NCBI RefSeq assembly: GCF_900215605.1
Contig: NZ_OBEL01000007.1
Location: forward strand, 1-64,000
Direction of reading: 5' to 3'
Length of the DNA stretch: 64,000 bases
Source of the DNA: Cohaesibacter gelatinilyticus
Lineage (GTDB): Bacteria > Pseudomonadota > Alphaproteobacteria > Rhizobiales > Cohaesibacteraceae
The stretch's first letter is position 1. The number at the start of each line of letters is the position of its first letter. Shown here in pieces: positions 1 through 64,000 of the stretch. The notes beneath the pieces are model-generated. The model was not told where the DNA came from. It saw only the letters and a program-made list of their open reading frames with translations, and searched no databases. The position numbers and the translations under genes were made by a program.

Positions 1-831
1 CTTGCCCTGACAGGCGGAACTGTCAATGGCCGCAACCTCTCGGCAAGTGAACTTCAATCATTCTCCGAGGCCCTCACATTTGCAGGGGTCAGAACCGTCC
101 TGAACAGTGAGAGTGCAGAAGATGGAGAAGAGGGAGAGCGTCCCCCTCCTCGAATTGGTGACAATTCAATCCCGTCTGGTGTCGAACCTATCGATGAGGA
201 ACAACTGAAAGAAGAGCACGAGGGAAGTAGCGCTCAAGGTGAACGCATAGATGACAATCAGGAACTTGCTAAAGTCGAAAACTTTACATATGAAGTCGTT
301 CTTGCGCAGCCAGATCCGGAAGATCCGGGCCCTCCAGAAGAATTGCTTCTGTATCGATCCTTTTTCTCGCAGGCTCTCAAAAAAACTATTGATGACCAGA
401 GAGATAGAAAACGCAAAGGATCAATAACAGGAGTTCCAACTCCTCTACCTCAATCAAAAAAAGTGCACATTGATGCACGTCGACACTATACGAGAATAAG
501 GCATGAGAGACGAGCGGGTTATATACTGGCGCAGACGGAGGACGTAATATTTCAACCCGAAGTAGTTCCTGACGATGGTCTAAGTATGAAATCTGAGCCA
601 GATTATCGCATCAATGGAGATATTTGGGATTGCTATTCAATATTGGCAAACCAAACCTCCGCTGGAGGTATCAGATCCGGCATCTGGAAAAAAGTCCGCG
701 GAAAACAACAAACAAAACGCTTAATTATTGATATGACTGAAACCCCAGTGACTTTGCAGGAACTGAGTGATGAACTCGCCCAACATCCCGTAAAAGGCTT
801 GGTTGAAGTCATGATTATTGCAAGAAAATAA
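1..831 (+). CDS. C-terminal part of a polymorphic/contact-dependent toxin (CdiA-CT-like nuclease), 5' truncated
   Basis: The frame is open from the first base to TAA at 829-831 (276 residues visible), so this is the 3' end of a larger gene starting outside the window. The last 80 or so residues (about 195-276), with the segments YRINGDIWDCYS, WKKVRGKQQTKRLIIDM and a closing VEVMIIARK, resemble C-terminal nuclease domains of CdiA and related polymorphic toxins (BECR-type RNases). Near the window edge a TGG...NGR...S segment resembles a pre-toxin TG linker, followed by an acidic, low-complexity stretch typical of a joint before a toxin domain. A small gene follows after 14 bp, the usual place of an immunity gene. 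Base use is more AT-rich than the next operon, as expected for exchangeable toxin tips. The nuclease assignment is by recalled motif only. The delivery part (two-partner exoprotein, Rhs or other) is not visible. Confidence 0.6.
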   Translation, partial: LALTGGTVNGRNLSASELQSFSEALTFAGVRTVLNSESAEDGEEGERPPPRIGDNSIPSGVEPIDEEQLKEEHEGSSAQGERIDDNQELAKVENFTYEVVLAQPDPEDPGPPEELLLYRSFFSQALKKTIDDQRDRKRKGSITGVPTPLPQSKKVHIDARRHYTRIRHERRAGYILAQTEDVIFQPEVVPDDGLSMKSEPDYRINGDIWDCYSILANQTSAGGIRSGIWKKVRGKQQTKRLIIDMTETPVTLQELSDELAQHPVKGLVEVMIIARK

Positions 832-845
832 ATGGAAACAGTAAT

Positions 846-1157
846 ATGTCACTTGATCTAAATTTCTTTTCCTCTCTTAGCAAAGACGAACTGGCTGAAA
901 AACTGAAATATATACAGACCAAACATGCGCTTATCTTCCCTTCTGAATTTGGTATGTCTGAAGCATTTGACCCTGATGAATTTGATCATGATCTGCTTGC
1001 AAATATGGGGGTTACATTCAAAGTATCGAGCCATTTTATGGCTTGGCCGCGAAGAGGAGCGCAGGGATATTCTGTTAGCGACATGGTTGCTGCGGTCAAA
1101 GGTGAGTTTGAACCCGATCAAATCGTTGCACTCTGGGAAATGGATGCAATCATATAA
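846..1157 (+). CDS. Probable immunity protein for the upstream toxin
   Basis: A 103-residue acidic, soluble protein with no signal peptide or membrane segment starts 14 bp after the toxin stop, in the same direction. It has few basic residues and no family motif I recognise. Its role as the cognate immunity protein is inferred from position, size and charge, which match CdiI-type proteins that bind and neutralise the toxin tip in the cytoplasm. An intrinsic terminator follows at 1194-1223, so the toxin and this gene end a transcription unit together. Confidence 0.55.
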   Translation: MSLDLNFFSSLSKDELAEKLKYIQTKHALIFPSEFGMSEAFDPDEFDHDLLANMGVTFKVSSHFMAWPRRGAQGYSVSDMVAAVKGEFEPDQIVALWEMDAII

Positions 1158-1193
1158 CCCGTTGACTGAAGCCAACGATGAAACCACACCGCC

Positions 1194-1223
1194 AAAACCG
1201 GACGGCCCGCGCTGTCCGGTTTT
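1194..1223 (+). terminator. Intrinsic terminator after the toxin/immunity pair
   Basis: A 10-bp perfect stem (AAAACCGGAC / GTCCGGTTTT) with a 10-nt loop lies 37 bp after the immunity stop codon. The 3' arm ends in four T. Confidence 0.75.
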
Positions 1224-1373
1224 GCGTTGGGTCTCCTGAAATCCCGTCCCCTCGTTGTTATTGGTGTCTTTTCAGGATCTTTCACCAGACCCTGTCCTAT
1301 TGCGCAAATATTTGATCTATCAGCTTTTTTTGAGGATTGCCAGCCGTCTGCGATCCATTGCTTGCAGGACTGT

Positions 1374-1627
1374 TCAAGCTGGGTTCGATAGGACGGGATC
1401 GCATATGCACCCGGCAGCACACATGATCTTCCTCTGCCCATCGTCCAGAAAGATGGCCTCATCGGGAAACATGGCCAGATCCGTGCAATCTGCAGTCACT
1501 GCGCAAGTGAGCAGGGCCGCGTCGATGGCACCAGTCGGGCCATCGTCAGCGCGCGGTTCCACCGGCAGGGTCATACCTGACAACAGCAACGCTGCAACGC
1601 GAAACCCTGCTCTCTTGCGCCCCCATC
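1374..1627 (-). pseudogene. Possible frameshifted small secreted protein, ninth gene of the envelope operon
   Basis: On the minus strand an ATG overlaps the TGA stop of the vWA gene (TGATG) and is followed by a run of five G. With one G fewer, the frame would read an 84-residue protein starting MGRKRAGFRVAALLLSGM, a convincing signal peptide (basic start, hydrophobic core, small-residue end), followed by a mature part with five cysteines. As written, the ATG frame leaves this reading after the G run, and only an internal TTG (1587-1589) opens the main frame. This may be a slipped homopolymer, a sequencing error or chance. Its position as the last gene of an operon of secreted proteins favours a real gene. 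Confidence 0.35.
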
Positions 1628-3089
1628 AGAACTGATCCCGGATGTGAACACGATCAACAAACAGGATGCTTTCGCCCTCTGATGGGGCCCGCTGAGCCGA
1701 CATGACTTGCAGGGTCGCAGGCGCGCGAAGCAAGGTCACGGGCTCAGTGGAGATGGAAACACGTTCCTCGGGCTTATCCTTGTAAGCCGGGATGAGCGTA
1801 TCCAGCCGGGCAGAATAATCCCGCCCGCGTTTCTGCAAGGTCAGGCTGGTCTGCCCACCTTGCGCAATGGCTTCGACAATCTCTGCCGGATGGGTGGCAC
1901 CGCGATCACAAAAACCGCGCATATCAATCGCTTCGAAGACGTCCTTGCGGAACTCCACCCGTTGCGGCTTGCCATCTTTGGGGCCACTCAGATTAGTCAG
2001 CATCACAACAGGTCTGAGGCCACAACCGGTCCGCTCAAACAACAAGGATGCCGTGACCTGATTATTCTGATCACTATAGAGACCGATCAATGGCTCATCC
2101 CGACCTGTTTGGGCTTTCAGGGTGAAGTCGATGCTCAGATCAAAGTCACCAGAGGGCAAATCCTGCTCCAGCAACATGCGGTTCAGGGCCTTGTCTTCCT
2201 CAAACCAGTGATGCTCGCTCACCGCCGCCAGAATGAGATTGCTGTCCGTGAGCTTGCGCAAGATGGGCGCATCCTGCAGAACCTTCCAGTGCGCGGCCAG
2301 ATCCGGCGCATCGAAATGATCTTCAAAGAAAGCCTTGGCCGGTTCTGGCAGCCCAGATGGTTCTGATGGCTCTGGCGGAGCAAAGTCATCATCCGATGGC
2401 GCAATCTCATCAATCTGGCTGACTTCTTCCAGCGCCCCTGCCAGCTCCTGGGCATTGCTGGCACTGAGATATCGGCCGCCGGTCTGATCGGCCATACATT
2501 GCAATTGCGCGATATCCTCTGGCGCGGCCACATCAAAGCCAACCACATGGGCGGTGAAATTCACCCCATCGGCTTCCAGCTGGCTTGCCACCGCGCATGG
2601 ATCCAGATTGCAGGTCTCCTTGCCATCGGAAACCAGAATGACGGTCGCCGCTTCCTCGGTATGGCGCAATTGCCGCGCTGCTTCCTTCACCGCAGCGCTG
2701 AGCGGTGTCTTACCCTTTGGCGAGATGGAGCGAACCGCCCCGCGCACCGCATCCAGACTGCCGGGCGCCGGGCTGACCAGCGTTTCGATATCATTGCAAT
2801 CGCCCTTCACCCGATGCCCATAAGCCACCAGACCCAGCGAAGAAGACGGGTCCAGCTGCCCCAGCAGATCAGACACAACATCACGGGCAATCTGGATCTT
2901 GGCCTTGCCATCAATCTTGCCCCACATGGAGCCCGATGCATCCAGCACAATCACTTTGGCCGGACTTTGGCTGGCCTTGGCCTGATCACCGATGCTGGTC
3001 TGCGCAACAACAGGGGCAGACATCATGGACAGAGGCAATCCGGCAAGCAGGGCGGAGCGCAGCAAAGCATTTTTGAAAAATTCAGCCAT
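1626..3089 (-). CDS. Exported von Willebrand factor A domain protein with C-terminal beta-sandwich domain
   Basis: 487 residues. A signal peptide (about 1-30, ending APVVAQ) is followed by a vWA domain (about 45-225) with an intact metal-binding MIDAS site: D50-A-S-G-S, a Thr in GKTPLSAA and a downstream Asp in VSDGKETC. vWA domains bind protein ligands through a divalent metal. An acidic Pro/Glu linker (about 225-255) leads to a C-terminal domain of about 230 residues that resembles the C-terminal half of the next upstream gene product: FxDxFDxxDLxxxW at its start, then gDF, TG, IGL and GCG positions in the same order. I read this as a LamG/concanavalin-like sandwich. It starts 11 bp after its upstream neighbour and is the last intact gene of an eight-gene operon with LemA and DUF3137 proteins. 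Likely periplasmic; ligand unknown. Confidence 0.8.
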   Translation of the reverse strand: MAEFFKNALLRSALLAGLPLSMMSAPVVAQTSIGDQAKASQSPAKVIVLDASGSMWGKIDGKAKIQIARDVVSDLLGQLDPSSSLGLVAYGHRVKGDCNDIETLVSPAPGSLDAVRGAVRSISPKGKTPLSAAVKEAARQLRHTEEAATVILVSDGKETCNLDPCAVASQLEADGVNFTAHVVGFDVAAPEDIAQLQCMADQTGGRYLSASNAQELAGALEEVSQIDEIAPSDDDFAPPEPSEPSGLPEPAKAFFEDHFDAPDLAAHWKVLQDAPILRKLTDSNLILAAVSEHHWFEEDKALNRMLLEQDLPSGDFDLSIDFTLKAQTGRDEPLIGLYSDQNNQVTASLLFERTGCGLRPVVMLTNLSGPKDGKPQRVEFRKDVFEAIDMRGFCDRGATHPAEIVEAIAQGGQTSLTLQKRGRDYSARLDTLIPAYKDKPEERVSISTEPVTLLRAPATLQVMSAQRAPSEGESILFVDRVHIRDQF

Positions 3090-3100
3090 GGTCCCGCCTC

Positions 3101-4438
3101 CTAATTGGTTGAAAGGGAATAATGTTCGACCATCACGACGGCTTCGTCCTGATCGTGAGAGCCTTCCGAGATATGCAGGAAGGCATTGGAGAGAGGCTCA
3201 AAATGGCTGAACTCATCGCTGACAAAGCGCAAAGGCTGATCCTTGCCCACTTCCAGTTCGGCCCGATAGAAAAGCCCGCTCTTGGCAAGGGACAGAACAG
3301 CCCCTTCCTTCTGCAGACGAGCGAGAATGGCATCCGCCTTCTTGCGTGGCTCCTCCCCACAATGGCTATGCAACCATCTATCCTTGAACAGTGAATATTC
3401 CACCAATGTGGTGTGCGAGCGCTCTTCCATGCCACGCAACGGGCGGCGATTTTCGACCGTCATCCAAAGATTGTGACCACAGCCATCCTTGCGCATCATC
3501 AGATTGGCAGCGAGATAGCGGTCTTCAGACTCGCGCAAGCCAATGGAGACTTTCTCATGGCCGGTCTTGATATCGATCCGTGCCTTGGTCTCGATGCGAA
3601 AATCCTCATCCGGAATAGCTCCATCGCGCAGAAACAGATTGCTCAGATCACTATTTTCCAGATGCTCGGGATGGCGGCTGCGATTGATCACCATCAGCTC
3701 GCCATTCTCAACCAGATAGAGATTGCGATCCTCATTCTCGACGCGCCAGCCAGCACCCAAGTCACTACCATCAAAATCCGCCTTGAACGCAGTCAATTGC
3801 GCAGGCTTTGACGGCTCAACAATAGCTTCTGTCTGACCTTGAGTAGGGGCAGGCGCCGCTTCAGTTTGCGTGGATGCCTGCTGATCCGGTTTGGCTGGAG
3901 CCGATTGATCTGACGTTTGCTCCGCAGCCTTCTTTGGAGCCTTCAGGGTTGTGTCCGCCTTGCCATCCAGCAAGGACCAGGTGCCCGCAGCGTCTTCACC
4001 GGTGATATTGACGATCTGCATGCCGACGCCATTTTTGATCACATCGATCTTCAGCAGATTGGACTTGCCCTCATTGCGCACGATCACCAGATAGCGGCGG
4101 CTGTCATTGGGGCCATCTTTTGCCTTGCCGGAAATCTTGTAATCCTCGACCTTTGCCGTTTTGCCCCCGGTCAGTGGATGCACCCGTTTGCGCAAGGCAT
4201 CGAGCTTCAGCATGGATTGATATTCAAAGAAAGGCAGACGCATTCCGGCATTCTTGATCACGCCGGGCATGCCAAAGTCAGTCATGGTCTTATGGGCCGT
4301 GAAGAGTTTTTCCAGCATGTCCTTGCCTTCATCGGCAAGGGCGGCAGGCGAGGTAATCAGCGGCAGGCAAAGCGCACTTGCCAGACCAAGGCGACGGGCC
4401 AGTTTGCCGGGTTTGAATTGTGAAATATGAGAAAGCAT
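3101..4438 (-). CDS. Exported protein with C-terminal beta-sandwich (LamG-like) domain, LemA-operon partner
   Basis: 445 residues from the ATG at 4438, chosen because GGAG precedes it and because a longer in-frame start (4546) would run into lemA. A signal peptide (about 1-35, ending AALA) precedes an N-terminal region of about 150 residues with no recognised family. A Gln/Pro/Ala/Thr-rich linker (about 185-235) joins it to a C-terminal domain of about 205 residues beginning FKADFDGSDLGAGWRV. The same domain type ends the neighbouring vWA protein. Both contain a GCG motif followed by MxxN, so a paralogous relation is likely. It lies 25 bp after lemA. Function unknown; the context suggests a periplasmic binding or structural role in the LemA/DUF3137 envelope module. 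Confidence 0.7.
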   Translation of the reverse strand: MLSHISQFKPGKLARRLGLASALCLPLITSPAALADEGKDMLEKLFTAHKTMTDFGMPGVIKNAGMRLPFFEYQSMLKLDALRKRVHPLTGGKTAKVEDYKISGKAKDGPNDSRRYLVIVRNEGKSNLLKIDVIKNGVGMQIVNITGEDAAGTWSLLDGKADTTLKAPKKAAEQTSDQSAPAKPDQQASTQTEAAPAPTQGQTEAIVEPSKPAQLTAFKADFDGSDLGAGWRVENEDRNLYLVENGELMVINRSRHPEHLENSDLSNLFLRDGAIPDEDFRIETKARIDIKTGHEKVSIGLRESEDRYLAANLMMRKDGCGHNLWMTVENRRPLRGMEERSHTTLVEYSLFKDRWLHSHCGEEPRKKADAILARLQKEGAVLSLAKSGLFYRAELEVGKDQPLRFVSDEFSHFEPLSNAFLHISEGSHDQDEAVVMVEHYSLSTN

Positions 4439-4463
4439 GTCAGTCTCCGGGCTTGCGGGACAA

Positions 4464-5039
4464 TTACAAATCAATGGAAGGGGCGGTTTGCATGGCGGCC
4501 AAATCGGCTTCGGGCAGTTCGAAGGATTTGCTGCGTTCAAAACCATGACGCGGGCCGATCATGTTGCCGGGAAAGCTCAAAAGCCGCGCATTATAGGCCT
4601 GCACATTGGAATTGAAGATCCGGCGCGAGGCCGCAATCTGATCCTCGGTTTCTTCCAACTGCTTTTGCAGGGTTTCGATATTGCCCGTGGCCTTGATATC
4701 GGGATAAGCCTCGGTATAGCCAAAGATGCCTTGCAAGCCAGAGCTCAAGGCCACTTCCGCTTCGCCGATGGCATCACGATCCTCCCCCGCCAGGGCAGCA
4801 ATAGCTTTTTCACGCGCTTCCAGAACACGATCCACAAGTGTCTCTTCGTGAGACATGGCGCTTTTCACGGCCTTGACCAGACCCGGCACCAGATCATGGC
4901 GACGCTTCAGCTGCACCTGAATGCCATACCAGCCCTCCTCCACCTTGGTGTGACCGGTGGCAAGGCCGTTGAAGCTAATGATATAGATGAAAGTGAGAAG
5001 TCCGCTTGCCATAAGCAGCACGACGATAAGTGCAAACAT
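4464..5039 (-). CDS. lemA: LemA family membrane protein
   Basis: 191 residues. One N-terminal membrane segment (about 2-24) is followed by a helical domain with the LemA hallmark around VEEGWYGIQVQLKRRHDL and VPGLVKAV. LemA proteins are anchored by one N-terminal helix with a coiled, mostly alpha-helical domain. They often sit next to DUF3137 or TPM-domain genes, and their molecular role is poorly defined. Here lemA begins 5 bp after the DUF3137 gene and is followed by two exported sandwich-domain proteins, which suggests one assembly at the inner membrane. Confidence 0.85.
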   Translation of the reverse strand: MFALIVVLLMASGLLTFIYIISFNGLATGHTKVEEGWYGIQVQLKRRHDLVPGLVKAVKSAMSHEETLVDRVLEAREKAIAALAGEDRDAIGEAEVALSSGLQGIFGYTEAYPDIKATGNIETLQKQLEETEDQIAASRRIFNSNVQAYNARLLSFPGNMIGPRHGFERSKSFELPEADLAAMQTAPSIDL

Positions 5040-5044
5040 GGGCC

Positions 5045-6076
5045 TTACTCCGCATAAATTTTGAAGGATTGAGCCGCTTCGGCAAAGTCTTCAATCAGGT
5101 TGATCAGATAGTCATCCAGCACGTCGTCATCTTCGCTCATGATGGTTTGATATCCGGCGAGATAGACAATATCGCCATCGATGATGACCTGCGCTTTGTA
5201 GCGCTCCCAAAGATCGATCAGCACCGTCTGCAAAGCTGGTGTCAGCGTGCGAATGAGCGGCAAGCGCGAGGCTTCGCCATCCGGATCATCCGTGACACTG
5301 ATATGAAAGATGTCATTGAAGGCAACAGACTCGGTCTGCACATCCTTGCGGTTTTTCATGACCGGAGGCTCGGCGAACAATTTGGCACGAATCCCGATAT
5401 CCCGGTCCAGCCGATAGGCAGTCACCATGGTGAAGGTATAGCCAACATCCTGGCCGGTGCGTTTGGCTTCCGGCCCCCCGAAAGTTTGAAGGCTACCGGC
5501 CGCCAGCCAGAAAGGAAGGCCATAGCGCCGCGTGCGCCCCCAGAAGATGGCCCGCACAACGGTCGGAATCGGTTGCCCGAACCGCGCTCGCATCAAATCC
5601 GGCACGGTCGCATAAGCTGGCTCAATCTTGGGATCATAGCGCCGCTCACGCTCATAAGTTCCATCACTCTTCTTCTTTGTGACATCACTATCCGATGGTG
5701 GCCTGACAGTCACAAAGCCCCAGCCATGGCGCTCCGCTACCTTGAAGAAGCGATAGCGCTCCCGGGCATGCTCTTTGCTCAACCAGGAAAACAGTGCCAA
5801 CAGCAGGACCGAAATTGCCAGAGCCGGCCCTGCATAATAAGCCGCTGTAATCCAAAGAAAACCGATCATGATGCCAACCGCCGAGAGCAGCAGCACCGTG
5901 ACGACAAAGCTTTGGATCTTGGCCGGAACCTTGATGCCCTTGCCGGGATCTTTGAATGTCTGACGCTGAAACGGCACAGTCCCTTTGAAAGGATCCCACA
6001 TAGTGGAAGGAGGCTTGGAGTTGGCCTGCCCGGTTGCAGGCGCATCTGATGAAACAGCTTGGTCAAGAACACTCAT
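5045..6076 (-). CDS. DUF3137 family membrane protein
   Basis: 343 residues from the ATG at 6076, which overlaps the upstream stop as ATGA. The longer frame to 6268 would lie inside the upstream gene and is rejected. Two adjacent membrane segments (about 55-77 and 80-98) form a hairpin, followed by a soluble domain of about 240 residues. That domain contains an FWGR stretch and TESVAFNDIFHISVTDDP, then LTPALQ and IDGDIVYLAGY, the pattern I associate with DUF3137. Proteins of this family pair with LemA in many bacteria, and the pairing holds here (lemA starts 5 bp downstream). The biochemical activity of the family is not established. Confidence 0.7.
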   Translation of the reverse strand: MSVLDQAVSSDAPATGQANSKPPSTMWDPFKGTVPFQRQTFKDPGKGIKVPAKIQSFVVTVLLLSAVGIMIGFLWITAAYYAGPALAISVLLLALFSWLSKEHARERYRFFKVAERHGWGFVTVRPPSDSDVTKKKSDGTYERERRYDPKIEPAYATVPDLMRARFGQPIPTVVRAIFWGRTRRYGLPFWLAAGSLQTFGGPEAKRTGQDVGYTFTMVTAYRLDRDIGIRAKLFAEPPVMKNRKDVQTESVAFNDIFHISVTDDPDGEASRLPLIRTLTPALQTVLIDLWERYKAQVIIDGDIVYLAGYQTIMSEDDDVLDDYLINLIEDFAEAAQSFKIYAE

Positions 6077-6747
6077 TGGCTCACTCCCACATAGCGCAAG
6101 GATGCCCAGCCTCGATAGCTGCCAATGGACAGAGCCGCCCAGCCATTTTGACGTTTGTGAATGGTCAGCCCGCAGGTGCCAGCCTTGATCCGCGCCAGAA
6201 CCCCATAAGAGCCACCCGGACCAGCCCGCAGATTGAGCAGGCCATTTTGCGAAATGTTCTGAACACAATGACCACCTTGTCCAAATCCGGGTCCGGCCTT
6301 TTTGGGCGCGCGGGAGACATCATGGGTGCGAGGCTGAAAGCTCAGATGCGCCACATCGATATCGTGACGATTGTCCACCACTCGACAGCCCGAGCGTGCC
6401 AGCACCGGCGCGGTGCCGGTGAGCACGAAGGTCTTGCCGGGGCGATAATCGCCATAGACATAATAGGGGATGGGTTTACAGCCCTTGCGAAACAGGCGCG
6501 CCTGCCCATCCATATAAGCCCCGCCATCCAGCTTGCCGGTGAACAGGATCGTGCCTTTGCGAATGCCAATATTGGATAAGCCCGGACGCGGCAGACGATA
6601 TTTGATGGTCACACGCTGCCCATTGCGGGTCAGCTCCACCGCCGAACCATTATGATTATAGACCCGCGTCTCTGCCATGGCCGGTAACGCAACCGATAGT
6701 GTCATGGCCAAGGAGGCAAGGCCGATATGTTTGATCACTTGGTTCAT
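6073..6747 (-). CDS. Exported protein with C-terminal bacterial SH3-type domain
   Basis: 224 residues with a clear signal peptide (about 1-25, ending ALPAMA). The middle part, with four cysteines, has no recognised family. The C-terminal 60 residues read LLNLRAGPGGSYGVLARIKAGT...GWASLRYV, the usual SH3_3/SH3b pattern, which in exported bacterial proteins often serves peptidoglycan or protein binding. It overlaps the DUF3137 gene by 4 bp and follows the next SH3 gene by 10 bp, so translation within the operon is probably coupled. Confidence 0.7.
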   Translation of the reverse strand: MNQVIKHIGLASLAMTLSVALPAMAETRVYNHNGSAVELTRNGQRVTIKYRLPRPGLSNIGIRKGTILFTGKLDGGAYMDGQARLFRKGCKPIPYYVYGDYRPGKTFVLTGTAPVLARSGCRVVDNRHDIDVAHLSFQPRTHDVSRAPKKAGPGFGQGGHCVQNISQNGLLNLRAGPGGSYGVLARIKAGTCGLTIHKRQNGWAALSIGSYRGWASLRYVGVSQ

Positions 6748-6757
6748 TATTCTCTCC

Positions 6758-8335
6758 CTAGCGATCTAAAATTGGATCTAGATAAATGCCGATGACAAAG
6801 CCACGCAGGCCCTCGTGATCAATCTCGCACCAGCCACGGGCCAGAAAACGCCGCTTGGTTCCCAGATCGGCCCGATCAAAGGCCACCGGATTGATATTGG
6901 GCCTGCATCCCAGAACCAGAATCTCGCTGGCATTCCAGGCGAGCGTGCCGACAGAAGAGGACGAACGATCAGGGGCAGAGCGCACCGCCAGCTGACGCCC
7001 TTCCGGCACATTGCGCATGCGATAGGCCGGGCCAGTCACGCCAGAGCCGGGCATATCGCCTTCAATCGGCTCCTCCGCCGCAAAGTCGGACGGATCGCTG
7101 GTGATGCCTGATGATTGGCCCGATGCTTGGCCAGATGATTGATCAGAAGAGCCGCCAGTGGCAGGTCCACTCTTGTCCCGTGTGAGCCTGACAAGCTGCC
7201 AGTGACGATCCTGTATCAAGGTGCCCTCAAGCTGATCAGCCGCACCATTGGCAAGAGACAGAAGCAGGCGAGGTTTGCCCTGTTTCTGCCCCACAAAACC
7301 AAGAGCCAGATCCAGAGCAGACGGTCCTTCCTGCATCAGCAGGATGCCGACATTTTGCTGCATACCGCCCCATTTGGCGGCCAGACGACCACTGCCCATC
7401 ACGCTGCCATTGCTTTGACGATTGAAACGCAACTTGCCCAAGGCCTTGCCATTCTGACTGCGTAAGTACCAGAGCCCGGTCAGGCCAAACATGGAAGATG
7501 ATGCCTGGCTGGGTCGCGCAGGGCGATAAGGGCTAATGCCCTGTCCACTCGCCTGAAAACCACCAGCCTGTTTGCCACCAGCATTGCCAGTCCCAGACCA
7601 ATTAGCCCCAGACCTTTGGGACCATACGGCTTTGCGCTCATCCTTCTTGATCGGATAATTGCGGGCAAAGCCCTTGTCCGCCAAAACACCAAGCATCCGC
7701 TTGGGTCGCTCGACCAGTTCTTTCAACCGATCCGGCCCGCACATTGCCAACTGACAAAGATGCTTGGTCTCACTGGCCCGTCCAACCAGGTCCACACCGC
7801 GCGCATAATGAATGAGCCGTGCCCAATAGCCAGTGGGGCTGCCAGCCTTGCGATCCAGGATCAGCAGACGACTGGGGCGCTCATCGGCAAAGCGAAAAGC
7901 AATCACCGCACGATTTCCGGTATAGCGCACCCCTGCACTTTTGATATCAAAGGCCATTCGGTCGCCAGAGGCAAAGCGCTTGGCCAGCTCATCACAAAAG
8001 GCCGGGTGCAGACTGCGCGGGCATTTGGGCTTGGCTTTCAAGGCAAAGATCGACAATTCGGCCTGTCCGGCGCGCCCGCCTTTCAGCTGATCCAGATTGA
8101 GCGTGATCTCGATATCCCTGGACCCGCTCTGGATAGAATAGCCCCCATGCCACGGCCCAAAGGCCTGTTGTGCATGAACAGCGGTGGCGGCAGCAGAAAC
8201 CAACCCGACACAGACGGTCAATGCAACAACAAGGGCATAAAAGACCCGGCGCAGGACGGACGAAAGATAGGAACAGCATGTCTGCAAAACAGCTCTCCTT
8301 CCAAAATCAAAATGATGATTTGGCAAGGCGGTCAT
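6758..8335 (-). CDS. Large exported protein with C-terminal SH3-type domain
   Basis: 525 residues. The start region is long: a hydrophobic signal segment lies at about 30-50 and ends in a small-residue AVHAQQ cleavage site, so the real start may be a later codon. The body (about 55-400) has two halves that both mention low-complexity Gly/Ser/Gln linkers (about 245-290 and 395-430), including a tract rich in SGQ. The last 90 residues contain GRQLAVRSAPDRSSSSVGTL and ARGWCEID, a variant SH3-like layout. No enzyme motif was seen. It is separated by 30 bp from the upstream small secreted protein gene and by 10 bp from the downstream SH3 gene. Function unknown; periplasmic location likely. Confidence 0.6.
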   Translation of the reverse strand: MTALPNHHFDFGRRAVLQTCCSYLSSVLRRVFYALVVALTVCVGLVSAAATAVHAQQAFGPWHGGYSIQSGSRDIEITLNLDQLKGGRAGQAELSIFALKAKPKCPRSLHPAFCDELAKRFASGDRMAFDIKSAGVRYTGNRAVIAFRFADERPSRLLILDRKAGSPTGYWARLIHYARGVDLVGRASETKHLCQLAMCGPDRLKELVERPKRMLGVLADKGFARNYPIKKDERKAVWSQRSGANWSGTGNAGGKQAGGFQASGQGISPYRPARPSQASSSMFGLTGLWYLRSQNGKALGKLRFNRQSNGSVMGSGRLAAKWGGMQQNVGILLMQEGPSALDLALGFVGQKQGKPRLLLSLANGAADQLEGTLIQDRHWQLVRLTRDKSGPATGGSSDQSSGQASGQSSGITSDPSDFAAEEPIEGDMPGSGVTGPAYRMRNVPEGRQLAVRSAPDRSSSSVGTLAWNASEILVLGCRPNINPVAFDRADLGTKRRFLARGWCEIDHEGLRGFVIGIYLDPILDR

Positions 8336-8365
8336 GCCGCCTCGCTGCTTACGCAGTTGGCATGC

Positions 8366-8929
8366 TTACTTGCTGCAAACATCCCGGCCCTGTTTCACCA
8401 CATAGCGATAACCACTTGGGCATGTCAGCTTTCGGAAATGAGGCGCAGGAAGCACCTGGAGACTACCCCGTGTCCGCCGCCAGGAAACCTCGCAGACATC
8501 GCGCTTGCGAGACATGCTCATGTTGTTTCCACCATCCACAAACATCGTATAGACAGCTCGGTGCTTGTTGCCATTGTCGCCCGATCTCTGAGGACAGAGC
8601 GTTCGAGTGGTTTTGGCCTTTTGCGCCCGGCAAGGCAGGCCACTGGCCACACATGTCTTGCGGGCTCCACCGCGACAGATAAGCTTACGTCCCGGTACAT
8701 GCGCCCATTGAGCATAGGCAGCATTTCCAAAACGACTATAGGCAACATTGAGAAAAGCCTGCACAGCATTTTTTTCAGCTTTGCTTTGCCGAAGCGCCGT
8801 CTTGCCCGTAGCCTTCATCACATGCACGCAACCTTTGGCCTTTGCTGGTTCTGACATCATCAAGGGCATCAGAACCATGGCAGCAACAAGCAAACGCAAG
8901 GAATTGGTCAGGTTATTTGATCGTCTCAT
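8366..8929 (-). CDS. Small exported cysteine-containing protein (paralogue of the next gene upstream)
   Basis: 187 residues from the ATG at 8929, chosen because a GAGGGTGGG stretch precedes it and the longer start at 8962 would overlap the upstream gene by 22 bp. The signal peptide is about 1-31 (LLVAAMVLMPLMMSEPAKA). The mature part contains a short helix-like block AEKNAVQAFLNVAYSRFG followed by a Cys...Cys...PCR pattern, then further cysteines near the C-terminus. The same order (charged A-rich block, aromatic, V, YG or FG, then C...C...A-x-PCR) occurs in the 133-residue protein encoded just upstream. I recognise no named family. Confidence 0.6.
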   Translation of the reverse strand: MRRSNNLTNSLRLLVAAMVLMPLMMSEPAKAKGCVHVMKATGKTALRQSKAEKNAVQAFLNVAYSRFGNAAYAQWAHVPGRKLICRGGARKTCVASGLPCRAQKAKTTRTLCPQRSGDNGNKHRAVYTMFVDGGNNMSMSRKRDVCEVSWRRTRGSLQVLPAPHFRKLTCPSGYRYVVKQGRDVCSK

Positions 8930-8940
8930 CACACCCACCC

Positions 8941-9342
8941 TCACTTCCTGAACCAGGTACAACGATTGGATTTCGCCGTTTGATAATCCGGCTCAGGCAG
9001 ACACTTGTTATTGACAGAGAGATAGTTGTTCTCGGGACGACGACATGGACGCGCAATGATATAACAGCGATATTTGCTTCCAAGTATTTCGCAGGTCTTG
9101 TTGTTCGAGGACTTGATAGCCCGAACCAGCCCCATGGTCTTTCCATACTTGTTGCGCACCACATCTGCCCAAGCGCGTTTCGCCTTACGGATGGCCTTGT
9201 TGCGGGTGTAATCCGTTGCAACGCCTCGCGCTGCATGAATGGTGCAGACCTTGCCAAAGGCAAAGGATGGCGTGGTGACAAAAACGGACAAAGCCACAGC
9301 CAGACCGGCTGCTGCCAAAATGCATTCTTTCTTCAATTGCAT
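8941..9342 (-). CDS. Small exported cysteine-containing protein, first gene of the envelope operon
   Basis: 133 residues with a signal peptide (about 1-29, LAVALSVFVTTPSFAFG). The mature part carries AIRKAKRAWADVVRNKYG, CEIL...YRCYIIARPCR and a C-terminal RCTWFRK. It resembles the neighbouring 187-residue protein in motif order, which points to an ancient tandem duplication. As the first gene of the operon it should have the promoter upstream of 9342. An inverted repeat CCGAA-TT-TTCGG at 9371-9382 lies about 30 bp upstream and may be an operator. No known family recognised. Confidence 0.6.
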   Translation of the reverse strand: MQLKKECILAAAGLAVALSVFVTTPSFAFGKVCTIHAARGVATDYTRNKAIRKAKRAWADVVRNKYGKTMGLVRAIKSSNNKTCEILGSKYRCYIIARPCRRPENNYLSVNNKCLPEPDYQTAKSNRCTWFRK

Positions 9343-9370
9343 AACCCCTAGATTTCACGTGGATGTCCAG

Positions 9371-9382
9371 TCCGAATTTTCG
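9371..9382. promoter_or_regulatory. Short inverted repeat upstream of the envelope operon
   Basis: CCGAATTTTCGG (5-bp arms plus 2-bp centre, with one further matching pair outside) sits 29 bp before the first start codon of the minus-strand operon. It could bind a regulator or overlap the promoter; chance occurrence is possible. Confidence 0.25.
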
Positions 9383-9468
9383 GTCTGTCATCTGGGCCAA
9401 AAGGCCAAAAACGTGATCGCGCGCCCCATCACCATTTAGGGGTAACCAGAGGGGAAAAATGGATCCAT

Positions 9469-9484
9469 ATATGGAATTCCATAT
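9469..9484. promoter_or_regulatory. Perfect 16-bp palindrome between the envelope operon and luxR
   Basis: ATATGGAATTCCATAT is fully symmetric and lies in the 304-bp non-coding gap between two divergent genes, about 163 bp upstream of the LuxR-type gene. LuxR-type regulators bind 16-20 bp dyads, so it is a reasonable candidate operator for the LuxR solo. Nothing else in the gap looks coding. Confidence 0.4.
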
Positions 9485-9646
9485 GAGCACTGCAGCATTT
9501 CAGGGCCAGATTCCGACAAATATTTGATTTTGTAAATGAAATAAGAACTTGAATCCTTTGCATCTTTGAAGTGTAATTTGTAGAAAATTTGCACATCCAA
9601 TTTCTTCCCCTTGGGAAAACCAATTTATTTCCTCGGAGCCAGACAA

Positions 9647-10414
9647 TTGCAAAAACCAATTGCGGATGACCCGCTCTTGTCCCTGACCGAAAGCCTTTCC
9701 GGCGTTACATGCGTGAATGAAGTCTGGCAAAGGGCCGGCAAGTTTCTGGACAGCAATGGCATAGATCTCCCGATCTATATGTTCATGCGCCCAAGCGCGC
9801 CCGAGGACCGGCCTCTGGCCATGGCCAACATGCCCAAATGGTGGATGGATTATTATCTGGATGAGGACCGCGCCCGCCACGATCCCTTCTTCAAGACCTG
9901 CACAACCTATACCGCCTTCATGACCGGCGCCGATTATCTGGACGACAATCAGCATATGCTGGAGAAAGATGAGATCCGCTTCATTCAGGAAGCATCCGAG
10001 ACCGGTGTGCGCAGCGGCCTGTCCAGTCCGGTAAAATTGATCAATCCGGGTCATTTCGGTGGTTGGAATTTCGGCTCCAGTCTGAAGCGGACCGAGTTTG
10101 ACAAGATCACCCAACTCAATGGTCAGAGCTTGCGCCTGGCTGGCTTCATCATTCATGATCATTTGCAGGAAGCAGCCTTCCGCCAGATCGATCAGGATCA
10201 GTCACAGATCCAGACTGGCATCCTGTCCAGTCGCGAGCGGGAATGCTTGCTTTGGCTTGCAAGCGGTTTCAAATCCGCCCAGATAGCAGAAAAACTAGGT
10301 CTCGCCTTGGTCACCGTCGACATGCATTTCAAGAATGCCCGCAAGAAGCTGAATGCCGCGACACGCGAAGAAGCGCTAGCCAAATCCATTATCAATGGCG
10401 AAATCAACTTGTGA
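9647..10414 (+). CDS. LuxR-type regulator with autoinducer-binding-like domain (LuxR solo)
   Basis: 255 residues from a TTG at 9647, preferred because GGAG stands 8 bp before it; an upstream in-frame TTG at 9611 lacks a binding site. The N-terminal domain (about 20-165) has the layout of acyl-homoserine-lactone binding domains. WWMDYYL and HDPFF match the conserved W, Y, D and P of TraR/LasR, and a Gly occurs in SGLSS. The tryptophan expected about 14 residues after the Asp-Pro pair appears replaced (YTAFMTG). The C-terminal HTH (about 185-245) reads LSSRERECLLWLASG...IAEKLGLALVTVDMHFKNARKKL. No luxI-type synthase is in the window, so it may sense an outside or altered ligand. It stands alone, divergent from the envelope operon. 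Confidence 0.8.
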   Translation: MQKPIADDPLLSLTESLSGVTCVNEVWQRAGKFLDSNGIDLPIYMFMRPSAPEDRPLAMANMPKWWMDYYLDEDRARHDPFFKTCTTYTAFMTGADYLDDNQHMLEKDEIRFIQEASETGVRSGLSSPVKLINPGHFGGWNFGSSLKRTEFDKITQLNGQSLRLAGFIIHDHLQEAAFRQIDQDQSQIQTGILSSRERECLLWLASGFKSAQIAEKLGLALVTVDMHFKNARKKLNAATREEALAKSIINGEINL

Positions 10415-10786
10415 CAAATTCATGAAACAGATCCTGATTTGGTATGAAACCAATTTCATCCAAAGTAATACCAAAGTATCCATAGTTGAACAAAATGCAT
10501 TTTATACTGGGAATTACGTACAATTCATGGCTGAAAATCAGGTAAATGCCTAATTTCTGAGCAGTTTTCAATAAAATACAACCTATGTGATTAATCATTA
10601 AAGAATATATATATAAAGAGGTAAATACTTATAACTTAACAATGATTTCCATTTTATTTACTATTTATCGGTAAAAATTTACTCGGACCATGAATTTATA
10701 TTAAGAAATTTCGGGGATTGGGTGCGAGTTTCTTAATGAATACAACTTAGCATTATTGGCAACTGCTAAGCACCGGGGACAAAGAT
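10415..10786. other. AT-rich non-coding gap before the chemoreceptor gene
   Basis: About 370 bp, markedly AT-rich, with no convincing gene, tRNA or strong hairpin. It probably holds the promoter of the chemoreceptor gene; GGGGAC at 10775-10780 is a plausible ribosome binding site for the ATG at 10787. Confidence 0.5.
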
Positions 10787-12265
10787 ATGTTGAAATCATT
10801 AAACGGAAATAGTCAGTCTATCCTGGATGCGCTTGGTCGATCCCAGGCAATGATTGAATTCAAGCCAGATGGAACCATCCTGACAGCCAATGAGAATTTC
10901 CTCGGTGCTGTAGGCTATTCACTGGAGGAAATTCAGGGCCAGCATCATCGTATGTTTGTGGATCCTGCTTACGCAAACAGCAATGAATACAAGAGCTTCT
11001 GGTCCGATTTGGCCGATGGCAAATTCAATGCAGCAGAATTCCAGCGGTTTGGCAAAGGCGGCAACGAAATCTGGATTCAGGCTTCCTACAATCCGGTCAT
11101 GAACAAATCAGGCAAGGTCGTACGGGTCGTCAAAATTGCAACCGATATCACCGAGCAGAAACTGCGCATAGCCGATATCGAAGGCCAGATCAATGCCATC
11201 AATCGCTCTCAAGCCGTGATTCATTTCGAACTGGATGGCACCATTCTGGATGCCAACGAGAATTTCACCGGTGCCGTTGGTTATTCCCTTTCCGAGATCA
11301 AAGGTCAGCATCACCGCATGTTTGTGGACCCATCCTATGCGGCCAGCAGTGAATATCGCCAATTCTGGGAAGAGCTCGCACAAGGAAAATTCAAGGCGGA
11401 TGAGTTCAAGCGCTTTGGCAAAGGCGGCAACGAGATCTGGATTCAGGCTTCCTACAATCCGATCTTTGATGCAGCGGGTCGCCCGTTCAAGGTCGTGAAA
11501 TTTGCCACCGACATCACCGAGCAAGTCATGGAACGTCAAAGACGTGCCGAAACACAGGCCAAGATCGATGATGATTTGAAAGCAGTGAGCGGCTCGATAG
11601 CCGGCGCGGTTGAGCAAGTTGCAAGCGTTGCTTCCGCGTCTGAGGAAACCTCATCCAACGTGCATTCCGTTGCTGCTGCCTCGGAAGAGCTGGTTGCCTC
11701 CATTGGCGAAATCAGCCGTCAGGTGCAGGTGGCACTGGAAGTCTCGCAAGATGCCGTGGGCGAAGCCTCCCGCTCCAGTGAAATCATGTCCGGCCTCTCC
11801 GAAGATGCCAAGACCATCGGTTCCGTGATCGAGTTGATTGAAGGCATTGCAGGCCAGACCAACCTGTTGGCCCTCAACGCTACGATTGAAGCTGCCCGAG
11901 CGGGCGAAGCAGGCAAAGGCTTTGCCGTTGTGGCATCCGAGGTGAAGAACCTTGCTTCACAGACCAGCAAGGCAACGGAAGACATTTCCTCTCAGGTCAA
12001 TTCCATTCAGGAAACAACTCAGGAAGCGGTTTCCGCCATTGAAAAGATCATGTCGGTCATCGGCAATGTCGGCGAGATTGCATCAAGCATTTCCACCGCA
12101 GTCGAGCAGCAATCCTCGGTCACCAATGAAATCTCCTCCAATATGCAGTCCGCTGCACAAGGAGTAGAACTGATCACAGCCAATATGCAGTCCATCTCTT
12201 CTGCAACTGGTGAGATCGACACGGCGACCTCAAATATTCGGGAAGCCTCTCGTTCTCTGGCCTGA
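10787..12265 (+). CDS. Soluble methyl-accepting chemotaxis protein with two PAS domains
   Basis: 492 residues without any membrane segment. Two closely similar PAS domains (about 15-128 and 137-250) share [26 protein letters not shown] and [16 protein letters not shown], each ending in a DITEQ PAC-type strand. They are so alike that a recent internal duplication is likely. The C-terminal signalling domain (about 265-492) holds the canonical tip [21 protein letters not shown] followed by [13 protein letters not shown]. Such receptors work in the cytoplasm and signal to CheA/CheW. Many use a PAS-bound cofactor for redox or aromatic sensing, but the ligand here cannot be told. It is a single-gene unit with its own terminator; no che genes are nearby. 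Confidence 0.9.
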
Positions 12266-12286
12266 TCGAACCGAAAGTCATAAGAG

Positions 12287-12324
12287 AAAAGCGCCATCTG
12301 ACCATCAAGTCAGTGGCGCTTTTT
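12287..12324 (+). terminator. Intrinsic terminator after the chemoreceptor gene
   Basis: A long stem AAAAGCGCCA-t-CTGAC pairs with GTCAG-t-GGCGCTTTT around a CATCAA loop and ends in T residues. It starts 21 bp after the stop codon. Confidence 0.85.
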
Positions 12325-12356
12325 ACACGAAGGCTCTCTGGTGTTCAGTTGATCCA

Positions 12357-12533
12357 TCATTTGAAAACTTTGCGTGTCAGTCGATCATCAAAACAGAGCT
12401 CTGACTGATCCACGATCCAGTTTCTGTCCAGAAATAGCAGCAGAACCTGAACGGCATCCCTCTTCACATGATCCACCAGTCGCCAATCCAGCCAGGTGGC
12501 AAGGCATTGTTCATTGACCGGGTATTCATTCAA
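12357..12533 (-). CDS. Doubtful 58-codon frame directly after the small membrane protein gene
   Basis: On the minus strand a frame open from a TTG at 12533 to TGA at 12357 could encode 58 residues with a start like NEYPVNEQCLATWLDWRLV. It lies in the same frame as the upstream small membrane protein, two codons past its TAG stop. No good ribosome binding site precedes the TTG. It may be a former C-terminal extension cut off by the TAG, or a chance frame. Confidence 0.2.
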   Translation of the reverse strand: MNEYPVNEQCLATWLDWRLVDHVKRDAVQVLLLFLDRNWIVDQSELCFDDRLTRKVFK

Positions 12534-12539
12534 AATGCT

Positions 12540-12737
12540 CTAGGAGAGCCATTTTCGCCATATGAAATAGCCACCCAGACTGATCAATCCCAGAAAACCG
12601 CATAGCCATGCCATAGGCAGGAAGAAGCTTTCTTGCAAAACTCCGGCAGCATCTATCGAGCCATAGAAAGCCATTTCAAGCAAAGCGGACAAACCTGCCA
12701 TCAGAAGCAGAAAAATTGCAAGCCGTTTCAAATACAT
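12540..12737 (-). CDS. Small two-helix membrane protein, DUF3955-like
   Basis: 65 residues with two membrane segments (about 5-25 and 38-58) separated by FYGSIDAAGVLQESFFLPM. A connecting loop of the form D-x-x-G-x-LQES-FF-LP is what I recall for DUF3955. GGA stands 11 bp before the ATG. No function is known. It stands alone between a chemoreceptor terminator and a divergent lipoprotein gene. Confidence 0.55.
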   Translation of the reverse strand: MYLKRLAIFLLLMAGLSALLEMAFYGSIDAAGVLQESFFLPMAWLCGFLGLISLGGYFIWRKWLS

Positions 12738-12972
12738 AACTCATATCCACTTGTCATTGATGCAAACACGCGATCGAATTCAAGTCAGCGTTGTAGAGCC
12801 ACAATATTGCGAAATTAGGGCCTGATGGTTGCAGCCGGGCACTCGGCGCTTTATACCCGCCTCATGAGTGAGCGCATATCGACCAATCGTGACCGACGGC
12901 CCGGCATGGATAAGGTGAAAAGCCAAGCCGCTTCATCTGTCAGCACTTTGGAAAACAGGGAGTTCCGACCTC

Positions 12973-13545
12973 ATGAAACATATGTCTGTGCTGACCGCCT
13001 TGCTGATCATGACCATGTTGAGCGGATGTTCGTCCATCAACAATCAGGCACAATCTTTCGGCGATAAAACAACGCGCTATTTCGCCCAGAAGAATATCGG
13101 CAAGCCTTATGCAGAGGTCGCGGGTCAACGAGACTTCACACTGGAGCGCAATCCGATCATCGGCAAATATGTCGGCAAGCATCAATTGCAAAATGGCCAA
13201 GTAATCTATTACCACCAAACCCGTCAGGAATCCGGCAATTCCTCTACATCCCTCGGCTCCGTCTCCTTTGGCGATCAGGGCGTGCGCTATGATCATTATG
13301 CCTATCTGGTCTCGCCTACCGGCATGATCATCGACTTTGCCCATAAGCGTAGCAACACCACTCACAGCACAGTCGGCTATGACGCCGGACTTTTATCGAC
13401 CGAATTTGCAGGCAACGAGGTCAATGACAAGGACATCCAGCAGGTGGATGATTTCATCACCTCATCCGGCGCCAGCATCCGCAGCTGGTATCAAACCGCC
13501 AGCCTCGGCGCCGCCCCTGACCAGACCGCTTTGCCTGTCCAGTAA
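12973..13545 (+). CDS. Predicted lipoprotein of unknown function
   Basis: 190 residues. The N-terminus is a type II signal peptide with lipobox L-S-G-C, acylated Cys19, followed by SSINN, so outer-membrane sorting is plausible (no Asp at +2). The mature protein contains a Gln/Asn-rich middle with a repeated-looking GKxxxxVxGQ / GKYVGKHQLQNGQ region, a pattern seen in small outer-membrane assembly-type or SmpA-like lipoproteins, but I cannot assign it. The C-terminal 30 residues are Ser/Ala/Pro-rich. It is a single-gene unit with the next gene 49 bp downstream. Confidence 0.65.
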   Translation: MKHMSVLTALLIMTMLSGCSSINNQAQSFGDKTTRYFAQKNIGKPYAEVAGQRDFTLERNPIIGKYVGKHQLQNGQVIYYHQTRQESGNSSTSLGSVSFGDQGVRYDHYAYLVSPTGMIIDFAHKRSNTTHSTVGYDAGLLSTEFAGNEVNDKDIQQVDDFITSSGASIRSWYQTASLGAAPDQTALPVQ

Positions 13546-13594
13546 GGGTTCTCACACAAAACTGGCTTCACCTATCAAAACAGAGCAAGCCGAT

Positions 13595-14197
13595 ATGATT
13601 GATCAAATAGTTTCCCAATATATTGCAAAAAACCTGAAAGCAAATGGCTTCAAAAAGAAGAGACTAACTTGGAACAAAAGAATTGGAGAGTATGTCCAAG
13701 TCGTCAACGTGCAGAAAAGTCAGTGGAATACGGAAGAGGATATTTCCTTCACGATAAACTGGGGAATATCATTTGATTATGTGTATCAAGCATTATGGGG
13801 AAAATCTCCTCCCCTATTTATCTCCGAGACTGACTCCTTTCCAAGGTTCCGCGTTGGAAATTTGCCAATTGTCGATAAAAAACTATCCGAGATATGGTGG
13901 AATTGCGATCCCGACACAGGCATTGAGCCAATCGGAGCAGAAATTATCAAACAAATGGAAGAGGTCATTCTTCCCAACCTCGAGAAGCTCTCGAACTACA
14001 AAGAAATCTGCAATCTTTATGCCCTCCAGACCTTTCATATTCCTCCGATAGAAAAAGTGCAGCTGGCAACAATACTTCACTCTCTGGGAAAATATGAGGA
14101 AGCGGAAACCCTGTTTGATGAAGTAAGCTCCTACTCCGACAGTCATTCAACACTCGTCAGCAAAGTTCAAAAAAGGCTCCATTCCACAAAGCCTTGA
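13595..14197 (+). CDS. DUF4304-like protein
   Basis: 200 residues from the ATG at 13595; the longer frame back to 13337 lies inside the lipoprotein gene. The N-terminal part MIDQIVSQYIAKNLKANGFKKK followed by an aromatic strand (VVNVQKSQWN...SFTINWGI) matches my recollection of DUF4304, whose members begin with a short helix and a lysine-rich GF(K)K turn. The last 60 residues look helical and TPR-like (LHSLGKYEEAETLFDEV). The gene is distinctly more AT-rich than its neighbours and lacks a strong binding site, which hints at horizontal acquisition. Function unknown. Confidence 0.5.
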   Translation: MIDQIVSQYIAKNLKANGFKKKRLTWNKRIGEYVQVVNVQKSQWNTEEDISFTINWGISFDYVYQALWGKSPPLFISETDSFPRFRVGNLPIVDKKLSEIWWNCDPDTGIEPIGAEIIKQMEEVILPNLEKLSNYKEICNLYALQTFHIPPIEKVQLATILHSLGKYEEAETLFDEVSSYSDSHSTLVSKVQKRLHSTKP

Positions 14198-14356
14198 TAG
14201 CAGATATATCCGACTTTTCCTCCATTTGGTTCGCCGGAAATAAACCCTATGCCACGGCAACCAGCCGATCCCCCACATCCTCTATGCTGCTCTGCACATT
14301 GATCTTGCGCTTTTTATGGTGTTTCCTGATCCTCCGAACTCAGTGTCTGATTTGAT

Positions 14357-14379
14357 AAAAGTCTCTCACTGAGACTTTT
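14357..14379 (+). terminator. Hairpin, possible terminator
   Basis: AAAAGTCTC and GAGACTTTT form a perfect 9-bp stem around TCACT. It is symmetric in its A and T ends, so it could act for either strand; it lies 160 bp after the DUF4304 gene. Confidence 0.5.
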
Positions 14380-14382
14380 AAA

Positions 14383-14427
14383 AGCGAATTCTTATCCGAA
14401 AAGTCTGCAACTTTTCGGGAACCCGCT
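14383..14427. repeat. RIME-like palindromic repeat, copy 1
   Basis: An element starting AGCGAATTCTTATCCGAAAA and ending CTTTTCGGGAACCCGCT. Its two halves (TCCGAAAAGT / ACTTTTCGGG) fold on each other. Four more copies occur in the window at 28641, 38910, 52145 and 52200. Confidence 0.7.
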
Positions 14428-14441
14428 ATAGGCTGCATGTT

Positions 14442-14510
14442 CAGCCCTCTCCCCCTCCCAACCGCCCACAAGGGTACCATCTCGGGTGGTTGGGAAGGGG
14501 AGAGGGCTGG
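14442..14510. repeat. Long GC-rich palindrome, copy A
   Basis: Outer arms CAGCCCTCTCC and GGAGAGGGCTG pair over a further CCTCCCAAC / GTTGGGAAG segment. The centre holds AGGGTACCAT. Copies B, C and D lie at 16736, 17850 and 28700. Confidence 0.8.
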
Positions 14511-14704
14511 CTCAGGACTTTAAAATCAGGCTCACAAATGAGCGAAACAAGGATTAGGACCAAGAGTATCTGATGAGAGGTTTGGTGTCTGGAGAGCGTG
14601 CCGCATCGGCACCCTACGGCAAGACCCAGGAATGGTGGCCACCGCCCCAGGGCTGATCACGCACGATCAACCTCCAGCAAACAAATCAAATCACGGATAT
14701 CTCG

Positions 14705-15820
14705 ATGACCATTTCGAACCTGACCGTTCGGGACAACATGCTCGTTGTCACCTGGACGGATGAAAGCTGCACGCAATTTCCCCCTATCTGGCTCCGCGAC
14801 AATTGCCCTTCCGGCCTCCACCCGGACACGCAAGAGCGCCTGCTGGATCTACTTTCCGTAGAGGAAGAGCCCATCCTGACCGCTGCCAATCAAGACGGCG
14901 ATGTGGCTGTGCTGGCGTATGAAGACGGCCATGTCAGCCAGATGCCCATCAGCCTGATGAATGCCCATCGACCCGGCCAGCGCGCCTTTGATGCAGCAAA
15001 GCAGCCTGAGATCTTTTGGCGCGCAGATCTGGGTGCAGAGGGTATACCCCGCCATGCCGCCACTCCTATATTGGCCGATGATGAAGCCTTGCAAAGCTGG
15101 ATGCAGGAGACCGCAAAATATGGTCTGGCCATCGTTCATGATGTCGAGGACCACGTGGGTGCTGGCGTGGAACTGGCCGAGCGCATCGGCTTTTTGCGCA
15201 AGACCAATTTCGGCACCACCTTCGAGGTGATCAACAAGCCCGATCCAAACAATCTGGCCTATACCTCGATTGCCTTGCCGCTTCATACCGATCTGCCCAA
15301 TCAGGAAGTGCCTCCCGGCTATCAATTCCTGCATTGCCTTGCCAATGAAGCAACCGGCGGTGGCTCCATCTTTGCTGATGGCTTTGCCATGGCGGGAGAT
15401 CTGCGCAATGAGGATCCGGAAGCGTTTCGTCTTTTGTGCGAGACACCGATCCCGTTCCGCTTCCATGACAAGGATGCGGACATTCGCGTCCATCATCCGG
15501 TCATCGATCTGGCAGCGGACGGCAGTCTGCGCGAAATTCGCTATAACGCTCATATTGCCGCGATCTTTGATATGCCAGCAGACATCATGCCCGCCTTCTA
15601 CAAGGCCTATCGCGCCTATATGGCCAAGACACGCGACCCGAAATATCGCCTGACGCTGAAGCTGAAAGCCGGTGAAATGGTGGTGTTCGACAATCGCCGC
15701 GTCTTGCATGGCCGAGAAGCCTTCGACCCCTCAACCGGCTTCCGTCACTTGCACGGTTGCTATGTGGATCGGGGCGAATTTTTCTCTCGTCTGCGACTGC
15801 TAAGCCCAAGTCAGGATTAA
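14705..15820 (+). CDS. Gamma-butyrobetaine dioxygenase-like Fe(II)/2-oxoglutarate oxygenase
   Basis: 371 residues. The N-terminal part (about 1-95) resembles the small zinc-binding DUF971/GBBH-N domain of gamma-butyrobetaine hydroxylase (WLRDNCPSGLHPDTQER). The catalytic TauD-type domain (about 110-365) carries the iron facial triad as LHTDLPNQE (His194, Asp196) and VLHGREAF (His335), with Arg337 two residues later. Members hydroxylate gamma-butyrobetaine, trimethyllysine or related amines using 2-oxoglutarate and O2. The exact substrate is unknown; a role in carnitine-type or other amine catabolism is inferred. An FAH-type hydratase follows after 122 bp, then a LysR regulator and a GMC oxidoreductase, suggesting one catabolic locus. 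Confidence 0.8.
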   Translation: MTISNLTVRDNMLVVTWTDESCTQFPPIWLRDNCPSGLHPDTQERLLDLLSVEEEPILTAANQDGDVAVLAYEDGHVSQMPISLMNAHRPGQRAFDAAKQPEIFWRADLGAEGIPRHAATPILADDEALQSWMQETAKYGLAIVHDVEDHVGAGVELAERIGFLRKTNFGTTFEVINKPDPNNLAYTSIALPLHTDLPNQEVPPGYQFLHCLANEATGGGSIFADGFAMAGDLRNEDPEAFRLLCETPIPFRFHDKDADIRVHHPVIDLAADGSLREIRYNAHIAAIFDMPADIMPAFYKAYRAYMAKTRDPKYRLTLKLKAGEMVVFDNRRVLHGREAFDPSTGFRHLHGCYVDRGEFFSRLRLLSPSQD

Positions 15821-15942
15821 GGGCTAATCTGACTGAGCATGGCATCATTCGGTGCCATGCTCCCTATCGTCTCGCCTTGCTTTCCATGATGGTTCAAGTA
15901 GGATGGCACTCTCACCTATGTTCATCTTTCTTGGATTACCAA

Positions 15943-16716
15943 ATGTCTTTGCAAAATACCGCCCGGATTCTGGCCGAAGCCCGCACCAATGGCATCCGTC
16001 TGGAGAGCTACCCCGCTGATGAACCAGCCAATATTGCCGAAGCCTATGCAGCACAAAAACATATGATCGAAGCAATACCAGCGCCGGTTACCGGCTGGAA
16101 GGTCGGCTTCACGTCTGAAACCGCCCGCAAGGCAGCCTCCATTTCCGAGCCTCTCTCCGGGCCTTTGTTCGAAAACTCAATCTATGAGGATGGCAGCACA
16201 ATCAAAATAAAAGAAGGTGACTTGCTGCTTCTGGAAGCAGAGATTGCCTTCACTCTGGCATCCGACCTTGGTCCGAGACAGCACCCCTATGAGCGCCAGG
16301 ACATCACAAAAGCCATCCAGAACGTCCTCCCCATCTTCGAGTTGGTCAACAAGCGCCTTCCCGGTACAGTGAAAGAAAAGCCGGAATGGCTCATTCTCGA
16401 TGGCAATATCAATCAGGCCATCATTTGTGGACCAGCCCTTGCCTATGACGCCAGCATGCAGTTGCCAGATGAGACTGTCAGCGTGTCGGTGAACGAAGAA
16501 AAACAATCAGATGGCATCGGCTCGAACGCCATGGGCGATCCAGTCTCTGTTCTGGTTTGGCTGGCCAATCATATGCGCGAGCGCGGCATCACCATGAAAA
16601 AAGGCGACCTGATTGCCACCGGACTGGTCTCCGACCTCATCGAATGTCAGCCAGGCGATCACATTCAAGCGGACTTTGCCAGCTTGGGCACGGTCACAAT
16701 GTCTCTGTCAAAATAG
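15943..16716 (+). CDS. 2-keto-4-pentenoate hydratase / fumarylacetoacetase-like protein
   Basis: 257 residues from the ATG at 15943. The fold signature of the MhpD/FAH family is seen: GWKVGFTSE, PLFENSIY, the metal-ligand stretch LLLLEAEIAFTL with paired Glu, and SNAMGDPVSVLVWLANHM near the end followed by GDLIATGLVSD. The family hydrates or decarboxylates 2-keto-4-enoates, usually from ring-cleavage pathways, with Mg2+ or Mn2+. Here the partner is a 2-oxoglutarate oxygenase rather than a ring-cleavage enzyme, so the substrate remains open. Longer in-frame starts up to 15757 overlap the upstream gene. It ends 20 bp before palindrome copy B. Confidence 0.75.
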   Translation: MSLQNTARILAEARTNGIRLESYPADEPANIAEAYAAQKHMIEAIPAPVTGWKVGFTSETARKAASISEPLSGPLFENSIYEDGSTIKIKEGDLLLLEAEIAFTLASDLGPRQHPYERQDITKAIQNVLPIFELVNKRLPGTVKEKPEWLILDGNINQAIICGPALAYDASMQLPDETVSVSVNEEKQSDGIGSNAMGDPVSVLVWLANHMRERGITMKKGDLIATGLVSDLIECQPGDHIQADFASLGTVTMSLSK

Positions 16717-16735
16717 AGAGAGAGTTGAACCCAAA

Positions 16736-16810
16736 AGCCCTGCCCTTTCCCCCTCCCAAAGTGCCCACAGGGGTACCATATCGGGTGGTTTGGGAGGGGG
16801 AGAGGGCTTG
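16736..16810. repeat. Long GC-rich palindrome, copy B
   Basis: AGCCCTGCCCTTTCCCCCT at the left pairs with AGGGGGAGAGGGCTT at the right, with GGGGTACCAT in the centre. It lies between two converging genes and could also stop transcription from both sides. Confidence 0.75.
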
Positions 16811-16833
16811 GCTCGGCACTATAAAATAAGTGA

Positions 16834-17754
16834 CTAGCGCTCTTCCCAGATGCGCTTGATCAGCTCCAGCAGCGCGACGACGCTTTTGTCATCTTTGTTT
16901 TGCTCCAGAACCACCAAGCCAAGACAGGCAGGAATTGAGATATTGCGTGCAACGGCAAGGCCGAAGGATTGCTTTTCATGCAGAGCCATGGAGGCACGGC
17001 AAAGACTGAGGCCGACGCCAGAGCGCACCATTTCCAGCATCGAGGCTTCCTGATCCACCAGCGCCACGATATTCTGCTTGCAGTCATGCTCGGCGAAAAT
17101 GCGGCGCAAAAGCCGGTTATGCAGCGAGACCCCCGGTGTGCCAATCCATGGCAGGGCAGCAAGCTTAGGCCAATCGGCATCTTCAATGCGCTTCTGCCAC
17201 CCGGCGGGCGCAATGACATTGTAATTGAAGTCTGCAAGCTTGATGAAATGCACCGCTTCCGCACCATCGTTCGAGGGCGAAAAATCCTCATCCGGACAGC
17301 TCAGATAAAAGCCGGCATCAATTTGCTTGCTTGCCAACCAAGTCAGGATCTCACCGCTCACCCCATGGCTCAGCTCCGTCTCGATATAAGGATATTCTAT
17401 AGACAGAAGCTTCAAGAGCTGTCCAAGACGAATGAATTCCGGATCGACAATGGTGCCGATCTTCAGACTTCCGGTTATATTCTCCTGTCTTGTGCTGGCC
17501 ACTCGCACAAAGTCATTCATGGCACTGAGCACTTTTTCAGCCTCGGACAACAGCGCCGACCCATCGGCGGTAATCTGCAATCCTTTGGCGGTTCTGACGA
17601 ACAAATCGAGGCCTGTCTCCTCACTCAGTCGCTTGATCTGGTGGCTGATTGCCGGTTGTGTGAGATTGAGTAACTCAGCCGCCCGCGACACACTTCCCTC
17701 GCGTGCCACGGTCACAAACGCCAATATGCTGTTTATATTTGAAAATCTCGCCAT
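16834..17754 (-). CDS. LysR-type transcriptional regulator
   Basis: 306 residues from the ATG at 17754 (a start at 17778 is possible but gives an unusually long lead). The N-terminal winged HTH reads ILAFVTVAREGSVSRAAELLNLTQPAISHQIKRLSEETGLDLF. The C-terminal co-inducer domain (about 95-300) is typical. It is transcribed towards the hydratase gene and away from the GMC oxidoreductase, 205 bp upstream, whose expression it probably controls. Ligand unknown. Confidence 0.85.
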   Translation of the reverse strand: MARFSNINSILAFVTVAREGSVSRAAELLNLTQPAISHQIKRLSEETGLDLFVRTAKGLQITADGSALLSEAEKVLSAMNDFVRVASTRQENITGSLKIGTIVDPEFIRLGQLLKLLSIEYPYIETELSHGVSGEILTWLASKQIDAGFYLSCPDEDFSPSNDGAEAVHFIKLADFNYNVIAPAGWQKRIEDADWPKLAALPWIGTPGVSLHNRLLRRIFAEHDCKQNIVALVDQEASMLEMVRSGVGLSLCRASMALHEKQSFGLAVARNISIPACLGLVVLEQNKDDKSVVALLELIKRIWEER

Positions 17755-17849
17755 ATAAAAAACTCTAATATAATTCATAGGGATTTGTCATTAGCTTTCT
17801 CGCTCCACTCTTCGTAAATCTCAAAAGCCTGAATTTAAAGTCCTGAGCC

Positions 17850-17922
17850 GAGCCCTCTCCCCCTCCCTAACCCCGCCCACGAGGGTACCATGACGGGTGG
17901 TTTGGGAGGGGGAGAGGGCTGG
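17850..17922. repeat. Long GC-rich palindrome, copy C
   Basis: Arms GAGCCCTCTCCCCCTCCC and GGGAGGGGGAGAGGGCT with central GAGGGTACCAT. It is preceded by TTTAAAGTCCTGAGCC, the reverse complement of what follows copy A. It lies in the promoter region between the LysR gene and the GMC oxidoreductase gene, ending 38 bp before the ATG. Confidence 0.8.
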
Positions 17923-17959
17923 CGATGCGACCTAAAAGAGCAAGGGATGGAGGATAGCT

Positions 17960-19624
17960 ATGAGCGCGATATCAGAATTCGACTATGTGGTTGTGGGGGC
18001 AGGATCAGCCGGATGTTTGCTGGCCAACAGGCTGAGCGCCAATCCTGACAACAGGGTCCTTCTGATCGAGGCTGGCGACCCGGACACCTATCCATGGATC
18101 CATATTCCGGTCGGCTATCTTTATTGCATCGGCAATGCACGCACAGACTGGATGTATCAAACAGAACCAGCCAAGGGCCTGAATGGTCGCACCCTGATCT
18201 ATCCCCGTGGCAAGGCCTTGGGCGGCTGCACCTCCATCAATGGCATGATCTATATGCGCGGTCAGGCCCGCGACTATGATAATTGGGCCAAACTGACCGG
18301 CGAGGATGCCTGGAACTGGGAAAACTGCCTGAAAGATTTCAAGGCCCATGAAGACCATTATCGTCTGGACAATGGAGCCGATCCCAAAAGAGCAGATGGC
18401 AGCAATTTCTCCGATCTGCATGGCCATGGCGGCGAATGGCGCATCGAGAAGCAACGTTTGAGCTGGGAGGTGCTGGACAGTTTCGCCGATGCTGCCGAAC
18501 AGACTGGTATTGAAAAGACAGATGATTTCAATGCTGGCGACAATAGCGGCGTTGGCTATTTCGATGTGAACCAGCGCAAGGGCTGGCGCTGGAATGCCTC
18601 CAAGGCTTTCCTCAATTCCATCAAGTCCCGCCCCAACCTGACCATCTGGACCAGATCCACGGTCGACAGCCTGACCTTTGCGCAAAGCAAAGATGGCAAG
18701 GCCATTTGCTCTGGCGCGCGCATAAACAAGGATGGCAGCAAGATCGAAATTCGCACCACAATAGAGGTCATCCTTTCTGCCGGTGCCATCAACAGCCCAA
18801 AGATCCTGCAGCTTTCCGGCATTGGCCCAGCTGACTTGCTGAAATCCAAAGGCATCGATATCGTGCTGGACGCACCAGCCGTTGGTGAAAATCTGCAAGA
18901 TCATCTGCAAATCCGCGCCATCTACAAGGTCAGCAACACACGCACACTGAACACCCTGACCAACAGCCTTGTCGGCAAGGTCAAGATCGGGCTGGAATAT
19001 ATGTTCAAACGCTCCGGCCCCATGAGCATGTCCCCCAGCCAGCTTGGTGCTTTCACCCGCTCGGACGCGGACAAGGAACATGCCAATCTGGAATATCACA
19101 TCCAGCCGCTCAGTCTGGAAGCCTTCGGCGAAGACCTGCATGACTTCCCGGCCATCACCGTCTCGGTCTGCAATCTGAACCCGACCAGCCGTGGCCATGT
19201 CCGCATCAAATCGGCCGATCCCTCAGAACCACCGGAAATCGCGCCAAATTATCTGGATACAGACGAAGACCGCAAGATCGCCGCCGACAGCTTGCGCCAG
19301 GTTCGCGACATCATGGGTCAAAACGCCATGCAGCACCATGAGCCAATCGAATATAAGCCGGGCATCCAATATCAAAGCGATGAGGAATTGGCCAAACTGG
19401 CGGGCGACATTGCCAGCACCATCTTCCATCCGGTCGGCACCGTTAAAATGGGCAAGGAAGACGACCCCACCGCAGTGCTCGATCCGCATTTGCGCGTCAA
19501 AGGCATTGGTGGCCTTCGTGTGGTGGATGCTTCCATCATGCCCGAAATCACCAGCGGCAACACCAGCTCGCCGATCATCATGATCGCCGAAAAAGCCTCT
19601 CGCTGGATTCTCGCCGGTCAATAA
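17960..19624 (+). CDS. GMC family FAD-dependent oxidoreductase (choline dehydrogenase-like)
   Basis: 554 residues. The N-terminal FAD-binding motif VVVGAGSAGCLLANRLS (about 10-26) and the GMC signature GKALGGCTSINGMIYMRG identify the family. A second GMC signature covers SAGAINSPKILQLSGIGP. The C-terminal active-site histidine in STIFHPVGTVKMG and the Asn in SGNTSSPIIMIAEKA are present. Length fits bacterial alcohol/choline dehydrogenases (about 530-560). Such enzymes oxidise alcohols to aldehydes with electrons passed to the respiratory chain. The true substrate is unknown. Neighbouring LysR, dioxygenase and hydratase genes suggest a shared pathway. A GGATGGAGG stretch lies 9-17 bp before the start. 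Confidence 0.85.
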   Translation: MSAISEFDYVVVGAGSAGCLLANRLSANPDNRVLLIEAGDPDTYPWIHIPVGYLYCIGNARTDWMYQTEPAKGLNGRTLIYPRGKALGGCTSINGMIYMRGQARDYDNWAKLTGEDAWNWENCLKDFKAHEDHYRLDNGADPKRADGSNFSDLHGHGGEWRIEKQRLSWEVLDSFADAAEQTGIEKTDDFNAGDNSGVGYFDVNQRKGWRWNASKAFLNSIKSRPNLTIWTRSTVDSLTFAQSKDGKAICSGARINKDGSKIEIRTTIEVILSAGAINSPKILQLSGIGPADLLKSKGIDIVLDAPAVGENLQDHLQIRAIYKVSNTRTLNTLTNSLVGKVKIGLEYMFKRSGPMSMSPSQLGAFTRSDADKEHANLEYHIQPLSLEAFGEDLHDFPAITVSVCNLNPTSRGHVRIKSADPSEPPEIAPNYLDTDEDRKIAADSLRQVRDIMGQNAMQHHEPIEYKPGIQYQSDEELAKLAGDIASTIFHPVGTVKMGKEDDPTAVLDPHLRVKGIGGLRVVDASIMPEITSGNTSSPIIMIAEKASRWILAGQ

Positions 19625-19646
19625 AAGCCAGCATCAGATGAAAGAG

Positions 19647-19687
19647 AAAAGTCCCCTTACGAAGTTACATCGCAAGGGGACTCTTTG
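19647..19687. terminator. Bidirectional terminator between converging genes
   Basis: AAAAGTCCCCTT pairs with AAGGGGACTCTTT around a 15-nt loop. It sits between the ends of the GMC oxidoreductase gene and the minus-strand RNHCP gene and can serve both. Confidence 0.8.
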
Positions 19688-19688
19688 A

Positions 19689-20261
19689 TTAGAAAACACC
19701 CTCCATATTGCTTTTGCCGAAGATGGCAGTGCGCAATTGGGGCAGCTCTTGGTCAGAGATCAGACTGACGCCCGCCTTCGAAATCAGAGCCTTGGTGTGT
19801 GGCGGCAGGGTTTCCTGCTTGTCCAGCAAGGCAAAGATGCCATCGGTGCAATCGTCTCCGGCGATGCGGTTGATATTGATCTCGCTGCAGCATTTGCAGG
19901 AATGAACAATCATCACATCGCCACTCCTTGGGCGACCATATTTGTCAAAGCCATTATGCTTGAAGGTCAAGCCAATGGGCTCCATACGCCCCTGACAGTC
20001 AGAGGCCCGGTTGCCCGGCTTGGTATCGACATGCAAGGACCAGAGACAACTTGGGCAATGATTGCGATGGACAGTGCCGATGCCATCGCTTGGGAAGATC
20101 ATTTGCCGACAGTTCGCACAGCGAAAGGGCTTGTTGAGCACTTGCCATCTTTTCTGTCGATGCTGTTTGCCTTTGCGTTTGTGGTTTGAATTTTCGTGTT
20201 TGTTCCAGGTATTACGTACGGTCTTGCTAGCGTGTTTCACTTTTCTACCATTCTTCATCAA
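19689..20261 (-). CDS. RNHCP domain zinc-ribbon protein
   Basis: 190 residues. A very basic, Asn/Lys/Arg-rich start (about 1-45) precedes an RNHCP domain (about 46-135): FRCANC, GTVHRNHCPSCLWSLHVD, NRASDCQGRMEPIG, VHSCKCCSEININRIAGDD. Two CxxC-type pairs and the namesake RNHCP sequence are all present, so zinc binding is likely. The domain has no proven function. The basic N-terminus suggests RNA or ribosome contact, which is inference. The C-terminal 50 residues are a helical extension. No operon partner. Confidence 0.85.
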   Translation of the reverse strand: MMKNGRKVKHASKTVRNTWNKHENSNHKRKGKQHRQKRWQVLNKPFRCANCRQMIFPSDGIGTVHRNHCPSCLWSLHVDTKPGNRASDCQGRMEPIGLTFKHNGFDKYGRPRSGDVMIVHSCKCCSEININRIAGDDCTDGIFALLDKQETLPPHTKALISKAGVSLISDQELPQLRTAIFGKSNMEGVF

Positions 20262-20815
20262 GAGGATGAAAAGGCAGACAAAAATCTCGAATTGGTACGG
20301 ACCATAAGCCGTGCAGATGCGTCAGCTCACAAGCAGGTACTACAAGACATGCAGATGCCAGCAAGCGAAACCATCACGCAATAGACGCGCCGGGTCCGTT
20401 TCTATTTGTTACTTCAGAGAAATATGGATCGAAAGATTTTGCTGCCGAAGATGGCCGCTCAAACTCGATAATGCGCGTCTCATTGGATTGCCTCACAATC
20501 CAATGAAAAAGATTCGCACCAGCAAAAAGCCGGACCATTCAAGGTGAATTCAATTCACCGCGATATGGTCTGGTCTCGCCAGACTGTCTATCGACGTTCA
20601 AACGTCCCATGGGCACCGACGAGAACCGATGCCGGGCAGAGCACAAACTCATTGTTAGAAGACTTGTACATAAAATCCCTTCTCTCAAAATCCGCCGTCA
20701 TCTAGCACCAGACTTTCCACCAACACAACCCGATACGGACTGGTTTTGAAGGCCTGTTACCCAAATACAACAGAAAAGGAAAGGGAAAAGAAGGTGACGG
20801 GAAAACATACCGCCA
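20262..20815. other. Non-coding gap with three consecutive inverted repeats
   Basis: 554 bp with no supported gene. Three dyads follow each other: CATTGGATTG/CAATCCAATG at 20481-20505, GGTGAATT/AATTCACC at 20543-20559 and GTCTGG/CCAGAC at 20568-20584. The cluster could be a structured RNA or a set of operators. I could not match it to 6S RNA, SRP RNA, RNase P RNA or tmRNA. Confidence 0.4.
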
Positions 20816-22036
20816 TCAAACGACTTGCTCGGCTTCCTTGCGCTGACGTTTGTCTTCATACATACGCTCATCGGCAAGGCGCAGCATCTGTTCCTTGTCA
20901 CCACCCGCTTCGCGATAAGTGGCAGCGCCAAGGCTGACACCAAGACAGTCAAAGCCCGCATGGATCAGATGATCCTGCAACATGGACCGCATATCATTGA
21001 GCATTTTGCCGCGCCAGCGCGCGGGCCGGGAAGATAGAATGACAAACTCATCCCCGCCATAGCGATAGATCTTGCAATCTGAGCTACACAGCTCGCTGGC
21101 TTTTTCGGCAATCCTGATCAGCGCCCGATCGCCAACCTCATGACCATGTTTGTCATTGAGCATCTTGAAGCCATCCAGATCCAGAAAAACAATGGCGCAA
21201 TCACCGTCACTTTGTTTGATATCCTCAAGACGCATGGGAAAATCTGCATCAAAAGAACGGCGATTACCGATGCCGGTCAGCGGATCTGTCAGCGACATTT
21301 CCCGGCTGGTCACCAGCTCCTGTTTGGCATTTTCCAGCTCCAGGAAAATCCCAAGCTCGGTACAAAGCACGCCCATGATGCTGCTGGTGGCTGAGATATC
21401 GACATCCTCGCTATCATGCAGCATATAGATATGGCCGATTTCCTTGCCACAGGGCGCGCGATAAACCAGTCCGGCATAATTCTGCGCGCCCAGTTCACCT
21501 GCCGCCTTGAAACGTTTGCCGACATTGTTCAGATAGACGAAATTCTGCGCATCACGCACCACTTCACAAGGGGTATCGGCAATATCCAGAATGATCGGTC
21601 CATAAAGTGCACCCTCTTCCAGAAAGGCATCGATCTCAAAGCGCTCATCATCCAGATAATGAGCCACAGCAATCCATTTCCAGCCAAGCTCGCGATACAA
21701 CAGACGGGCCGCCGCTTCTGGCGCTTCCACACCATTTTGCACCTGACAAGAAAATTCGGCTTTCACGCGCTGGACCCGTTGATCCAGCCCAAGTTCGGCC
21801 TTGCAAATAATGATGATGGTGTCGTCTTGCGGATAGGAATAGAGAAGCCAGCTGCGCGTCGAGAGGGTCAGTTCACATATATTTTGCTTCTCAGCCGCCT
21901 CAAATATGGCCGACAAGTCTTCCCGAGGGATGTCCGATGCGCTCTGATTGAGATAGACCAATCGTCGGTCAGATGCCAAAATCATCACGGCATCGGTGAG
22001 ATGGTCAAAATATGCGTATGACAAAGCTGTGTCCAC
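20816..22036 (-). CDS. Diguanylate cyclase with PAS- and GAF-like sensor domains
   Basis: 406 residues, soluble. The N-terminal 70 residues look like a degenerate PAS domain (YFDHLTDAVMIL...LVYLNQSA). A central GAF-like part (about 95-230) follows. The C-terminal GGDEF domain (about 245-400) has the active signature YRYGGDEFVIL and the substrate-binding DPLTGIGNRRSF start, so it should make cyclic di-GMP from GTP. The RxxD inhibitory site expected five residues before GGDEF is absent (SSDC instead), so product inhibition is unlikely at that site. The next minus-strand gene upstream, 84 bp away, is another c-di-GMP protein; the two may be cotranscribed. Confidence 0.85.
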   Translation of the reverse strand: MDTALSYAYFDHLTDAVMILASDRRLVYLNQSASDIPREDLSAIFEAAEKQNICELTLSTRSWLLYSYPQDDTIIIICKAELGLDQRVQRVKAEFSCQVQNGVEAPEAAARLLYRELGWKWIAVAHYLDDERFEIDAFLEEGALYGPIILDIADTPCEVVRDAQNFVYLNNVGKRFKAAGELGAQNYAGLVYRAPCGKEIGHIYMLHDSEDVDISATSSIMGVLCTELGIFLELENAKQELVTSREMSLTDPLTGIGNRRSFDADFPMRLEDIKQSDGDCAIVFLDLDGFKMLNDKHGHEVGDRALIRIAEKASELCSSDCKIYRYGGDEFVILSSRPARWRGKMLNDMRSMLQDHLIHAGFDCLGVSLGAATYREAGGDKEQMLRLADERMYEDKRQRKEAEQVV

Positions 22037-22120
22037 TCACCAGATCTTTTCCGGATAAGTTACCAACCAAAGATTAATTTACACTAAATCATTGTTTCAC
22101 ATAGAAAATTTCAATTTAAA

Positions 22121-24406
22121 CTATGCACTCAAAGCAGCTGCAACCGAATGCACGAATTTCAGCCGGTCCGCCTCGACAGGTCGTGAGAAATAATAGCCCT
22201 GAATTTCATCACACCCCAAAGCGCGTAACAATTCCAGCTGGTCTCTATTCTCGACGCCCTCAGCCAGCACTTTCAGATCCAGACTATGGCCCATGGCGAT
22301 AATGGCGGAAATGATGGCAACCAGACTTTTGTCACTCATCACGTCTCTCACGAAGGACTGATCGATCTTGATGACGTCAACCGGGAAATGGCGCAGATAG
22401 TTCATCGAGGAATAGGCAACACCAAAATCATCAATTGACAGCGAAAAGCCGAGATTTTTAAGCGCTTTCAAGAGCCGCGCCGAATGATCCGGATCCTCCA
22501 TCAGCCATGTCTCGGTGATCTCCAACTCAACCCGTTTGGTATTCACACCGGTCTCCTTGACCATGTCTTCCAGGCGGGACAGGAAAATCGGCGACATCAA
22601 TTGTCGACCGGACAGATTGATTGAAACCCGTTCTGGCGCACCTTCCAGACCTTCCCAGGCGACCAATTGCTCAAAGACAGATCGCAAGGCAAATTGGCCC
22701 AATTCACAAATCTGACCGGTTTCTTCGGCAACCGGAATGAACTGCCCCGGACTGATCATGGTTCCATCATCCAGACGCCAACGCATCAAGGCTTCCGCTC
22801 CCACAACGCGTTCATCATTGGCGGAATGCTTGGATTGATAGACCATGAAGAACTGATCTTCCCTCAATCCCTTATGCATCAACGCCATCATGGCCGCTTC
22901 ACAATCGGCCTTTTCGCAAAGCGCATCATGGAAAAACTCCACTCTGTTGCGCCCCTCGGACTTGGCATAATAGGTCGCAAGATCGGCATTACGCAGCAAG
23001 GTCTTGCTTTCCTCGCCATGATCAGGATAAAGGGCTACGCCAATGGAAGCGGAAATTCTGACTGGCTCCCCTTCAATCTCGTAAGGGTGCCCAATGGCAG
23101 AAATGATCTGATTGGCGATCTGGTCACTGGTTAGAACAATACTGCTATTCCTGTCCGAATATCTGACCAATATGCCAAATTCATCACCGCCCAGACGAGC
23201 AGCAAAAGCATTCCTGCCAGGAAGAGCGCGCAAACGATCAGCCACTTCGCGCAGCAATTGATCTCCAGCGGCATGGCCCATGCGATCATTGACAGCCTTG
23301 AAACCATCCAGATCCATGAACATCACGGAGAAACGAGCACTTTTGTCACGTTGCTGGCTCAGAACCTTCTTCAACTCGTCCTGAAAATGCGTACGATTGG
23401 GCAAATCAGTCCCCGCATCATAATAGGCCAGACGATTGATCCGCTCCTCGGCATATTTACGCTCCGAAATATCCGAGAAGATCATGATATAATGTTTGTT
23501 TTCCCCGGTAGAGGGATCCACGACACCTTTGATGGTGCAGTCAACGGGAAAAATCTTGCCATTTTTGGGCTTGACCCATAACTCGCCGGACCAGAAACCG
23601 GTCTTGAGCAACTGAATGGTCAATGCACGATAAAATTCGTCATCTTCACGGTCCGAGCGCAACAGGAAGATATGCTGCCCTTGCGCATCACTCTCACTCC
23701 AGCCGGTCATGGTCTCAAAGGTACGATTGGCCTTGATGATCTTCCAGTCATTTTGCACGATGACAGCAATATCATGGCTGTTTTGAAACACACTCGACGA
23801 CAGGCGCAATTCCTGCTCAATCAGCTCTCTTTCGATCTCATGGGAAATCCGCTCGGCAAACAAACGCAAAAGTGGCAGATTCCAGTCATTCAGATCCAGC
23901 GGCTCAGTATCACAAATAACCACAAGACCAATCGCCGTACCCTGACTGTCTTTCAGGACACTGCCATAATAACTCGCCAGTCCCATATCCTGTAAAAGCT
24001 CGTCATCAGGATATCTCGCACAGAGCCCTTCATCCACATACAGCTCACCTTTTTGCAACACTTCCTGACAAGGGGAACCACAGAGCGGATAGACCATATT
24101 CGACGTAAGCTCACCATCAACAAAACAAGAGATCGTCTCTATATGACTTCTGTCGTTCAAATCCTGTACTTTGCCGATGAAGGCATAACGACTGCCATAA
24201 GCCACGGAGATCTGTTCGACACATTTGGCAAGAAAAGTATCAATCGATTGGCTAGGTTCCGAGACACTCAAAAGCGCCTGAAAAGCTCTGCGAAACGTAT
24301 CATCATGCACACAACCAGGTTTGCCCAAACCTCCTCCGACACTGGCCAACGCCTTGCCGATGGGCAGAACAAGATCTGATCCAGACTGTTGCTTATTGAC
24401 TGTCAT
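22121..24406 (-). CDS. GAF-PAS-GGDEF-EAL cyclic-di-GMP signalling protein
   Basis: 761 residues from the ATG at 24406 (GAG 8 bp before it). Order: N-terminal GAF domain (about 40-200), PAS/PAC (about 205-325), GGDEF (about 330-495, signature ARLGGDEFGIL) and EAL (about 510-755). The EAL domain keeps all catalytic positions: GAEALMRW, NLSGRQL, ELEITETW, SIDDFG, VIKIDQSFV and LAEGVEN, so phosphodiesterase activity is expected. The GGDEF half has the GG(D/E)EF loop but no RxxD inhibitory site (RNAF). Net direction cannot be told. No transmembrane segment is seen, so the signal is cytoplasmic. A 250-bp AT-rich gap upstream probably carries the promoter. Confidence 0.9.
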   Translation of the reverse strand: MTVNKQQSGSDLVLPIGKALASVGGGLGKPGCVHDDTFRRAFQALLSVSEPSQSIDTFLAKCVEQISVAYGSRYAFIGKVQDLNDRSHIETISCFVDGELTSNMVYPLCGSPCQEVLQKGELYVDEGLCARYPDDELLQDMGLASYYGSVLKDSQGTAIGLVVICDTEPLDLNDWNLPLLRLFAERISHEIERELIEQELRLSSSVFQNSHDIAVIVQNDWKIIKANRTFETMTGWSESDAQGQHIFLLRSDREDDEFYRALTIQLLKTGFWSGELWVKPKNGKIFPVDCTIKGVVDPSTGENKHYIMIFSDISERKYAEERINRLAYYDAGTDLPNRTHFQDELKKVLSQQRDKSARFSVMFMDLDGFKAVNDRMGHAAGDQLLREVADRLRALPGRNAFAARLGGDEFGILVRYSDRNSSIVLTSDQIANQIISAIGHPYEIEGEPVRISASIGVALYPDHGEESKTLLRNADLATYYAKSEGRNRVEFFHDALCEKADCEAAMMALMHKGLREDQFFMVYQSKHSANDERVVGAEALMRWRLDDGTMISPGQFIPVAEETGQICELGQFALRSVFEQLVAWEGLEGAPERVSINLSGRQLMSPIFLSRLEDMVKETGVNTKRVELEITETWLMEDPDHSARLLKALKNLGFSLSIDDFGVAYSSMNYLRHFPVDVIKIDQSFVRDVMSDKSLVAIISAIIAMGHSLDLKVLAEGVENRDQLELLRALGCDEIQGYYFSRPVEADRLKFVHSVAAALSA

Positions 24407-24662
24407 ATTGACCACTCATCAGAATAACGGGCCTATCCTTCAACGCAGGTAATATTCAAGCGTCGCTTGGTAAAACATAGCCAAACAATTACACTATTTT
24501 GTTGTATAATGATTAAAATATCAGAACAAACGAACAATTTCACTGAAAAAACCAAGACAATTCAGCAATGTGATCAATAATATAAAGATTGATCGATCTG
24601 AAACAAGCAAAACATCTTTGAACATTGGCAATATAGCAAAGCTTCAGATAGTGAAAAATTTT

Positions 24663-25454
24663 CTATAAACGCCCCACTACATTGGACTTGAGAGCAATTC
24701 TATGCGCAGCTGCCGTCAGATCTGTCAAATATTCATTAACCACATTGTCTATCGCAAAATTCTTCTCGGCCCAAACCAGATTGAGCGCACCAATGGGCCT
24801 GCCATCCTGTATGATCGGCACGGCAATTGCCGCAGGAATGACCCCGTAATCAACTGCCCTTCCCCAATGGCCTTTTTCGCGCTGGGCATAGCCGTTGGCA
24901 CGGATCTGCCTGACAAGCACATCAAAGCGATGAACCGCTGGCAATTCCGTCTTCATGGCATGTTTGGACAGATCTTTCAGAGCAGCCTTCAAATCCTCTT
25001 GCGGCAAGGCCACAAGGAAGGCCAGACCAAGAGCCGAACAGAAGGGCGACGGGCGAAAGCCGATGCAATAGGGATAAATGCCGTGGGTATCAAAAGAACG
25101 GGTGGTGTCGATAATCTCAATCCTGCCATTGCCCAGATCACTGGCTAGATCCACTGCCAGTCCGGTCTTTTGCGACAGATCGAGAATGATATCCTTGGCA
25201 TTTTCGACCAGCAGATCAAAACCGGCGACCTTTTGCCCTTGCCCCGGCATGCCCGAGCCAATCTGATAGACGCCGTCTCCGGTCCGGCGCACCAGCCAAC
25301 GCTGGCTCTCCATCGTGGCACACAGCCGCAAGATGGTCGCCTTGGGCAAACCGGTACGAACAGCCAGCGCCGCCAGCGACGAAGGGCCATGTTCGGCAAT
25401 CACATTCAAAATATCCATGGCCCGCAAAACGGATCGATTGAGAGTGAGGCTCAT
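24663..25454 (-). CDS. IclR family transcriptional regulator
   Basis: 263 residues from the ATG at 25454. A longer start at 25508 exists, but a 17-bp palindrome lies between the two, which fits an operator upstream of the later start. The N-terminal winged HTH (LNRSVLRAMDILNVIAEHG...TGLPKATILRLCATM) and the C-terminal IclR effector domain (FDLLVENAKDIILDLSQKTG, FSALGLAFLVALP) are both clear; length is normal (about 250-270). It is divergent from the TRAP transporter genes that start 166 bp away and probably controls them. Confidence 0.85.
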   Translation of the reverse strand: MSLTLNRSVLRAMDILNVIAEHGPSSLAALAVRTGLPKATILRLCATMESQRWLVRRTGDGVYQIGSGMPGQGQKVAGFDLLVENAKDIILDLSQKTGLAVDLASDLGNGRIEIIDTTRSFDTHGIYPYCIGFRPSPFCSALGLAFLVALPQEDLKAALKDLSKHAMKTELPAVHRFDVLVRQIRANGYAQREKGHWGRAVDYGVIPAAIAVPIIQDGRPIGALNLVWAEKNFAIDNVVNEYLTDLTAAAHRIALKSNVVGRL

Positions 25455-25485
25455 CGTCGAGACTGATCCTGTTTTTTCAAAGTGC

Positions 25486-25502
25486 GTTTCATCTAATGAA
25501 AC
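25486..25502. promoter_or_regulatory. Candidate IclR operator palindrome
   Basis: GTTTCATCTAATGAAAC has perfect 7-bp arms and a 3-bp centre. It lies 31 bp before the preferred IclR start and about 118 bp before the TRAP gene start, in the shared promoter region. Confidence 0.5.
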
Positions 25503-25620
25503 ACCCATTCGTGCTTATACGCATTCCATCCTAGACTGCCCTCCATCGCAGATGCACCAAAAACCTTCAACTGAAAAATAAGAATGAGGGTTTTGGTGAG
25601 ATGCGTGGGGAGGAACCAAA

Positions 25621-27507
25621 TTGACCAATATCGCTTCATCGGCGCGCCGGGTGACGGCTCAATCACTGTCGCTGATCATTGTCTCGACCATTCTCTATGT
25701 CTCCGTTTTCGGCGTCTTCAATGACTCTTACCTACGGGTCGGAATGCTGCTGGTCAGCAGCCTTTTGCTGCTATTATCAGATGATTACACCAAGGGCAGC
25801 CTGCTCTATCGCATCCTGTCACTCGCTGTCGCCTGTCTGCTGGGTCTGGCGGTCTTTCAATATTTCCGCGCCTCCGAAGAGATCGAAACCGGGCTTTACT
25901 TCCTCACCAGTCAGGATATCTGGTTCGGCATCCTTGGCATCATCGCGGTGATCGAGCTGACCAGACGCGCCGTTGGCTCTGTCATGGCCGTGGTTGCCAG
26001 CTCCTTGTTTCTCTATGGTCTGTTTGGACACATGGCCCCGGGCCTGATGCGCCATGCGGGCATCTCGACCGAAGAAATCATCCAGGTCCTGTGGTTCTCC
26101 TTTGACGGTGTCTTTGGCCGTCCCATGGCGACGGTCACCGCCACCATTCTCATCTTCATTCTATTCGGTGCGGTGCTGGAGCTTTTGCGTATCGACCGGG
26201 TGCTGGTGCAATTGGCGCTCAGAGCTACCGGCGGCTTGCGTTCCGGCCCCGCGGCGGCCGCCACCATTGCCAGTGGCCTGTTCGGCACCATTTCCGGCAG
26301 TGCGGTGGCCAATGTAGTCGGCACCGGGGTCATCACCATTCCGTTGATCAAGAAACATGGCTTCAAACCAAAATTCGCCGCCGCCGTGGAAGCTGCTGCC
26401 TCATCTGGCGGGCAGATCACCCCGCCCATCATGGGGGCGGTGGCCTTCATCATGGCCGATATCACCGGCGTGCCCTATCTTGCCATCTGCCTTGCCGCCG
26501 TGGTGCCTGCCGCGCTGTATTATGGTGGCCTTTTCATGGCCATTTCCAGCGCCGCCCGCAGCCTGACCCCAAAGGAAACAGCGGTCGAGCCCATCTCCTT
26601 CGATTGGCGCGAACTGGCGCAAATAGCCGTTTTCGTCCTTTCCCTGACTGCCATCGTGGTGGCCATGGTCAATGGCCTCTCGGCAGCTTATGCAGGTTTC
26701 ATCGGGCTGATCACCGCCGCCATTCTCGGCTTTGCCATTCGACCAGATCTGTTGCTGGATGGCGAGGGCTGGCTCCGCTTCCTTCGTCTTGGCGGGCTGA
26801 TCTCGGCACAATTGGTGGTGATTGTCGCCGCCGTTGGTGTGGTCATTGGCGTTTTGAACATGACCGGCGTCGGTCTGCGCTTCGCCTCTCTTGTCTCCAG
26901 CTATGCCGATGGGCATCTCGCCATCTCACTGGTCTTGATGGCGGTCGCCTGCCTGATGCTGGGCATGGGCATGCCAACCGTGCCCGCCTATCTGATCATC
27001 GTGCTGATCATGGGCCCGTCCTTGCAGCAATTGGGCATCCCCATCGTCCATACTCATATGTTCGTGCTCTATTTCGGGGTTCTTTCTGCCGTGACACCGC
27101 CCGTAGCGCTGGCCGCCTTTGCCGCCGCCCCCATAGCCGGGGCCGGAGCCAGCCCCATGGCAACGGCGTTCGAGGCCTCTCGTCTCGCCCTGCCCGGCTT
27201 TGTCATTCCCTTTGCCTTTGTCTATCAGCCAGCGCTTTTGCTTGGCACCGGATATGAGCTGGCGCAATCAGCTCAATCCATTCTCTTCGTTCTGCTCTCT
27301 GTGCTGATGATCTCGCGGGCCTGCTATCCACGAACTGATAAGCAATACATGATCCCCGTCGGATTGGGTCTGGCAGCTGCGCTTCTTTTCTTTGGCCCGC
27401 TTGTCTCCTGGATCGCGACCGCGGCCACCCTTCTTCTTTTGCTCTTTGATGATGGAGCCATGAACCTCTTTTTGAAATCCAGTGATAAAATGGGAGAAAC
27501 CAAATGA
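25621..27507 (+). CDS. TRAP transporter large permease, fused 4TM/12TM type
   Basis: 628 residues with about 15-16 membrane segments. The start is TTG at 25621, with GGGGAGGA 5 to 12 bp before it. The DctM-type core is seen in the middle (GSGxA...GSAVANVVGTGVITIPLIKKHG, GGQITPPIMGAVAF, MGMPTVPAYLI), and the C-terminal part adds helices typical of TAXI-associated fused permeases. It imports an organic acid-type solute with Na+ or H+, using the binding protein encoded next. The ATG of that gene overlaps the stop codon (ATGA at 27504-27507), so translation is coupled. IclR regulator divergent upstream. Confidence 0.85.
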   Translation: MTNIASSARRVTAQSLSLIIVSTILYVSVFGVFNDSYLRVGMLLVSSLLLLLSDDYTKGSLLYRILSLAVACLLGLAVFQYFRASEEIETGLYFLTSQDIWFGILGIIAVIELTRRAVGSVMAVVASSLFLYGLFGHMAPGLMRHAGISTEEIIQVLWFSFDGVFGRPMATVTATILIFILFGAVLELLRIDRVLVQLALRATGGLRSGPAAAATIASGLFGTISGSAVANVVGTGVITIPLIKKHGFKPKFAAAVEAAASSGGQITPPIMGAVAFIMADITGVPYLAICLAAVVPAALYYGGLFMAISSAARSLTPKETAVEPISFDWRELAQIAVFVLSLTAIVVAMVNGLSAAYAGFIGLITAAILGFAIRPDLLLDGEGWLRFLRLGGLISAQLVVIVAAVGVVIGVLNMTGVGLRFASLVSSYADGHLAISLVLMAVACLMLGMGMPTVPAYLIIVLIMGPSLQQLGIPIVHTHMFVLYFGVLSAVTPPVALAAFAAAPIAGAGASPMATAFEASRLALPGFVIPFAFVYQPALLLGTGYELAQSAQSILFVLLSVLMISRACYPRTDKQYMIPVGLGLAAALLFFGPLVSWIATAATLLLLLFDDGAMNLFLKSSDKMGETK

Positions 27508-28541
27508 CCAGACCAGTCCTGACCCGGCGCACCCTCATCAAGGGCGCAACCGCCATGACGGCAGCCAGCCTCATTCCCAATATGGCCCTGTCCAAAGAGC
27601 TGCTGCGCATGTCGACCCTTGGCCCGGGCACCAGCCCGAACCTTGTGATGACCATGTTTGCCAGCATCGTTAACAAGCAGCTGCCAGACTATGAAATTCA
27701 GGTCAATGCCACCGGTGCCGCCACCCGCCATGTACTGGAAGTCGCCATGGGCAAAAGCATGTTCTGCATGTCCTCTCCCACCATCCATGCCTTGATGCGC
27801 AAAAATCTGGCCATGTATAAAAAGATCAAGCAGGCCCCGGAACTGGTCACCAAACTGCGCACGGTCTTCAATTTCCCCATGGGTCTCTATCACATCGCGG
27901 TCTATGACTCCTCCGGCATCAAATCCATTGCGGACGCCAAGGGAAAACGCGTCTTCCTCGGCCCTCCGGGCGGGGCCGCCTTCACCACCATGAAGCGCCT
28001 GTTCAAGGCCGTTGCAGGTCTGGAAGAAGGCGAGGATTATGAAGCGGTGAAACTGGGCTGGGATGCAGCCGCCGCTGCCTTTCAGGATGGCAATCTCGAT
28101 GTCTATTGCAATCCGACCAATGCCCCAAGCCCGGTTCTGACGCAGATTGCGGTCACAAACAAGATTCGCTTCCTTGGCATCCCGGCAGACAAGCTGAAGA
28201 CAGAAGGCGTGCAAAAGCTGACCCGCCGTCCGGGCTTCAAGGCTACCACCCTGCCAAAGGGCGTCTATGGCGACAACCAGGTCAATGAAGGCGATGTCAC
28301 CACCCTTGGCGTCACCGTGGGCGTGGTCACCAACGAGAAAGCTGGCGACGACATGATCTATGAAATGACCAAGGCTTTCTATGCCGGCGTGGCCGATCTG
28401 AAAGGCTCCTCCCCATGGCTGGAAGTCGTCACCCCGGAGGCCGCCGTTGCCGACATCAATCTGCCGCTTCATGCCGGGGCCTATCGCGCCCTGACCGAGC
28501 TTGGCGTCACCATTCCGGATGCGGCCAAGCCCGTTTCCTAA
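27504..28541 (+). CDS. TAXI family TRAP transporter solute-binding protein
   Basis: 345 residues. The N-terminus TRRTLIKGATAMTAASLIP holds a twin-arginine type motif (R-R-T-L-I-K), so Tat export is plausible. The mature part follows the TAXI layout: LGPGTSPNLVMTMF, NATGAATRHVLEVAMGK, then PMGLYHIAVYDSSG and KGKRVFLGPPGGA. These periplasmic proteins deliver small carboxylates or amino acids such as glutamate to the fused permease. The exact ligand cannot be read from sequence. Coupled to the permease gene by a 4-bp overlap; about 100 bp downstream begins a RIME-like repeat. Confidence 0.85.
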   Translation: MTRPVLTRRTLIKGATAMTAASLIPNMALSKELLRMSTLGPGTSPNLVMTMFASIVNKQLPDYEIQVNATGAATRHVLEVAMGKSMFCMSSPTIHALMRKNLAMYKKIKQAPELVTKLRTVFNFPMGLYHIAVYDSSGIKSIADAKGKRVFLGPPGGAAFTTMKRLFKAVAGLEEGEDYEAVKLGWDAAAAAFQDGNLDVYCNPTNAPSPVLTQIAVTNKIRFLGIPADKLKTEGVQKLTRRPGFKATTLPKGVYGDNQVNEGDVTTLGVTVGVVTNEKAGDDMIYEMTKAFYAGVADLKGSSPWLEVVTPEAAVADINLPLHAGAYRALTELGVTIPDAAKPVS

Positions 28542-28640
28542 AACCAAGACAGAAATCCTCGGTTCTCATCTTTCCAGAGAGAAGGAGCCGACAGGAAAGT
28601 CTGGCCGGGGCAACCTCCGCCCCGGTCAGATGCTCGTATA

Positions 28641-28686
28641 AGCGAATTCTTATCCGAAAAGTCTGCAACTTTTCTCAGAACGCGCT
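28641..28686. repeat. RIME-like palindromic repeat, copy 2
   Basis: AGCGAATTCTTATCCGAAAA start, CTTTTCTCAGAACGCGCT end. The first 38 bases equal copy 1 at 14383. Confidence 0.7.
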
Positions 28687-28699
28687 GTAAATAGAAATC

Positions 28700-28767
28700 C
28701 AGCCCTCTCCTCCTCCCAATCGTCTATCAGGGCACCATGTCGGGTGGTTGGGAGGAGGAGAGAGCTG
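28700..28767. repeat. Long GC-rich palindrome, copy D
   Basis: CAGCCCTCTCCTCCTCCCAA pairs with GGGAGGAGGAGAGAGCTG, with central AGGGCACCAT. It is the most diverged copy, but changes on one arm are matched on the other (CTCCTCC with GGAGGAG), so the stem is preserved. Confidence 0.75.
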
Positions 28768-28811
28768 GCCCAGAATTACCAAGCCAAACCAAAGACTTTG
28801 GAACACATCGC

Positions 28812-30416
28812 ATGGCCAAGAATGTTCTTTTCATCATGTGCGACCAGCTGCGCTGGGATTATCTGTCCTGCACCGGACATCCGCACTTAGCGACTCCCAA
28901 TATCGACAAGCTGGCCGAGCGCGGAATGTTGTTCGATCGCACCTATGTGCAATCTCCCATTTGCGGCCCATCGCGCATGTCCTTCTATACCGGTCGCTAT
29001 GTCAGCTCGCACGGATCGACCTGGAACAATATCCCGCTGAAAGTCGGCGAGATGACCCTTGGTGATCATCTACGCCCGATGGGTGTGCGCACCGCGCTCT
29101 GCGGCAAGACCCATATGACAGCTGATGCCGAAGGTATGCGCCGCCTTGGCCTGGCACCAGACAGCACCATCGGCGTACTGGTCTCCGAATGCGGGTTCGA
29201 ACCCTTTGAGCGCGAAGACGGCCTTCACCCGGACGGCAACCGCTATGCCCGCAATGAGGCTTATGATAGCTACATGAAAGAGCAAGGCTGGCAGGATGAG
29301 AATCCTTGGAACAGCGTTGCCAACAGCGCCGAAGATGACGAGGGCAATATCCTCAGCGGCTGGTTCATGGAACATGCCGACAAACCGGCCCGCGCAACGG
29401 ACGAGCAAAGCGAGACCCCTTACATCACCCGCCGGGCAATGGACTTCATCAATGAGGCGGGCGACCAACCTTGGTGCCTGCATCTTAGTTATATCAAGCC
29501 CCATTGGCCCTATATCGTGCCAGCCCCTTACCACGACATGTATGGGCCAAACACCCATATGCCGGTGGTCAAATCCGAGGCCGAGCGCGAAGATCCGCAT
29601 CCGGTCTTTGGCGCTTTCATGGAAGAGCGCGTCTCCCGCGCTTTCTCGCAAGACCATGTCCGCACCCGCGTAATTGGCGCTTATATGGGTCTGATCAAAC
29701 AGCTCGATGATCAGATCGGCGAGCTGATGCGTTTCATGGACGAGAAGGGCCTAAGCGATGACACCATGATCATCTTCACCTCCGACCATGGCGATTATCT
29801 TGGCGATCACTGGATGGGCGAAAAGGAGCTGTTCCATGATCCGTCCTCACGCATTCCGCTGATCGTGGTCGATCCAAGCCCCGAGGCCGACGCCACAAGA
29901 GGCATCAAGAGCGATACCCTGATCGAAGCCATCGATATCGTGCCAACCATATTGGATTTTTATGGCGGCAAGGAAGTGCCCCATATTCTGGAAGGCAAAT
30001 CCCTTTTGCCGGTGCTGCATGGCGACGTGAGCAAAGTGCGCGACTTTGCCGTCTCGGAATATGACTATTCCATGCGCGATGTCCGCACCCGCCTTGGCGT
30101 GGAAGTGGCGGATGCCAAACTCACCATGCTATTCGATGGTCGCTGGAAATATATCTATGCCGAGGGTTTCCGTCCCATGCTGTTCGATCTGGAGCATGAC
30201 CCTGATGAGCGGATAGATCTGGGGGGCCTGCCGGACTATGCCGATCAGTGCCAAAAAATGGAGCGGCTGTTCTTTAACTGGTGCCGCCGCACAAACCAGC
30301 GCACCACCATGTCCGACGAAGACATTGGTGGCCGCAATGCCAGCAAAGGCGAAGCCAAGGTCGGCATCCTCATTGGCTATTGGAACGAGCAGGAACTGGA
30401 AGACATGAAGGACTAG
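28812..30416 (+). CDS. Sulfatase family hydrolase (type I, Cys formylglycine motif)
   Basis: 534 residues from the ATG at 28812; a longer start at 28737 would fall inside palindrome D and is rejected. The start NVLFIMCDQLRWDYLSC supplies metal-binding Asp residues. C51-G-P-S-R55 followed by MSFYTGR is the sulfatase signature whose Cys is turned into formylglycine. Further family segments are KPHWPYIVPAPYHDMY and FTSDHGDYLGDHWMGEKEL. No signal peptide, so it acts in the cytoplasm, as many choline-sulfatase or phosphonate monoester hydrolase relatives do. Substrate unknown. GntR and tricarboxylate-type transporter genes follow, which suggests uptake and hydrolysis of a small sulfate or phosphonate ester. 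Confidence 0.8.
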   Translation: MAKNVLFIMCDQLRWDYLSCTGHPHLATPNIDKLAERGMLFDRTYVQSPICGPSRMSFYTGRYVSSHGSTWNNIPLKVGEMTLGDHLRPMGVRTALCGKTHMTADAEGMRRLGLAPDSTIGVLVSECGFEPFEREDGLHPDGNRYARNEAYDSYMKEQGWQDENPWNSVANSAEDDEGNILSGWFMEHADKPARATDEQSETPYITRRAMDFINEAGDQPWCLHLSYIKPHWPYIVPAPYHDMYGPNTHMPVVKSEAEREDPHPVFGAFMEERVSRAFSQDHVRTRVIGAYMGLIKQLDDQIGELMRFMDEKGLSDDTMIIFTSDHGDYLGDHWMGEKELFHDPSSRIPLIVVDPSPEADATRGIKSDTLIEAIDIVPTILDFYGGKEVPHILEGKSLLPVLHGDVSKVRDFAVSEYDYSMRDVRTRLGVEVADAKLTMLFDGRWKYIYAEGFRPMLFDLEHDPDERIDLGGLPDYADQCQKMERLFFNWCRRTNQRTTMSDEDIGGRNASKGEAKVGILIGYWNEQELEDMKD

Positions 30417-30442
30417 ACTTTGTCTCTGTCATCCCCCGCAAC

Positions 30443-30471
30443 AAAACCCCGTGCTGATCACATGGGGTTTT
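30443..30471. terminator. Terminator between sulfatase and GntR genes
   Basis: AAAACCCC and GGGGTTTT form the stem around a 13-nt loop. The flanking bases ATCCCCCGCAA and CTTTTGC recur at the terminator near 36133. Confidence 0.75.
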
Positions 30472-30513
30472 CTTTTGCAAGAATGCTATCTTCCGCCCTT
30501 TGCAACGCGGATA

Positions 30514-31164
30514 TCACATCTCGAACGCGATTTGCAGATGGATGCGATAGGAGCTTTCGATATGATCTTTCGCAGCCTGTTCTGCGCGGTCCGGGTCCCG
30601 GGCGCGGATGGCATCGACGATGGCCTTGTGTTCCTTATACAATTCCGCCGGTCGCCCTTGCGGGATATATCGGGCACCACGCAGCAAGGCCAGATCATCG
30701 CTCAAGGCATTGAAGGTCTTGAGCAGGAAGCGGTTTTTCGCGGCATAGAAAATGGCTTTGTGCAGATCCCAATTGCCCTGATTCAGCGCCCGCTTGTCCG
30801 CATTCTCGCCATGCGCCCTGTCGAGAATGACCTGCATCTGTTCGATTTCCATATCAGATGCATGCTGCGCAGCAAAGCGCGCGGCAATGCCCTCCAATTG
30901 CTGACGCAAGAGATACAGCTCGGAAATTTCCAGCCGATCCAGCTCGGCCACCACAGCCCCGCGCTGCGGCTCGATGGTGACGCGCCCTTCTGACTGCAAC
31001 CGGCGAATGGCCTCGCGCACCGGCGTACGGCTGATGCCCAATCGATTGGCAATCGAGGCTTCCTTGATGCGCTCTCCGGGATGAAATTGCCCTTCGCGAA
31101 TGTCCTCCAGAAGCTGGCGATACACTTTTTCTGCCAAGGGCAAATCTGAATTTTCGGCTGACAT
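30514..31164 (-). CDS. GntR family regulator (FadR/FCD type)
   Basis: 216 residues. The N-terminal winged HTH reads EKVYRQLLEDIREGQFHPGERIKEASIANRLGISRTPVREAIRRL. The C-terminal FCD domain (about 80-210) has DLHKAIFYAA and the Asp/His residues used for metal or ligand binding in this class, plus HKAIVDAIRARD. It converges on the sulfatase gene and is divergent from the tctC-type gene 174 bp away, so it most likely controls the transporter operon and possibly the sulfatase gene. Confidence 0.85.
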   Translation of the reverse strand: MSAENSDLPLAEKVYRQLLEDIREGQFHPGERIKEASIANRLGISRTPVREAIRRLQSEGRVTIEPQRGAVVAELDRLEISELYLLRQQLEGIAARFAAQHASDMEIEQMQVILDRAHGENADKRALNQGNWDLHKAIFYAAKNRFLLKTFNALSDDLALLRGARYIPQGRPAELYKEHKAIVDAIRARDPDRAEQAAKDHIESSYRIHLQIAFEM

Positions 31165-31282
31165 GGATATCCGAACTCACTTTAAATAACCCTAACACAC
31201 TGATGTGCTGGCATTTTCATCGACTGCATCTATCTGGGATCACTTTTAGAACATTACGATTGATTTTTCAAAATGTTTATGA

Positions 31283-31294
31283 TTGTATGCATAA
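31283..31294. promoter_or_regulatory. Candidate GntR operator
   Basis: TTGTATGCATAA, with the perfect core TATGCATA, lies between the divergent GntR and TctC-type genes. FCD-type GntR proteins often bind short dyads of this shape. The symmetry is short, so chance is possible. Confidence 0.3.
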
Positions 31295-31337
31295 AAGTAC
31301 ATTTCATGAAAAATGTGCACCAACCAGGAGGAAGCCG

Positions 31338-32303
31338 ATGTATGCCGCAATGAAATCAATCCTGATCGGAGCTGCAATGGCAGTTGCCAGCACCACATTT
31401 TCAATGGCAGATGATTATCCCAAAAAGCCCGTCAGTATGATTGTTGCCTATTCGCCAGGTGGCGGCACCGATACCGCTGCGCGCATTCTGGCCAATTACA
31501 TGAACAAGCATCTTGGCCAGCGACTGATCATCCGCAACAAGCCCGGCGCGGGCGGTCAGGTTGGCTTTTCGGCGCTGGCACGTGCCAAGAATGACGGCTA
31601 CACCATCGGCTTCATCAATATCCCGTCGATTTTTCTGGTGAAGATGTTGCGCGAGAATGTGCCGTTCAATATGTCTGACTTCGAACCCATCGGAAATATC
31701 CAACTGGATCCGGTTGTTCTGACAGTACCTGCCGACAGCCCCTACAAGACCTTTGCCGACTTTGCCAAAGCAGCCAAAGCCAAGCCGGGCGGTCTGACCG
31801 TGGGCGGTGACGGGCCACAATCAAACAACCAGCTCCAGCTGGTGGTGACAGAAGATGCGCTTGGCATTGATGTAAACTTTGTTCCGTTCAACGGCTCCGG
31901 CCCTGCCATCACCGCAACCATCGGCAAACAGGTGGATGCTTCCGTGCCCTCTGCCAGCTCTGCCACTGGTCAGGTGAAAGATGGACGCTTGCGCGCACTC
32001 GCCGTCTTTGCCGCCAAGCGCTATCCCTATCTGCCGGATGTACCAACCATCGCGGAGGCTTCCGGCACCGAGGTTCAGAATATCGGCGCATCCATGCGCG
32101 GTGTCGCGGTGCCAAAAGGTGTCTTGCCTGAGCAAAAGGCCGTTTTGGAAAAAGCCTTCAAGGATGTGGTCAATGATCCGAAATTCATCGCCCATATCGA
32201 ACGTCTGGGCCTGCCTCTGACCTATATGAGCGCAGCTGAATTCGGCGACTATCTGTCCTCAGCCGAGAAAAGCATTGGCGGCTATGTCGAGCTGCTGAAG
32301 TAA
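31338..32303 (+). CDS. Tripartite tricarboxylate transporter substrate-binding protein (TctC/Bug family)
   Basis: 321 residues from the ATG at 31338, with a perfect AGGAGG 5 bp before it; a longer frame back to 31203 lacks one. The signal peptide is about 1-24 (AAMAVASTTFSMA). Family segments: YPKKPVSMIVAYSPGGGTDTAARI, NKPGAGGQVGFSALARAKNDGYT and the C-terminal GVAVPKGVLPEQ. Bug-type receptors bind carboxylates through a loop between the lobes. It starts the order tctC-tctB-tctA. Ligand unknown; a sulfonated, sulfated or aromatic carboxylate related to the nearby sulfatase is an inference. Confidence 0.85.
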   Translation: MYAAMKSILIGAAMAVASTTFSMADDYPKKPVSMIVAYSPGGGTDTAARILANYMNKHLGQRLIIRNKPGAGGQVGFSALARAKNDGYTIGFINIPSIFLVKMLRENVPFNMSDFEPIGNIQLDPVVLTVPADSPYKTFADFAKAAKAKPGGLTVGGDGPQSNNQLQLVVTEDALGIDVNFVPFNGSGPAITATIGKQVDASVPSASSATGQVKDGRLRALAVFAAKRYPYLPDVPTIAEASGTEVQNIGASMRGVAVPKGVLPEQKAVLEKAFKDVVNDPKFIAHIERLGLPLTYMSAAEFGDYLSSAEKSIGGYVELLK

Positions 32304-32339
32304 CCGACATTGCAATAACCAACCGGGAAGGCCGTGATC

Positions 32340-32804
32340 ATGTTCAATGAACGCAGCAAAGATATCCTGTTTTGCAGTCTAACCTTTATCGCGGCCTCTG
32401 CGGTGCTGATAACCAGTTTCAGCTATCAGCCCGCATCGGCCTATTTCCCGCAATTACTGGCCATATTCATAGCCATTCTGGCGGTGACATTGGGCATCAA
32501 CAGACTGAAAGCATCTGCGGACCCCACCGCAGATGCCGAAGCTGAAAAATCCAGAGACCTGGCGGATCTGGCAGGCTTTGCAAAGGTGGTCATCAGCATC
32601 CTTGCCTATACAGGACTGATGCTCGTGGTGGGCTTCCCACTGGCTACCTTTTTGTTTCTGTCCCTGACGATGGTGATCTCCGGCGAACGGCGCCCCTTGC
32701 TGGTGTTGCCGGTGGCGCTGGGACTGACCGGCCTTTTGTATTTCCTCTTCTTCTGGTTCCTGGGTGTTTACCCGCCTGAGGCCCTTCTTTTCGAGCTGAT
32801 CTGA
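32340..32804 (+). CDS. Tripartite tricarboxylate transporter small permease (TctB family)
   Basis: 154 residues from the ATG at 32340, with GGGAAG 9 bp before it (a GTG at 32334 would be too close). Four membrane segments (about 12-30, 35-55, 80-105, 115-150) with a charged loop after the second fit TctB. It lies 36 bp after the binding-protein gene and 10 bp before the large permease gene. Confidence 0.8.
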   Translation: MFNERSKDILFCSLTFIAASAVLITSFSYQPASAYFPQLLAIFIAILAVTLGINRLKASADPTADAEAEKSRDLADLAGFAKVVISILAYTGLMLVVGFPLATFLFLSLTMVISGERRPLLVLPVALGLTGLLYFLFFWFLGVYPPEALLFELI

Positions 32805-32814
32805 GGACTATCAG

Positions 32815-34320
32815 ATGCTAGACAATCTTCTGCTCGGGTTTGATGCCCTCATGACGCCAATGGCGTTGTTCGCAGTGACCATCGGTGTCATTGGCGGCGT
32901 GGTGATCGGCTCCCTTCCGGGACTGACCAGCACAATGGGTGTGGCACTTCTCATCCCGTTGACCTTCTCCATGCCCCCCGAAGCCGGGCTGGCCATGCTG
33001 GGCGGCATCTATCTGGCCTCCACCTATAGCGGGTCCATCAGCGCCATCATCCTCAATATTCCCGGAACACCTGCCGCCGTAGCCACTCTTTTGGATGGGC
33101 ATCCCATGTCCAAACGGGGCGAAACCACCCGGGCGCTGGCACTGGCCACCTTTGGCTCCAGCATTGGTGGTCTGCTCAGCGTCATTGCGCTATTGCTGCT
33201 GGCCCCACCGCTGGCTGAATTCTCGCTGAAATTCGGCTCGCCCGAATATTTCCTGCTGGCGGTCTTTGGCATCACCGTCATCGCATCCCTGTCTGCCGGG
33301 GCCATGTCGAAAGGCTTGATCGCCGGGGCAATGGGTCTGCTGCTCAGCACCATCGGCTCTCATCCGCTGACAGGCGAGTTGCGTTTCACCTTTGGCCAGC
33401 CATCACTTTATGACGGCATTCCGATGGTGGTGTCCCTGATCGGGCTCTATTCCATCCCCGAAGTCATCTCGATGATGAGCGGCAAAACCACATTGGTGGC
33501 CCAAACCGGCATCAGCGGAGATCGCGGTCCCTTTTCCTATCTGGGCGAGGTTTTGAGACGCAAATTCAATATCCTGCGCTCCTCCCTGATCGGCATCATC
33601 GTGGGCATCATTCCCGGTGTTGGCTGCAGTGTTGGCGGCTTTCTCTCCTATGATGCTGCAAAACGCGCCGCACATAACAAGGAAGAGTTCGGCAACGGCG
33701 CGCCAGATGGCGTCATCGCCAGTGAAACTGCAAACAATGCGGTGACCGGCGGCACGCTGATCCCGCTTCTCACCCTTGGCATTCCCGGCAATCCGGTAAC
33801 AGCCGTGCTGCTCGGCGGCTTGATGATCCATGGCCTGCGTCCAGGTGCTGATCTTTTCACCCTCAATGCCGGGATCACATATGGCTTCATGCTCAGCCTT
33901 TTGCTGGCCAATATCCTGTTTGTTCCGGTCGGACTGATCTTTGCCCGCTATTGCGCCAAGGTCATCACGGTCCCGCGGGAAATTCTCGCCCCCTGCATTC
34001 TGGCTTTTGCCGTGATCGGCTCCTATTCCATTCGCGGCTCAGTCGAAGACATCCTGATCATGCTGGCCGTTGGCATCATCGGCTTCGGCTTCAACTTCTT
34101 CGCCGTGCCGCGCGCACCACTGGTGCTTGGACTGGTGCTTGGCACCTTGGCAGAAGGCGAGCTGGCGCGCTCCTTGGCGCTGGTCAGCGGCAATGTTCCG
34201 GCCTTCCTGATGCAACTGGTCACGCGGCCAATCTGCATTGTCTTGCTCATCCTGTGCGCCTTTGCCCTCTATCAGGGCGTGGTTCAGCACCGGCGCAATT
34301 CTCACATGCTCGATAGCTAA
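32815..34320 (+). CDS. Tripartite tricarboxylate transporter large permease (TctA family)
   Basis: 501 residues with about 11-12 membrane segments. Recognisable TctA segments are GVIGGVVIGSLPGLTSTMG near the start, SAIILNIPGTPAAVATLLDG, and in the middle IGIIVGIIPGVGCSVGGFLSY and NNAVTGGTLIPLLTLGIPGN. TctA forms the translocation path driven by an ion gradient. It directly follows tctB. Confidence 0.9.
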   Translation: MLDNLLLGFDALMTPMALFAVTIGVIGGVVIGSLPGLTSTMGVALLIPLTFSMPPEAGLAMLGGIYLASTYSGSISAIILNIPGTPAAVATLLDGHPMSKRGETTRALALATFGSSIGGLLSVIALLLLAPPLAEFSLKFGSPEYFLLAVFGITVIASLSAGAMSKGLIAGAMGLLLSTIGSHPLTGELRFTFGQPSLYDGIPMVVSLIGLYSIPEVISMMSGKTTLVAQTGISGDRGPFSYLGEVLRRKFNILRSSLIGIIVGIIPGVGCSVGGFLSYDAAKRAAHNKEEFGNGAPDGVIASETANNAVTGGTLIPLLTLGIPGNPVTAVLLGGLMIHGLRPGADLFTLNAGITYGFMLSLLLANILFVPVGLIFARYCAKVITVPREILAPCILAFAVIGSYSIRGSVEDILIMLAVGIIGFGFNFFAVPRAPLVLGLVLGTLAEGELARSLALVSGNVPAFLMQLVTRPICIVLLILCAFALYQGVVQHRRNSHMLDS

Positions 34321-34346
34321 AATCATATCAAAAGGGAGACGATAAA

Positions 34347-34718
34347 ATGAACCGCACTCTGACGATCACCACTCTGGGCTTGCTTGTTGCCATGTCTTCA
34401 AGCCTGGCCGCGCAAGAGCTGAAAGTCCCCGCTTCTGCCGCACTGGACAAGAAAGGCATGCTGGAAATTTCCGGCTCTGGCTTCAAGGCCAATGAGCCGG
34501 TGCTGCTGCTCTTCACCACTGCAGACGGCGTAACCTCGGAAATCGGCTATGCCCTGAAGCCAGAGCCAGTGGCAGATGCCAAAGGCAACTGGAACACCCA
34601 ATGGTCCTATGGCCGCTTCGTCAAGAAAAAGCTGGTTGCCGCAGGTGATTTCACCCTGTCCGCGACAGATGACGACTTCAACGAACTGGCCGCCACCAAA
34701 ATCAAATTCCAGAAATAG
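34347..34718 (+). CDS. Small exported protein in the tct operon
   Basis: 123 residues. Signal peptide about 1-22 (LLVAMSSSLAAQ), then a beta-rich domain of about 100 residues with an Ig-like layout (LEISGSGFKANEPVLLLFTT, WSYGRF, GDFTLSATDDD). Such IPT/Ig-like domains bind proteins or sugars in exported proteins. GGGAGA stands 9 bp before the ATG. It follows tctA by 26 bp and precedes the beta-propeller gene by 96 bp, so it may assist uptake of the same substrate. No named family recognised. Confidence 0.6.
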   Translation: MNRTLTITTLGLLVAMSSSLAAQELKVPASAALDKKGMLEISGSGFKANEPVLLLFTTADGVTSEIGYALKPEPVADAKGNWNTQWSYGRFVKKKLVAAGDFTLSATDDDFNELAATKIKFQK

Positions 34719-34814
34719 GCCACCCTCTTTTCAAGACTTGCGCTTGCCCGCCATCGGGCAGGTGCACCCGCGCTTTTGCCCGAGTATTTTGCCCGATCCT
34801 TTTGAAAGAACAGC

Positions 34815-36101
34815 ATGACCTCCCCCACTTTGATCCGCCGCGTTGGCGACGCCAGCGCCCACCATTTTTTCGGATATTACAACAAGTCGAATTTCGACCG
34901 TGAGGACAAGCGATTGCTGGCGCAGCGCGTGGACCGTTTCACCGGAGACATTACCGGCAAGGAAAAAGCCACGCTGGGATATTTCGATCTGGAAGCAAAT
35001 GATCAGTTTCACGCCATTGGCCAAACCACCACCTGGAATTGGCAAATGGGCAGCCAGTTGCAATGGGTCGGCAATTCAAACCGCATCATCTATAACGCCC
35101 GCACTGACAGCTCGGATCGAGATACCCCCTATCCGGATTTCTGTTCCAAGCTGCATGATCTGGACAATGGCGAGACACGCACCCTTCCGCTGCCGGTCTA
35201 TGTGCTATCCCCGGACGGGCATTATGCCTTGAGCGTCAATTATTCTCGCTTCATGGTGACCCATAAAACCATCGGCTATCCGGCATCTCATCAGGAACCA
35301 CAGCTGGAAAAGGCTCCGGCGGATGATGGAATCTATCGCATGGATATCAAAAGCGGCGACTATCAATTGATCCTCAGTCTGGCACAATTGCGTGCCTTTG
35401 ATCCCCGCCCCTCCATGGACAAGGCCATTCACTGGATCACCCATCTGGAAGCCAATCCATCTGGCAGTCGCTTCCTTTTCATCCATCGCTGGACCGAGCG
35501 CGTGGAGGATGAAACCTGCTTCCTGCATCGCCTCTTCACCGTGAATGGTGATGGCAGCGACTTGCGCCTTCTGGAATGCTCCGACCATCCCTTGCCGCAA
35601 CTGGCAGCGGATTTCGACGCCAATGCAGTCGGCACCTTTGACTATGAAAAATCCGAATATCAGATCTCCCATCCCATGTGGAAGTCCGATGAGGAAATCA
35701 TCGTCTGGGGCCCTCATGATGGCGCCATCCATTACCATCTCTATCATGATGCAACGGGCAAGGTGGACATCATCGGGCCGGACATTCTGACCGAAAATGG
35801 CCATATGACCTATTCACGCGATGGGCGCTGGATCCTGTCGGACACCTATCCCGATGCCAATACCAACGAGCGCATCCTCTTCCTGTTCGACACCCACAGC
35901 CAGACCCGCCACGATATCGGCTCCTTCTTCACACCGCCGGATCTGGGCAAGCACAATCGCTGTGACCTGCATCCACGCTGGAGCCACGACAACAAACGCG
36001 TTTGCATCGATTCCGTCCACGAAGGCACCCGCCAACTCTATCTGGCTGATGTCAGTCACATCCTGAACGATCAAAGCATGGCCCGGGCAGCCAACTCTTG
36101 A
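34815..36101 (+). CDS. Cytoplasmic beta-propeller protein (oligogalacturonate lyase-like/PD40)
   Basis: 428 residues, no signal peptide. Repeating blade-like segments such as GNSNRIIYNARTD, YVLSPDGHYALSVNYSR, NGHMTYSRDGRWILSDTYPD and LHPRWSHDNKRVCIDSVHEG fit a WD40/PD40 propeller. The last two blades and the HxxxxxHP arrangement resemble oligogalacturonate lyase of pectin degraders, where His and Gln residues coordinate a metal. Only part of that site is evident, so activity is uncertain. Last gene of the sulfatase/tct region, followed by a terminator. Confidence 0.6.
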   Translation: MTSPTLIRRVGDASAHHFFGYYNKSNFDREDKRLLAQRVDRFTGDITGKEKATLGYFDLEANDQFHAIGQTTTWNWQMGSQLQWVGNSNRIIYNARTDSSDRDTPYPDFCSKLHDLDNGETRTLPLPVYVLSPDGHYALSVNYSRFMVTHKTIGYPASHQEPQLEKAPADDGIYRMDIKSGDYQLILSLAQLRAFDPRPSMDKAIHWITHLEANPSGSRFLFIHRWTERVEDETCFLHRLFTVNGDGSDLRLLECSDHPLPQLAADFDANAVGTFDYEKSEYQISHPMWKSDEEIIVWGPHDGAIHYHLYHDATGKVDIIGPDILTENGHMTYSRDGRWILSDTYPDANTNERILFLFDTHSQTRHDIGSFFTPPDLGKHNRCDLHPRWSHDNKRVCIDSVHEGTRQLYLADVSHILNDQSMARAANS

Positions 36102-36132
36102 ACTCTGCTTCCCGAACACATCCCCCGCAAGG

Positions 36133-36170
36133 AAACCCCGCAGAACGTGAAGTCGTGACGCGGGGTTTTT
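36133..36170 (+). terminator. Terminator after the beta-propeller gene
   Basis: AAACCCCGC and GCGGGGTTT form the stem around an 18-nt loop and a TTTTT tail follows. Confidence 0.85.
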
Positions 36171-36750
36171 CTTTGCCTTCATACCGTCCGGCCCACCTTT
36201 TGGGACATTTCGACCCTTTGAAATTTCGTCGGAAAAACCAAAAAGGACGATCGGGAGGCCCGTTTATAAGCGCGTATCATGTATATACCCGTCTCCCGAT
36301 CCTTGTTTTTTCTTTCTTTTACTCATTTTCAAAGGGTTCAAAGGGTCTAAAGGTCCAGAAAATAGAGAGAATTGGAAAATCAAAAAGGGTCCAAAGGGTG
36401 CAAAGGGGTCAAAGGTCCCTATCCTCAAAAAGGTCGATTTCGCGCAAAATTTTTCTCTTCTTGACTTACGTACTTTCTGTCGCAAAATTTGCCAAATCTC
36501 AAAGGGTCAAAAGGCCACAAAGGTGCCAAACCTCCCCAAACATACCCAAATCCTCCAAACATGTTCCCCCTCGTTGGTATAACCACCCGCATGGTAGCAT
36601 CAAAGGCGTTTGGGAGAGAGAAAACAGAGAGGACAAAGAACAAAAGACCCGGTCCGGAATTTTTCAAAGTTGTGATGTTTGTCAAAACAGAGTACGCGGC
36701 CTATAGATAGGATCCGAAAGACATCATTTCGGCACATCCAGGATGACAAC
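36171..36750. repeat. Non-coding tract with degenerate 9-bp tandem repeats
   Basis: 580 bp before the uridine kinase gene. Three clusters of 9-bp units of the form AAAGGGTNC occur: 36331-36357, 36384-36419 (four units in exact phase: AAAGGGTCC, AAAGGGTGC, AAAGGGGTC, AAAGGTCCC) and 36501-36536. Frames on both strands are open because the units contain no stop codon, but codon use and the lack of ribosome binding sites argue against genes. Confidence 0.65.
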
Positions 36751-37362
36751 ATGAAGATCATTTCCATCGCAGGTGGTTCGGCATCTGGCAAAAGCTCATT
36801 TGCTCGCAGGCTTCAGAACCGCATTGGCACGGACAAGGCCAATCTGATTTGCGAAGATGATTATTATCTTGGTGCGGTGGAGGGCAATTTCGATCATATC
36901 GACACCAAGGACCATGCCCTGATCCTCTCGCACATCAATGATCTGAAAGCGGGCAACAGCATCGAAGTGCCGCGCTATGACATGAAAATCCATGACCGCT
37001 CGGAAGAAGTGGAAGTCATGGAACCAAAGGATGTGCTGATCCTGGAAGGTACCCAGATCCTCTATCGCAAGAAGCTGTCACGCATTGCCGATTGCAAGGT
37101 CTATATCGATGCCCCAGATGACATCCGTCTCGCCCGCCGCATGGCACGCGACATCATCGAACGCAAACGTGACCCGGAAGACATCATCAATCAATATCTG
37201 GAACAGGTGAAACCGATGCATTATCGCTATACCTACCCGTCCAAATATGTGGCCGATGTCATCATCAACAACGAATTCAGCATGTACAAGAACCCGTCCC
37301 GCCTGGATCGCTATATCGAAATCATCATCAACCGCGTGACGGGATCGGAGGAAACGGTTTAG
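36751..37362 (+). CDS. udk: Uridine kinase family protein
   Basis: 203 residues from the ATG at 36751 (AGGAT 8 bp before). The Walker A loop GGSASGKSS (residues 8-16) is at the N-terminus, followed by the substrate region EDDYY. Further P-loop kinase features are EGTQILY and RLARRMARDIIERKRDPEDII (lid region). It phosphorylates uridine or cytidine for pyrimidine salvage, or is a related phosphoribulokinase-type kinase; length is close to Udk (about 210). The last 15 codons and about 200 bp after them reappear, diverged, at 43029 after the autotransporter gene. The gene seems intact. Confidence 0.8.
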   Translation: MKIISIAGGSASGKSSFARRLQNRIGTDKANLICEDDYYLGAVEGNFDHIDTKDHALILSHINDLKAGNSIEVPRYDMKIHDRSEEVEVMEPKDVLILEGTQILYRKKLSRIADCKVYIDAPDDIRLARRMARDIIERKRDPEDIINQYLEQVKPMHYRYTYPSKYVADVIINNEFSMYKNPSRLDRYIEIIINRVTGSEETV

Positions 37363-37590
37363 AGCGTGGACTCTTCTTGCGCTACATTCAGAGACAGAAA
37401 CCAGTCGGAAGCGATCATTCACTTCAGGAGCGAATAGTTTGATGCCTCCAGTCGTAACGGACATTCGGGGAAGATCAGCTTCGAAAATACTGGTGCGATG
37501 CATTCGGACAGGCACCTGATTCTCAAAAAGAACTGGTTTCAAGCAGGTATATTTGCAAAAGCTCCCTCGAGCCAACACTGGCATATTGGC
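37318..37590 (+). repeat. Duplicated segment, left copy: udk 3' end plus downstream DNA
   Basis: The 45 bases from 37318 to the stop codon match 43029-43073 with 6 mismatches. Similarity continues more patchily through the following 200 or so bases (for example GCGCT, GTC..AGC.GTCATTC and CTGATT.T.CAAAAA). The window between the two copies holds an MFS gene, a LysR gene and the adhesin gene. Confidence 0.6.
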
Positions 37591-37664
37591 CATTGAAACA
37601 TCTCTGGTAATTTGAGAATCTTTGCCTTACCAGTGAAAGTGTCGGTGTCTTGAGGGGGGAAAGC

Positions 37665-38945
37665 ATGGCGCAAAAGGGGAATCCAGCAAATAGAAAGCTG
37701 CTCTATTTGCTGACGGCAATGTTTTCACTGAGCTATCTTGATCGTCAGATATTGAACATAACGCTCAATGATATAGGGGCGGAATTCTCCCTTACAGATC
37801 TACAGCTTGGCAGTCTTTCAGGCATCGCCTTTGCCATTGTTTATGTGGTGTTCGGCTTTCCGGTAGCTCGTCTCGTCCGGCCCGGAAATCGCAAGGTCAT
37901 CGCAGTAGCTGCGCTTTCCTTCTGGAGCACCATGACGGCGTTGATGGGGATAGCTGGCTCGTTCGTTACATTGCTGCTGGCCCGGATTGGTGTTGGGGTT
38001 GGCGAGGCCGGTTGCGTGCCGCCCTCGCATTCCATGATCATCGATGCTTTTCCACCGGAGAAGCGGGCCAGTGCTCTGTCTTTCTATTCTGCGGGCACCA
38101 ATATCGGTATTTTTCTGGCCTTTCTGGTTGGCGGGATTTTAACGGCCAAGTTCGGATGGCGTATTGCTTTTCTGGCGGCTGGTCTGCCGGGAATTGCGCT
38201 TGCCATATGGATCTATTTCAAACTTGATGAGCCTGCATCGCCTGTTGCGTCCACTGATAGACAGTCTGAGAAGAAAAGCTATGCGTCCCTTGCAAGAGCG
38301 TTGCTTGCAGACAAAAGCACGCGGCACACGCTGATTGGCGTTGCCTTGACCGCAATGGTCGGCTTGGGCGCATCGGCCTGGATCGCTACCTTTCTGATCC
38401 GCGTCCATGCGCTGGAAATCGCGCAGGTGGGTGTCTATCTCGCGGTGACCATTGGCATCATAGGGGCCGTGGGGACCTGGCTCGGCGGCGTTCTGTCAGA
38501 CCGTCTGGGGCGCAAAAACCCGACCTGGCGTTTGAAGTTTGTCGCAGTGACGATAGTGATCGCCAAGCCATTTTCCATCCTGTTTTATCTGCAGGACCAG
38601 ACCATGGTTGCGCTCGTGATATTTGTTATCCCCGCCATGGTCGGTGCCATGTTTGTCGGCCCGTCCTTTTCGCATCTCTATTCACGCTTTGAAGCCTCAT
38701 CCCGCCCGATGATCACCGCAATCCTCATGTTCGTGATCAATCTGGTCGGGCTGGGATTGGGGCCAACCCTTGTCGGTTTGATAAGTGATATGCTTGCTCC
38801 GACCGAGGGCGAGGGATCCTTGCGCTATGCCTTGGTTCTTTTGCAGATAGCGGGGCTTTGGGCTGCGGTTCATTTCTGGATTGCAGGACGCGCCATGAGT
38901 GATGTTAGTGCGCGTTCCCGAAAAGTTGAAGCACTTTTCGGATAA
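37665..38945 (+). CDS. MFS transporter
   Basis: 426 residues from the ATG at 37665 with GAGGGGGGAAA before it; an in-frame TTG at 37650 is less likely. Twelve membrane segments in two halves are evident, with the MFS loop motif near RLVRPGNRK and SDRLGRKNP in the second half. The start LLTAMFSLSYLDRQILNITLNDI resembles the Spinster-like/hexuronate-type group. Substrate unknown. The last ten codons (RSRKVEALFG) lie inside a RIME-like repeat, which may have replaced the original C-terminus. It converges with a LysR gene. Confidence 0.8.
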   Translation: MAQKGNPANRKLLYLLTAMFSLSYLDRQILNITLNDIGAEFSLTDLQLGSLSGIAFAIVYVVFGFPVARLVRPGNRKVIAVAALSFWSTMTALMGIAGSFVTLLLARIGVGVGEAGCVPPSHSMIIDAFPPEKRASALSFYSAGTNIGIFLAFLVGGILTAKFGWRIAFLAAGLPGIALAIWIYFKLDEPASPVASTDRQSEKKSYASLARALLADKSTRHTLIGVALTAMVGLGASAWIATFLIRVHALEIAQVGVYLAVTIGIIGAVGTWLGGVLSDRLGRKNPTWRLKFVAVTIVIAKPFSILFYLQDQTMVALVIFVIPAMVGAMFVGPSFSHLYSRFEASSRPMITAILMFVINLVGLGLGPTLVGLISDMLAPTEGEGSLRYALVLLQIAGLWAAVHFWIAGRAMSDVSARSRKVEALFG

Positions 38946-38954
38946 GAACTCGCT
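38910..38954. repeat. RIME-like palindromic repeat, copy 3, overlapping the MFS stop
   Basis: GCGCGTTCCCGAAAAGTT and CTTTTCGGATAAGAACTCGCT. In reverse complement it has the same order as copies 1 and 2. The MFS stop codon TAA (38943-38945) is part of the element. Confidence 0.7.
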
Positions 38955-38968
38955 TTAAATCAAAGCGT

Positions 38969-39010
38969 TAAAGCACTACCCACGATTCAACGATTGTGAG
39001 AAGTGCTTTA
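38969..39010. terminator. Hairpin between converging MFS and LysR genes
   Basis: TAAAGCACT pairs with AGTGCTTTA over a 24-nt loop. The right arm ends on the LysR stop codon. Confidence 0.5.
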
Positions 39011-39910
39011 ATGCTCCGCAAAGCAGGATGTTATCTGCTCGCTGAGCCATCTAAGGCCGTCATCCTCGCTCGCTCGTTTGTGCCAGATAAGATGAAATTG
39101 CTGATTGCTGAGCTCCATCGGCAAATCAAGGACCTGCAGCCGGAGTGAGGGGGCCACTTGCTCGGCATAGAGGCGCGGGACAATACCGAGCAGATCCGTG
39201 CTTGCGACCAACTGAGTGATGGAACTGATTTTATAGACCTGGCAGACCTCTCGCGGATTCAGCCTCTGCCAGAAAGTCACTTTCTCTGAGTTTGCCAATT
39301 TTCCAGGTGCCAGCGAGATACTGACAAAGCCTTCCTGTTTCAGCTCAGGCACGGTCAGCGGTGCGCCTATCCTTGGGTGATCCTGACGGGCCACCAAAAC
39401 CACATCAACGGGACAAAGGGGCTTGCTTTCAAGCTCGGGCTGCTTGCCATGCATCAGAAAAACCGCAAGCTCCGTTTTCCCGGTCATCAAAGCCTCTTCA
39501 AGGGGCATCAATTGAGGGGGGCTTAACTCAAAGCTGATCTGGCTGTCGCTGCCGATCTGGTCGAGCAGTCGCGACATGATATGTTGTTCAAGCGGTTCTG
39601 CGATCAACAAATTGAAATGCCGCTTGGAGACCTTGGGGTCAAAAGCCGAAGGAGAGCCGATGGACTGACGCAATGTGGAAAGCGCACTGCGCACCGGTCC
39701 GATAATTGCCTCCGCCCGCAAGGTTGGCACGACGCCATTGCCGCTTCTCACAAATAGTTGATCATCCATCTGTTTTCGCAAGCGCGACAAGGCATTGGAG
39801 ACGGCTGGCTGGCTCAGGTCCAGATTATCCGCAGCACGCGAGATGTTTCCGCAGGAATATATGGCCTCAAAGACCAGCAGAAGGTTCAAATCAAAGTCAC
39901 GCATATTCAT
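39008..39910 (-). CDS. LysR-type transcriptional regulator (NodD-like group)
   Basis: 300 residues. The HTH reads LLLVFEAIYSCGNISRAADNLDLSQPAVSNALSRLRKQMDDQLFVRSG, and the co-inducer domain (about 90-295) is of normal length. The start MNMRDFDLNLLLVFE with short lead is typical of the NodD/LinR/PcpR subgroup. It is convergent with the MFS gene and divergent from the adhesin gene, starting 80 bp away. It may control either. Confidence 0.85.
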   Translation of the reverse strand: MNMRDFDLNLLLVFEAIYSCGNISRAADNLDLSQPAVSNALSRLRKQMDDQLFVRSGNGVVPTLRAEAIIGPVRSALSTLRQSIGSPSAFDPKVSKRHFNLLIAEPLEQHIMSRLLDQIGSDSQISFELSPPQLMPLEEALMTGKTELAVFLMHGKQPELESKPLCPVDVVLVARQDHPRIGAPLTVPELKQEGFVSISLAPGKLANSEKVTFWQRLNPREVCQVYKISSITQLVASTDLLGIVPRLYAEQVAPSLRLQVLDLPMELSNQQFHLIWHKRASEDDGLRWLSEQITSCFAEH

Positions 39911-39990
39911 AGCGGAAATAACCCTTATTCACGTTACCGTCTTTCCATGATAACACCAGACACCTAGCATCCCGCAACCATTAACAAAAG

Positions 39991-42900
39991 ATGAATAGCG
40001 GGCTGTATATGCGTACCATGTCGTCAAACCTTTTTTCGTTTTCCAGTCGAGCGACATATGTGATTTGCACGCTGGCATTGCTGTGTCTGACCAGTCTGTT
40101 GAGCAGCGAAGCGCATGCAGCGCCGGAAATGTCCGTTACAGCGCCTCACAGTAGCCCTGCGAACCGGGAGATTACTGATAATCTTACATCCACATCTACT
40201 GCTTCTGGCACCCGGTTCTCATCTCAGCCGCTTGTTGGCGGCTCGCAAACCTTCACCTATGAGATCCATAATTCTGGGACTGATCCGCTGAATTTGATTG
40301 GGGCGACCCCGGTCACACTGACCGGGGACGATACCGCTCATTTCAGTGTCACCCAGCCCTTGCTCAGCGTGGTGCCTCCCGCCAGCTCGACAACCTTTAC
40401 CGTCACCTTCGATCCCGCTGATACAGGGCCCCTGAGTGCCACGGTAAACATCGCGAATGATGATGCAGACGAAAACCCTTACAATTTTGCGATTTCGGGC
40501 ACAGGCGAAGGGCCCAGCATACAGGTTCGCTACACCGACCTGTTTGGTTTCGAAGTGCTTGATGGAAGCACCACTACGCACGCGAGAACCGGCACCGAGT
40601 TTGGTTCAGTTGACGTGAATGGCGGAACATCCAGCCGTTTATTTCAGTTGAGAAATATTGGCACGGAAAATCTTGTGTTGCCCGGTAACGTTACGATTAG
40701 CGGTGCCCATGCCGCCGATTTTACCGTAACACAGCAACCCGCTGGCACATTGACACCAAGTCAGCGGGGCTATCTCACGATAGAGTTCAATCCCGGCGCG
40801 GTTGGCCGTCGTACCGCTCTTGTCACCATTGCGAACAATGATCCGTCAAGATCGCCTTTCGATTTTGTTATTGCAGGAACGGGTGATGCCGGTGCTGCAG
40901 AAGTCCAGGTGACACATCTTGGAAGCGATATCGCTTCAAATATAAGCTTTGATTTTGGTGACCCATCAACCTACACATTTTTTGGCCCTGTCGACGCAAA
41001 CGCCATTGCCGTCGATAAAGTCTTCAGAATTTCAAATATCGGGACGGCTCCTCTTACTCTGGGACCCAATGCGGCGAGTATACTCAACAATACCGCCGGT
41101 TTCTCCGTTCTCGCTCAGCCCGCCTCGGTGATACAGCCGGGTCAATCAAGTGATGTGATTGTGCGATTCACGTCGCGGCTCGGAGGAACGATAACTGGAT
41201 TGCTCATAAACAGTGATGATGCAGATGAGAGCACATTTTACATCAACCTTTACGGCCTGGGCGTTGCCAGCGCCGCCGAAATCGATGTAACAGGCAATGG
41301 CCAGGCGATCATTGATGGCGATAGTTCGCCCAGCACAGCCGACCACACCGATTTCGGTGCGGCGGACATCGCGACAGACACGATCAGCCGTACCTATACG
41401 ATCCGCAATCCGGGCAGCAGTATCCTGACCCTTGGTGCTAACGCGGCAACCCTGTCAGGCCCCGATGCGGGAGAGTTTTCCATTACCACCCAGCCGTCCG
41501 CAACCATCGCCGCGGGCAGCAGTTCTACACTTGTTGTAACCTACAATCCGTCGGCTGTGGGATCTCATGCCGCGACTCTGAACATTGCCAGTGATGATGC
41601 GGATGAGAACCCTTACAATTTTGCCATTGCGGGGACGGGCACAACTGTCGGAGGCGGCGTGACGATCGTGCTGAATGTGGCGGGACCGGATACAAATCTT
41701 GATTTCACCTCTGCGACCGGCGCGCTGAATCTCTCACTCACTTCAGCGGGCGGATCGGCGCAAAGCAATGTGACAGGGATAGCGCCGGGTACTCATCGGA
41801 TCGTGGCGGCAGATCTCGGTGCACTGGGCTATGGTATATCGGCCATATCCTGTTCGGATGATGATTCAACCACCGACCCTGCAGCGCGTTCTGCAACCAT
41901 TCGGCTCGCAGCAAATGAGAGCGTAACCTGCACTTTCACATTGACACAGAGCCGGGACGTGACCAGCCAGATGATTGTTGACTATCTGAGCGCAAGAAAC
42001 ACTTTGATCCTCCGGAACCAGGCGGATCGCACACGTCGGCTCGCCCGCTTGCAACAAGGCGCGTCACCACGGGAGCGCACGGCAAGCGTCACCACACCAT
42101 TGGGTTTTGTTGCGCAATTGCCTTCCCCCATGGCCCTCACCTTGAATGAAGGTCTGCTGTCCTATTCGGCCAGTGCACAGGAAGCTCTTAGCTTTTTTGA
42201 CAACAGAACGCGCAGTTTCGAACTGCCGCAGATGGGCCGATGGGACATCTGGTCGGAAGGGCGTTTCAATATTTTCGACGACAAGAAAGACCAGTCCGGG
42301 CAGTTTGGCATCGTGCATTTTGGCGCTGACTATTTGCTGAGCAAGGATATTCTGCTTGGGGCCAAGGCACAGATCGACTGGATGGACCAGACCTTTGCCG
42401 CCACCACCGGCAAGGTATCGGGGACCGGCTTCATGGTCGGCCCTTATGCAACAGTCGCGCTTACTGACAGCCTGTTTCTTGATCTGTCCAGCACCTGGGG
42501 CATGTCGGAAAATTCCATCTCTCCCTTTGGCACCTACAAGGATCAGTTCACCACCAACCGCTGGATGGTGGATGGATCGCTGACCGGGCAATATGTCCTG
42601 GATCGATGGACGCTCCACCCCACATTGGCCTTTGCCTATATCGAGGAATATCAGAGCGCCTATACGGACAGTTTGAATGTTCGGATACCCGACCAGACAG
42701 TGGCGCAAGGGCAAGTCAGTTTCGCGCCGCGTTTGTCCTATACTGCCCCATTTGAGAAAGGTGGAGCACTGACATCCTGGCTGGAAACAAAAGGCCAATA
42801 TGCCTTCAATAGGGGTGAGAAGCCGTCCAATGGATCTTATGGTGATGCCAATATCGGGCTCTCAGCGTCAATTGAGACCGGCCTGGATCTGAATTTGCAC

Positions 42901-42999
42901 ACTGGTAGCGCTTTTTCCCTTTCGGGCAAATATGACGGCGTCGGTACAAACACGACCAGCTATGGCTTCAAGCTCGGTATCCGCGTTCCATTAAACTGA
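39991..42999 (+). CDS. Autotransporter with four choice-of-anchor-D type repeats
   Basis: 1002 residues. Long N-region and signal peptide (about 1-43, ending SSEAHA). Four repeats of about 115-130 residues follow (about 50-175, 176-300, 301-430, 431-552). Each has the plan FGxxDxx...T(Y/F)xIxNxGxxxLxLG...FSVxxQPxxxxxPGxSxxxxVxFxPxxxGxxxAxxxIxxDDxDExPYxFxIxGTG, as in choice-of-anchor D / ASPM-SPD2-Hydin-like Ig domains. Repeats 1 and 4 share DDADENPYNFAI. A DUF11-like domain (about 555-655) and a short helical, Arg-rich linker (about 658-700) precede a 250-residue beta-barrel (about 750-1002), whose alternating aromatic strands end FKLGIRVPLN. It is an outer-membrane autotransporter adhesin by layout. 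Confidence 0.8.
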   Translation: MNSGLYMRTMSSNLFSFSSRATYVICTLALLCLTSLLSSEAHAAPEMSVTAPHSSPANREITDNLTSTSTASGTRFSSQPLVGGSQTFTYEIHNSGTDPLNLIGATPVTLTGDDTAHFSVTQPLLSVVPPASSTTFTVTFDPADTGPLSATVNIANDDADENPYNFAISGTGEGPSIQVRYTDLFGFEVLDGSTTTHARTGTEFGSVDVNGGTSSRLFQLRNIGTENLVLPGNVTISGAHAADFTVTQQPAGTLTPSQRGYLTIEFNPGAVGRRTALVTIANNDPSRSPFDFVIAGTGDAGAAEVQVTHLGSDIASNISFDFGDPSTYTFFGPVDANAIAVDKVFRISNIGTAPLTLGPNAASILNNTAGFSVLAQPASVIQPGQSSDVIVRFTSRLGGTITGLLINSDDADESTFYINLYGLGVASAAEIDVTGNGQAIIDGDSSPSTADHTDFGAADIATDTISRTYTIRNPGSSILTLGANAATLSGPDAGEFSITTQPSATIAAGSSSTLVVTYNPSAVGSHAATLNIASDDADENPYNFAIAGTGTTVGGGVTIVLNVAGPDTNLDFTSATGALNLSLTSAGGSAQSNVTGIAPGTHRIVAADLGALGYGISAISCSDDDSTTDPAARSATIRLAANESVTCTFTLTQSRDVTSQMIVDYLSARNTLILRNQADRTRRLARLQQGASPRERTASVTTPLGFVAQLPSPMALTLNEGLLSYSASAQEALSFFDNRTRSFELPQMGRWDIWSEGRFNIFDDKKDQSGQFGIVHFGADYLLSKDILLGAKAQIDWMDQTFAATTGKVSGTGFMVGPYATVALTDSLFLDLSSTWGMSENSISPFGTYKDQFTTNRWMVDGSLTGQYVLDRWTLHPTLAFAYIEEYQSAYTDSLNVRIPDQTVAQGQVSFAPRLSYTAPFEKGGALTSWLETKGQYAFNRGEKPSNGSYGDANIGLSASIETGLDLNLHTGSAFSLSGKYDGVGTNTTSYGFKLGIRVPLN

Positions 43000-43028
43000 C
43001 CAACGCACCGCATCCAAGTGTCACTGGT

Positions 43029-43073
43029 GAAATTATCATCAACCGCGTGATGGGATCGGAAGAGACAGTTTAG
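43029..43073 (+). pseudogene. Detached copy of the uridine kinase 3' end
   Basis: The 45 bases code for EIIINRVMGSEETV plus stop in register with the udk gene end (EIIINRVTGSEETV). Six differences are seen, five of them synonymous (for example ATC to ATT, GAG to GAA, GAA to GAG, ACG to ACA). That points to divergence while coding, in another genome or copy, before the sequence became detached. No upstream udk sequence is attached: the adhesin gene ends at 42999. Similarity to the DNA after udk seems to continue to about 43310. Confidence 0.7.
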
Positions 43074-43342
43074 GGCTTGGCCCCTTCGAGCGCTGTGTTC
43101 AATGACAAAAGTAGCTGGTCAGCAGTCATTCGCTGTGCAATCCATGAACTCACAAAATGCGGACATTTACGACATTCACACAGTTCGTGTAAATGACCGC
43201 TTTTTGGGCTTGCTTCTTCAACATGTAGCATGCGGATCATCCGTTCTGGACCAATCAATGGACGACCAATCTGATTTTGCAAAAATTGTGCTTGAAACAG
43301 ACACGCCGCTGCGCGGTTTATAAATACTGTCAAGCACCTCTA

Positions 43343-44626
43343 TTAGTTTGTAATATCATACATAATAGAGCTGAAGTCTCCCTTTTTAAGATCAGAGCGC
43401 TTAATTAGCAGAACCAGAGAATAGCAGTCTCCCCAAATCCAGCCAGTTAGTTTGCTGGTGGGAAGCTCTAGAAGTATTTCGTTTGGACTTTCTATTCCAT
43501 GTGGTGTGTAAATGTGGCCAACTGGAGCATGGCCCATCACGCCCATTCCCTGCTGAGCTTCTTTTTGCCAAGTTGCTTCCAAACGATCTTGTAATGCCTT
43601 TGGAAGGGCCTGAGACTTGGATGTGTAAGCCGTCAACGCGTGGTTAGTCAGAGAGGCGTTGTAGCGGCTCCACCATCCTTCAATGCTTGTCCGAACTGGT
43701 AGTGGGTCGAGAAGTTTCGTTTCTCGTAGGACCAACTCGCAATAGCCATCCCCATCGGTACGGGAATATTCAAAATCATAGCAATCAAGTTTTTGAAGTT
43801 CTTTTATATAGCCATTTATCCGGTGCTCGCATATTTTCCTTTCTGCGCGCATCTGGCCCTCAATTTCAAAGAACCGAACGAAGGTGCTGAGCATTATTGG
43901 TTTCTGGCGTTCAAACCACGCTGCATCTTCTGGGCGTAGTTTTTTCATCGCTGGAAACCTTACGATACTTTTTGCCATATCGATCACGGTTTCGGAGAGG
44001 CAATCAAGGAGCAATGATGTTGTTTGTTCATTGAACGGGTGGTAAGCCGGATCTATAAGTGTGCCAGACTGCTGGTCCTCTGCCAATATTGGCGCGCCTA
44101 TTTCGTGCTGTTCATTGCCAGAACGTCTTTCGACGACGATCGGCCACTTCGGGAGCACAAAAGTTTCTGGGTTTTTAAAGTCATGGCAGCGGGTCCAGCT
44201 AGCATCATTTGGAAACTGCCTGGATAATGGGGTAGCAACTTCGGCCAACGGTCCTTCAAAATGCAACAAGGTAGGTTTAAGTTCCCCCTCTGCAGGCAGA
44301 AAAATGGCAAGCCAACCTGATCGTGGGCCAAGACCCGACCATAGATCTTGTGGCAGCGCAGCGAGGTCTATTTGACCCACGAAAACAAGCTTCTTGCCGT
44401 CTTGTTCGGGCCAAGGCATTTTTTCTGGGAGTGCGGTTTTACCGCCAAACCAACCTGCAGAGGGCCCAGCTCCAATCGGGATTTGCGGTTTGAGCACAGC
44501 GATTGGCCGCGTTTCAGCGCGCGCAGTTTCCTTCATTCGTTCTGTTTTTTCTTGATGGTCAATAAAATTCTTTAAGAAAGTCTTTGCGTTACCATCTGAC
44601 TTCTTCTTGCTCCTGCGACCAAACAT
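43343..44626 (-). CDS. DUF1963-like protein with a large internal insertion
   Basis: 427 residues, soluble, no signal peptide. The N-terminal part has the DUF1963 (YwqG-like) opening: a lysine-rich lead, then GPSAGWFGGKTALPEKMPWP, LVFVGQIDLAALP and SGWLAIFLPAEGE. The C-terminal 60 residues carry the closing elements (EILLELPTSKLTGWIWGDC followed by I-x-x-x-D-L and F-S). Between them are about 230 residues not typical of the domain, so the domain seems split. It is AT-richer than its neighbours. It stands alone next to the duplicated udk tail. Function unknown; assignment by recalled motif. Confidence 0.55.
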   Translation of the reverse strand: MFGRRSKKKSDGNAKTFLKNFIDHQEKTERMKETARAETRPIAVLKPQIPIGAGPSAGWFGGKTALPEKMPWPEQDGKKLVFVGQIDLAALPQDLWSGLGPRSGWLAIFLPAEGELKPTLLHFEGPLAEVATPLSRQFPNDASWTRCHDFKNPETFVLPKWPIVVERRSGNEQHEIGAPILAEDQQSGTLIDPAYHPFNEQTTSLLLDCLSETVIDMAKSIVRFPAMKKLRPEDAAWFERQKPIMLSTFVRFFEIEGQMRAERKICEHRINGYIKELQKLDCYDFEYSRTDGDGYCELVLRETKLLDPLPVRTSIEGWWSRYNASLTNHALTAYTSKSQALPKALQDRLEATWQKEAQQGMGVMGHAPVGHIYTPHGIESPNEILLELPTSKLTGWIWGDCYSLVLLIKRSDLKKGDFSSIMYDITN

Positions 44627-44968
44627 GAGAAACTCTCCACGCGCTTACAAACACCCAATACACGCAGGGGTTTAGAATTCACAACTTAAGTTGCGGTTAA
44701 TTTGGCTCGGTTTGTGAAAAGTATTATCGCCAACTCAATCCTATTCTCTGTTATAAGAACTCGTTGGCTTTAACGTTGCCAATAGCGATATGAGGCACTA
44801 TTGGGTCCAAGGTAAAATTCCATTTGCAGACATTCCTGCTACACGCAGCATTCGCCACAATGGGCACTTTTTGTGAGTTCGCTGCACCCAGTACGAACGG
44901 TAAATCTGCGCTAAACCAGCACCTCGCCTTCAATCCCCATCGCGCACCTGTGTGCCCACCCCCCCCCA
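44627..44968. other. Non-coding gap with a C9 tract
   Basis: 342 bp without a supported gene. A run of nine C at 44959-44967 (G9 on the argO strand) directly follows the argO stop codon. The short frames here have poor composition. Confidence 0.45.
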
Positions 44969-45577
44969 TCACCTCCCAAAGAGAAGACCGGCGGCGATGC
45001 TCCACATGATCAGGGCGACGAGCCCGTCAAGGACCCGCCAGGAGGTTGGCTTGGCAAAGACCGGGCGCAGGATCTGGGCGCCATAGCCCAGCGAGAAAAA
45101 GAAGACGAAGGACGCCGATGCCGCTCCCATGCCGAAGCTCCAGGCCATGGGGTCATATTGGCTGGAGACCGTTCCCAGCAGCACAACCGTATCGAGATAG
45201 ACATGCGGGTTCAGCCATGTCAGGGCAAGACAGGTTAGAATCGTCGGCCAAAGGGGACTGTCAGCTTGATCAACGGGATTGAGCCCTTCCGCCTGCCCGC
45301 GAAAGGCAGAGCGCATGCTGATTGCGCCATAGATCAGCAAAAATAATGCCCCGGAATAGCGCATGGCCTGATCAAGCCAGGGCACCATCGCAATGATCTG
45401 CGCAAAGCCCACGACCCCTGCTGTGATTAGAAGCGCATCGGATATGGCACAGGTCAGCACCAGCGGCAAAACATGTTGGCCGCGAATGCCCTGACGCAAC
45501 ACAAAGGCATTCTGCGATCCTATTGCCATGATCAAACCAAAGCTGAGCAAAAATCCGGAAATGAAGGCCTGCATCAT
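44969..45577 (-). CDS. argO: LysE/ArgO family amino acid exporter
   Basis: 202 residues with about six membrane segments. The start AFISGFLLSFGLIMAIGSQNAFVLRQGI is the family signature, and the middle segment CLALTWLNPHVYLDTVVLLGT is characteristic of ArgO/LysE. It exports arginine and/or lysine. GAGG stands 8 bp before the first ATG. The divergent gene, 100 bp away, encodes an ArgP-type LysR regulator, the usual partner (argP/argO or lysG/lysE). Confidence 0.85.
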   Translation of the reverse strand: MMQAFISGFLLSFGLIMAIGSQNAFVLRQGIRGQHVLPLVLTCAISDALLITAGVVGFAQIIAMVPWLDQAMRYSGALFLLIYGAISMRSAFRGQAEGLNPVDQADSPLWPTILTCLALTWLNPHVYLDTVVLLGTVSSQYDPMAWSFGMGAASASFVFFFSLGYGAQILRPVFAKPTSWRVLDGLVALIMWSIAAGLLFGR

Positions 45578-45659
45578 GGTGCTATCCTCAAGAAGTCTGT
45601 GTGTTTTCCTTTGCTATCAGGATGAGATGAGTTAGAGTAACTAATGTTGCTAATGATAA

Positions 45660-45674
45660 ATTAGAAATTCTAAT
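45660..45674. promoter_or_regulatory. Palindrome in the argO-argP divergent promoter
   Basis: ATTAGAAATTCTAAT has perfect 7-bp arms and a single central base. It ends 3 bp before the argP ATG, a good place for autorepression. The intergenic region is otherwise AT-rich. Confidence 0.45.
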
Positions 45675-45677
45675 CTC

Positions 45678-46574
45678 ATGTTTGATTATGACCTGTTGGA
45701 AGCCCTCGCCAGCGTTGTTCGCACCGGCTCTTTTGATCGGGCGGCCAAACAGCTCCATGTCACCCCTTCCGCCATTTCCCAACGGGTGAAGCTATTGGAG
45801 GAGCGCGTCGGAACGGTGCTGGTCGTGCGGGGTCAACCCTGCGAAGCGACTGAGGCCGGATTGCGCCTCTGTCAACATCTCGAACAGGTCGCCCTTATGG
45901 AAGGCAATGTGCGCGATGCTCTGCCTGGCAGTGCCGACGGAATGGGCCATGCGGTCCCAGTTCGCATAGCGATCAATGCGGACAGTCTGGACACATGGTT
46001 TGTCAACGCCATAGCGGAGCTGCCCGATGTCTTGTTCGATGTCGTGGTGGATGATCAGGACCACAGCGATGAGTGGCTGAGGCGCGGAGAAGTGGCCGGT
46101 GCCGTCACCAGCCGCAGCCAGTCAATTCAGGGCTGCGACAGCAAGCTGATCGGCAACTTGCGCTATCAGGCCACGGCCAGCCCTGTCTTCATCGAGAAAT
46201 TCTTCCCCGATGGTCAGGTGACGCTTGATGCTTTGAAACAAGCGCCCTGCATGATCTTTGATCGCAAGGACCAGCTGCAATATCGCTGGATGAAACAGGT
46301 CTTTGGTCAGGATTTCTCTCCCCCATCCCATTGGTTGCCATCCACCAATGCCTTTGTGAAAGGAGCCCTTGCCGGGATCGGATGGGGCATGAACCCGGAG
46401 CTTCTGGTGGCCGACCATATCGCCAGCGGACGGCTGGCACCGCTGGTGCCCGGGACACCATTTGATGTGCCGCTCTATTGGCAAGCCAACCGTGTCGCCG
46501 GAGCATCAATCGCCAAGGTCAGCGAAGCCGTGCTGAAAGCAGGCCGCGCCGCCCTTCGCGCAACCACAGAGTGA
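45678..46574 (+). CDS. argP: LysR regulator of ArgP (IciA/LysG) type
   Basis: 298 residues. The HTH is LLEALASVVRTGSFDRAAKQLHVTPSAISQRVKLLEERVGTVLVVRG, with ISQRVKxLEE typical of ArgP. The co-inducer domain follows (MDSWF-like SLDTWF, GCDSKLIGNLRYQATASP, LPSTNAFVKGALAGIGWGMNPE). ArgP/LysG activates the exporter gene in response to arginine, lysine or their analogues. Directly divergent from argO. Confidence 0.85.
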   Translation: MFDYDLLEALASVVRTGSFDRAAKQLHVTPSAISQRVKLLEERVGTVLVVRGQPCEATEAGLRLCQHLEQVALMEGNVRDALPGSADGMGHAVPVRIAINADSLDTWFVNAIAELPDVLFDVVVDDQDHSDEWLRRGEVAGAVTSRSQSIQGCDSKLIGNLRYQATASPVFIEKFFPDGQVTLDALKQAPCMIFDRKDQLQYRWMKQVFGQDFSPPSHWLPSTNAFVKGALAGIGWGMNPELLVADHIASGRLAPLVPGTPFDVPLYWQANRVAGASIAKVSEAVLKAGRAALRATTE

Positions 46575-46625
46575 TCAGCGATGAGAGATCCAGACACTTA
46601 GTGCCCGAACACCTTGTCTGATAAG

Positions 46626-47681
46626 TCAAAAAATCTTGATATACAGGAGATAGAGCGCAACCGACCAAAACCCCGCCTTGATAATAAATTTCGTCGCAGG
46701 GTGCACTTCCTGCTTTGAAGTTGCATTTTCGCTGGCGGGAGCTTTTGTTTGAACGACATGCCATTGATCTGTGGTTCGATATTTTTTTTGATCCTTGCTG
46801 ACAAAGTCCGCATCACGCACGTCTTCGGCATCATCTAGCAGCTCAAGATGCGTGAATGTGATTTGCTCGATCTCGATGGTTTTCGAAATTGCGTCGGCAA
46901 TAGGTGTGCCTGGTTCAAATTTTTTCTTTTCTGGGGCAGAAAAGGGCGCACACTTTATTCTGGCAACAACGAAAGGGCGAAGAGCCAAGCCCAAAACCCC
47001 GCGAAATTGCTCTGTTTCTTCGTGTTGCGGCAATACACCCAGAAGAGCATCATATATACTGGGTTGAAGAAACAGTTCCGCACGAAAGCCGTTATTTCCA
47101 CTCCCGTACCGAATATATGTATCTTCGGTTTCATATTCTTCCAGAACCAGCTTGGCAGGCAAAGAATTATAGGAAAGCCTTTCCACGGAGACAGATGATT
47201 GAAGACCCTGCAGCCATGCCTCTTGATCGCTTAGAAAATCTGACAAATCAGAAAAGAAACCGATCCCGAGCCGAAAATGGTCAACACTAATATGATTGCC
47301 ATCGGCTGTTGCCTGCATTGCGAGGTAAAATTCCGGGCCGTTTGAAGCAGGAGAAAGCGGCTCATGTGAGATTGTAACTGGAATTTCAGGGCGCTGCTGA
47401 AGAAGTTCTCGATGCTTCTCCATTGCACGTTTCAGCGGCAAATCAGCAGCCTCAAGTTCTTTGTTAAGCCGGGTCAAATCCAGAGGATGATCCAGTCCTT
47501 TTCGTCTCAAACGCTTTTTGGATCTGAGATGAACCTTTTCGCGTCTAGCTACGTTCTGCTTAACAAGGCGCTCTGCTTCCTTACTTTCGAAAAATTCTTC
47601 CAACTCCGGGTGAACGGCTTTCAGCAACTTCTTTCTTGTCGAGATTTTGTCTGCTCTATCGGTTGAGCGTGCATCACTCAT
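46626..47681 (-). CDS. Unknown protein with a C-terminal membrane anchor
   Basis: 351 residues. A very basic and charged first 115 residues (coiled, rich in Lys, Arg, Glu and Leu: RRKGLDHPLDLTRLNKELEA) is followed by a globular part of about 200 residues (SHEPLSPASNGPEFYLAMQA ... RYGSGNNGFRAELF) and a final hydrophobic helix (about 330-349, FIIKAGFWSVALYLLYIKIF) preceded by Lys/His. Topology as a tail-anchored inner-membrane protein is inferred. AT-richer than flanking genes. No known family recognised; it stands alone. Confidence 0.6.
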   Translation of the reverse strand: MSDARSTDRADKISTRKKLLKAVHPELEEFFESKEAERLVKQNVARREKVHLRSKKRLRRKGLDHPLDLTRLNKELEAADLPLKRAMEKHRELLQQRPEIPVTISHEPLSPASNGPEFYLAMQATADGNHISVDHFRLGIGFFSDLSDFLSDQEAWLQGLQSSVSVERLSYNSLPAKLVLEEYETEDTYIRYGSGNNGFRAELFLQPSIYDALLGVLPQHEETEQFRGVLGLALRPFVVARIKCAPFSAPEKKKFEPGTPIADAISKTIEIEQITFTHLELLDDAEDVRDADFVSKDQKKYRTTDQWHVVQTKAPASENATSKQEVHPATKFIIKAGFWSVALYLLYIKIF

Positions 47682-47975
47682 TGTCGGACTATCCTGTTCG
47701 CACTGAGGACGATTTCATCGCCCATACCAGCTTTGTCCATTGGCTTTGCAAGAAGGATTTTTATATCGAAAAATCTCACTAGCAACACGATAAGAGCATC
47801 TTATAAAATCTCTAATATAAGTTGAATAAAACCACTCAATCCGCGATCAAAACAGCTGATGGAAGAGATTGCTGCGATCAGAAAGAAAGACCGCTTTCAA
47901 GAAGTGCGCAACATCGACCCCACCCATCCAGCCTAACACCAGAGAGAGATCCAAACCCTGTAAATCCAGGCCAAA

Positions 47976-48461
47976 TCAGCACAAAATCTGGACTTCGCCT
48001 TCAATCTCCATGGCAAAGCCAAGAGGCAATGCAGAGACCCCGATGGCAGAGCGGGCATGACGACCCACGTCCGGTCCAAACACATCGATCACAAGATCGC
48101 TGAAGCCATTCACCACCAGATGCTGCTCATTATAGCCGGGGGCCGAGGCAACCATGCCAAAAACACGGCTCCAACCGACAATGCGGGACAGCTCTCCAAT
48201 CTCTGCCTTGATATTGGCAAGCACCGACAGCCCAATCATTCGGGCATCGGCATAAGCTTGCTCGGTGGTGAAATCCGCTCCCACCACACCAAAGGGGCCA
48301 GCGATGGTTCCGTTTGGCGCACTTTTGGGGCTGCCGGAGAACAACAATCTGTCTCCACGAACATTGATGAAAGAGAATGGCAGATGCACACCATCCGGTA
48401 CTTTGGCCGGTGCTGGCAATTCCAAGCCGAGTTCAATGAGTCTTTCTTCTGGAGTGGTCAT
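47976..48461 (-). CDS. RidA/YjgF family protein
   Basis: 161 residues from the ATG at 48461 (AGGA before it). The longer RidA-type subgroup layout is clear: MTTPEERLIELGLELPAP, then FINVRGDRLLFSGSPK, GADFTTEQAYADARMIGLSVLANIKAE, and SRIVGWSRVFGMVASAPGYNEQ with the C-terminal GRHARSAIGVSALPLGFAMEIEGEV. The conserved Arg that binds 2-aminoacrylate in RidA is likely the one in GRHARSAIG. The subgroup is often annotated as endoribonuclease L-PSP. The first 29 codons with the ribosome binding site occur a second time at 49610-49714. Confidence 0.85.
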   Translation of the reverse strand: MTTPEERLIELGLELPAPAKVPDGVHLPFSFINVRGDRLLFSGSPKSAPNGTIAGPFGVVGADFTTEQAYADARMIGLSVLANIKAEIGELSRIVGWSRVFGMVASAPGYNEQHLVVNGFSDLVIDVFGPDVGRHARSAIGVSALPLGFAMEIEGEVQILC

Positions 48462-48640
48462 TTCGAAATTCCTAAAACAGACATATTTAAAGACTTTAGC
48501 AAAAGACATATCCGATTCTTGGATCCTCGTCCGCTTCAGCTACTCGGCAGGTCCTTGCGCGTCAGCTTGGGGCCAAACATTGTTTTCATTGACGATTGCC
48601 TTTAGAGAGTTAGACCATCAACTCGAATGAAAGACGCCCC

Positions 48641-49579
48641 ATGGCCAGCAACACCAAACTGCATCCCCGTAGTCACCATATTGAGGGGTATGATTTTGTG
48701 CGGCTGGTGGCAGAGACCCCTGAGCTGGAGGCCTTCACGCTTCGCAATCCTGCTGGTCAGACGACGATCAATTTTCAGGATGTCGCAGCCGTCCGCATGC
48801 TGAACAGGGCGCTGCTGAAATCCTATTACGGCATCGACTTCTGGGATATCCCCGAGACATATCTATGCCCTGCCATTCCCGGCCGCGCCGATTACATCCA
48901 CTATCTGGCGGACTTGCTTGCTTGCGATAACAATCAACACATTCCGCACGGACGTCATATCAAGGCGCTGGATATCGGCACCGGTGCCAGTCTGGTCTAT
49001 CCGCTCATCGGCCAAAGCGAATATGGCTGGCATTTCACCGGCGTCGATATAGACCCGGTCTCCATCAAATCGGCACAACAGATTTGCGAATTCAACAAGC
49101 TGAACATCAATCTCAGACGACAAAAGACGGCAGAGAATATCTTCAAAGGCGTGATCAAACCCCGTGATGTCTTTCACATCACCCTATGCAATCCGCCGTT
49201 CCATTCTTCCATGCAGCAAGCGAACAAAGGCACCCGGCGCAAGTGGCGCAATCTTGGCAAAGGGCAGTCAAAGAAGCTCAATTTCGGCGGTCAAAATGCC
49301 GAGCTTTGGTGTCCGGGCGGCGAGATAAAATTTTTGACGCGCATGATCGAGCAAAGCACGGCATGCGCCGACCAGTGCCTGTGGTTCAGCTCGCTGGTGT
49401 CGAAAAAGGACAATCTCAAGCCCCTCTCCAGACTTTTGGCAAAAACCAAAGTGGCCGATTTCAAAATCATCGAAATGGCACAGGGTCAAAAGACAAGCCG
49501 TTTCATTGCCTGGACTTACATCAAGAAAAGCCAGCGATCTTCCTATCTGAAAGACGCAAACAAGCCCGCAGAGAGATGA
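48641..49579 (+). CDS. rlmF: 23S rRNA (adenine(1618)-N(6))-methyltransferase RlmF
   Basis: 312 residues. N-terminal RlmF segment LHPRSHHIEGYDFVRL and DFWDIPETYLCPAIPGRADYIHY, then the SAM-binding motif LDIGTGASLVYPLIG, the acidic GVDIDPVSI and the amino-methylase motif CNPPFHSS. A Lys/Arg-rich block (GTRRKWRNLGKGQSKKLNFG) and GGEIKFLTRMI follow; the order is that of E. coli RlmF/YbiN. It methylates A1618 of 23S rRNA. The gene lies between the intact and broken RidA 5' sequences. Confidence 0.85.
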   Translation: MASNTKLHPRSHHIEGYDFVRLVAETPELEAFTLRNPAGQTTINFQDVAAVRMLNRALLKSYYGIDFWDIPETYLCPAIPGRADYIHYLADLLACDNNQHIPHGRHIKALDIGTGASLVYPLIGQSEYGWHFTGVDIDPVSIKSAQQICEFNKLNINLRRQKTAENIFKGVIKPRDVFHITLCNPPFHSSMQQANKGTRRKWRNLGKGQSKKLNFGGQNAELWCPGGEIKFLTRMIEQSTACADQCLWFSSLVSKKDNLKPLSRLLAKTKVADFKIIEMAQGQKTSRFIAWTYIKKSQRSSYLKDANKPAER

Positions 49580-49609
49580 GGCCTATTCTGACACCACCAT
49601 ACCAGGCGG

Positions 49610-49714
49610 TCATTCCATGCGGCAGGGAAAAGGCAGATGCACGCCCTCTGGCGCTTTGGTCGGTGCTGGCAATTCCAACCCGAGTTCACATAGCCTTTCT
49701 TCTGGAGCGGTCAT
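49610..49714 (-). pseudogene. RidA-like 5' fragment (duplicate start of the gene at 48461)
   Basis: 34 codons: the first 29 (MTAPEERLCELGLELP...GVHLPF) match the intact gene with few changes (T to A, I to C, A to T, V to A, D to E), then the frame turns to an unrelated end and stops. The upstream bases TTTTAGGAATTTCGA, with the binding site, are also the same as at the intact gene. Identity over about 110 bp looks like 85 percent. It is a remnant of a duplication. Confidence 0.75.
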
Positions 49715-49753
49715 CTCGAAATTCCTAAAACAAACATATATGCTAGGGCATAG

Positions 49754-49842
49754 GGCAATTCTTTCTGCTCACCACGTCGTAAGAGCTTGAAAATGAACCA
49801 CATTGTCTTCACTCTTTCTCCTTGTGAGCAGAAAGACTTGCC
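49754..49842. repeat. 89-bp element with 19-bp inverted ends
   Basis: GGCAATTCTTTCTGCTCAC and GTGAGCAGAAAGACTTGCC pair with a single mismatch. The 51-bp middle has no frame. It may be a MITE-like remnant or a long hairpin RNA. No target duplication seen. Confidence 0.5.
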
Positions 49843-49916
49843 TCTACCAAATGCACCGCATTTATGAGTCTACGGCCTAATACCAATCAGGATCTCATCA
49901 AACAAAACACCTGACG

Positions 49917-49930
49917 AAAATCCGGATTTT
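49917..49930. terminator. Short palindrome at the Rrf2 gene end
   Basis: AAAATCCGGATTTT is symmetric and begins 1 bp after the Rrf2 stop codon. It can act as a weak terminator for the minus strand. Confidence 0.4.
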
Positions 49931-49931
49931 G

Positions 49932-50351
49932 TTAAGCTGAGACATCAATTTGCTTGGCAATTTGGCTCAGAAAAATCTCATCAAATTGTCTGAGTAAGAT
50001 AATTTTGGCGTCATCCATTGCCTCTGAAAGCACATCATTTACTGCCAGTTCCACCTTACAATCTGATGAATCATTTCGAAGACCGAAGCAGAATATTTCA
50101 GACTGCCCAATTGCTTTGTAGACGTCCAGAAGAGTTATCTTATCCAATGGTTGTTCGAGCTTCCAACCACCTCCAGGCCCTCTATCGGATCGCACAATTC
50201 CTGCATCTCTCAGTCCTGCCATCATTCGTCGAAAGACAGCTGGATTTGTATCCATAGTTTTCGCCAAAGTCGTTGATGTCAGGGGGTTTTTTGCATGATC
50301 CAAGTGTAGAAGAACGTGCAGGACTCCAGATAATCGCGTGTCTTTGTTCAT
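49932..50351 (-). CDS. Rrf2 family transcriptional regulator
   Basis: 139 residues from the ATG at 50351; a longer frame to 50408 has no binding site. The winged HTH reads LSGVLHVLLHLDHAKNPLTSTTLAKTMDTNPAVFRRMMAGLRDAGIVRSDRGPGGGWKL, typical of Rrf2 (GPGGGW wing). Only two cysteines lie in the C-terminal part (CFGLRNDSSDC), so an Fe-S cluster with three Cys as in IscR or NsrR is unlikely; the YwnA-type group is a better match. It is divergent from a methyltransferase gene and likely controls it. Confidence 0.85.
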   Translation of the reverse strand: MNKDTRLSGVLHVLLHLDHAKNPLTSTTLAKTMDTNPAVFRRMMAGLRDAGIVRSDRGPGGGWKLEQPLDKITLLDVYKAIGQSEIFCFGLRNDSSDCKVELAVNDVLSEAMDDAKIILLRQFDEIFLSQIAKQIDVSA

Positions 50352-50384
50352 CCCAACAATTCGATTTCCCAATAGATATTTGAC

Positions 50385-50418
50385 GATACATATCATTATT
50401 CGTATCATTTAAAGATAC
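50385..50418. promoter_or_regulatory. GATAC/GTATC repeats in the Rrf2-methyltransferase promoter
   Basis: GATAC at 50385, GTATC at 50402 and GATAC at 50414 give two overlapping dyads (12-bp and 7-bp spacers) in the 92-bp divergent gap. Candidate Rrf2 operator. Confidence 0.35.
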
Positions 50419-50443
50419 AATAATCAATAATGGAGATTATGAA

Positions 50444-51148
50444 TTGCCAAAAATGGAAGTCAATCCAAGCGCCCTGTCCAAAGCAGGGAATGCAGCAAGT
50501 TATGCAGAACGTGTGCAGAGGCAAGTTCCAGGACTGCAAAGCCTGCATCAAATGGTCGGTGTCCTGCTCTCAGAAAGAGTATCCAAAGATGGTCATATTC
50601 TTGTTTTGGGTGCGGGCGGAGGAATGGAACTCAAAGCCCTTGCTACACAATATAAAAGTTGGAAATTCACCGGCGTTGACCCATCTATGGACATGTTAAA
50701 TCAGGCTGCAGTCACGTTGGGTGGAGACTTGGAGCGTGTCACTCTTGTAAACGGTTATATAGATGACGCACCACAGGGTCTATTCGATGGTGCGGTCTGC
50801 CTCCTGACCCTGCATTTTCTTCCATTGAAAGAACGCTTACGAACAGTCCGTGAGATTTTTCGCAGACTTGATACAAGATCCCCATTGATTGTAGCCCATC
50901 ACAGCTTTCCGCTTGAAGGAGGGCAGAAAGATCTGTGGCTTAACCGTTATTCTGAATTCATCAGCGCTTCTGGTGTCGATGTCCATAAATCCAAGAGCAG
51001 TATCAAAGCGATGCGCGAAAAACTACCCGTGCTGACACCAACAGAAGATGAGAACATTCTAGAAGATGCTGGCTTTGGGAACATCCAGTTATTTTATACC
51101 GCATTCACATTTAAGGGTTGGGTAGCCTACAAAGACAATGCCATATAG
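50444..51148 (+). CDS. Class I SAM-dependent methyltransferase
   Basis: 234 residues from a TTG at 50444, with GGAG 8 bp before it; an ATG three codons later lies too far from that site. The SAM motif is VLVLGAGGGMELKALA with an acidic GVDPSMDML at the second strand, then DGAVCLLTLHFLP. The layout fits UbiE/Tam-like small-molecule methyltransferases. The substrate is unknown. The gene is controlled probably by the divergent Rrf2 regulator; such Rrf2/methyltransferase pairs (YwnA-type) can serve volatile or toxic compound methylation, which is inference. Confidence 0.75.
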   Translation: MPKMEVNPSALSKAGNAASYAERVQRQVPGLQSLHQMVGVLLSERVSKDGHILVLGAGGGMELKALATQYKSWKFTGVDPSMDMLNQAAVTLGGDLERVTLVNGYIDDAPQGLFDGAVCLLTLHFLPLKERLRTVREIFRRLDTRSPLIVAHHSFPLEGGQKDLWLNRYSEFISASGVDVHKSKSSIKAMREKLPVLTPTEDENILEDAGFGNIQLFYTAFTFKGWVAYKDNAI

Positions 51149-51174
51149 CATCCGGGCGTAAACGAACTGCGGCC

Positions 51175-51612
51175 CTACTCCGTCCCGCGCAGACGATCAG
51201 CCAGCTCGAAGATCTGATCGCGAAGCGCCAGGAGATCGACCGCATCATCCTCTGCCTTGCGGATCACGCAAATCCCGATATCATGGGCTTTCTCCTCGAG
51301 CTGTCTTCCCTTGTCTGTCAGGGAGACAATCACGACGCGCTCATCATCCTTGTCGCGATTGCGCATTACAAAATCAGCCGCTTCCATGCGTTTGAGAAGC
51401 GGCGTCAGGGTATTGCTTTCCAGCACCAGAGATTTGCCCAATTCGCCCACACTCAGCGCATCCCTTTCCCAAAGAGCCAGCATCACCAGATATTGAGGAT
51501 AGGTCAGGCCCAGCTCGGCCAATAGGGGCCGATAGAGCTGGCCCATGGCATTGTTGGCCGAATAGAGGGCAAAACAAAGCTGCTGGCTGAGGGGAAGAGT
51601 GCGTTTTGTCAT
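51175..51612 (-). CDS. ohrR: MarR-type organic peroxide sensor OhrR
   Basis: 145 residues. The N-terminal reactive cysteine is present (Cys13 in QLCFALYSA), followed by the MarR winged HTH ([42 protein letters not shown], wing [13 protein letters not shown]). OhrR represses ohr and itself until the Cys is oxidised by organic hydroperoxides. It is divergent from ohr, and two similar dyads lie in the 103-bp gap. No second reactive C-terminal Cys is seen, so it would be of the one-Cys type. Confidence 0.9.
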
Positions 51613-51622
51613 GCTTCTCTTT

Positions 51623-51640
51623 TATATCGGACACGATTTG
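51623..51640. promoter_or_regulatory. OhrR operator, ohrR-proximal
   Basis: TATATCGGACACGATTTG matches the second site at 14 of 18 positions. It starts 10 bp before the ohrR ATG. Confidence 0.5.
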
Positions 51641-51672
51641 ATCGCAAGCCTTGACATTTTGAAAGGCATCAA

Positions 51673-51690
51673 TATATCGTTCACGATATA
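51673..51690. promoter_or_regulatory. OhrR operator, ohr-proximal
   Basis: TATATCGTTCACGATATA is a perfect dyad with 8-bp arms and a 2-bp centre, 25 bp before the ohr start. Confidence 0.65.
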
Positions 51691-51715
51691 ATCGCCACCG
51701 ATAAAAGGAAAAGTG

Positions 51716-52144
51716 ATGTCTGTTTCTCCAATCTATACCGCACATGGATCAGCCACTGGCGGCCGCGATGGTCAAGGCTCAGTCACCGGCACCGATCTGG
51801 TTCTGGATCTCGCCCCGCCAACCGAGATGGGTGGCGATGGCAACGGTTATAACCCCGAGCAGCTTTTCGCGGTGGGCTATTCCGCTTGCTATATCGGGGC
51901 GATGAAGTTCGCCACCACTCAGGATGACAGCCTGCCAAAGGTCCCCGATGATGTGAATGTGGCCGCCGAAGTCGGCATCGGTCCACGGGATGCCGGTGGC
52001 TTTGGCCTGACCGTTCTGCTGAAAGTGTCCCTACCCGGCGTGGAGGCTGGTGCAGCCGAGCGTCTGACCGAAGCCGCCCATCACATCTGCCCCTATTCCA
52101 ACTCCGTGCGCGGCAATGTCAATGTGAAAACCGAGCTGGTTTAG
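51716..52144 (+). CDS. ohr: Organic hydroperoxide resistance protein Ohr
   Basis: 142 residues from the ATG at 51716 (AAGGAA 5 bp before; a GTG 3 bp upstream is possible). Catalytic Cys58 (GYSACYIGAM) and Cys125 (HHICPYSNSVRGN), the helper Arg18 and Glu50 are in place. Ohr reduces organic hydroperoxides with lipoylated partners. Regulated by the divergent ohrR. A RIME-like repeat starts directly after the stop codon. Confidence 0.95.
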   Translation: MSVSPIYTAHGSATGGRDGQGSVTGTDLVLDLAPPTEMGGDGNGYNPEQLFAVGYSACYIGAMKFATTQDDSLPKVPDDVNVAAEVGIGPRDAGGFGLTVLLKVSLPGVEAGAAERLTEAAHHICPYSNSVRGNVNVKTELV

Positions 52145-52189
52145 AGCGTGTTCCTGAAAAGTTGTAGACTTTTCAGATAAGAACTCGCT
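52145..52189. repeat. RIME-like palindromic repeat, copy 4
   Basis: AGCGTGTTCCTGAAAAGTTG and CTTTTCAGATAAGAACTCGCT, the reverse orientation of copies 1 and 2. It begins at the base after the ohr stop. Confidence 0.7.
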
Positions 52190-52199
52190 TAAAACAATG

Positions 52200-52245
52200 A
52201 GCCTGTTCGGCGAAAAATTGTAGACTTTTCAGATAAGAAAGCGCT
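52200..52245. repeat. RIME-like palindromic repeat, copy 5 (tandem with copy 4)
   Basis: AGCCTGTTCGGCGAAAAATTG and CTTTTCAGATAAGAAAGCGCT. Only 10 bp separate it from copy 4, and both have the same orientation. Confidence 0.65.
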
Positions 52246-52270
52246 TCAAGACATAGACCTGGAAATACGG

Positions 52271-52303
52271 ACACCCCTCACCACCCGGTGCCAGGGGTGT
52301 TTG
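52271..52303 (+). terminator. Terminator downstream of ohr
   Basis: ACACCCCT pairs with AGGGGTGT, with an inner CACC/GGTG pair in the loop, and three T follow. Confidence 0.75.
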
Positions 52304-52651
52304 TCTGTTCGCATACCCCAAAAAACCGATGCCACAAAGAACAGAAAGCCTGATCCAGGCCAATATCCATTCCCGACCGAACGATCAACGGATAGTTTTA
52401 GCCATCTCCACGAATTGAGCAATAATCAATTCATCAATGGAAATATTGAATGGAATAAATATTTTGACATAAATGATCAAAACTTAAAATTATATAATTA
52501 ATACATTGTTATATTAGATCAATATATAATTTTTAAACTATAAAAGACAGAGAAAACCAAAAATAACTGAAGACTTCAATATATATATTGATTGATCGTG
52601 ACCAAAATTCGGATCTGATCTATCAGACGAACGGAATATGGGGGATGCAAC
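52304..52651. other. AT-rich leader of the CHASE-GGDEF-EAL gene
   Basis: 348 bp without a gene, strongly AT-rich (for example 52440-52580). TTGACA at about 52463 is a possible -35 element but lacks a well-spaced -10. GGGGG before 52652 is the ribosome binding site. Confidence 0.4.
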
Positions 52652-55600
52652 ATGGCTGGATCAGCTGAAAATGAAGGCAAAACCTTAAAAAAAGCTGCTG
52701 AGTCGTCTATGGATCAGGCAATAGCCCATCGCTTCAGACCACATGTTCTTGGCCTTATCACGACCTTTCTGGGTCTTTTCATCATATTCGGCCTCGTCGG
52801 AAAATTGCAGCATGATGATCGCCTCAGAATTGCCTCGGAGCTGGAGCGCGAGGCAGCGGTGCTTGCCTCGGTCATCAAGGTAGATCTGTCGACACGTGTT
52901 AAAAGCCTGCAACGGATGGCAGATCGCTGGAAGGCGAGTACCGGCACACCCAGAAATGAATTTCTGTCAGATGCCCAAGCCTATATTCAGGACCAGCCCG
53001 GCTATCAGGCACTGGAATGGGTGGACACCAACTATATTGCCCGTTGGGTCGCACCACTAAAAGGCAATGAGGCAGCGCTGAATCTCGATCTCGGCAAGGA
53101 ACCAAGAAGAAAAAGGGCGCTGGAAAAAGCCAAAATCAAAGAAGGTCCTACCCTCTCCCAGCCCATTGATCTGGTTCAGGGCGGCAAGGGCATGCTGGTT
53201 TATCTGCCGCTTCTGCGCGACAATCAGTTTGACGGATTCATTCTGGCTGTCTTCAAGATCGAAACCTGGCTCAACACGCTTTACTCAAAGGCGCATTTTG
53301 AGAATGCGGCAATCACGATGGGCGGATGGAAACCCGAGGACAGCCTGCTGGTTGATCTTGTCACAAGGGTAAATCTTTCTGTTCATATGGACAATATGCT
53401 GATCCATGAATCAAGGGTCGCCGAAGATGCCATCAGCCTTCCCGGAGCCAAAATCAAATTTGCTTATGCCAATCAGGCCTTCAGTGTACATGCAGTTCCA
53501 ACCGAGGCCTTCATCAAGGCGCATTCTTCACAACTCACCCAGTGGGTAGCCGTTCTTGGCCTGATCTTCTCGACGGCATTTGGTTTTATCATCTATCAGC
53601 TTTTCGTCGCGCGCGAACAGCGCGGGGTTGCTGATCATGCCCGCAAAGACCTGAACGCCACCCAGCAGCATCTGCTGGCCTCGGTCAATGCCATGCGCAA
53701 CGGCATTGCCATCTGGTCATCCGATGACGAACTTATCATGGCCAATTCCGCCTATCTCGACCTTGTTGACCCGATCAAAGACTTCATCAAGCCGGGCCTG
53801 TCCCACGACACCCTGCTGGTTCTGTTTCGAGAATATGGCATCTGGGGCAAGGATGAACGCTCGGATGAAGAATTCTACAAGCAACAGCGAGCCTTTCGCC
53901 GCAGCGCGTCTTTCACATCGGAAGAGCGCAAGCATGCCGATGGCCGCGAAATCATCATCGAGCGCCATGCCCTTGAAAATAACAGCGTCATCACGGTTCT
54001 GATTGATGTCACCGAGCACCGCCAACGCGAGCACAAGCTCCAGTCTGTTCAGAATGAGCTCTCCGCCAATCTGGAAATTCTCAAATCAACCTTCGAAAAC
54101 TTCCCCGGAGGCATCGGTGTCTATTCGCAAGCTCTGCACCTGACTGCAGCCAATTCTGCCTTCTATGAGACCCTGCATCTATCAGAGGAGGACTTTCCGG
54201 TCGGCTCGAACTTCAAGGATATCGTGCGTCATCAGGCCCATCGGGACGAGCAGAACAGAGAGGATATCGACAGCCATATCAGCGACGAAATATCCCGTGT
54301 CAGAAAAGGTTGCGAATATCGCAGACGCAATCGCGATATCGACGGCACCGTTCTGGAAATTCATGATTTCCCGATCAAGGGTGGCGGCTTCATCACCACC
54401 TATATGGATGTCACCGAGAATGAAAATCTCGTCAGGAAACTGGAGCATATTGCCTATTATGATCAGTTGACAGGCCTGTCCAACCGGGCCAGCTGCCAGC
54501 GTGATCTCACCGAGCAGTTTTCCGACAATCCGAAACAGTCCGGCTTTGCCCTCGTACAGATTGATCTGGACAATTTCAAGCGCGTCAATGACACATTGGG
54601 CCATGCAGCAGGCGATCATCTGTTGCGCACCCTTGGCAATCGCCTTATTCATCTGTCCAATGATCTGCCCGGCTTCAAACCCTATCGTTGGGGCGGCGAT
54701 GAATTTCTGGCCATTGTCGCAGGATATGACAGCGATGGCCTTGACGATATCTGCGCAGAAATCACCGACATCATCTCCATTCCGGTCAAATATGAGAGTT
54801 CCACGCTCAATCCTACCGTGAGCCTGGGCATTGCCCGCTATCCGGAAGATGCCGACAGCCTTGATGCATTGATGATTTTCTCCGATCTCGCGCTCTACAA
54901 AACCAAGGAACTGGGTCGCGATGGCTATCAATTCTTCACCAGCGAGATGAAGGACAAGATTGATATGGAGGCCCGGATCGAGACAGATCTGCGTGTCGGG
55001 ATCGAGGCAGATCAGCTGGAGCTGTATTATCAGCCGCAGATCGATCTCTCCGACGGCTCCATTTCCGGCTTCGAGGCATTGGTACGATGGAACCATCCGG
55101 AACAAGGTCTGGTCTCACCGGCATATTTCATTCCCATTGCCGAGAATACGGGCCTTGGTCCTGCACTCAGTCGCTGTGTTCTGGATCAGGCCATGACCAC
55201 CGCTAAAGATTGGTCGAACAAAGGCGTGGATTTTGGACGGATCGCCATCAATCTGTCCCCACAGCATCTCAAACGCGGCAATTTCCTGGATGATTTCTCC
55301 GCTGCCATGCAAAAGCATCAGGTCAGTCCGAACCATCTGACTGTAGAGGTGCTGGAATCCTATCTGTTCGATGATCCCAATTCGGACATTGCCAATATCC
55401 TGACCCTGCTGCGCGAGCGTGGCATTCTGGTAGAGCTCGACGATTTCGGCACCGGTTATGCTTCCCTGTCGCATCTATCGTCCCTGCCGGTCAATGGCCT
55501 GAAGATCGATCAATCCTTCATCCGCGAAATCAATGAGGACATCAAACAAAGCGGCATCGTCTCATCACTCATTTCGATGACCAATCTGATGGGAATGCAT

Positions 55601-55792
55601 GTGGTCTGCGAAGGGGTGGAAACCCGCGAACAATTCACGATCCTGCGGCAATTCAGCAATTGCTCTGCCCAAGGCTATTTCATTCAAAGGCCCATGGACA
55701 AACAAAAAACGGAAAGCTGGATCGAACACTGGCATCCCGCTCGATTCCTGGCCGAAATCGACAAAATTCAACCGCTCTTCGGCGCAGCATAG
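52652..55792 (+). CDS. Membrane-bound CHASE-PAS-GGDEF-EAL cyclic-di-GMP protein
   Basis: 1046 residues. TM1 about 32-50, TM2 about 299-322, with a periplasmic CHASE-type sensor between them (QALEWVDTNYIARWVAPLKGNEAAL, GKGMLVYLPLLRDNQFDGF). Two PAS-like domains follow (about 335-455 and 470-595), then GGDEF (about 605-760, signature YRWGGDEFLAI, no RxxD site before it) and EAL (about 775-1030). The EAL domain keeps EALVRW, NLSPQHL, VEVLESYL, LDDFGTGYASL, LKIDQSFI and CEGVE. CHASE domains bind small extracellular ligands. It is a single-gene unit with a long AT-rich leader. Confidence 0.9.
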   Translation: MAGSAENEGKTLKKAAESSMDQAIAHRFRPHVLGLITTFLGLFIIFGLVGKLQHDDRLRIASELEREAAVLASVIKVDLSTRVKSLQRMADRWKASTGTPRNEFLSDAQAYIQDQPGYQALEWVDTNYIARWVAPLKGNEAALNLDLGKEPRRKRALEKAKIKEGPTLSQPIDLVQGGKGMLVYLPLLRDNQFDGFILAVFKIETWLNTLYSKAHFENAAITMGGWKPEDSLLVDLVTRVNLSVHMDNMLIHESRVAEDAISLPGAKIKFAYANQAFSVHAVPTEAFIKAHSSQLTQWVAVLGLIFSTAFGFIIYQLFVAREQRGVADHARKDLNATQQHLLASVNAMRNGIAIWSSDDELIMANSAYLDLVDPIKDFIKPGLSHDTLLVLFREYGIWGKDERSDEEFYKQQRAFRRSASFTSEERKHADGREIIIERHALENNSVITVLIDVTEHRQREHKLQSVQNELSANLEILKSTFENFPGGIGVYSQALHLTAANSAFYETLHLSEEDFPVGSNFKDIVRHQAHRDEQNREDIDSHISDEISRVRKGCEYRRRNRDIDGTVLEIHDFPIKGGGFITTYMDVTENENLVRKLEHIAYYDQLTGLSNRASCQRDLTEQFSDNPKQSGFALVQIDLDNFKRVNDTLGHAAGDHLLRTLGNRLIHLSNDLPGFKPYRWGGDEFLAIVAGYDSDGLDDICAEITDIISIPVKYESSTLNPTVSLGIARYPEDADSLDALMIFSDLALYKTKELGRDGYQFFTSEMKDKIDMEARIETDLRVGIEADQLELYYQPQIDLSDGSISGFEALVRWNHPEQGLVSPAYFIPIAENTGLGPALSRCVLDQAMTTAKDWSNKGVDFGRIAINLSPQHLKRGNFLDDFSAAMQKHQVSPNHLTVEVLESYLFDDPNSDIANILTLLRERGILVELDDFGTGYASLSHLSSLPVNGLKIDQSFIREINEDIKQSGIVSSLISMTNLMGMHVVCEGVETREQFTILRQFSNCSAQGYFIQRPMDKQKTESWIEHWHPARFLAEIDKIQPLFGAA

Positions 55793-55901
55793 AAATTGCA
55801 CCACACAGTCGGCCACCTGAAACCAGGCAGCCGACCGGGAAAACGGATCCCCGGAATTGCAAATCCATGATCCGGATTGCTTTCAAAGAGTGAATTTGGC
55901 C

Positions 55902-57200
55902 CTATGTCTTTGAAAGAGAAGCTGCTTCCAACACATGCGGTTTGTCATAGGCAGCCAATTCCAGCTCATTTTCGGATTTGGCGATCAGAACGGTACAAGC
56001 AGCATCGCCGGTAACATTGAGCGATGTACGCGCCATATCAAGAATACGGTCAATACCCGCAATGATCGCGACACCTTCCAGCGGCAAACCAACCGAAGAC
56101 AACACAAGCGATAACATGACAAGGCCTGCACCGGGAACTCCGGCAGTACCGATGGAAGCAAGGGTGGCGGTCAGAATGATGGTCACATATTCCGACATGC
56201 CCAAATCGACACCAAAAGCCTGTGCCACGAACAAAGCTGCAACCCCTTGATACATGGCAGTGCCATCCATATTGATGGTTGCTCCAAGAGGAAGCGTGAA
56301 GCTCGCAACAGAGCGGTTCACACCCAGATTCTTTTGCACCGCAGTCATGGTCACCGGCAAGGTACCCGAGGACGAGGTGCTGGTGAAAGCAACGATCTGA
56401 GGCTCAACGATGCCTTGAAAGAAGCGCACGGGGTTCAGACGTCCAAGAGCAGTTATCAGGCCACCATAAACAAAGATGGCATGCAGAACGCAGCCGATAT
56501 AAAGAGCGGCGATAACGGTTCCCAATGGCAAAAGCAGATCCAGACCATATGTGCCTGCAACCCATGCCATCAACGCAAAGACACCATAGGGAGCAAATGA
56601 AATGACGATTTCCGTCAGTTTCAGAACAACGGAATTCAGGGATTCAAAGAAATCTCTGACCGGTTTTCCGACCTCCCCGACCAGATTGATCGAAAGACCA
56701 AACAGGATGGCGAAGAAAATGATCTGCAACACCTTGCCATCGGCAGCTGCCGCAATGGGATTTTTAGGAACGATTGCAACCAATTGATCCAGGAATGACG
56801 GTGCGGCTTTCGCCTCCATGGCAACGGCAGTACCCAGATCAATTCCGACACCAGGCTGAAACAGGGTGCCCAGAACCAAGCCGATGGTGATGGCAAAAGC
56901 AGTCGTAAGCAGATAGAAAACAATCGCCTTCAAACCGATCCGTCCCATCCGGGCAATATCGCCGATTGACGCCATGCCACAGACCAGAGAAACAAAAATC
57001 AAGGGCACAATCAGCATCTTGATCAGCGAAAGGAACACCGTTCCTATATATTTGATGGTTCCGGCAATCGCCGCATTACCGGTCATGTTCAGCACACAGC
57101 CAACCACAATTCCAAGAACCAGCCCGACCACGATCTGCTTCCAAAGCAGCATATTCCGCCACGGGGCAAAAAGCCCTGTCTTTTGTTTCACATTACCCAT
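55902..57200 (-). CDS. Dicarboxylate/amino acid:cation symporter (DAACS family)
   Basis: 432 residues from the ATG at 57200 with GGGAGAG before it; a longer frame to 57320 would cover the operator and is rejected. Eight helices plus two re-entrant loops: the serine-rich hairpin SSSGTLPVTMTA, the NMDGTA motif and the DRILDMART motif of the GltP/GltT/DctA fold are present. It imports aspartate, glutamate or C4-dicarboxylates with Na+ or H+. It lies downstream of the aspartase/racemase genes in the same direction, with 174 bp and its own inverted repeat between, so it forms a separately controlled unit of the same regulon. Confidence 0.85.
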   Translation of the reverse strand: MGNVKQKTGLFAPWRNMLLWKQIVVGLVLGIVVGCVLNMTGNAAIAGTIKYIGTVFLSLIKMLIVPLIFVSLVCGMASIGDIARMGRIGLKAIVFYLLTTAFAITIGLVLGTLFQPGVGIDLGTAVAMEAKAAPSFLDQLVAIVPKNPIAAAADGKVLQIIFFAILFGLSINLVGEVGKPVRDFFESLNSVVLKLTEIVISFAPYGVFALMAWVAGTYGLDLLLPLGTVIAALYIGCVLHAIFVYGGLITALGRLNPVRFFQGIVEPQIVAFTSTSSSGTLPVTMTAVQKNLGVNRSVASFTLPLGATINMDGTAMYQGVAALFVAQAFGVDLGMSEYVTIILTATLASIGTAGVPGAGLVMLSLVLSSVGLPLEGVAIIAGIDRILDMARTSLNVTGDAACTVLIAKSENELELAAYDKPHVLEAASLSKT

Positions 57201-57305
57201 TTCTCTCTCCCTGTTTTTTATGCAGCAAATGTGGTGAAGCTGCATGAAATTGCGCCACGTTAACACCAAGCCGCGTTTCAAAGCCGTGCAAACTGCGAAA
57301 TGGCG

Positions 57306-57320
57306 TTGCAAATTTTGCAA
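57306..57320. promoter_or_regulatory. LysR-type box upstream of the symporter gene
   Basis: TTGCAAATTTTGCAA, 5-bp arms and 5-bp centre (T-N11-A type), 106 bp before the symporter start. 14 of 15 bases equal the site at 60322. Confidence 0.6.
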
Positions 57321-57374
57321 GCCACTGTGATCACTCGAAAATTTAGTGATGAAAAGGTACGCTCATGACCTCAA

Positions 57375-58805
57375 TCATGAACCAAGCCGCACACACCGGC
57401 GCGCCAGCGCATCGGTCGGATCAACCGGCACCACACCCAGACAGTCCGGACCATCAGCGACGATGAGCGGAAGCTCGGTACAGCCAAGAATGATCGTTTC
57501 GGCACCTTTCTCAATCAAGTGCACAAAGGCCTGCATGATCTGCTCCTTGCAAAGCCCGTCCGTATATCCGGCTTTCACGCCCTGTGGCCCATAGATGGAT
57601 TCCATCACCTTGGCCTGAAAAGGTCCATCCGGAATGACCGCTTCCAGTCCGACCTCCTCCAGGGCATTCTGATACAAGCCGCTGTGAATGGTCCCGTTTG
57701 TCGCAAGAATACCCACACGACGCGCCTCGGGCAGCTTCTGTGCGATATACTCCGTTGTGGTCGAAAGAATGCTGACAATCGGAATATTCAGATGCCGCTG
57801 CATCCAGTTCACATAGGCATGTGCCGTATTGCACGGTATCGCAATCACATCGGCACCACCGCGTTCCAGCTTCTTGCAGGTTGAATAAAGGGCAATGGTC
57901 GGATCCGTTCCGTCATGGATCAGATTTTCTGTTCGGTCCGGTATCTGGGGATTCTGTTCAACCAATATCTTGATATGATCCTGATCCCGAGAAACAGGCG
58001 TCGCCCCAACCAGCTTCGCCATGAAATCCACGGTGGCAGCAGGCCCCACGCCGCCAACCACCCCCACCTTGAAACGCCGCCTGCGCTCGACATCACTGAC
58101 CTTGAGCGCATGACGCGCATAGAGGGTTGCCGTATTGATGGCAATCATGCCCTCGGGGAACGAGAGCAGATCGAACAACAAGGGCATCTCGCTCAGACCA
58201 GGGACAAAAACCTCCGCACCTTGCGCTGCAAGATCCGCAAGCGCCTGCTCGATCGGCACAAGAATATCCGGCCCCTTGTTGCCGGACTTGAAGCTGTTTG
58301 GCCCATAAATCGCATTCATGACCGCCAGCTCCATCTTCTCTGACGGATAAACCACCGCTACATCCTGACCAAACAACCGCTCAAAAAGGCCACTATTCCG
58401 CACAAAGGGCGTCGTCAGAACACCGATTTTCGACGGTTTTTCAGCAAGGGCATCAATGGCATCCCCGATCGCATCAGTCATGCTGATCAGGATCAGATCA
58501 AGCTCGTCCTCCAACTCCTGCAAAAAGCAATGGGTGATGAAACAAGGCAGGAGCGCCGCATCACATCCCTCCCGCTCCATTCGCGACAAGGTATCGAAAA
58601 CATGAAGCTTTCGATGGACGGGATTGTAGCTTTCCATCATCGGGATGACAGGTTCACGCAGTGGCTTCTGCTCGAAGACCAGCTCTCGATGATCCCCTTC
58701 CGATCTGACCGGGGTTGTCTCCACTATTCGGTGCAGCAAATCAGCGCCCGCGAGCGCCCCCAGCCCACCGACAATACCCAGCCGAAGAGGCTTGCCGGGG
58801 ATCAT
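57375..58805 (-). CDS. Tandem aspartate/glutamate racemase-domain protein (fusion, N-terminal copy degenerate)
   Basis: 476 residues made of two homologous Asp/Glu racemase domains (about 1-240 and 243-476), each opening LGIVGGLGALA / VGVVGGVGPAA. In the C-terminal domain both catalytic cysteines are present (IPCNTAH, Cys325; LGCTELP, Cys442). In the N-terminal domain Cys88 (LPCFITH) remains but the second is lost (VPGLSEMP at 201-208, so G-L in place of the Cys). This domain cannot do normal two-base racemisation and may regulate or act otherwise. Single-domain enzymes are usual (about 230 residues). The start overlaps the aspartase stop by 4 bp (ATGA), so the two are coupled. Confidence 0.8.
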   Translation of the reverse strand: MIPGKPLRLGIVGGLGALAGADLLHRIVETTPVRSEGDHRELVFEQKPLREPVIPMMESYNPVHRKLHVFDTLSRMEREGCDAALLPCFITHCFLQELEDELDLILISMTDAIGDAIDALAEKPSKIGVLTTPFVRNSGLFERLFGQDVAVVYPSEKMELAVMNAIYGPNSFKSGNKGPDILVPIEQALADLAAQGAEVFVPGLSEMPLLFDLLSFPEGMIAINTATLYARHALKVSDVERRRRFKVGVVGGVGPAATVDFMAKLVGATPVSRDQDHIKILVEQNPQIPDRTENLIHDGTDPTIALYSTCKKLERGGADVIAIPCNTAHAYVNWMQRHLNIPIVSILSTTTEYIAQKLPEARRVGILATNGTIHSGLYQNALEEVGLEAVIPDGPFQAKVMESIYGPQGVKAGYTDGLCKEQIMQAFVHLIEKGAETIILGCTELPLIVADGPDCLGVVPVDPTDALARRCVRLGS

Positions 58806-60199
58806 GCCACCCCTCCTGTATGGCCAAAGGTCAAATGCTCCAAAGAGACTTTGGCCTGATCATCCGATAGCGCAGGTTCCACAGCATTGTGCAGGCTCAG
58901 CCCATTGATCTGGGCATATTTTGCCAGCTTGGTCGCAGCCTCATATCCAATCACCGGAGCCAGCTCCGTTACCTTCACAAGACTGTTTTCAAGCAGGGCC
59001 CGACAGCGTTCTTCATCGGCAACAATATCTTTCACACAGCGTTCCGACAGAACCGTCATGGCATTGGTCAGAGAGCCCATGGTCTCCAGAACCTTGTGAA
59101 TGATCACTGGCTCCATCGCATTGAGCTGAAGCTGGCCCGCTTCCGCAGCCATGGTGACGATCAGATCATTGCCGATCGCCTGATAACATACCTGATTGAC
59201 CACTTCCGGAATGACCGGGTTCACTTTTCCAGGCATGATGGACGAACCGGCCTGCACAGGCGGCAGCAGAATTTCGCCAATCCCGGCTCTTGGTCCGGAC
59301 GACATCAGACGAATATCATTGCAAATCTTGGAAAGCTTGATACCGATCCGCTTCAATGTTCCGGAAAACATCACAAACGCTCCAAGATCGGAAGAGGCTT
59401 CAATGAGATCAGCGGCAGGAACCAGAGGCTGGCCGGTAATCTCGCACAGATGGGCAATTGCCGTTTCACCAAACCGTTCTGGAGCATTGATGCCGGTGCC
59501 GATGGCGGTCCCCCCCAGATTGACCTCCATCAGCAAGCGGGACAGATCATCCAAACGCTCGCAATCTTCATCAATCGTGGTTCCAAATCCCCTGAATTCC
59601 GCTCCAAGCGACATGGGAACAGCATCTTGCAGCTGCGTCCGCCCGACCTTCATGACCGGGTCGAAGACCTCAGCTCTTTCATGAAAAGCTCTGCTCAGAG
59701 TGCGCATCGCATCCCGGAGCGGATTGATACGGGCCAGAACCGCAAGCCTGATTGCAGTCGGATAGACATCATTGGTCGATTGGGATCGATTGACATCATC
59801 ATTGGGATGCAGCTGACCATAGTCTCCAATATCGGCTCCCAAGGCTCTCAATCCGAGATTGGCAATCACCTCGTTGGCATTCATGTTGGTCGAGGTTCCA
59901 GCCCCCCCTTGCATGACATCAACAACAAAATGTTCATGATGATGACCATCAAGAATTTCGTCGCAAACCTTCGCAATGACTTCGGTTTTGCGAGCTGATA
60001 ACCGTCCAAGATCCCTGTTCGTCAGAGCACATGCCTTCTTGACGGCGGCCAGTGCCACGATCAGCTCCGGATAATGGCTGATCGATACACCCGTGATCGG
60101 AAAATTTTCCAGCGCACGCTGTGTCTGGCTTCCCCACACAGCATCAGGAGCTATCTCAATGGTTCCAAGACCATCTGTTTCCATTCTCATTGCAGTCAT
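58802..60199 (-). CDS. aspA: Aspartate ammonia-lyase (aspartase)
   Basis: 465 residues from the ATG at 60199 (GGAA 7 bp before; a GTG at 60214 is possible). Fumarase/aspartase superfamily: VMQGGAGTSTNMNANEVIANLGL, HPNDDVNRSQSTNDVYPTAIRL (substrate loop) and the signature GSSIMPGKVNPVIPEVVNQV with the catalytic Ser region. The aspartase-type length and the TNMN motif favour AspA over fumarase C. The reaction is aspartate to fumarate plus ammonia. Coupled to the racemase-type gene; the LysR gene is divergent upstream. Confidence 0.85.
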   Translation of the reverse strand: MTAMRMETDGLGTIEIAPDAVWGSQTQRALENFPITGVSISHYPELIVALAAVKKACALTNRDLGRLSARKTEVIAKVCDEILDGHHHEHFVVDVMQGGAGTSTNMNANEVIANLGLRALGADIGDYGQLHPNDDVNRSQSTNDVYPTAIRLAVLARINPLRDAMRTLSRAFHERAEVFDPVMKVGRTQLQDAVPMSLGAEFRGFGTTIDEDCERLDDLSRLLMEVNLGGTAIGTGINAPERFGETAIAHLCEITGQPLVPAADLIEASSDLGAFVMFSGTLKRIGIKLSKICNDIRLMSSGPRAGIGEILLPPVQAGSSIMPGKVNPVIPEVVNQVCYQAIGNDLIVTMAAEAGQLQLNAMEPVIIHKVLETMGSLTNAMTVLSERCVKDIVADEERCRALLENSLVKVTELAPVIGYEAATKLAKYAQINGLSLHNAVEPALSDDQAKVSLEHLTFGHTGGVA

Positions 60200-60320
60200 C
60201 GTGATTTCCGTCACCAGCCTCGACAGCCAGACAGAACATGCTGGCCGAGTTTGTGTTCGCTCATGAGCCCAAACGCTAACCCCACATGTTTCACAACACC
60301 ATCACATCTCGCGCATGGGC

Positions 60321-60337
60321 ATTGCATATTTTGCAAT
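60321..60337. promoter_or_regulatory. LysR-type box between aspA and its regulator gene
   Basis: ATTGCATATTTTGCAAT (6-bp arms, 5-bp centre), 57 bp before the LysR start and 122 bp before aspA. Confidence 0.65.
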
Positions 60338-60393
60338 GGACAGGAAATCATGAGATGAATAAAGGCAAGGCGCACCAGCTAAAACGGAGACAT

Positions 60394-61287
60394 ATGATGG
60401 AGATTGAATGGTTGGAAGATTTTCTGGCTCTGTCATCGGCGGGTGTTTTTGCCCGCGCAGCAGATGCGCGAAACATCAGCCAGTCCGCATTCACACGGCG
60501 GATAAAAAACCTCGAATATTGGGTTGGAACCCCCCTGTTCAACAGAAATGTTCACCCGGTAGAACTTACATCAGCGGGTGTGGCCTTCAAGCAGACGGCC
60601 ATTGATACGATCAACGCCTTGAAACTGACCAGAAACGATATCAGAAATTCCACACGGCGCGAGGCAGAAAGGCTTGATTTCGTTGCCCTTCACGCCCTGG
60701 CAATTTCATTTTTTCCCTTTTGGCTGAAGCATATGATTGGCCATTTGGGACCGATCAAATCGCGGCTGATTGCCGAAAATTTCTCCGGTTGCGCAGAAAC
60801 CATTCTCAATGGCAACGCAGATTTCATGCTGTGTTATTCTCACCCCTCTGTCCCAACCATATCAGATCAGGAGCGATATCCTTCAACCACAATCGCACGG
60901 GACAGGATCATCGCAGTAAGCGCTACAGAAACCCACGGCAAAGCCAGATATGATTTCGATACGGAAAACCAGACCCCATTTCTGTCCTATCCTCCCGATA
61001 CATTTCTTGGGCAGATATCGCGGGTCTGCATACAACGCGGCAATCTTGAAGACAGGATCACGCCCACTTATGAAAATTCGGTCGCAGAAGCGCTGAAATA
61101 TGCCTGTCTGGAAGGTCATGGCATCACATTTTTGCCTGAAGGGGTCGTCAAACGGGAGCTTGCAGAGGGCATATTGATCAAGGTAAGTCAGCCAGCCTAT
61201 GAGACACAGATCGATGTCAAACTATACCGCTCCATCGAACGGGCCAGACCGGAACTGGAGCGCTTTTGGCGATTGGCACAAAAATAA
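60394..61287 (+). CDS. LysR-type regulator of the aspartate locus
   Basis: 297 residues from the ATG at 60394, with CGGAGA shortly before it; a longer frame to 60286 spans the inverted repeat and is rejected. The HTH reads WLEDFLALSSAGVFARAADARNISQSAFTRRIKNLEYWVGTPLFNRN (the SQSAFTRRIKNLE type found in GltC/HdfR-like proteins). The co-inducer part (about 92-290) is shortened by few residues. It is divergent from aspA and, because the same box precedes the symporter gene, probably controls that gene too. Confidence 0.85.
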   Translation: MMEIEWLEDFLALSSAGVFARAADARNISQSAFTRRIKNLEYWVGTPLFNRNVHPVELTSAGVAFKQTAIDTINALKLTRNDIRNSTRREAERLDFVALHALAISFFPFWLKHMIGHLGPIKSRLIAENFSGCAETILNGNADFMLCYSHPSVPTISDQERYPSTTIARDRIIAVSATETHGKARYDFDTENQTPFLSYPPDTFLGQISRVCIQRGNLEDRITPTYENSVAEALKYACLEGHGITFLPEGVVKRELAEGILIKVSQPAYETQIDVKLYRSIERARPELERFWRLAQK

Positions 61288-61316
61288 ACCCACCCCCAAC
61301 CAAACAGACAAATGAC

Positions 61317-62036
61317 TTATGGTGCGATCTCCTGACCGTCCCAGGCGAAACATCTGCCGCTTTGATCGGAGGAAAGACTCAGCAACACGTCCAGCATTTT
61401 GACCGCCGAATGATCAGCCGTGAAAAGCTGCCCTGCTGGCAGATTGCTCTGGAAGGGCTGGGACAAGGCGCTATCCACGGTGCCCGGATGCATGCCGACA
61501 ATAACCGCCTGCTTGTTGCGTCGCCCCACCTCAATAGCGGCATTCCTGATGATCATGTTCAGCGCGGATTTGGACGCCCGATAAGAATACCAGCCCCCCA
61601 GACGATTATCCGATATGCTGCCCACCCGTGCAGACAAAGCGGCAAAAACGGACCGCTCCTTGCGATTGAGTTTTGGCAAAAAATGCTTCATCAGCAACGC
61701 AGGCAGAATTGTATTGACGAAAAAGAGCCGTTGAAGCTTTTCAGCCGATAGATCGCGCAAGGCTTTTTCCGGCTGGACCTCCCGATCATGCAACATGCCG
61801 ATGGCAACGAAGACCAGATCAAGGGGCATATCTTTGCTCGCCATCTCAGCCGCAGCAGCAATCCCATCCTCACTTTCCATATCAAGGGAATGACCGACGA
61901 TGCCACCGCCAGACTGCGCGCAGCCCGAGCGAGAAAAAGCATGCAGCACCGCATCCGGATAGACATGCGCCAATTGCCTGACCATCGCCGACCCGATGGC
62001 CCCGGAACTTCCAATCACTGCGATATTCCTGATCAT
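61317..62036 (-). CDS. Short-chain dehydrogenase (C-factor-like)
   Basis: 239 residues. The nucleotide-binding start is IAVIGSSGAIGSAM (TGxxxGxG-type variant) and the catalytic Tyr/Lys lie in GWYSYRASKSALNM, with Ser in SARVGS. Downstream NPGWVRT is replaced by MHPGTVDSALSQPF, the C-factor (CsgA)/SDR subgroup. The reaction is NAD(P)-dependent; substrate unknown. It is divergent from the photolyase gene, 103 bp away. SDR genes with photolyase are common in light-regulated clusters of marine bacteria (general knowledge). Confidence 0.8.
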   Translation of the reverse strand: MIRNIAVIGSSGAIGSAMVRQLAHVYPDAVLHAFSRSGCAQSGGGIVGHSLDMESEDGIAAAAEMASKDMPLDLVFVAIGMLHDREVQPEKALRDLSAEKLQRLFFVNTILPALLMKHFLPKLNRKERSVFAALSARVGSISDNRLGGWYSYRASKSALNMIIRNAAIEVGRRNKQAVIVGMHPGTVDSALSQPFQSNLPAGQLFTADHSAVKMLDVLLSLSSDQSGRCFAWDGQEIAP

Positions 62037-62083
62037 CCTGCCTCCAATCAGCTGTGCAGGGCATGATCTGCCCTTCTGTATGA

Positions 62084-62106
62084 TGCGTATTTATAATTGA
62101 TACGTA
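62084..62106. promoter_or_regulatory. Inverted repeat in the SDR-photolyase promoter
   Basis: TGCGTAT and ATACGTA pair with one mismatch across 9 bp, 34 bp before the photolyase start. It could bind a light-responsive regulator such as a LitR/CarH type protein. Confidence 0.35.
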
Positions 62107-62139
62107 CAGGCAAACAACCAGATCACATCGAGCCTTTTC

Positions 62140-63660
62140 ATGACCACATTGCGACTGATTTTAGGAGATCAATTGAGCCCGTCCATATCGGCACTCGAGG
62201 AATGCGACCCAGCCAAGGATGTCATCCTGATGTGTGAGGTTTGGGATGAAGCGACCTATGTGAAACATCACAAGAAGAAGATCGCCTTTCTCTTCTCGGC
62301 CATGCGCCATTTTGCCAGGGACCTGACCGAGAACGGCTATCAGCTGGACTATGTAAAGCTGGATGATCCGGAGAATTCAGGCTCGCTACAAGCTGAGGTC
62401 AGCCGTGCCCTGAAGCGTCATGCAATAGAGCGCATCGTCGTAACCTTTCCCGGCGAGTATCGTTTGCTGGAAGAATTTCTACGCTGGGAAAGCCTCTTCA
62501 ATCTGCCTGTTGAGATCCGCCCGGATACGCGCTTTCTTTGCTCGCCTGATGGCTTTGCCAATTGGGCCAGGGGCCGCAAGCAATTGCGCATGGAATATTT
62601 CTATCGCGAGATGCGAAAGCATTATTCCGTGCTAATTGAAGGCGATCAACCAGTTGGTGGGCAATGGAATTATGATGCAGAAAACAGAAAGCCGCCATCA
62701 AGCGGGCTGAGCATTCCAGATCCTGCCAGCTTCGCCCCCGATGACATCACAAAAGAGGTGCTGAAGCTGGTGGCCGAACGCTTTGCCGATCACTTTGGTG
62801 ATCTGGAGCCTTTTGCCTTTGCCGTCACCCGCGAAGACGCACTGAGAGTGCTGGGCCGTTTCATCGCCCAGCGCCTGCCCCATTTTGGTGATTATCAGGA
62901 TGCCATGATTGAGGGAGAACCATGGATGTTCCATTCCCATATCAGCTTCTATCTCAATTCCGGCTTGTTACACCCCATGGAATGCATCAAAGCGGCCGAA
63001 CGCGCTTGGCATGAAGGTCGCGCGCCGCTGAATGCCGTGGAAGGGTTCACCCGCCAGATCCTTGGTTGGCGAGAATATATACGCGGCATCTATTGGCTGA
63101 AAATGCCCGATTATGGGCAAACCAATTTCCTTGAGGCCAAGCACGATCTGCCTGCTTTTTACTGGACTGCAAACACCCAGATGAATTGCCTGCGCCAATG
63201 TGTGCTGGAAACCAGGGCCAATGCCTATGCCCATCACATTCAGCGGCTGATGGTTCTGGGCAATTTCGCCCTTCTGGCCGGGATCGAGCCCAAGCAGGTC
63301 AATGAATGGTTCCTGATCGTCTATGCCGACGCCTATGAATGGGTCGAACTGCCAAATGTCTCGGGCATGATCCTCTATGCCGATGGTGGTCTTTTGGCCA
63401 GCAAGCCCTATGCAGCAGGCGGAGCTTACATCAACAAGATGTCCAACTATTGCAAATCCTGCCGCTTCAAGGTGAGCAAGAAAAACGGCGCTGATGCGTG
63501 CCCGTTCAATTATCTCTATTGGGATTTCCTCGCCCGCAATCGCGACAAACTGCAAGACAACCCGCGCATCGCCATGATGTATAGAAGCTATGACCGCATG
63601 AGCGAACAAAAACATCAGGCCATAGCGGATGATGCGAGACGTTTCTTCAAAACACTATGA
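62140..63660 (+). CDS. phrB: Bacterial (6-4) photolyase/cryptochrome with Fe-S cluster (FeS-BCP, PhrB type)
   Basis: 506 residues. N-terminal LRLILGDQLSPSIS and GEYRLLEEFLRWE are typical of this group. The C-terminal half binds FAD. Four cysteines at 350, 438, 441 and 454 (NCLRQC, YCKSC, ACPFN) match the Fe-S ligand positions known from Agrobacterium PhrB, with the same numbering. It repairs (6-4) UV photoproducts with blue light, using DMRL and FAD. ATG at 62140 follows the divergent promoter region. No other repair genes are near. Confidence 0.9.
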   Translation: MTTLRLILGDQLSPSISALEECDPAKDVILMCEVWDEATYVKHHKKKIAFLFSAMRHFARDLTENGYQLDYVKLDDPENSGSLQAEVSRALKRHAIERIVVTFPGEYRLLEEFLRWESLFNLPVEIRPDTRFLCSPDGFANWARGRKQLRMEYFYREMRKHYSVLIEGDQPVGGQWNYDAENRKPPSSGLSIPDPASFAPDDITKEVLKLVAERFADHFGDLEPFAFAVTREDALRVLGRFIAQRLPHFGDYQDAMIEGEPWMFHSHISFYLNSGLLHPMECIKAAERAWHEGRAPLNAVEGFTRQILGWREYIRGIYWLKMPDYGQTNFLEAKHDLPAFYWTANTQMNCLRQCVLETRANAYAHHIQRLMVLGNFALLAGIEPKQVNEWFLIVYADAYEWVELPNVSGMILYADGGLLASKPYAAGGAYINKMSNYCKSCRFKVSKKNGADACPFNYLYWDFLARNRDKLQDNPRIAMMYRSYDRMSEQKHQAIADDARRFFKTL

Positions 63661-63768
63661 TAGCTATACTCCCACGAAGCAACGTTGCAATTTCCTTGAG
63701 TACCAGACCTCACTACACTAGGTTCAAGTGGAGTATTTGGGGCGTTGGAACAGACAGGGCAGCGTGAG

Positions 63769-64000
63769 ATGATAATCAAAAAACTGTTTGGACTAATGTC
63801 ATCAAAGTCCAAACAGGAAACAAAAGAAGAAACAAGACAGCGCCAAAACAACTATATCAAAGCTCAGCACCGCACATGGCAATTGGCTTGGCATGATCTC
63901 TTCAATCAGGATCCCGGTCAGGCCAGCGCGGACAATGCGGCAAAAGACAGCCAGATCCCGGACGATCCCAATTGTGACTACAGGTTGATCTTCGGCTTTT
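63769..64000 (+). CDS. Start of an unknown gene, truncated by the window edge
   Basis: An ATG at 63769 (AGGG about 10 bp before) opens 77 codons to the last base. The visible part is basic and Gln/Lys/Glu-rich at first (MSSKSKQETKEETRQRQ), then contains WQLAWHDLFNQD and an acidic PDDPNCDY. No family recognised. Composition is like a real gene, but the rest is missing. Confidence 0.4.
   Translation, partial: MIIKKLFGLMSSKSKQETKEETRQRQNNYIKAQHRTWQLAWHDLFNQDPGQASADNAAKDSQIPDDPNCDYRLIFGF

Follow-up and report, generated by a model that had tools for sequence, protein, structure and literature searches.

Among described proteins of the LemA family, MamQ has been suggested to act as a cytoplasmic-membrane hub (PMC4902198), and the C-terminus of LemA is predicted to lie outside, as cited in PMC3905215. 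DUF3137, a family with two transmembrane (TM) helices and a soluble domain, appears as a table entry in PMC10434189. A further point of comparison is TtfA, the mycobacterial trehalose monomycolate transport factor, for which PMC6593404 gives one predicted TM helix. Here we describe a locus of Cohaesibacter gelatinilyticus, a marine-type alphaproteobacterium, in which a LemA gene and a remote relative of DUF3137 stand among genes for exported proteins. The window is a stretch of 64,000 nucleotides at the start of contig NZ_OBEL01000007.1, in a genome of 5.2 Mb. Our search of the open literature did not find this system described.

The operon and its borders

Eight genes, which we call A to H, fill positions 1626-9342 of the minus strand with spacings of -4 to 30 bp (A>B, 11; B>C, 30; C>D, 10; D>E, -4; E>F, 5; F>G, 25; G>H, 11 bp). 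This confirms the eight-gene operon of the original prediction, which had put eight tightly spaced, same-strand genes in this span, but the several 4-bp overlaps it described reduce to a single one, between D and E. The unit also extends one gene beyond the predicted span, to a divergent gene for a LuxR-type regulator with autoinducer-binding and GerE HTH domains (9611-10414, plus strand; its listed start, TTG, was assigned mechanically).

For synteny, identity and dN/dS we used locus L006 of G017, a MAG from a sister Cohaesibacter. The LuxR gene and the whole of A to H occur there in identical order, with protein identities of 64-98%, and every one of the eight genes is under purifying selection (dN/dS 0.019-0.171; 0.158 for A and 0.138 for B). 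DNA similarity between the window and G017 stops about 150 bp past H and at the end of the LuxR gene, and the flanks are unrelated. Among the 17 congeners, an E match occurs in G017 and was not found in the 16 other genomes, one of which is 64% complete. One flank of the G017 operon holds an integrase and a transposase-like gene, together with a tRNA-Arg and a luxR-luxI pair (L047 2102-12457, L006 1619-3776), and the operon possibly belongs to that integrase/tRNA-Arg island. Taken together, the similarity borders, the purifying selection, the absence from most congeners and the integrase/tRNA side indicate a discrete operon that was probably acquired horizontally.

Two neighbouring features were also seen. 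A ninth small ORF follows H behind a poly-G tract (1467 to about 1622-1628, minus strand), and was recognized from tblastx conservation with L006 and from reading of the frames. It contains Cys and starts at the H stop (about 1467-1628 in the window; 7005-7169, minus strand, in L006). The tract differs in length between the two Cohaesibacter species, and in one copy the overlapping ATG is not in phase with the conserved frame, which in the other is interrupted by a stop; this degraded or length-variable ORF is either a relic or a gene that varies through strand slippage. Adjoining the LuxR gene is a chemotaxis-receptor-like gene with repeated PAS-like units, as judged by eye (10787-12265, plus strand), for which no DNA match was found in the flank of the sister MAG locus.

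The membrane pair and the exported proteins

Gene F (4464-5039) is a LemA gene, as had been predicted: its product scores 139.9 bits against Pfam LemA PF04011 (cut-off 26.2), matches PDB 2etd at 8.1e-25, and has an N-terminal TM helix (3-21), with no charge bias seen. It falls well short of the MamQ family (NCBIfam NF040966; 58.9 bits, cut-off 250), and no magnetosome-type family other than LemA was found among the eight genes in Pfam or NCBIfam. The setting differs from that of MamQ and magnetosomes as well, for the partners of F here are E and the exported vWA, jelly-roll and SH3 proteins.

Gene E (5045-6076) encodes two TM helices (58-76 and 82-100) and a soluble domain, with a weak charge bias. 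A profile-profile comparison with DUF3137 (hhalign) gives an E-value of 5.6e-6 and a probability of 85.6, and the layout of two TM helices plus a soluble domain is common to both. The window's E protein has no match to Pfam DUF3137 (PF11335) up to an E-value of 10 and so lies outside the family by its curated cut-off. Among the E proteins checked (window, L006, L013, L026, L028 and further drawn relatives), only that of L029 passes, at 26.4 versus 26.1 bits, and that of L028 gives no DUF3137 match. A further difference is that L014 and L026 carry a separate DUF3137 gene as well as E. Judged by its profile, E is a remote DUF3137 relative; the predicted "DUF3137 membrane protein" stands as remote homology with two TM helices, but not as a member of Pfam DUF3137 itself. 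As for the statement that LemA and DUF3137 genes are often adjacent, four of the 11 DUF3137 places found in 150 genomes have a LemA gene within 4 kb, an E protein being among these four.

In its predicted structure (model pLDDT 76) the soluble domain of E has a TtfA/YbjN-like fold. Sequence identity to TtfA is 10%, the E profile retrieved no TtfA chain from the PDB sequences up to an E-value of 1, E has two TM helices rather than one, and no MmpL partner was identified for it. Mycolates are not known from the group of Cohaesibacter. The predicted likeness is therefore one of fold, and says nothing about substrate. This bears on a reading that we find quite improbable, namely that the locus aids transport of envelope lipids or precursors, in which E would be a cytosolic cofactor of the TtfA type that works with LemA for an inner-membrane transporter, and the exported proteins would be downstream receivers. 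An SSF-like membrane protein, named by eye, does occur at five of 13 loci, but the loci of Cohaesibacter and Roseibium, as well as L013, L014 and L028, yielded none, and the L025 copy matches no Pfam family at an E-value of 0.1.

The remaining genes encode exported proteins. A (8941-9342, 133 aa) and B (8366-8929, 187 aa) are the two small exported Cys proteins that had been predicted, with 7 and 8 Cys, respectively, and signal-like N-termini. Neither has a Pfam or NCBIfam family over cut-off, they resemble each other weakly (E-value 0.16), and they are lineage-specific, occurring together in two of 13 fetched stretches, both from Cohaesibacter. The prediction of two exported SH3 proteins holds for D (6073-6747), a two-domain protein with SH3_3 at its C-terminus (30.1 bits, cut-off 27), but less so for C (6758-8335; start perhaps nearer 8288), whose SH3-like C-terminal domain is a weak match under the same cut-off (15.5 bits). 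C-type relatives are present at seven of 13 loci, those of Roseibium with the C-terminal part only, and D-type relatives at five, L010 having the N-terminal domain only. Full-length D matches above 300 bits occur at three places in 150 genomes, all at E-LemA loci and all three rows of the query, while single-domain matches of the D type are widespread (103 of 150 genomes).

G (3101-4438) and H (1626-3089) had been described as two exported sandwich proteins, one with a vWA MIDAS site; this is borne out, and the two prove to share one homologous C-terminal domain (BLASTP 5e-13). In H this domain is fused to a vWA domain (VWA_2, 51.5 bits, cut-off 27) with an intact MIDAS, whose columns D, S, S, T and D (D-x-S-x-S, T, D) are invariant in all 11 aligned vWA domains, the window's included; the conserved motif suggests that H may be metal-dependent. 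The shared domain is a predicted jelly roll of the lectin type (ConA-like), with a modelled fold common to lectin and CBM jelly rolls (the GH43 C-terminal domain, CBM66 and legume lectins). It has no convincing Pfam family, and GH43_C2 appears at an E-value of 0.28 in one of 12 members. A peptidoglycan scaffold, as suggested earlier, is only one option; the best of the fold evidence favours a domain of the glycan-binding type.

A phage Dit module shares first place with GH43 among the fold matches of the jelly roll, and LemA matches a PHROG virion-structural family at 47.5 bits. Together with the possible island setting, these matches could speak for a device against membrane stress or phage, in which a LemA hub carries exported binding parts. 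We consider this very improbable, since none of the eight proteins has a match among the PADLOC families of known anti-phage systems at an E-value of 0.1. With LemA found in 110 of 150 genomes from this order, no phage origin is needed to account for it.

Recurrence of the core within the order

A scan of genome contigs gave seven loci, of which one is the sister MAG and three are from Roseibium/Labrenzia. When 397 genomes of the order were searched, eight had a match and seven were counted, our own genome included and one with two copies. The 13 loci compared here (the window, the sister MAG and eleven others, in fetched stretches of about 19-21 kb, or 16 kb for the window) belong to one order and form 10 groups when the two loci from Cohaesibacter are counted as one, and likewise the three from Roseibium/Labrenzia.

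E adjoins a divergent LemA at all 13 loci, with the LemA of L028 truncated. At 12 loci, all but L013, the fetched stretch includes a vWA gene, on the same strand as E-LemA in eight and on the opposite strand in four. G-type proteins are found at six of 13. H, E and F each overlap by 4 bp in L012 (Roseibium), and in L010 LemA is separated from the next genes by an ORF on the opposite strand. In related genomes, exported vWA, jelly-roll and SH3-type genes thus do accompany the pair of LemA and E; a lack of such co-occurrence was among the outcomes that the original prediction had named as refuting it. Outside Cohaesibacter, E is 27-43% identical to the window's E. Protein distances are correlated between E and LemA (0.918; nine groups, L028 being omitted for its truncated LemA) and between E and vWA (0.839; eight groups, with L028 and L013 omitted), which fits joint inheritance, although co-inheritance is no proof of contact.

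The LemA of these loci is of a particular kind. In 150 genomes, the common LemA class has 114 places (at least 165.9 bits), and a divergent class has 12 (at most 146.5 bits, two being pieces of one interrupted gene in G463), with the class border drawn after the scores were seen. F belongs to the divergent class, with 140.2 bits versus 165.9-206.2 for the common one. Among the best 150 vWA places listed, an H-type vWA gene lies within 20 kb of eight of the 12 divergent but none of the 114 common LemA places (Fisher 4e-10; 0 of 61 in genomes with a listed vWA), with genomes that are not independent and with six of the eight positives being loci already fetched, whose vWA genes are rows of the query. 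Counting new positives only, the figures are two of five new divergent places versus 0 of 114 (P 0.0014). The overlap with the query rows weakens this test, but the presence of vWA genes at 12 of 13 E loci is independent of it. Both new positives, a second locus in G527 and one in G522, are LemA-DUF3137 loci, and the new loci L042 and L043 carry a LuxR-type HTH match too. Divergent LemA genes with no nearby vWA gene occur in G043 (which has E), G041 and G463. As a separate observation, two vWA genes stand in L042 (8233-13745), which is a true LemA-DUF3137 locus; the second of them has a jelly roll.

The jelly-roll profile finds 13 of 150 genomes. Its eight best places (above 280 bits, four genomes), which are rows of the query, belong to E-LemA loci. 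Among the 13 weaker ones, 12 have a listed vWA gene within 2 kb, and the domain is found beside vWA genes away from LemA too. The vWA family as a whole is common (83 of 150 genomes).

A passive cluster, in which a genomic island has simply retained unrelated envelope genes by chance, might be argued from this abundance of vWA genes and SH3-type matches and from the integrase, transposase-like gene and tRNA-Arg in one flank of the G017 operon. It is disfavoured by the present data, and we rate it as extremely improbable: the same core recurs in 10 locus groups at the low E identities given above, it is linked to one LemA subclass, and its genes are tightly spaced. Because the core recurs in distant relatives, the locus looks like a real cell-envelope system that has so far gone undescribed. 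The conserved gene module is well supported. What had been predicted as a module therefore stands, but the LuxR gene, the palindrome described below and the specific LemA subclass had been missed.

Regulation and proposed role

The LuxR protein has the AHL-type domain set (Pfam Autoind_bind, 52.3 bits; GerE, 53.6 bits), its relatives in the PDB are RhlR, CviR, LasR and TraR, and its aligned W, Y and D are what we take to be pocket residues. No luxI lies beside its gene; one luxI was found per genome, in our own and in G017, elsewhere and next to its own luxR-like gene. The protein is in this respect similar to LuxR proteins of the RhlR/CviR/LasR type that lack an adjacent synthase, with Autoind_bind and GerE alike. 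A perfect 16-bp palindrome, ATATGGAATTCCATAT (9469-9484), lies in the divergent intergenic region between the LuxR gene and A, 126 bp from each listed start. It is unique in its own genome at up to one mismatch, and is kept at the same place in G017 with one change, the surrounding stretch being about 74% identical. Elsewhere, at up to one mismatch, G006 and G011 have none and G014 has one at another place. We regard the palindrome as a candidate LuxR operator.

A LuxR-HTH-type regulator is present at 12 of 13 loci, L028 having none. Other loci differ in that fusions of an alpha/beta-hydrolase with a LuxR HTH, in either domain order, replace or accompany the AHL-type LuxR. Six have an N-terminal hydrolase, a PAS-like region and a LuxR HTH (L010 6818-8650, L014 11136-12941, L025 6075-7898, L026 7365-9188, L027 7458-9293 and L029 about 5923-7644); in the one scanned, that of L010, GerE is over the Pfam cut-off. 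Judged by eye, all six appear to lack the G-x-S-x-G elbow and a His at the expected site, and the hydrolase fold has perhaps been recruited as a sensor. L011, L012, L013 and L015 also have a LuxR-like match, and here the fusion is permuted, with a LuxR-type HTH followed by an epoxide-hydrolase-like domain, upstream of vWA or E. These four have Asp at the nucleophile position when aligned with epoxide hydrolase, and the His is kept; GerE is under the cut-off in both that were scanned (20.0 and 20.7 versus 23.5 bits). The AHL-type LuxR and the hydrolase-HTH features suggest that sensing of an acyl or small-molecule signal may be the input common to the loci. Similar imperfect palindromes, also candidate operators, were seen upstream of two related hydrolase-LuxR genes (L010 8722-8739, L025 5888-5903).

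Our leading reading, to which we give a little less than an even chance, is of a cell-envelope module that moves horizontally and is switched by LuxR, and in which a base of LemA and E handles exported glycan-binding proteins. An acylated signal would cause the LuxR protein to bind the central palindrome and turn the operon on. E and LemA would form an inner-membrane base, as had been proposed before; the two TM helices of E and the one of LemA fit such a base. The TtfA/YbjN-like domain of E would be cytosolic, and LemA would serve as the organizing hub. We infer this mechanism for the base by analogy with TtfA (PMC6593404) and with the hub role proposed for MamQ (PMC4902198). The base would assemble, retain or help to deliver the exported proteins, whose jelly rolls may bind glycans, whose vWA MIDAS may bind metal-dependent ligands and whose SH3 domains may bind wall, and the outcome would be an envelope or surface layer that binds glycans and can be induced. 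Several points count against this mechanism: the ambiguous topology of LemA and the weak charge bias of E, the lack of a vWA gene in L013, the lack of a regulator and the truncated LemA in L028, the intervening ORF in L010, the restriction of A and B to one lineage, the commonness of vWA genes, the jelly rolls beside vWA genes away from LemA, and the limitation of the TtfA match to fold.

Some of the same features would suit an extracellular device for adhesion or recognition, with secreted vWA-lectin adhesins for algal or host glycans that are switched by quorum sensing, and with LemA and E as maturation factors. The ConA-type domains, the MIDAS conserved in 11 of 11 domains, the LuxR gene with its palindrome and the patchy presence (one of 17 congeners) would favour adhesins, but the sign of export is limited to a signal-like N-terminus, and SH3 domains in bacteria often bind wall material. 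On balance we hold adhesion to be rather unlikely.

A bolder form of the envelope-module reading, which we offer as doubtful, is that LemA and the DUF3137 superfamily are two halves of an unnamed inner-membrane machine. A cytosolic TtfA/YbjN-like domain would handle clients and LemA would be the hub, so as to build an inducible vWA-lectin envelope layer that is switched by acyl-signal sensors (AHL-type LuxR or hydrolase-fold-LuxR HTH). At the level of its genes, the locus brings together one particular LemA subclass, a partner resembling DUF3137, exported proteins of the vWA and lectin types, and a likely switch. With the regulator, candidate operator, membrane base and clients named, and with the operon absent in most congeners, it offers a tractable setting for the function of LemA and DUF3137.
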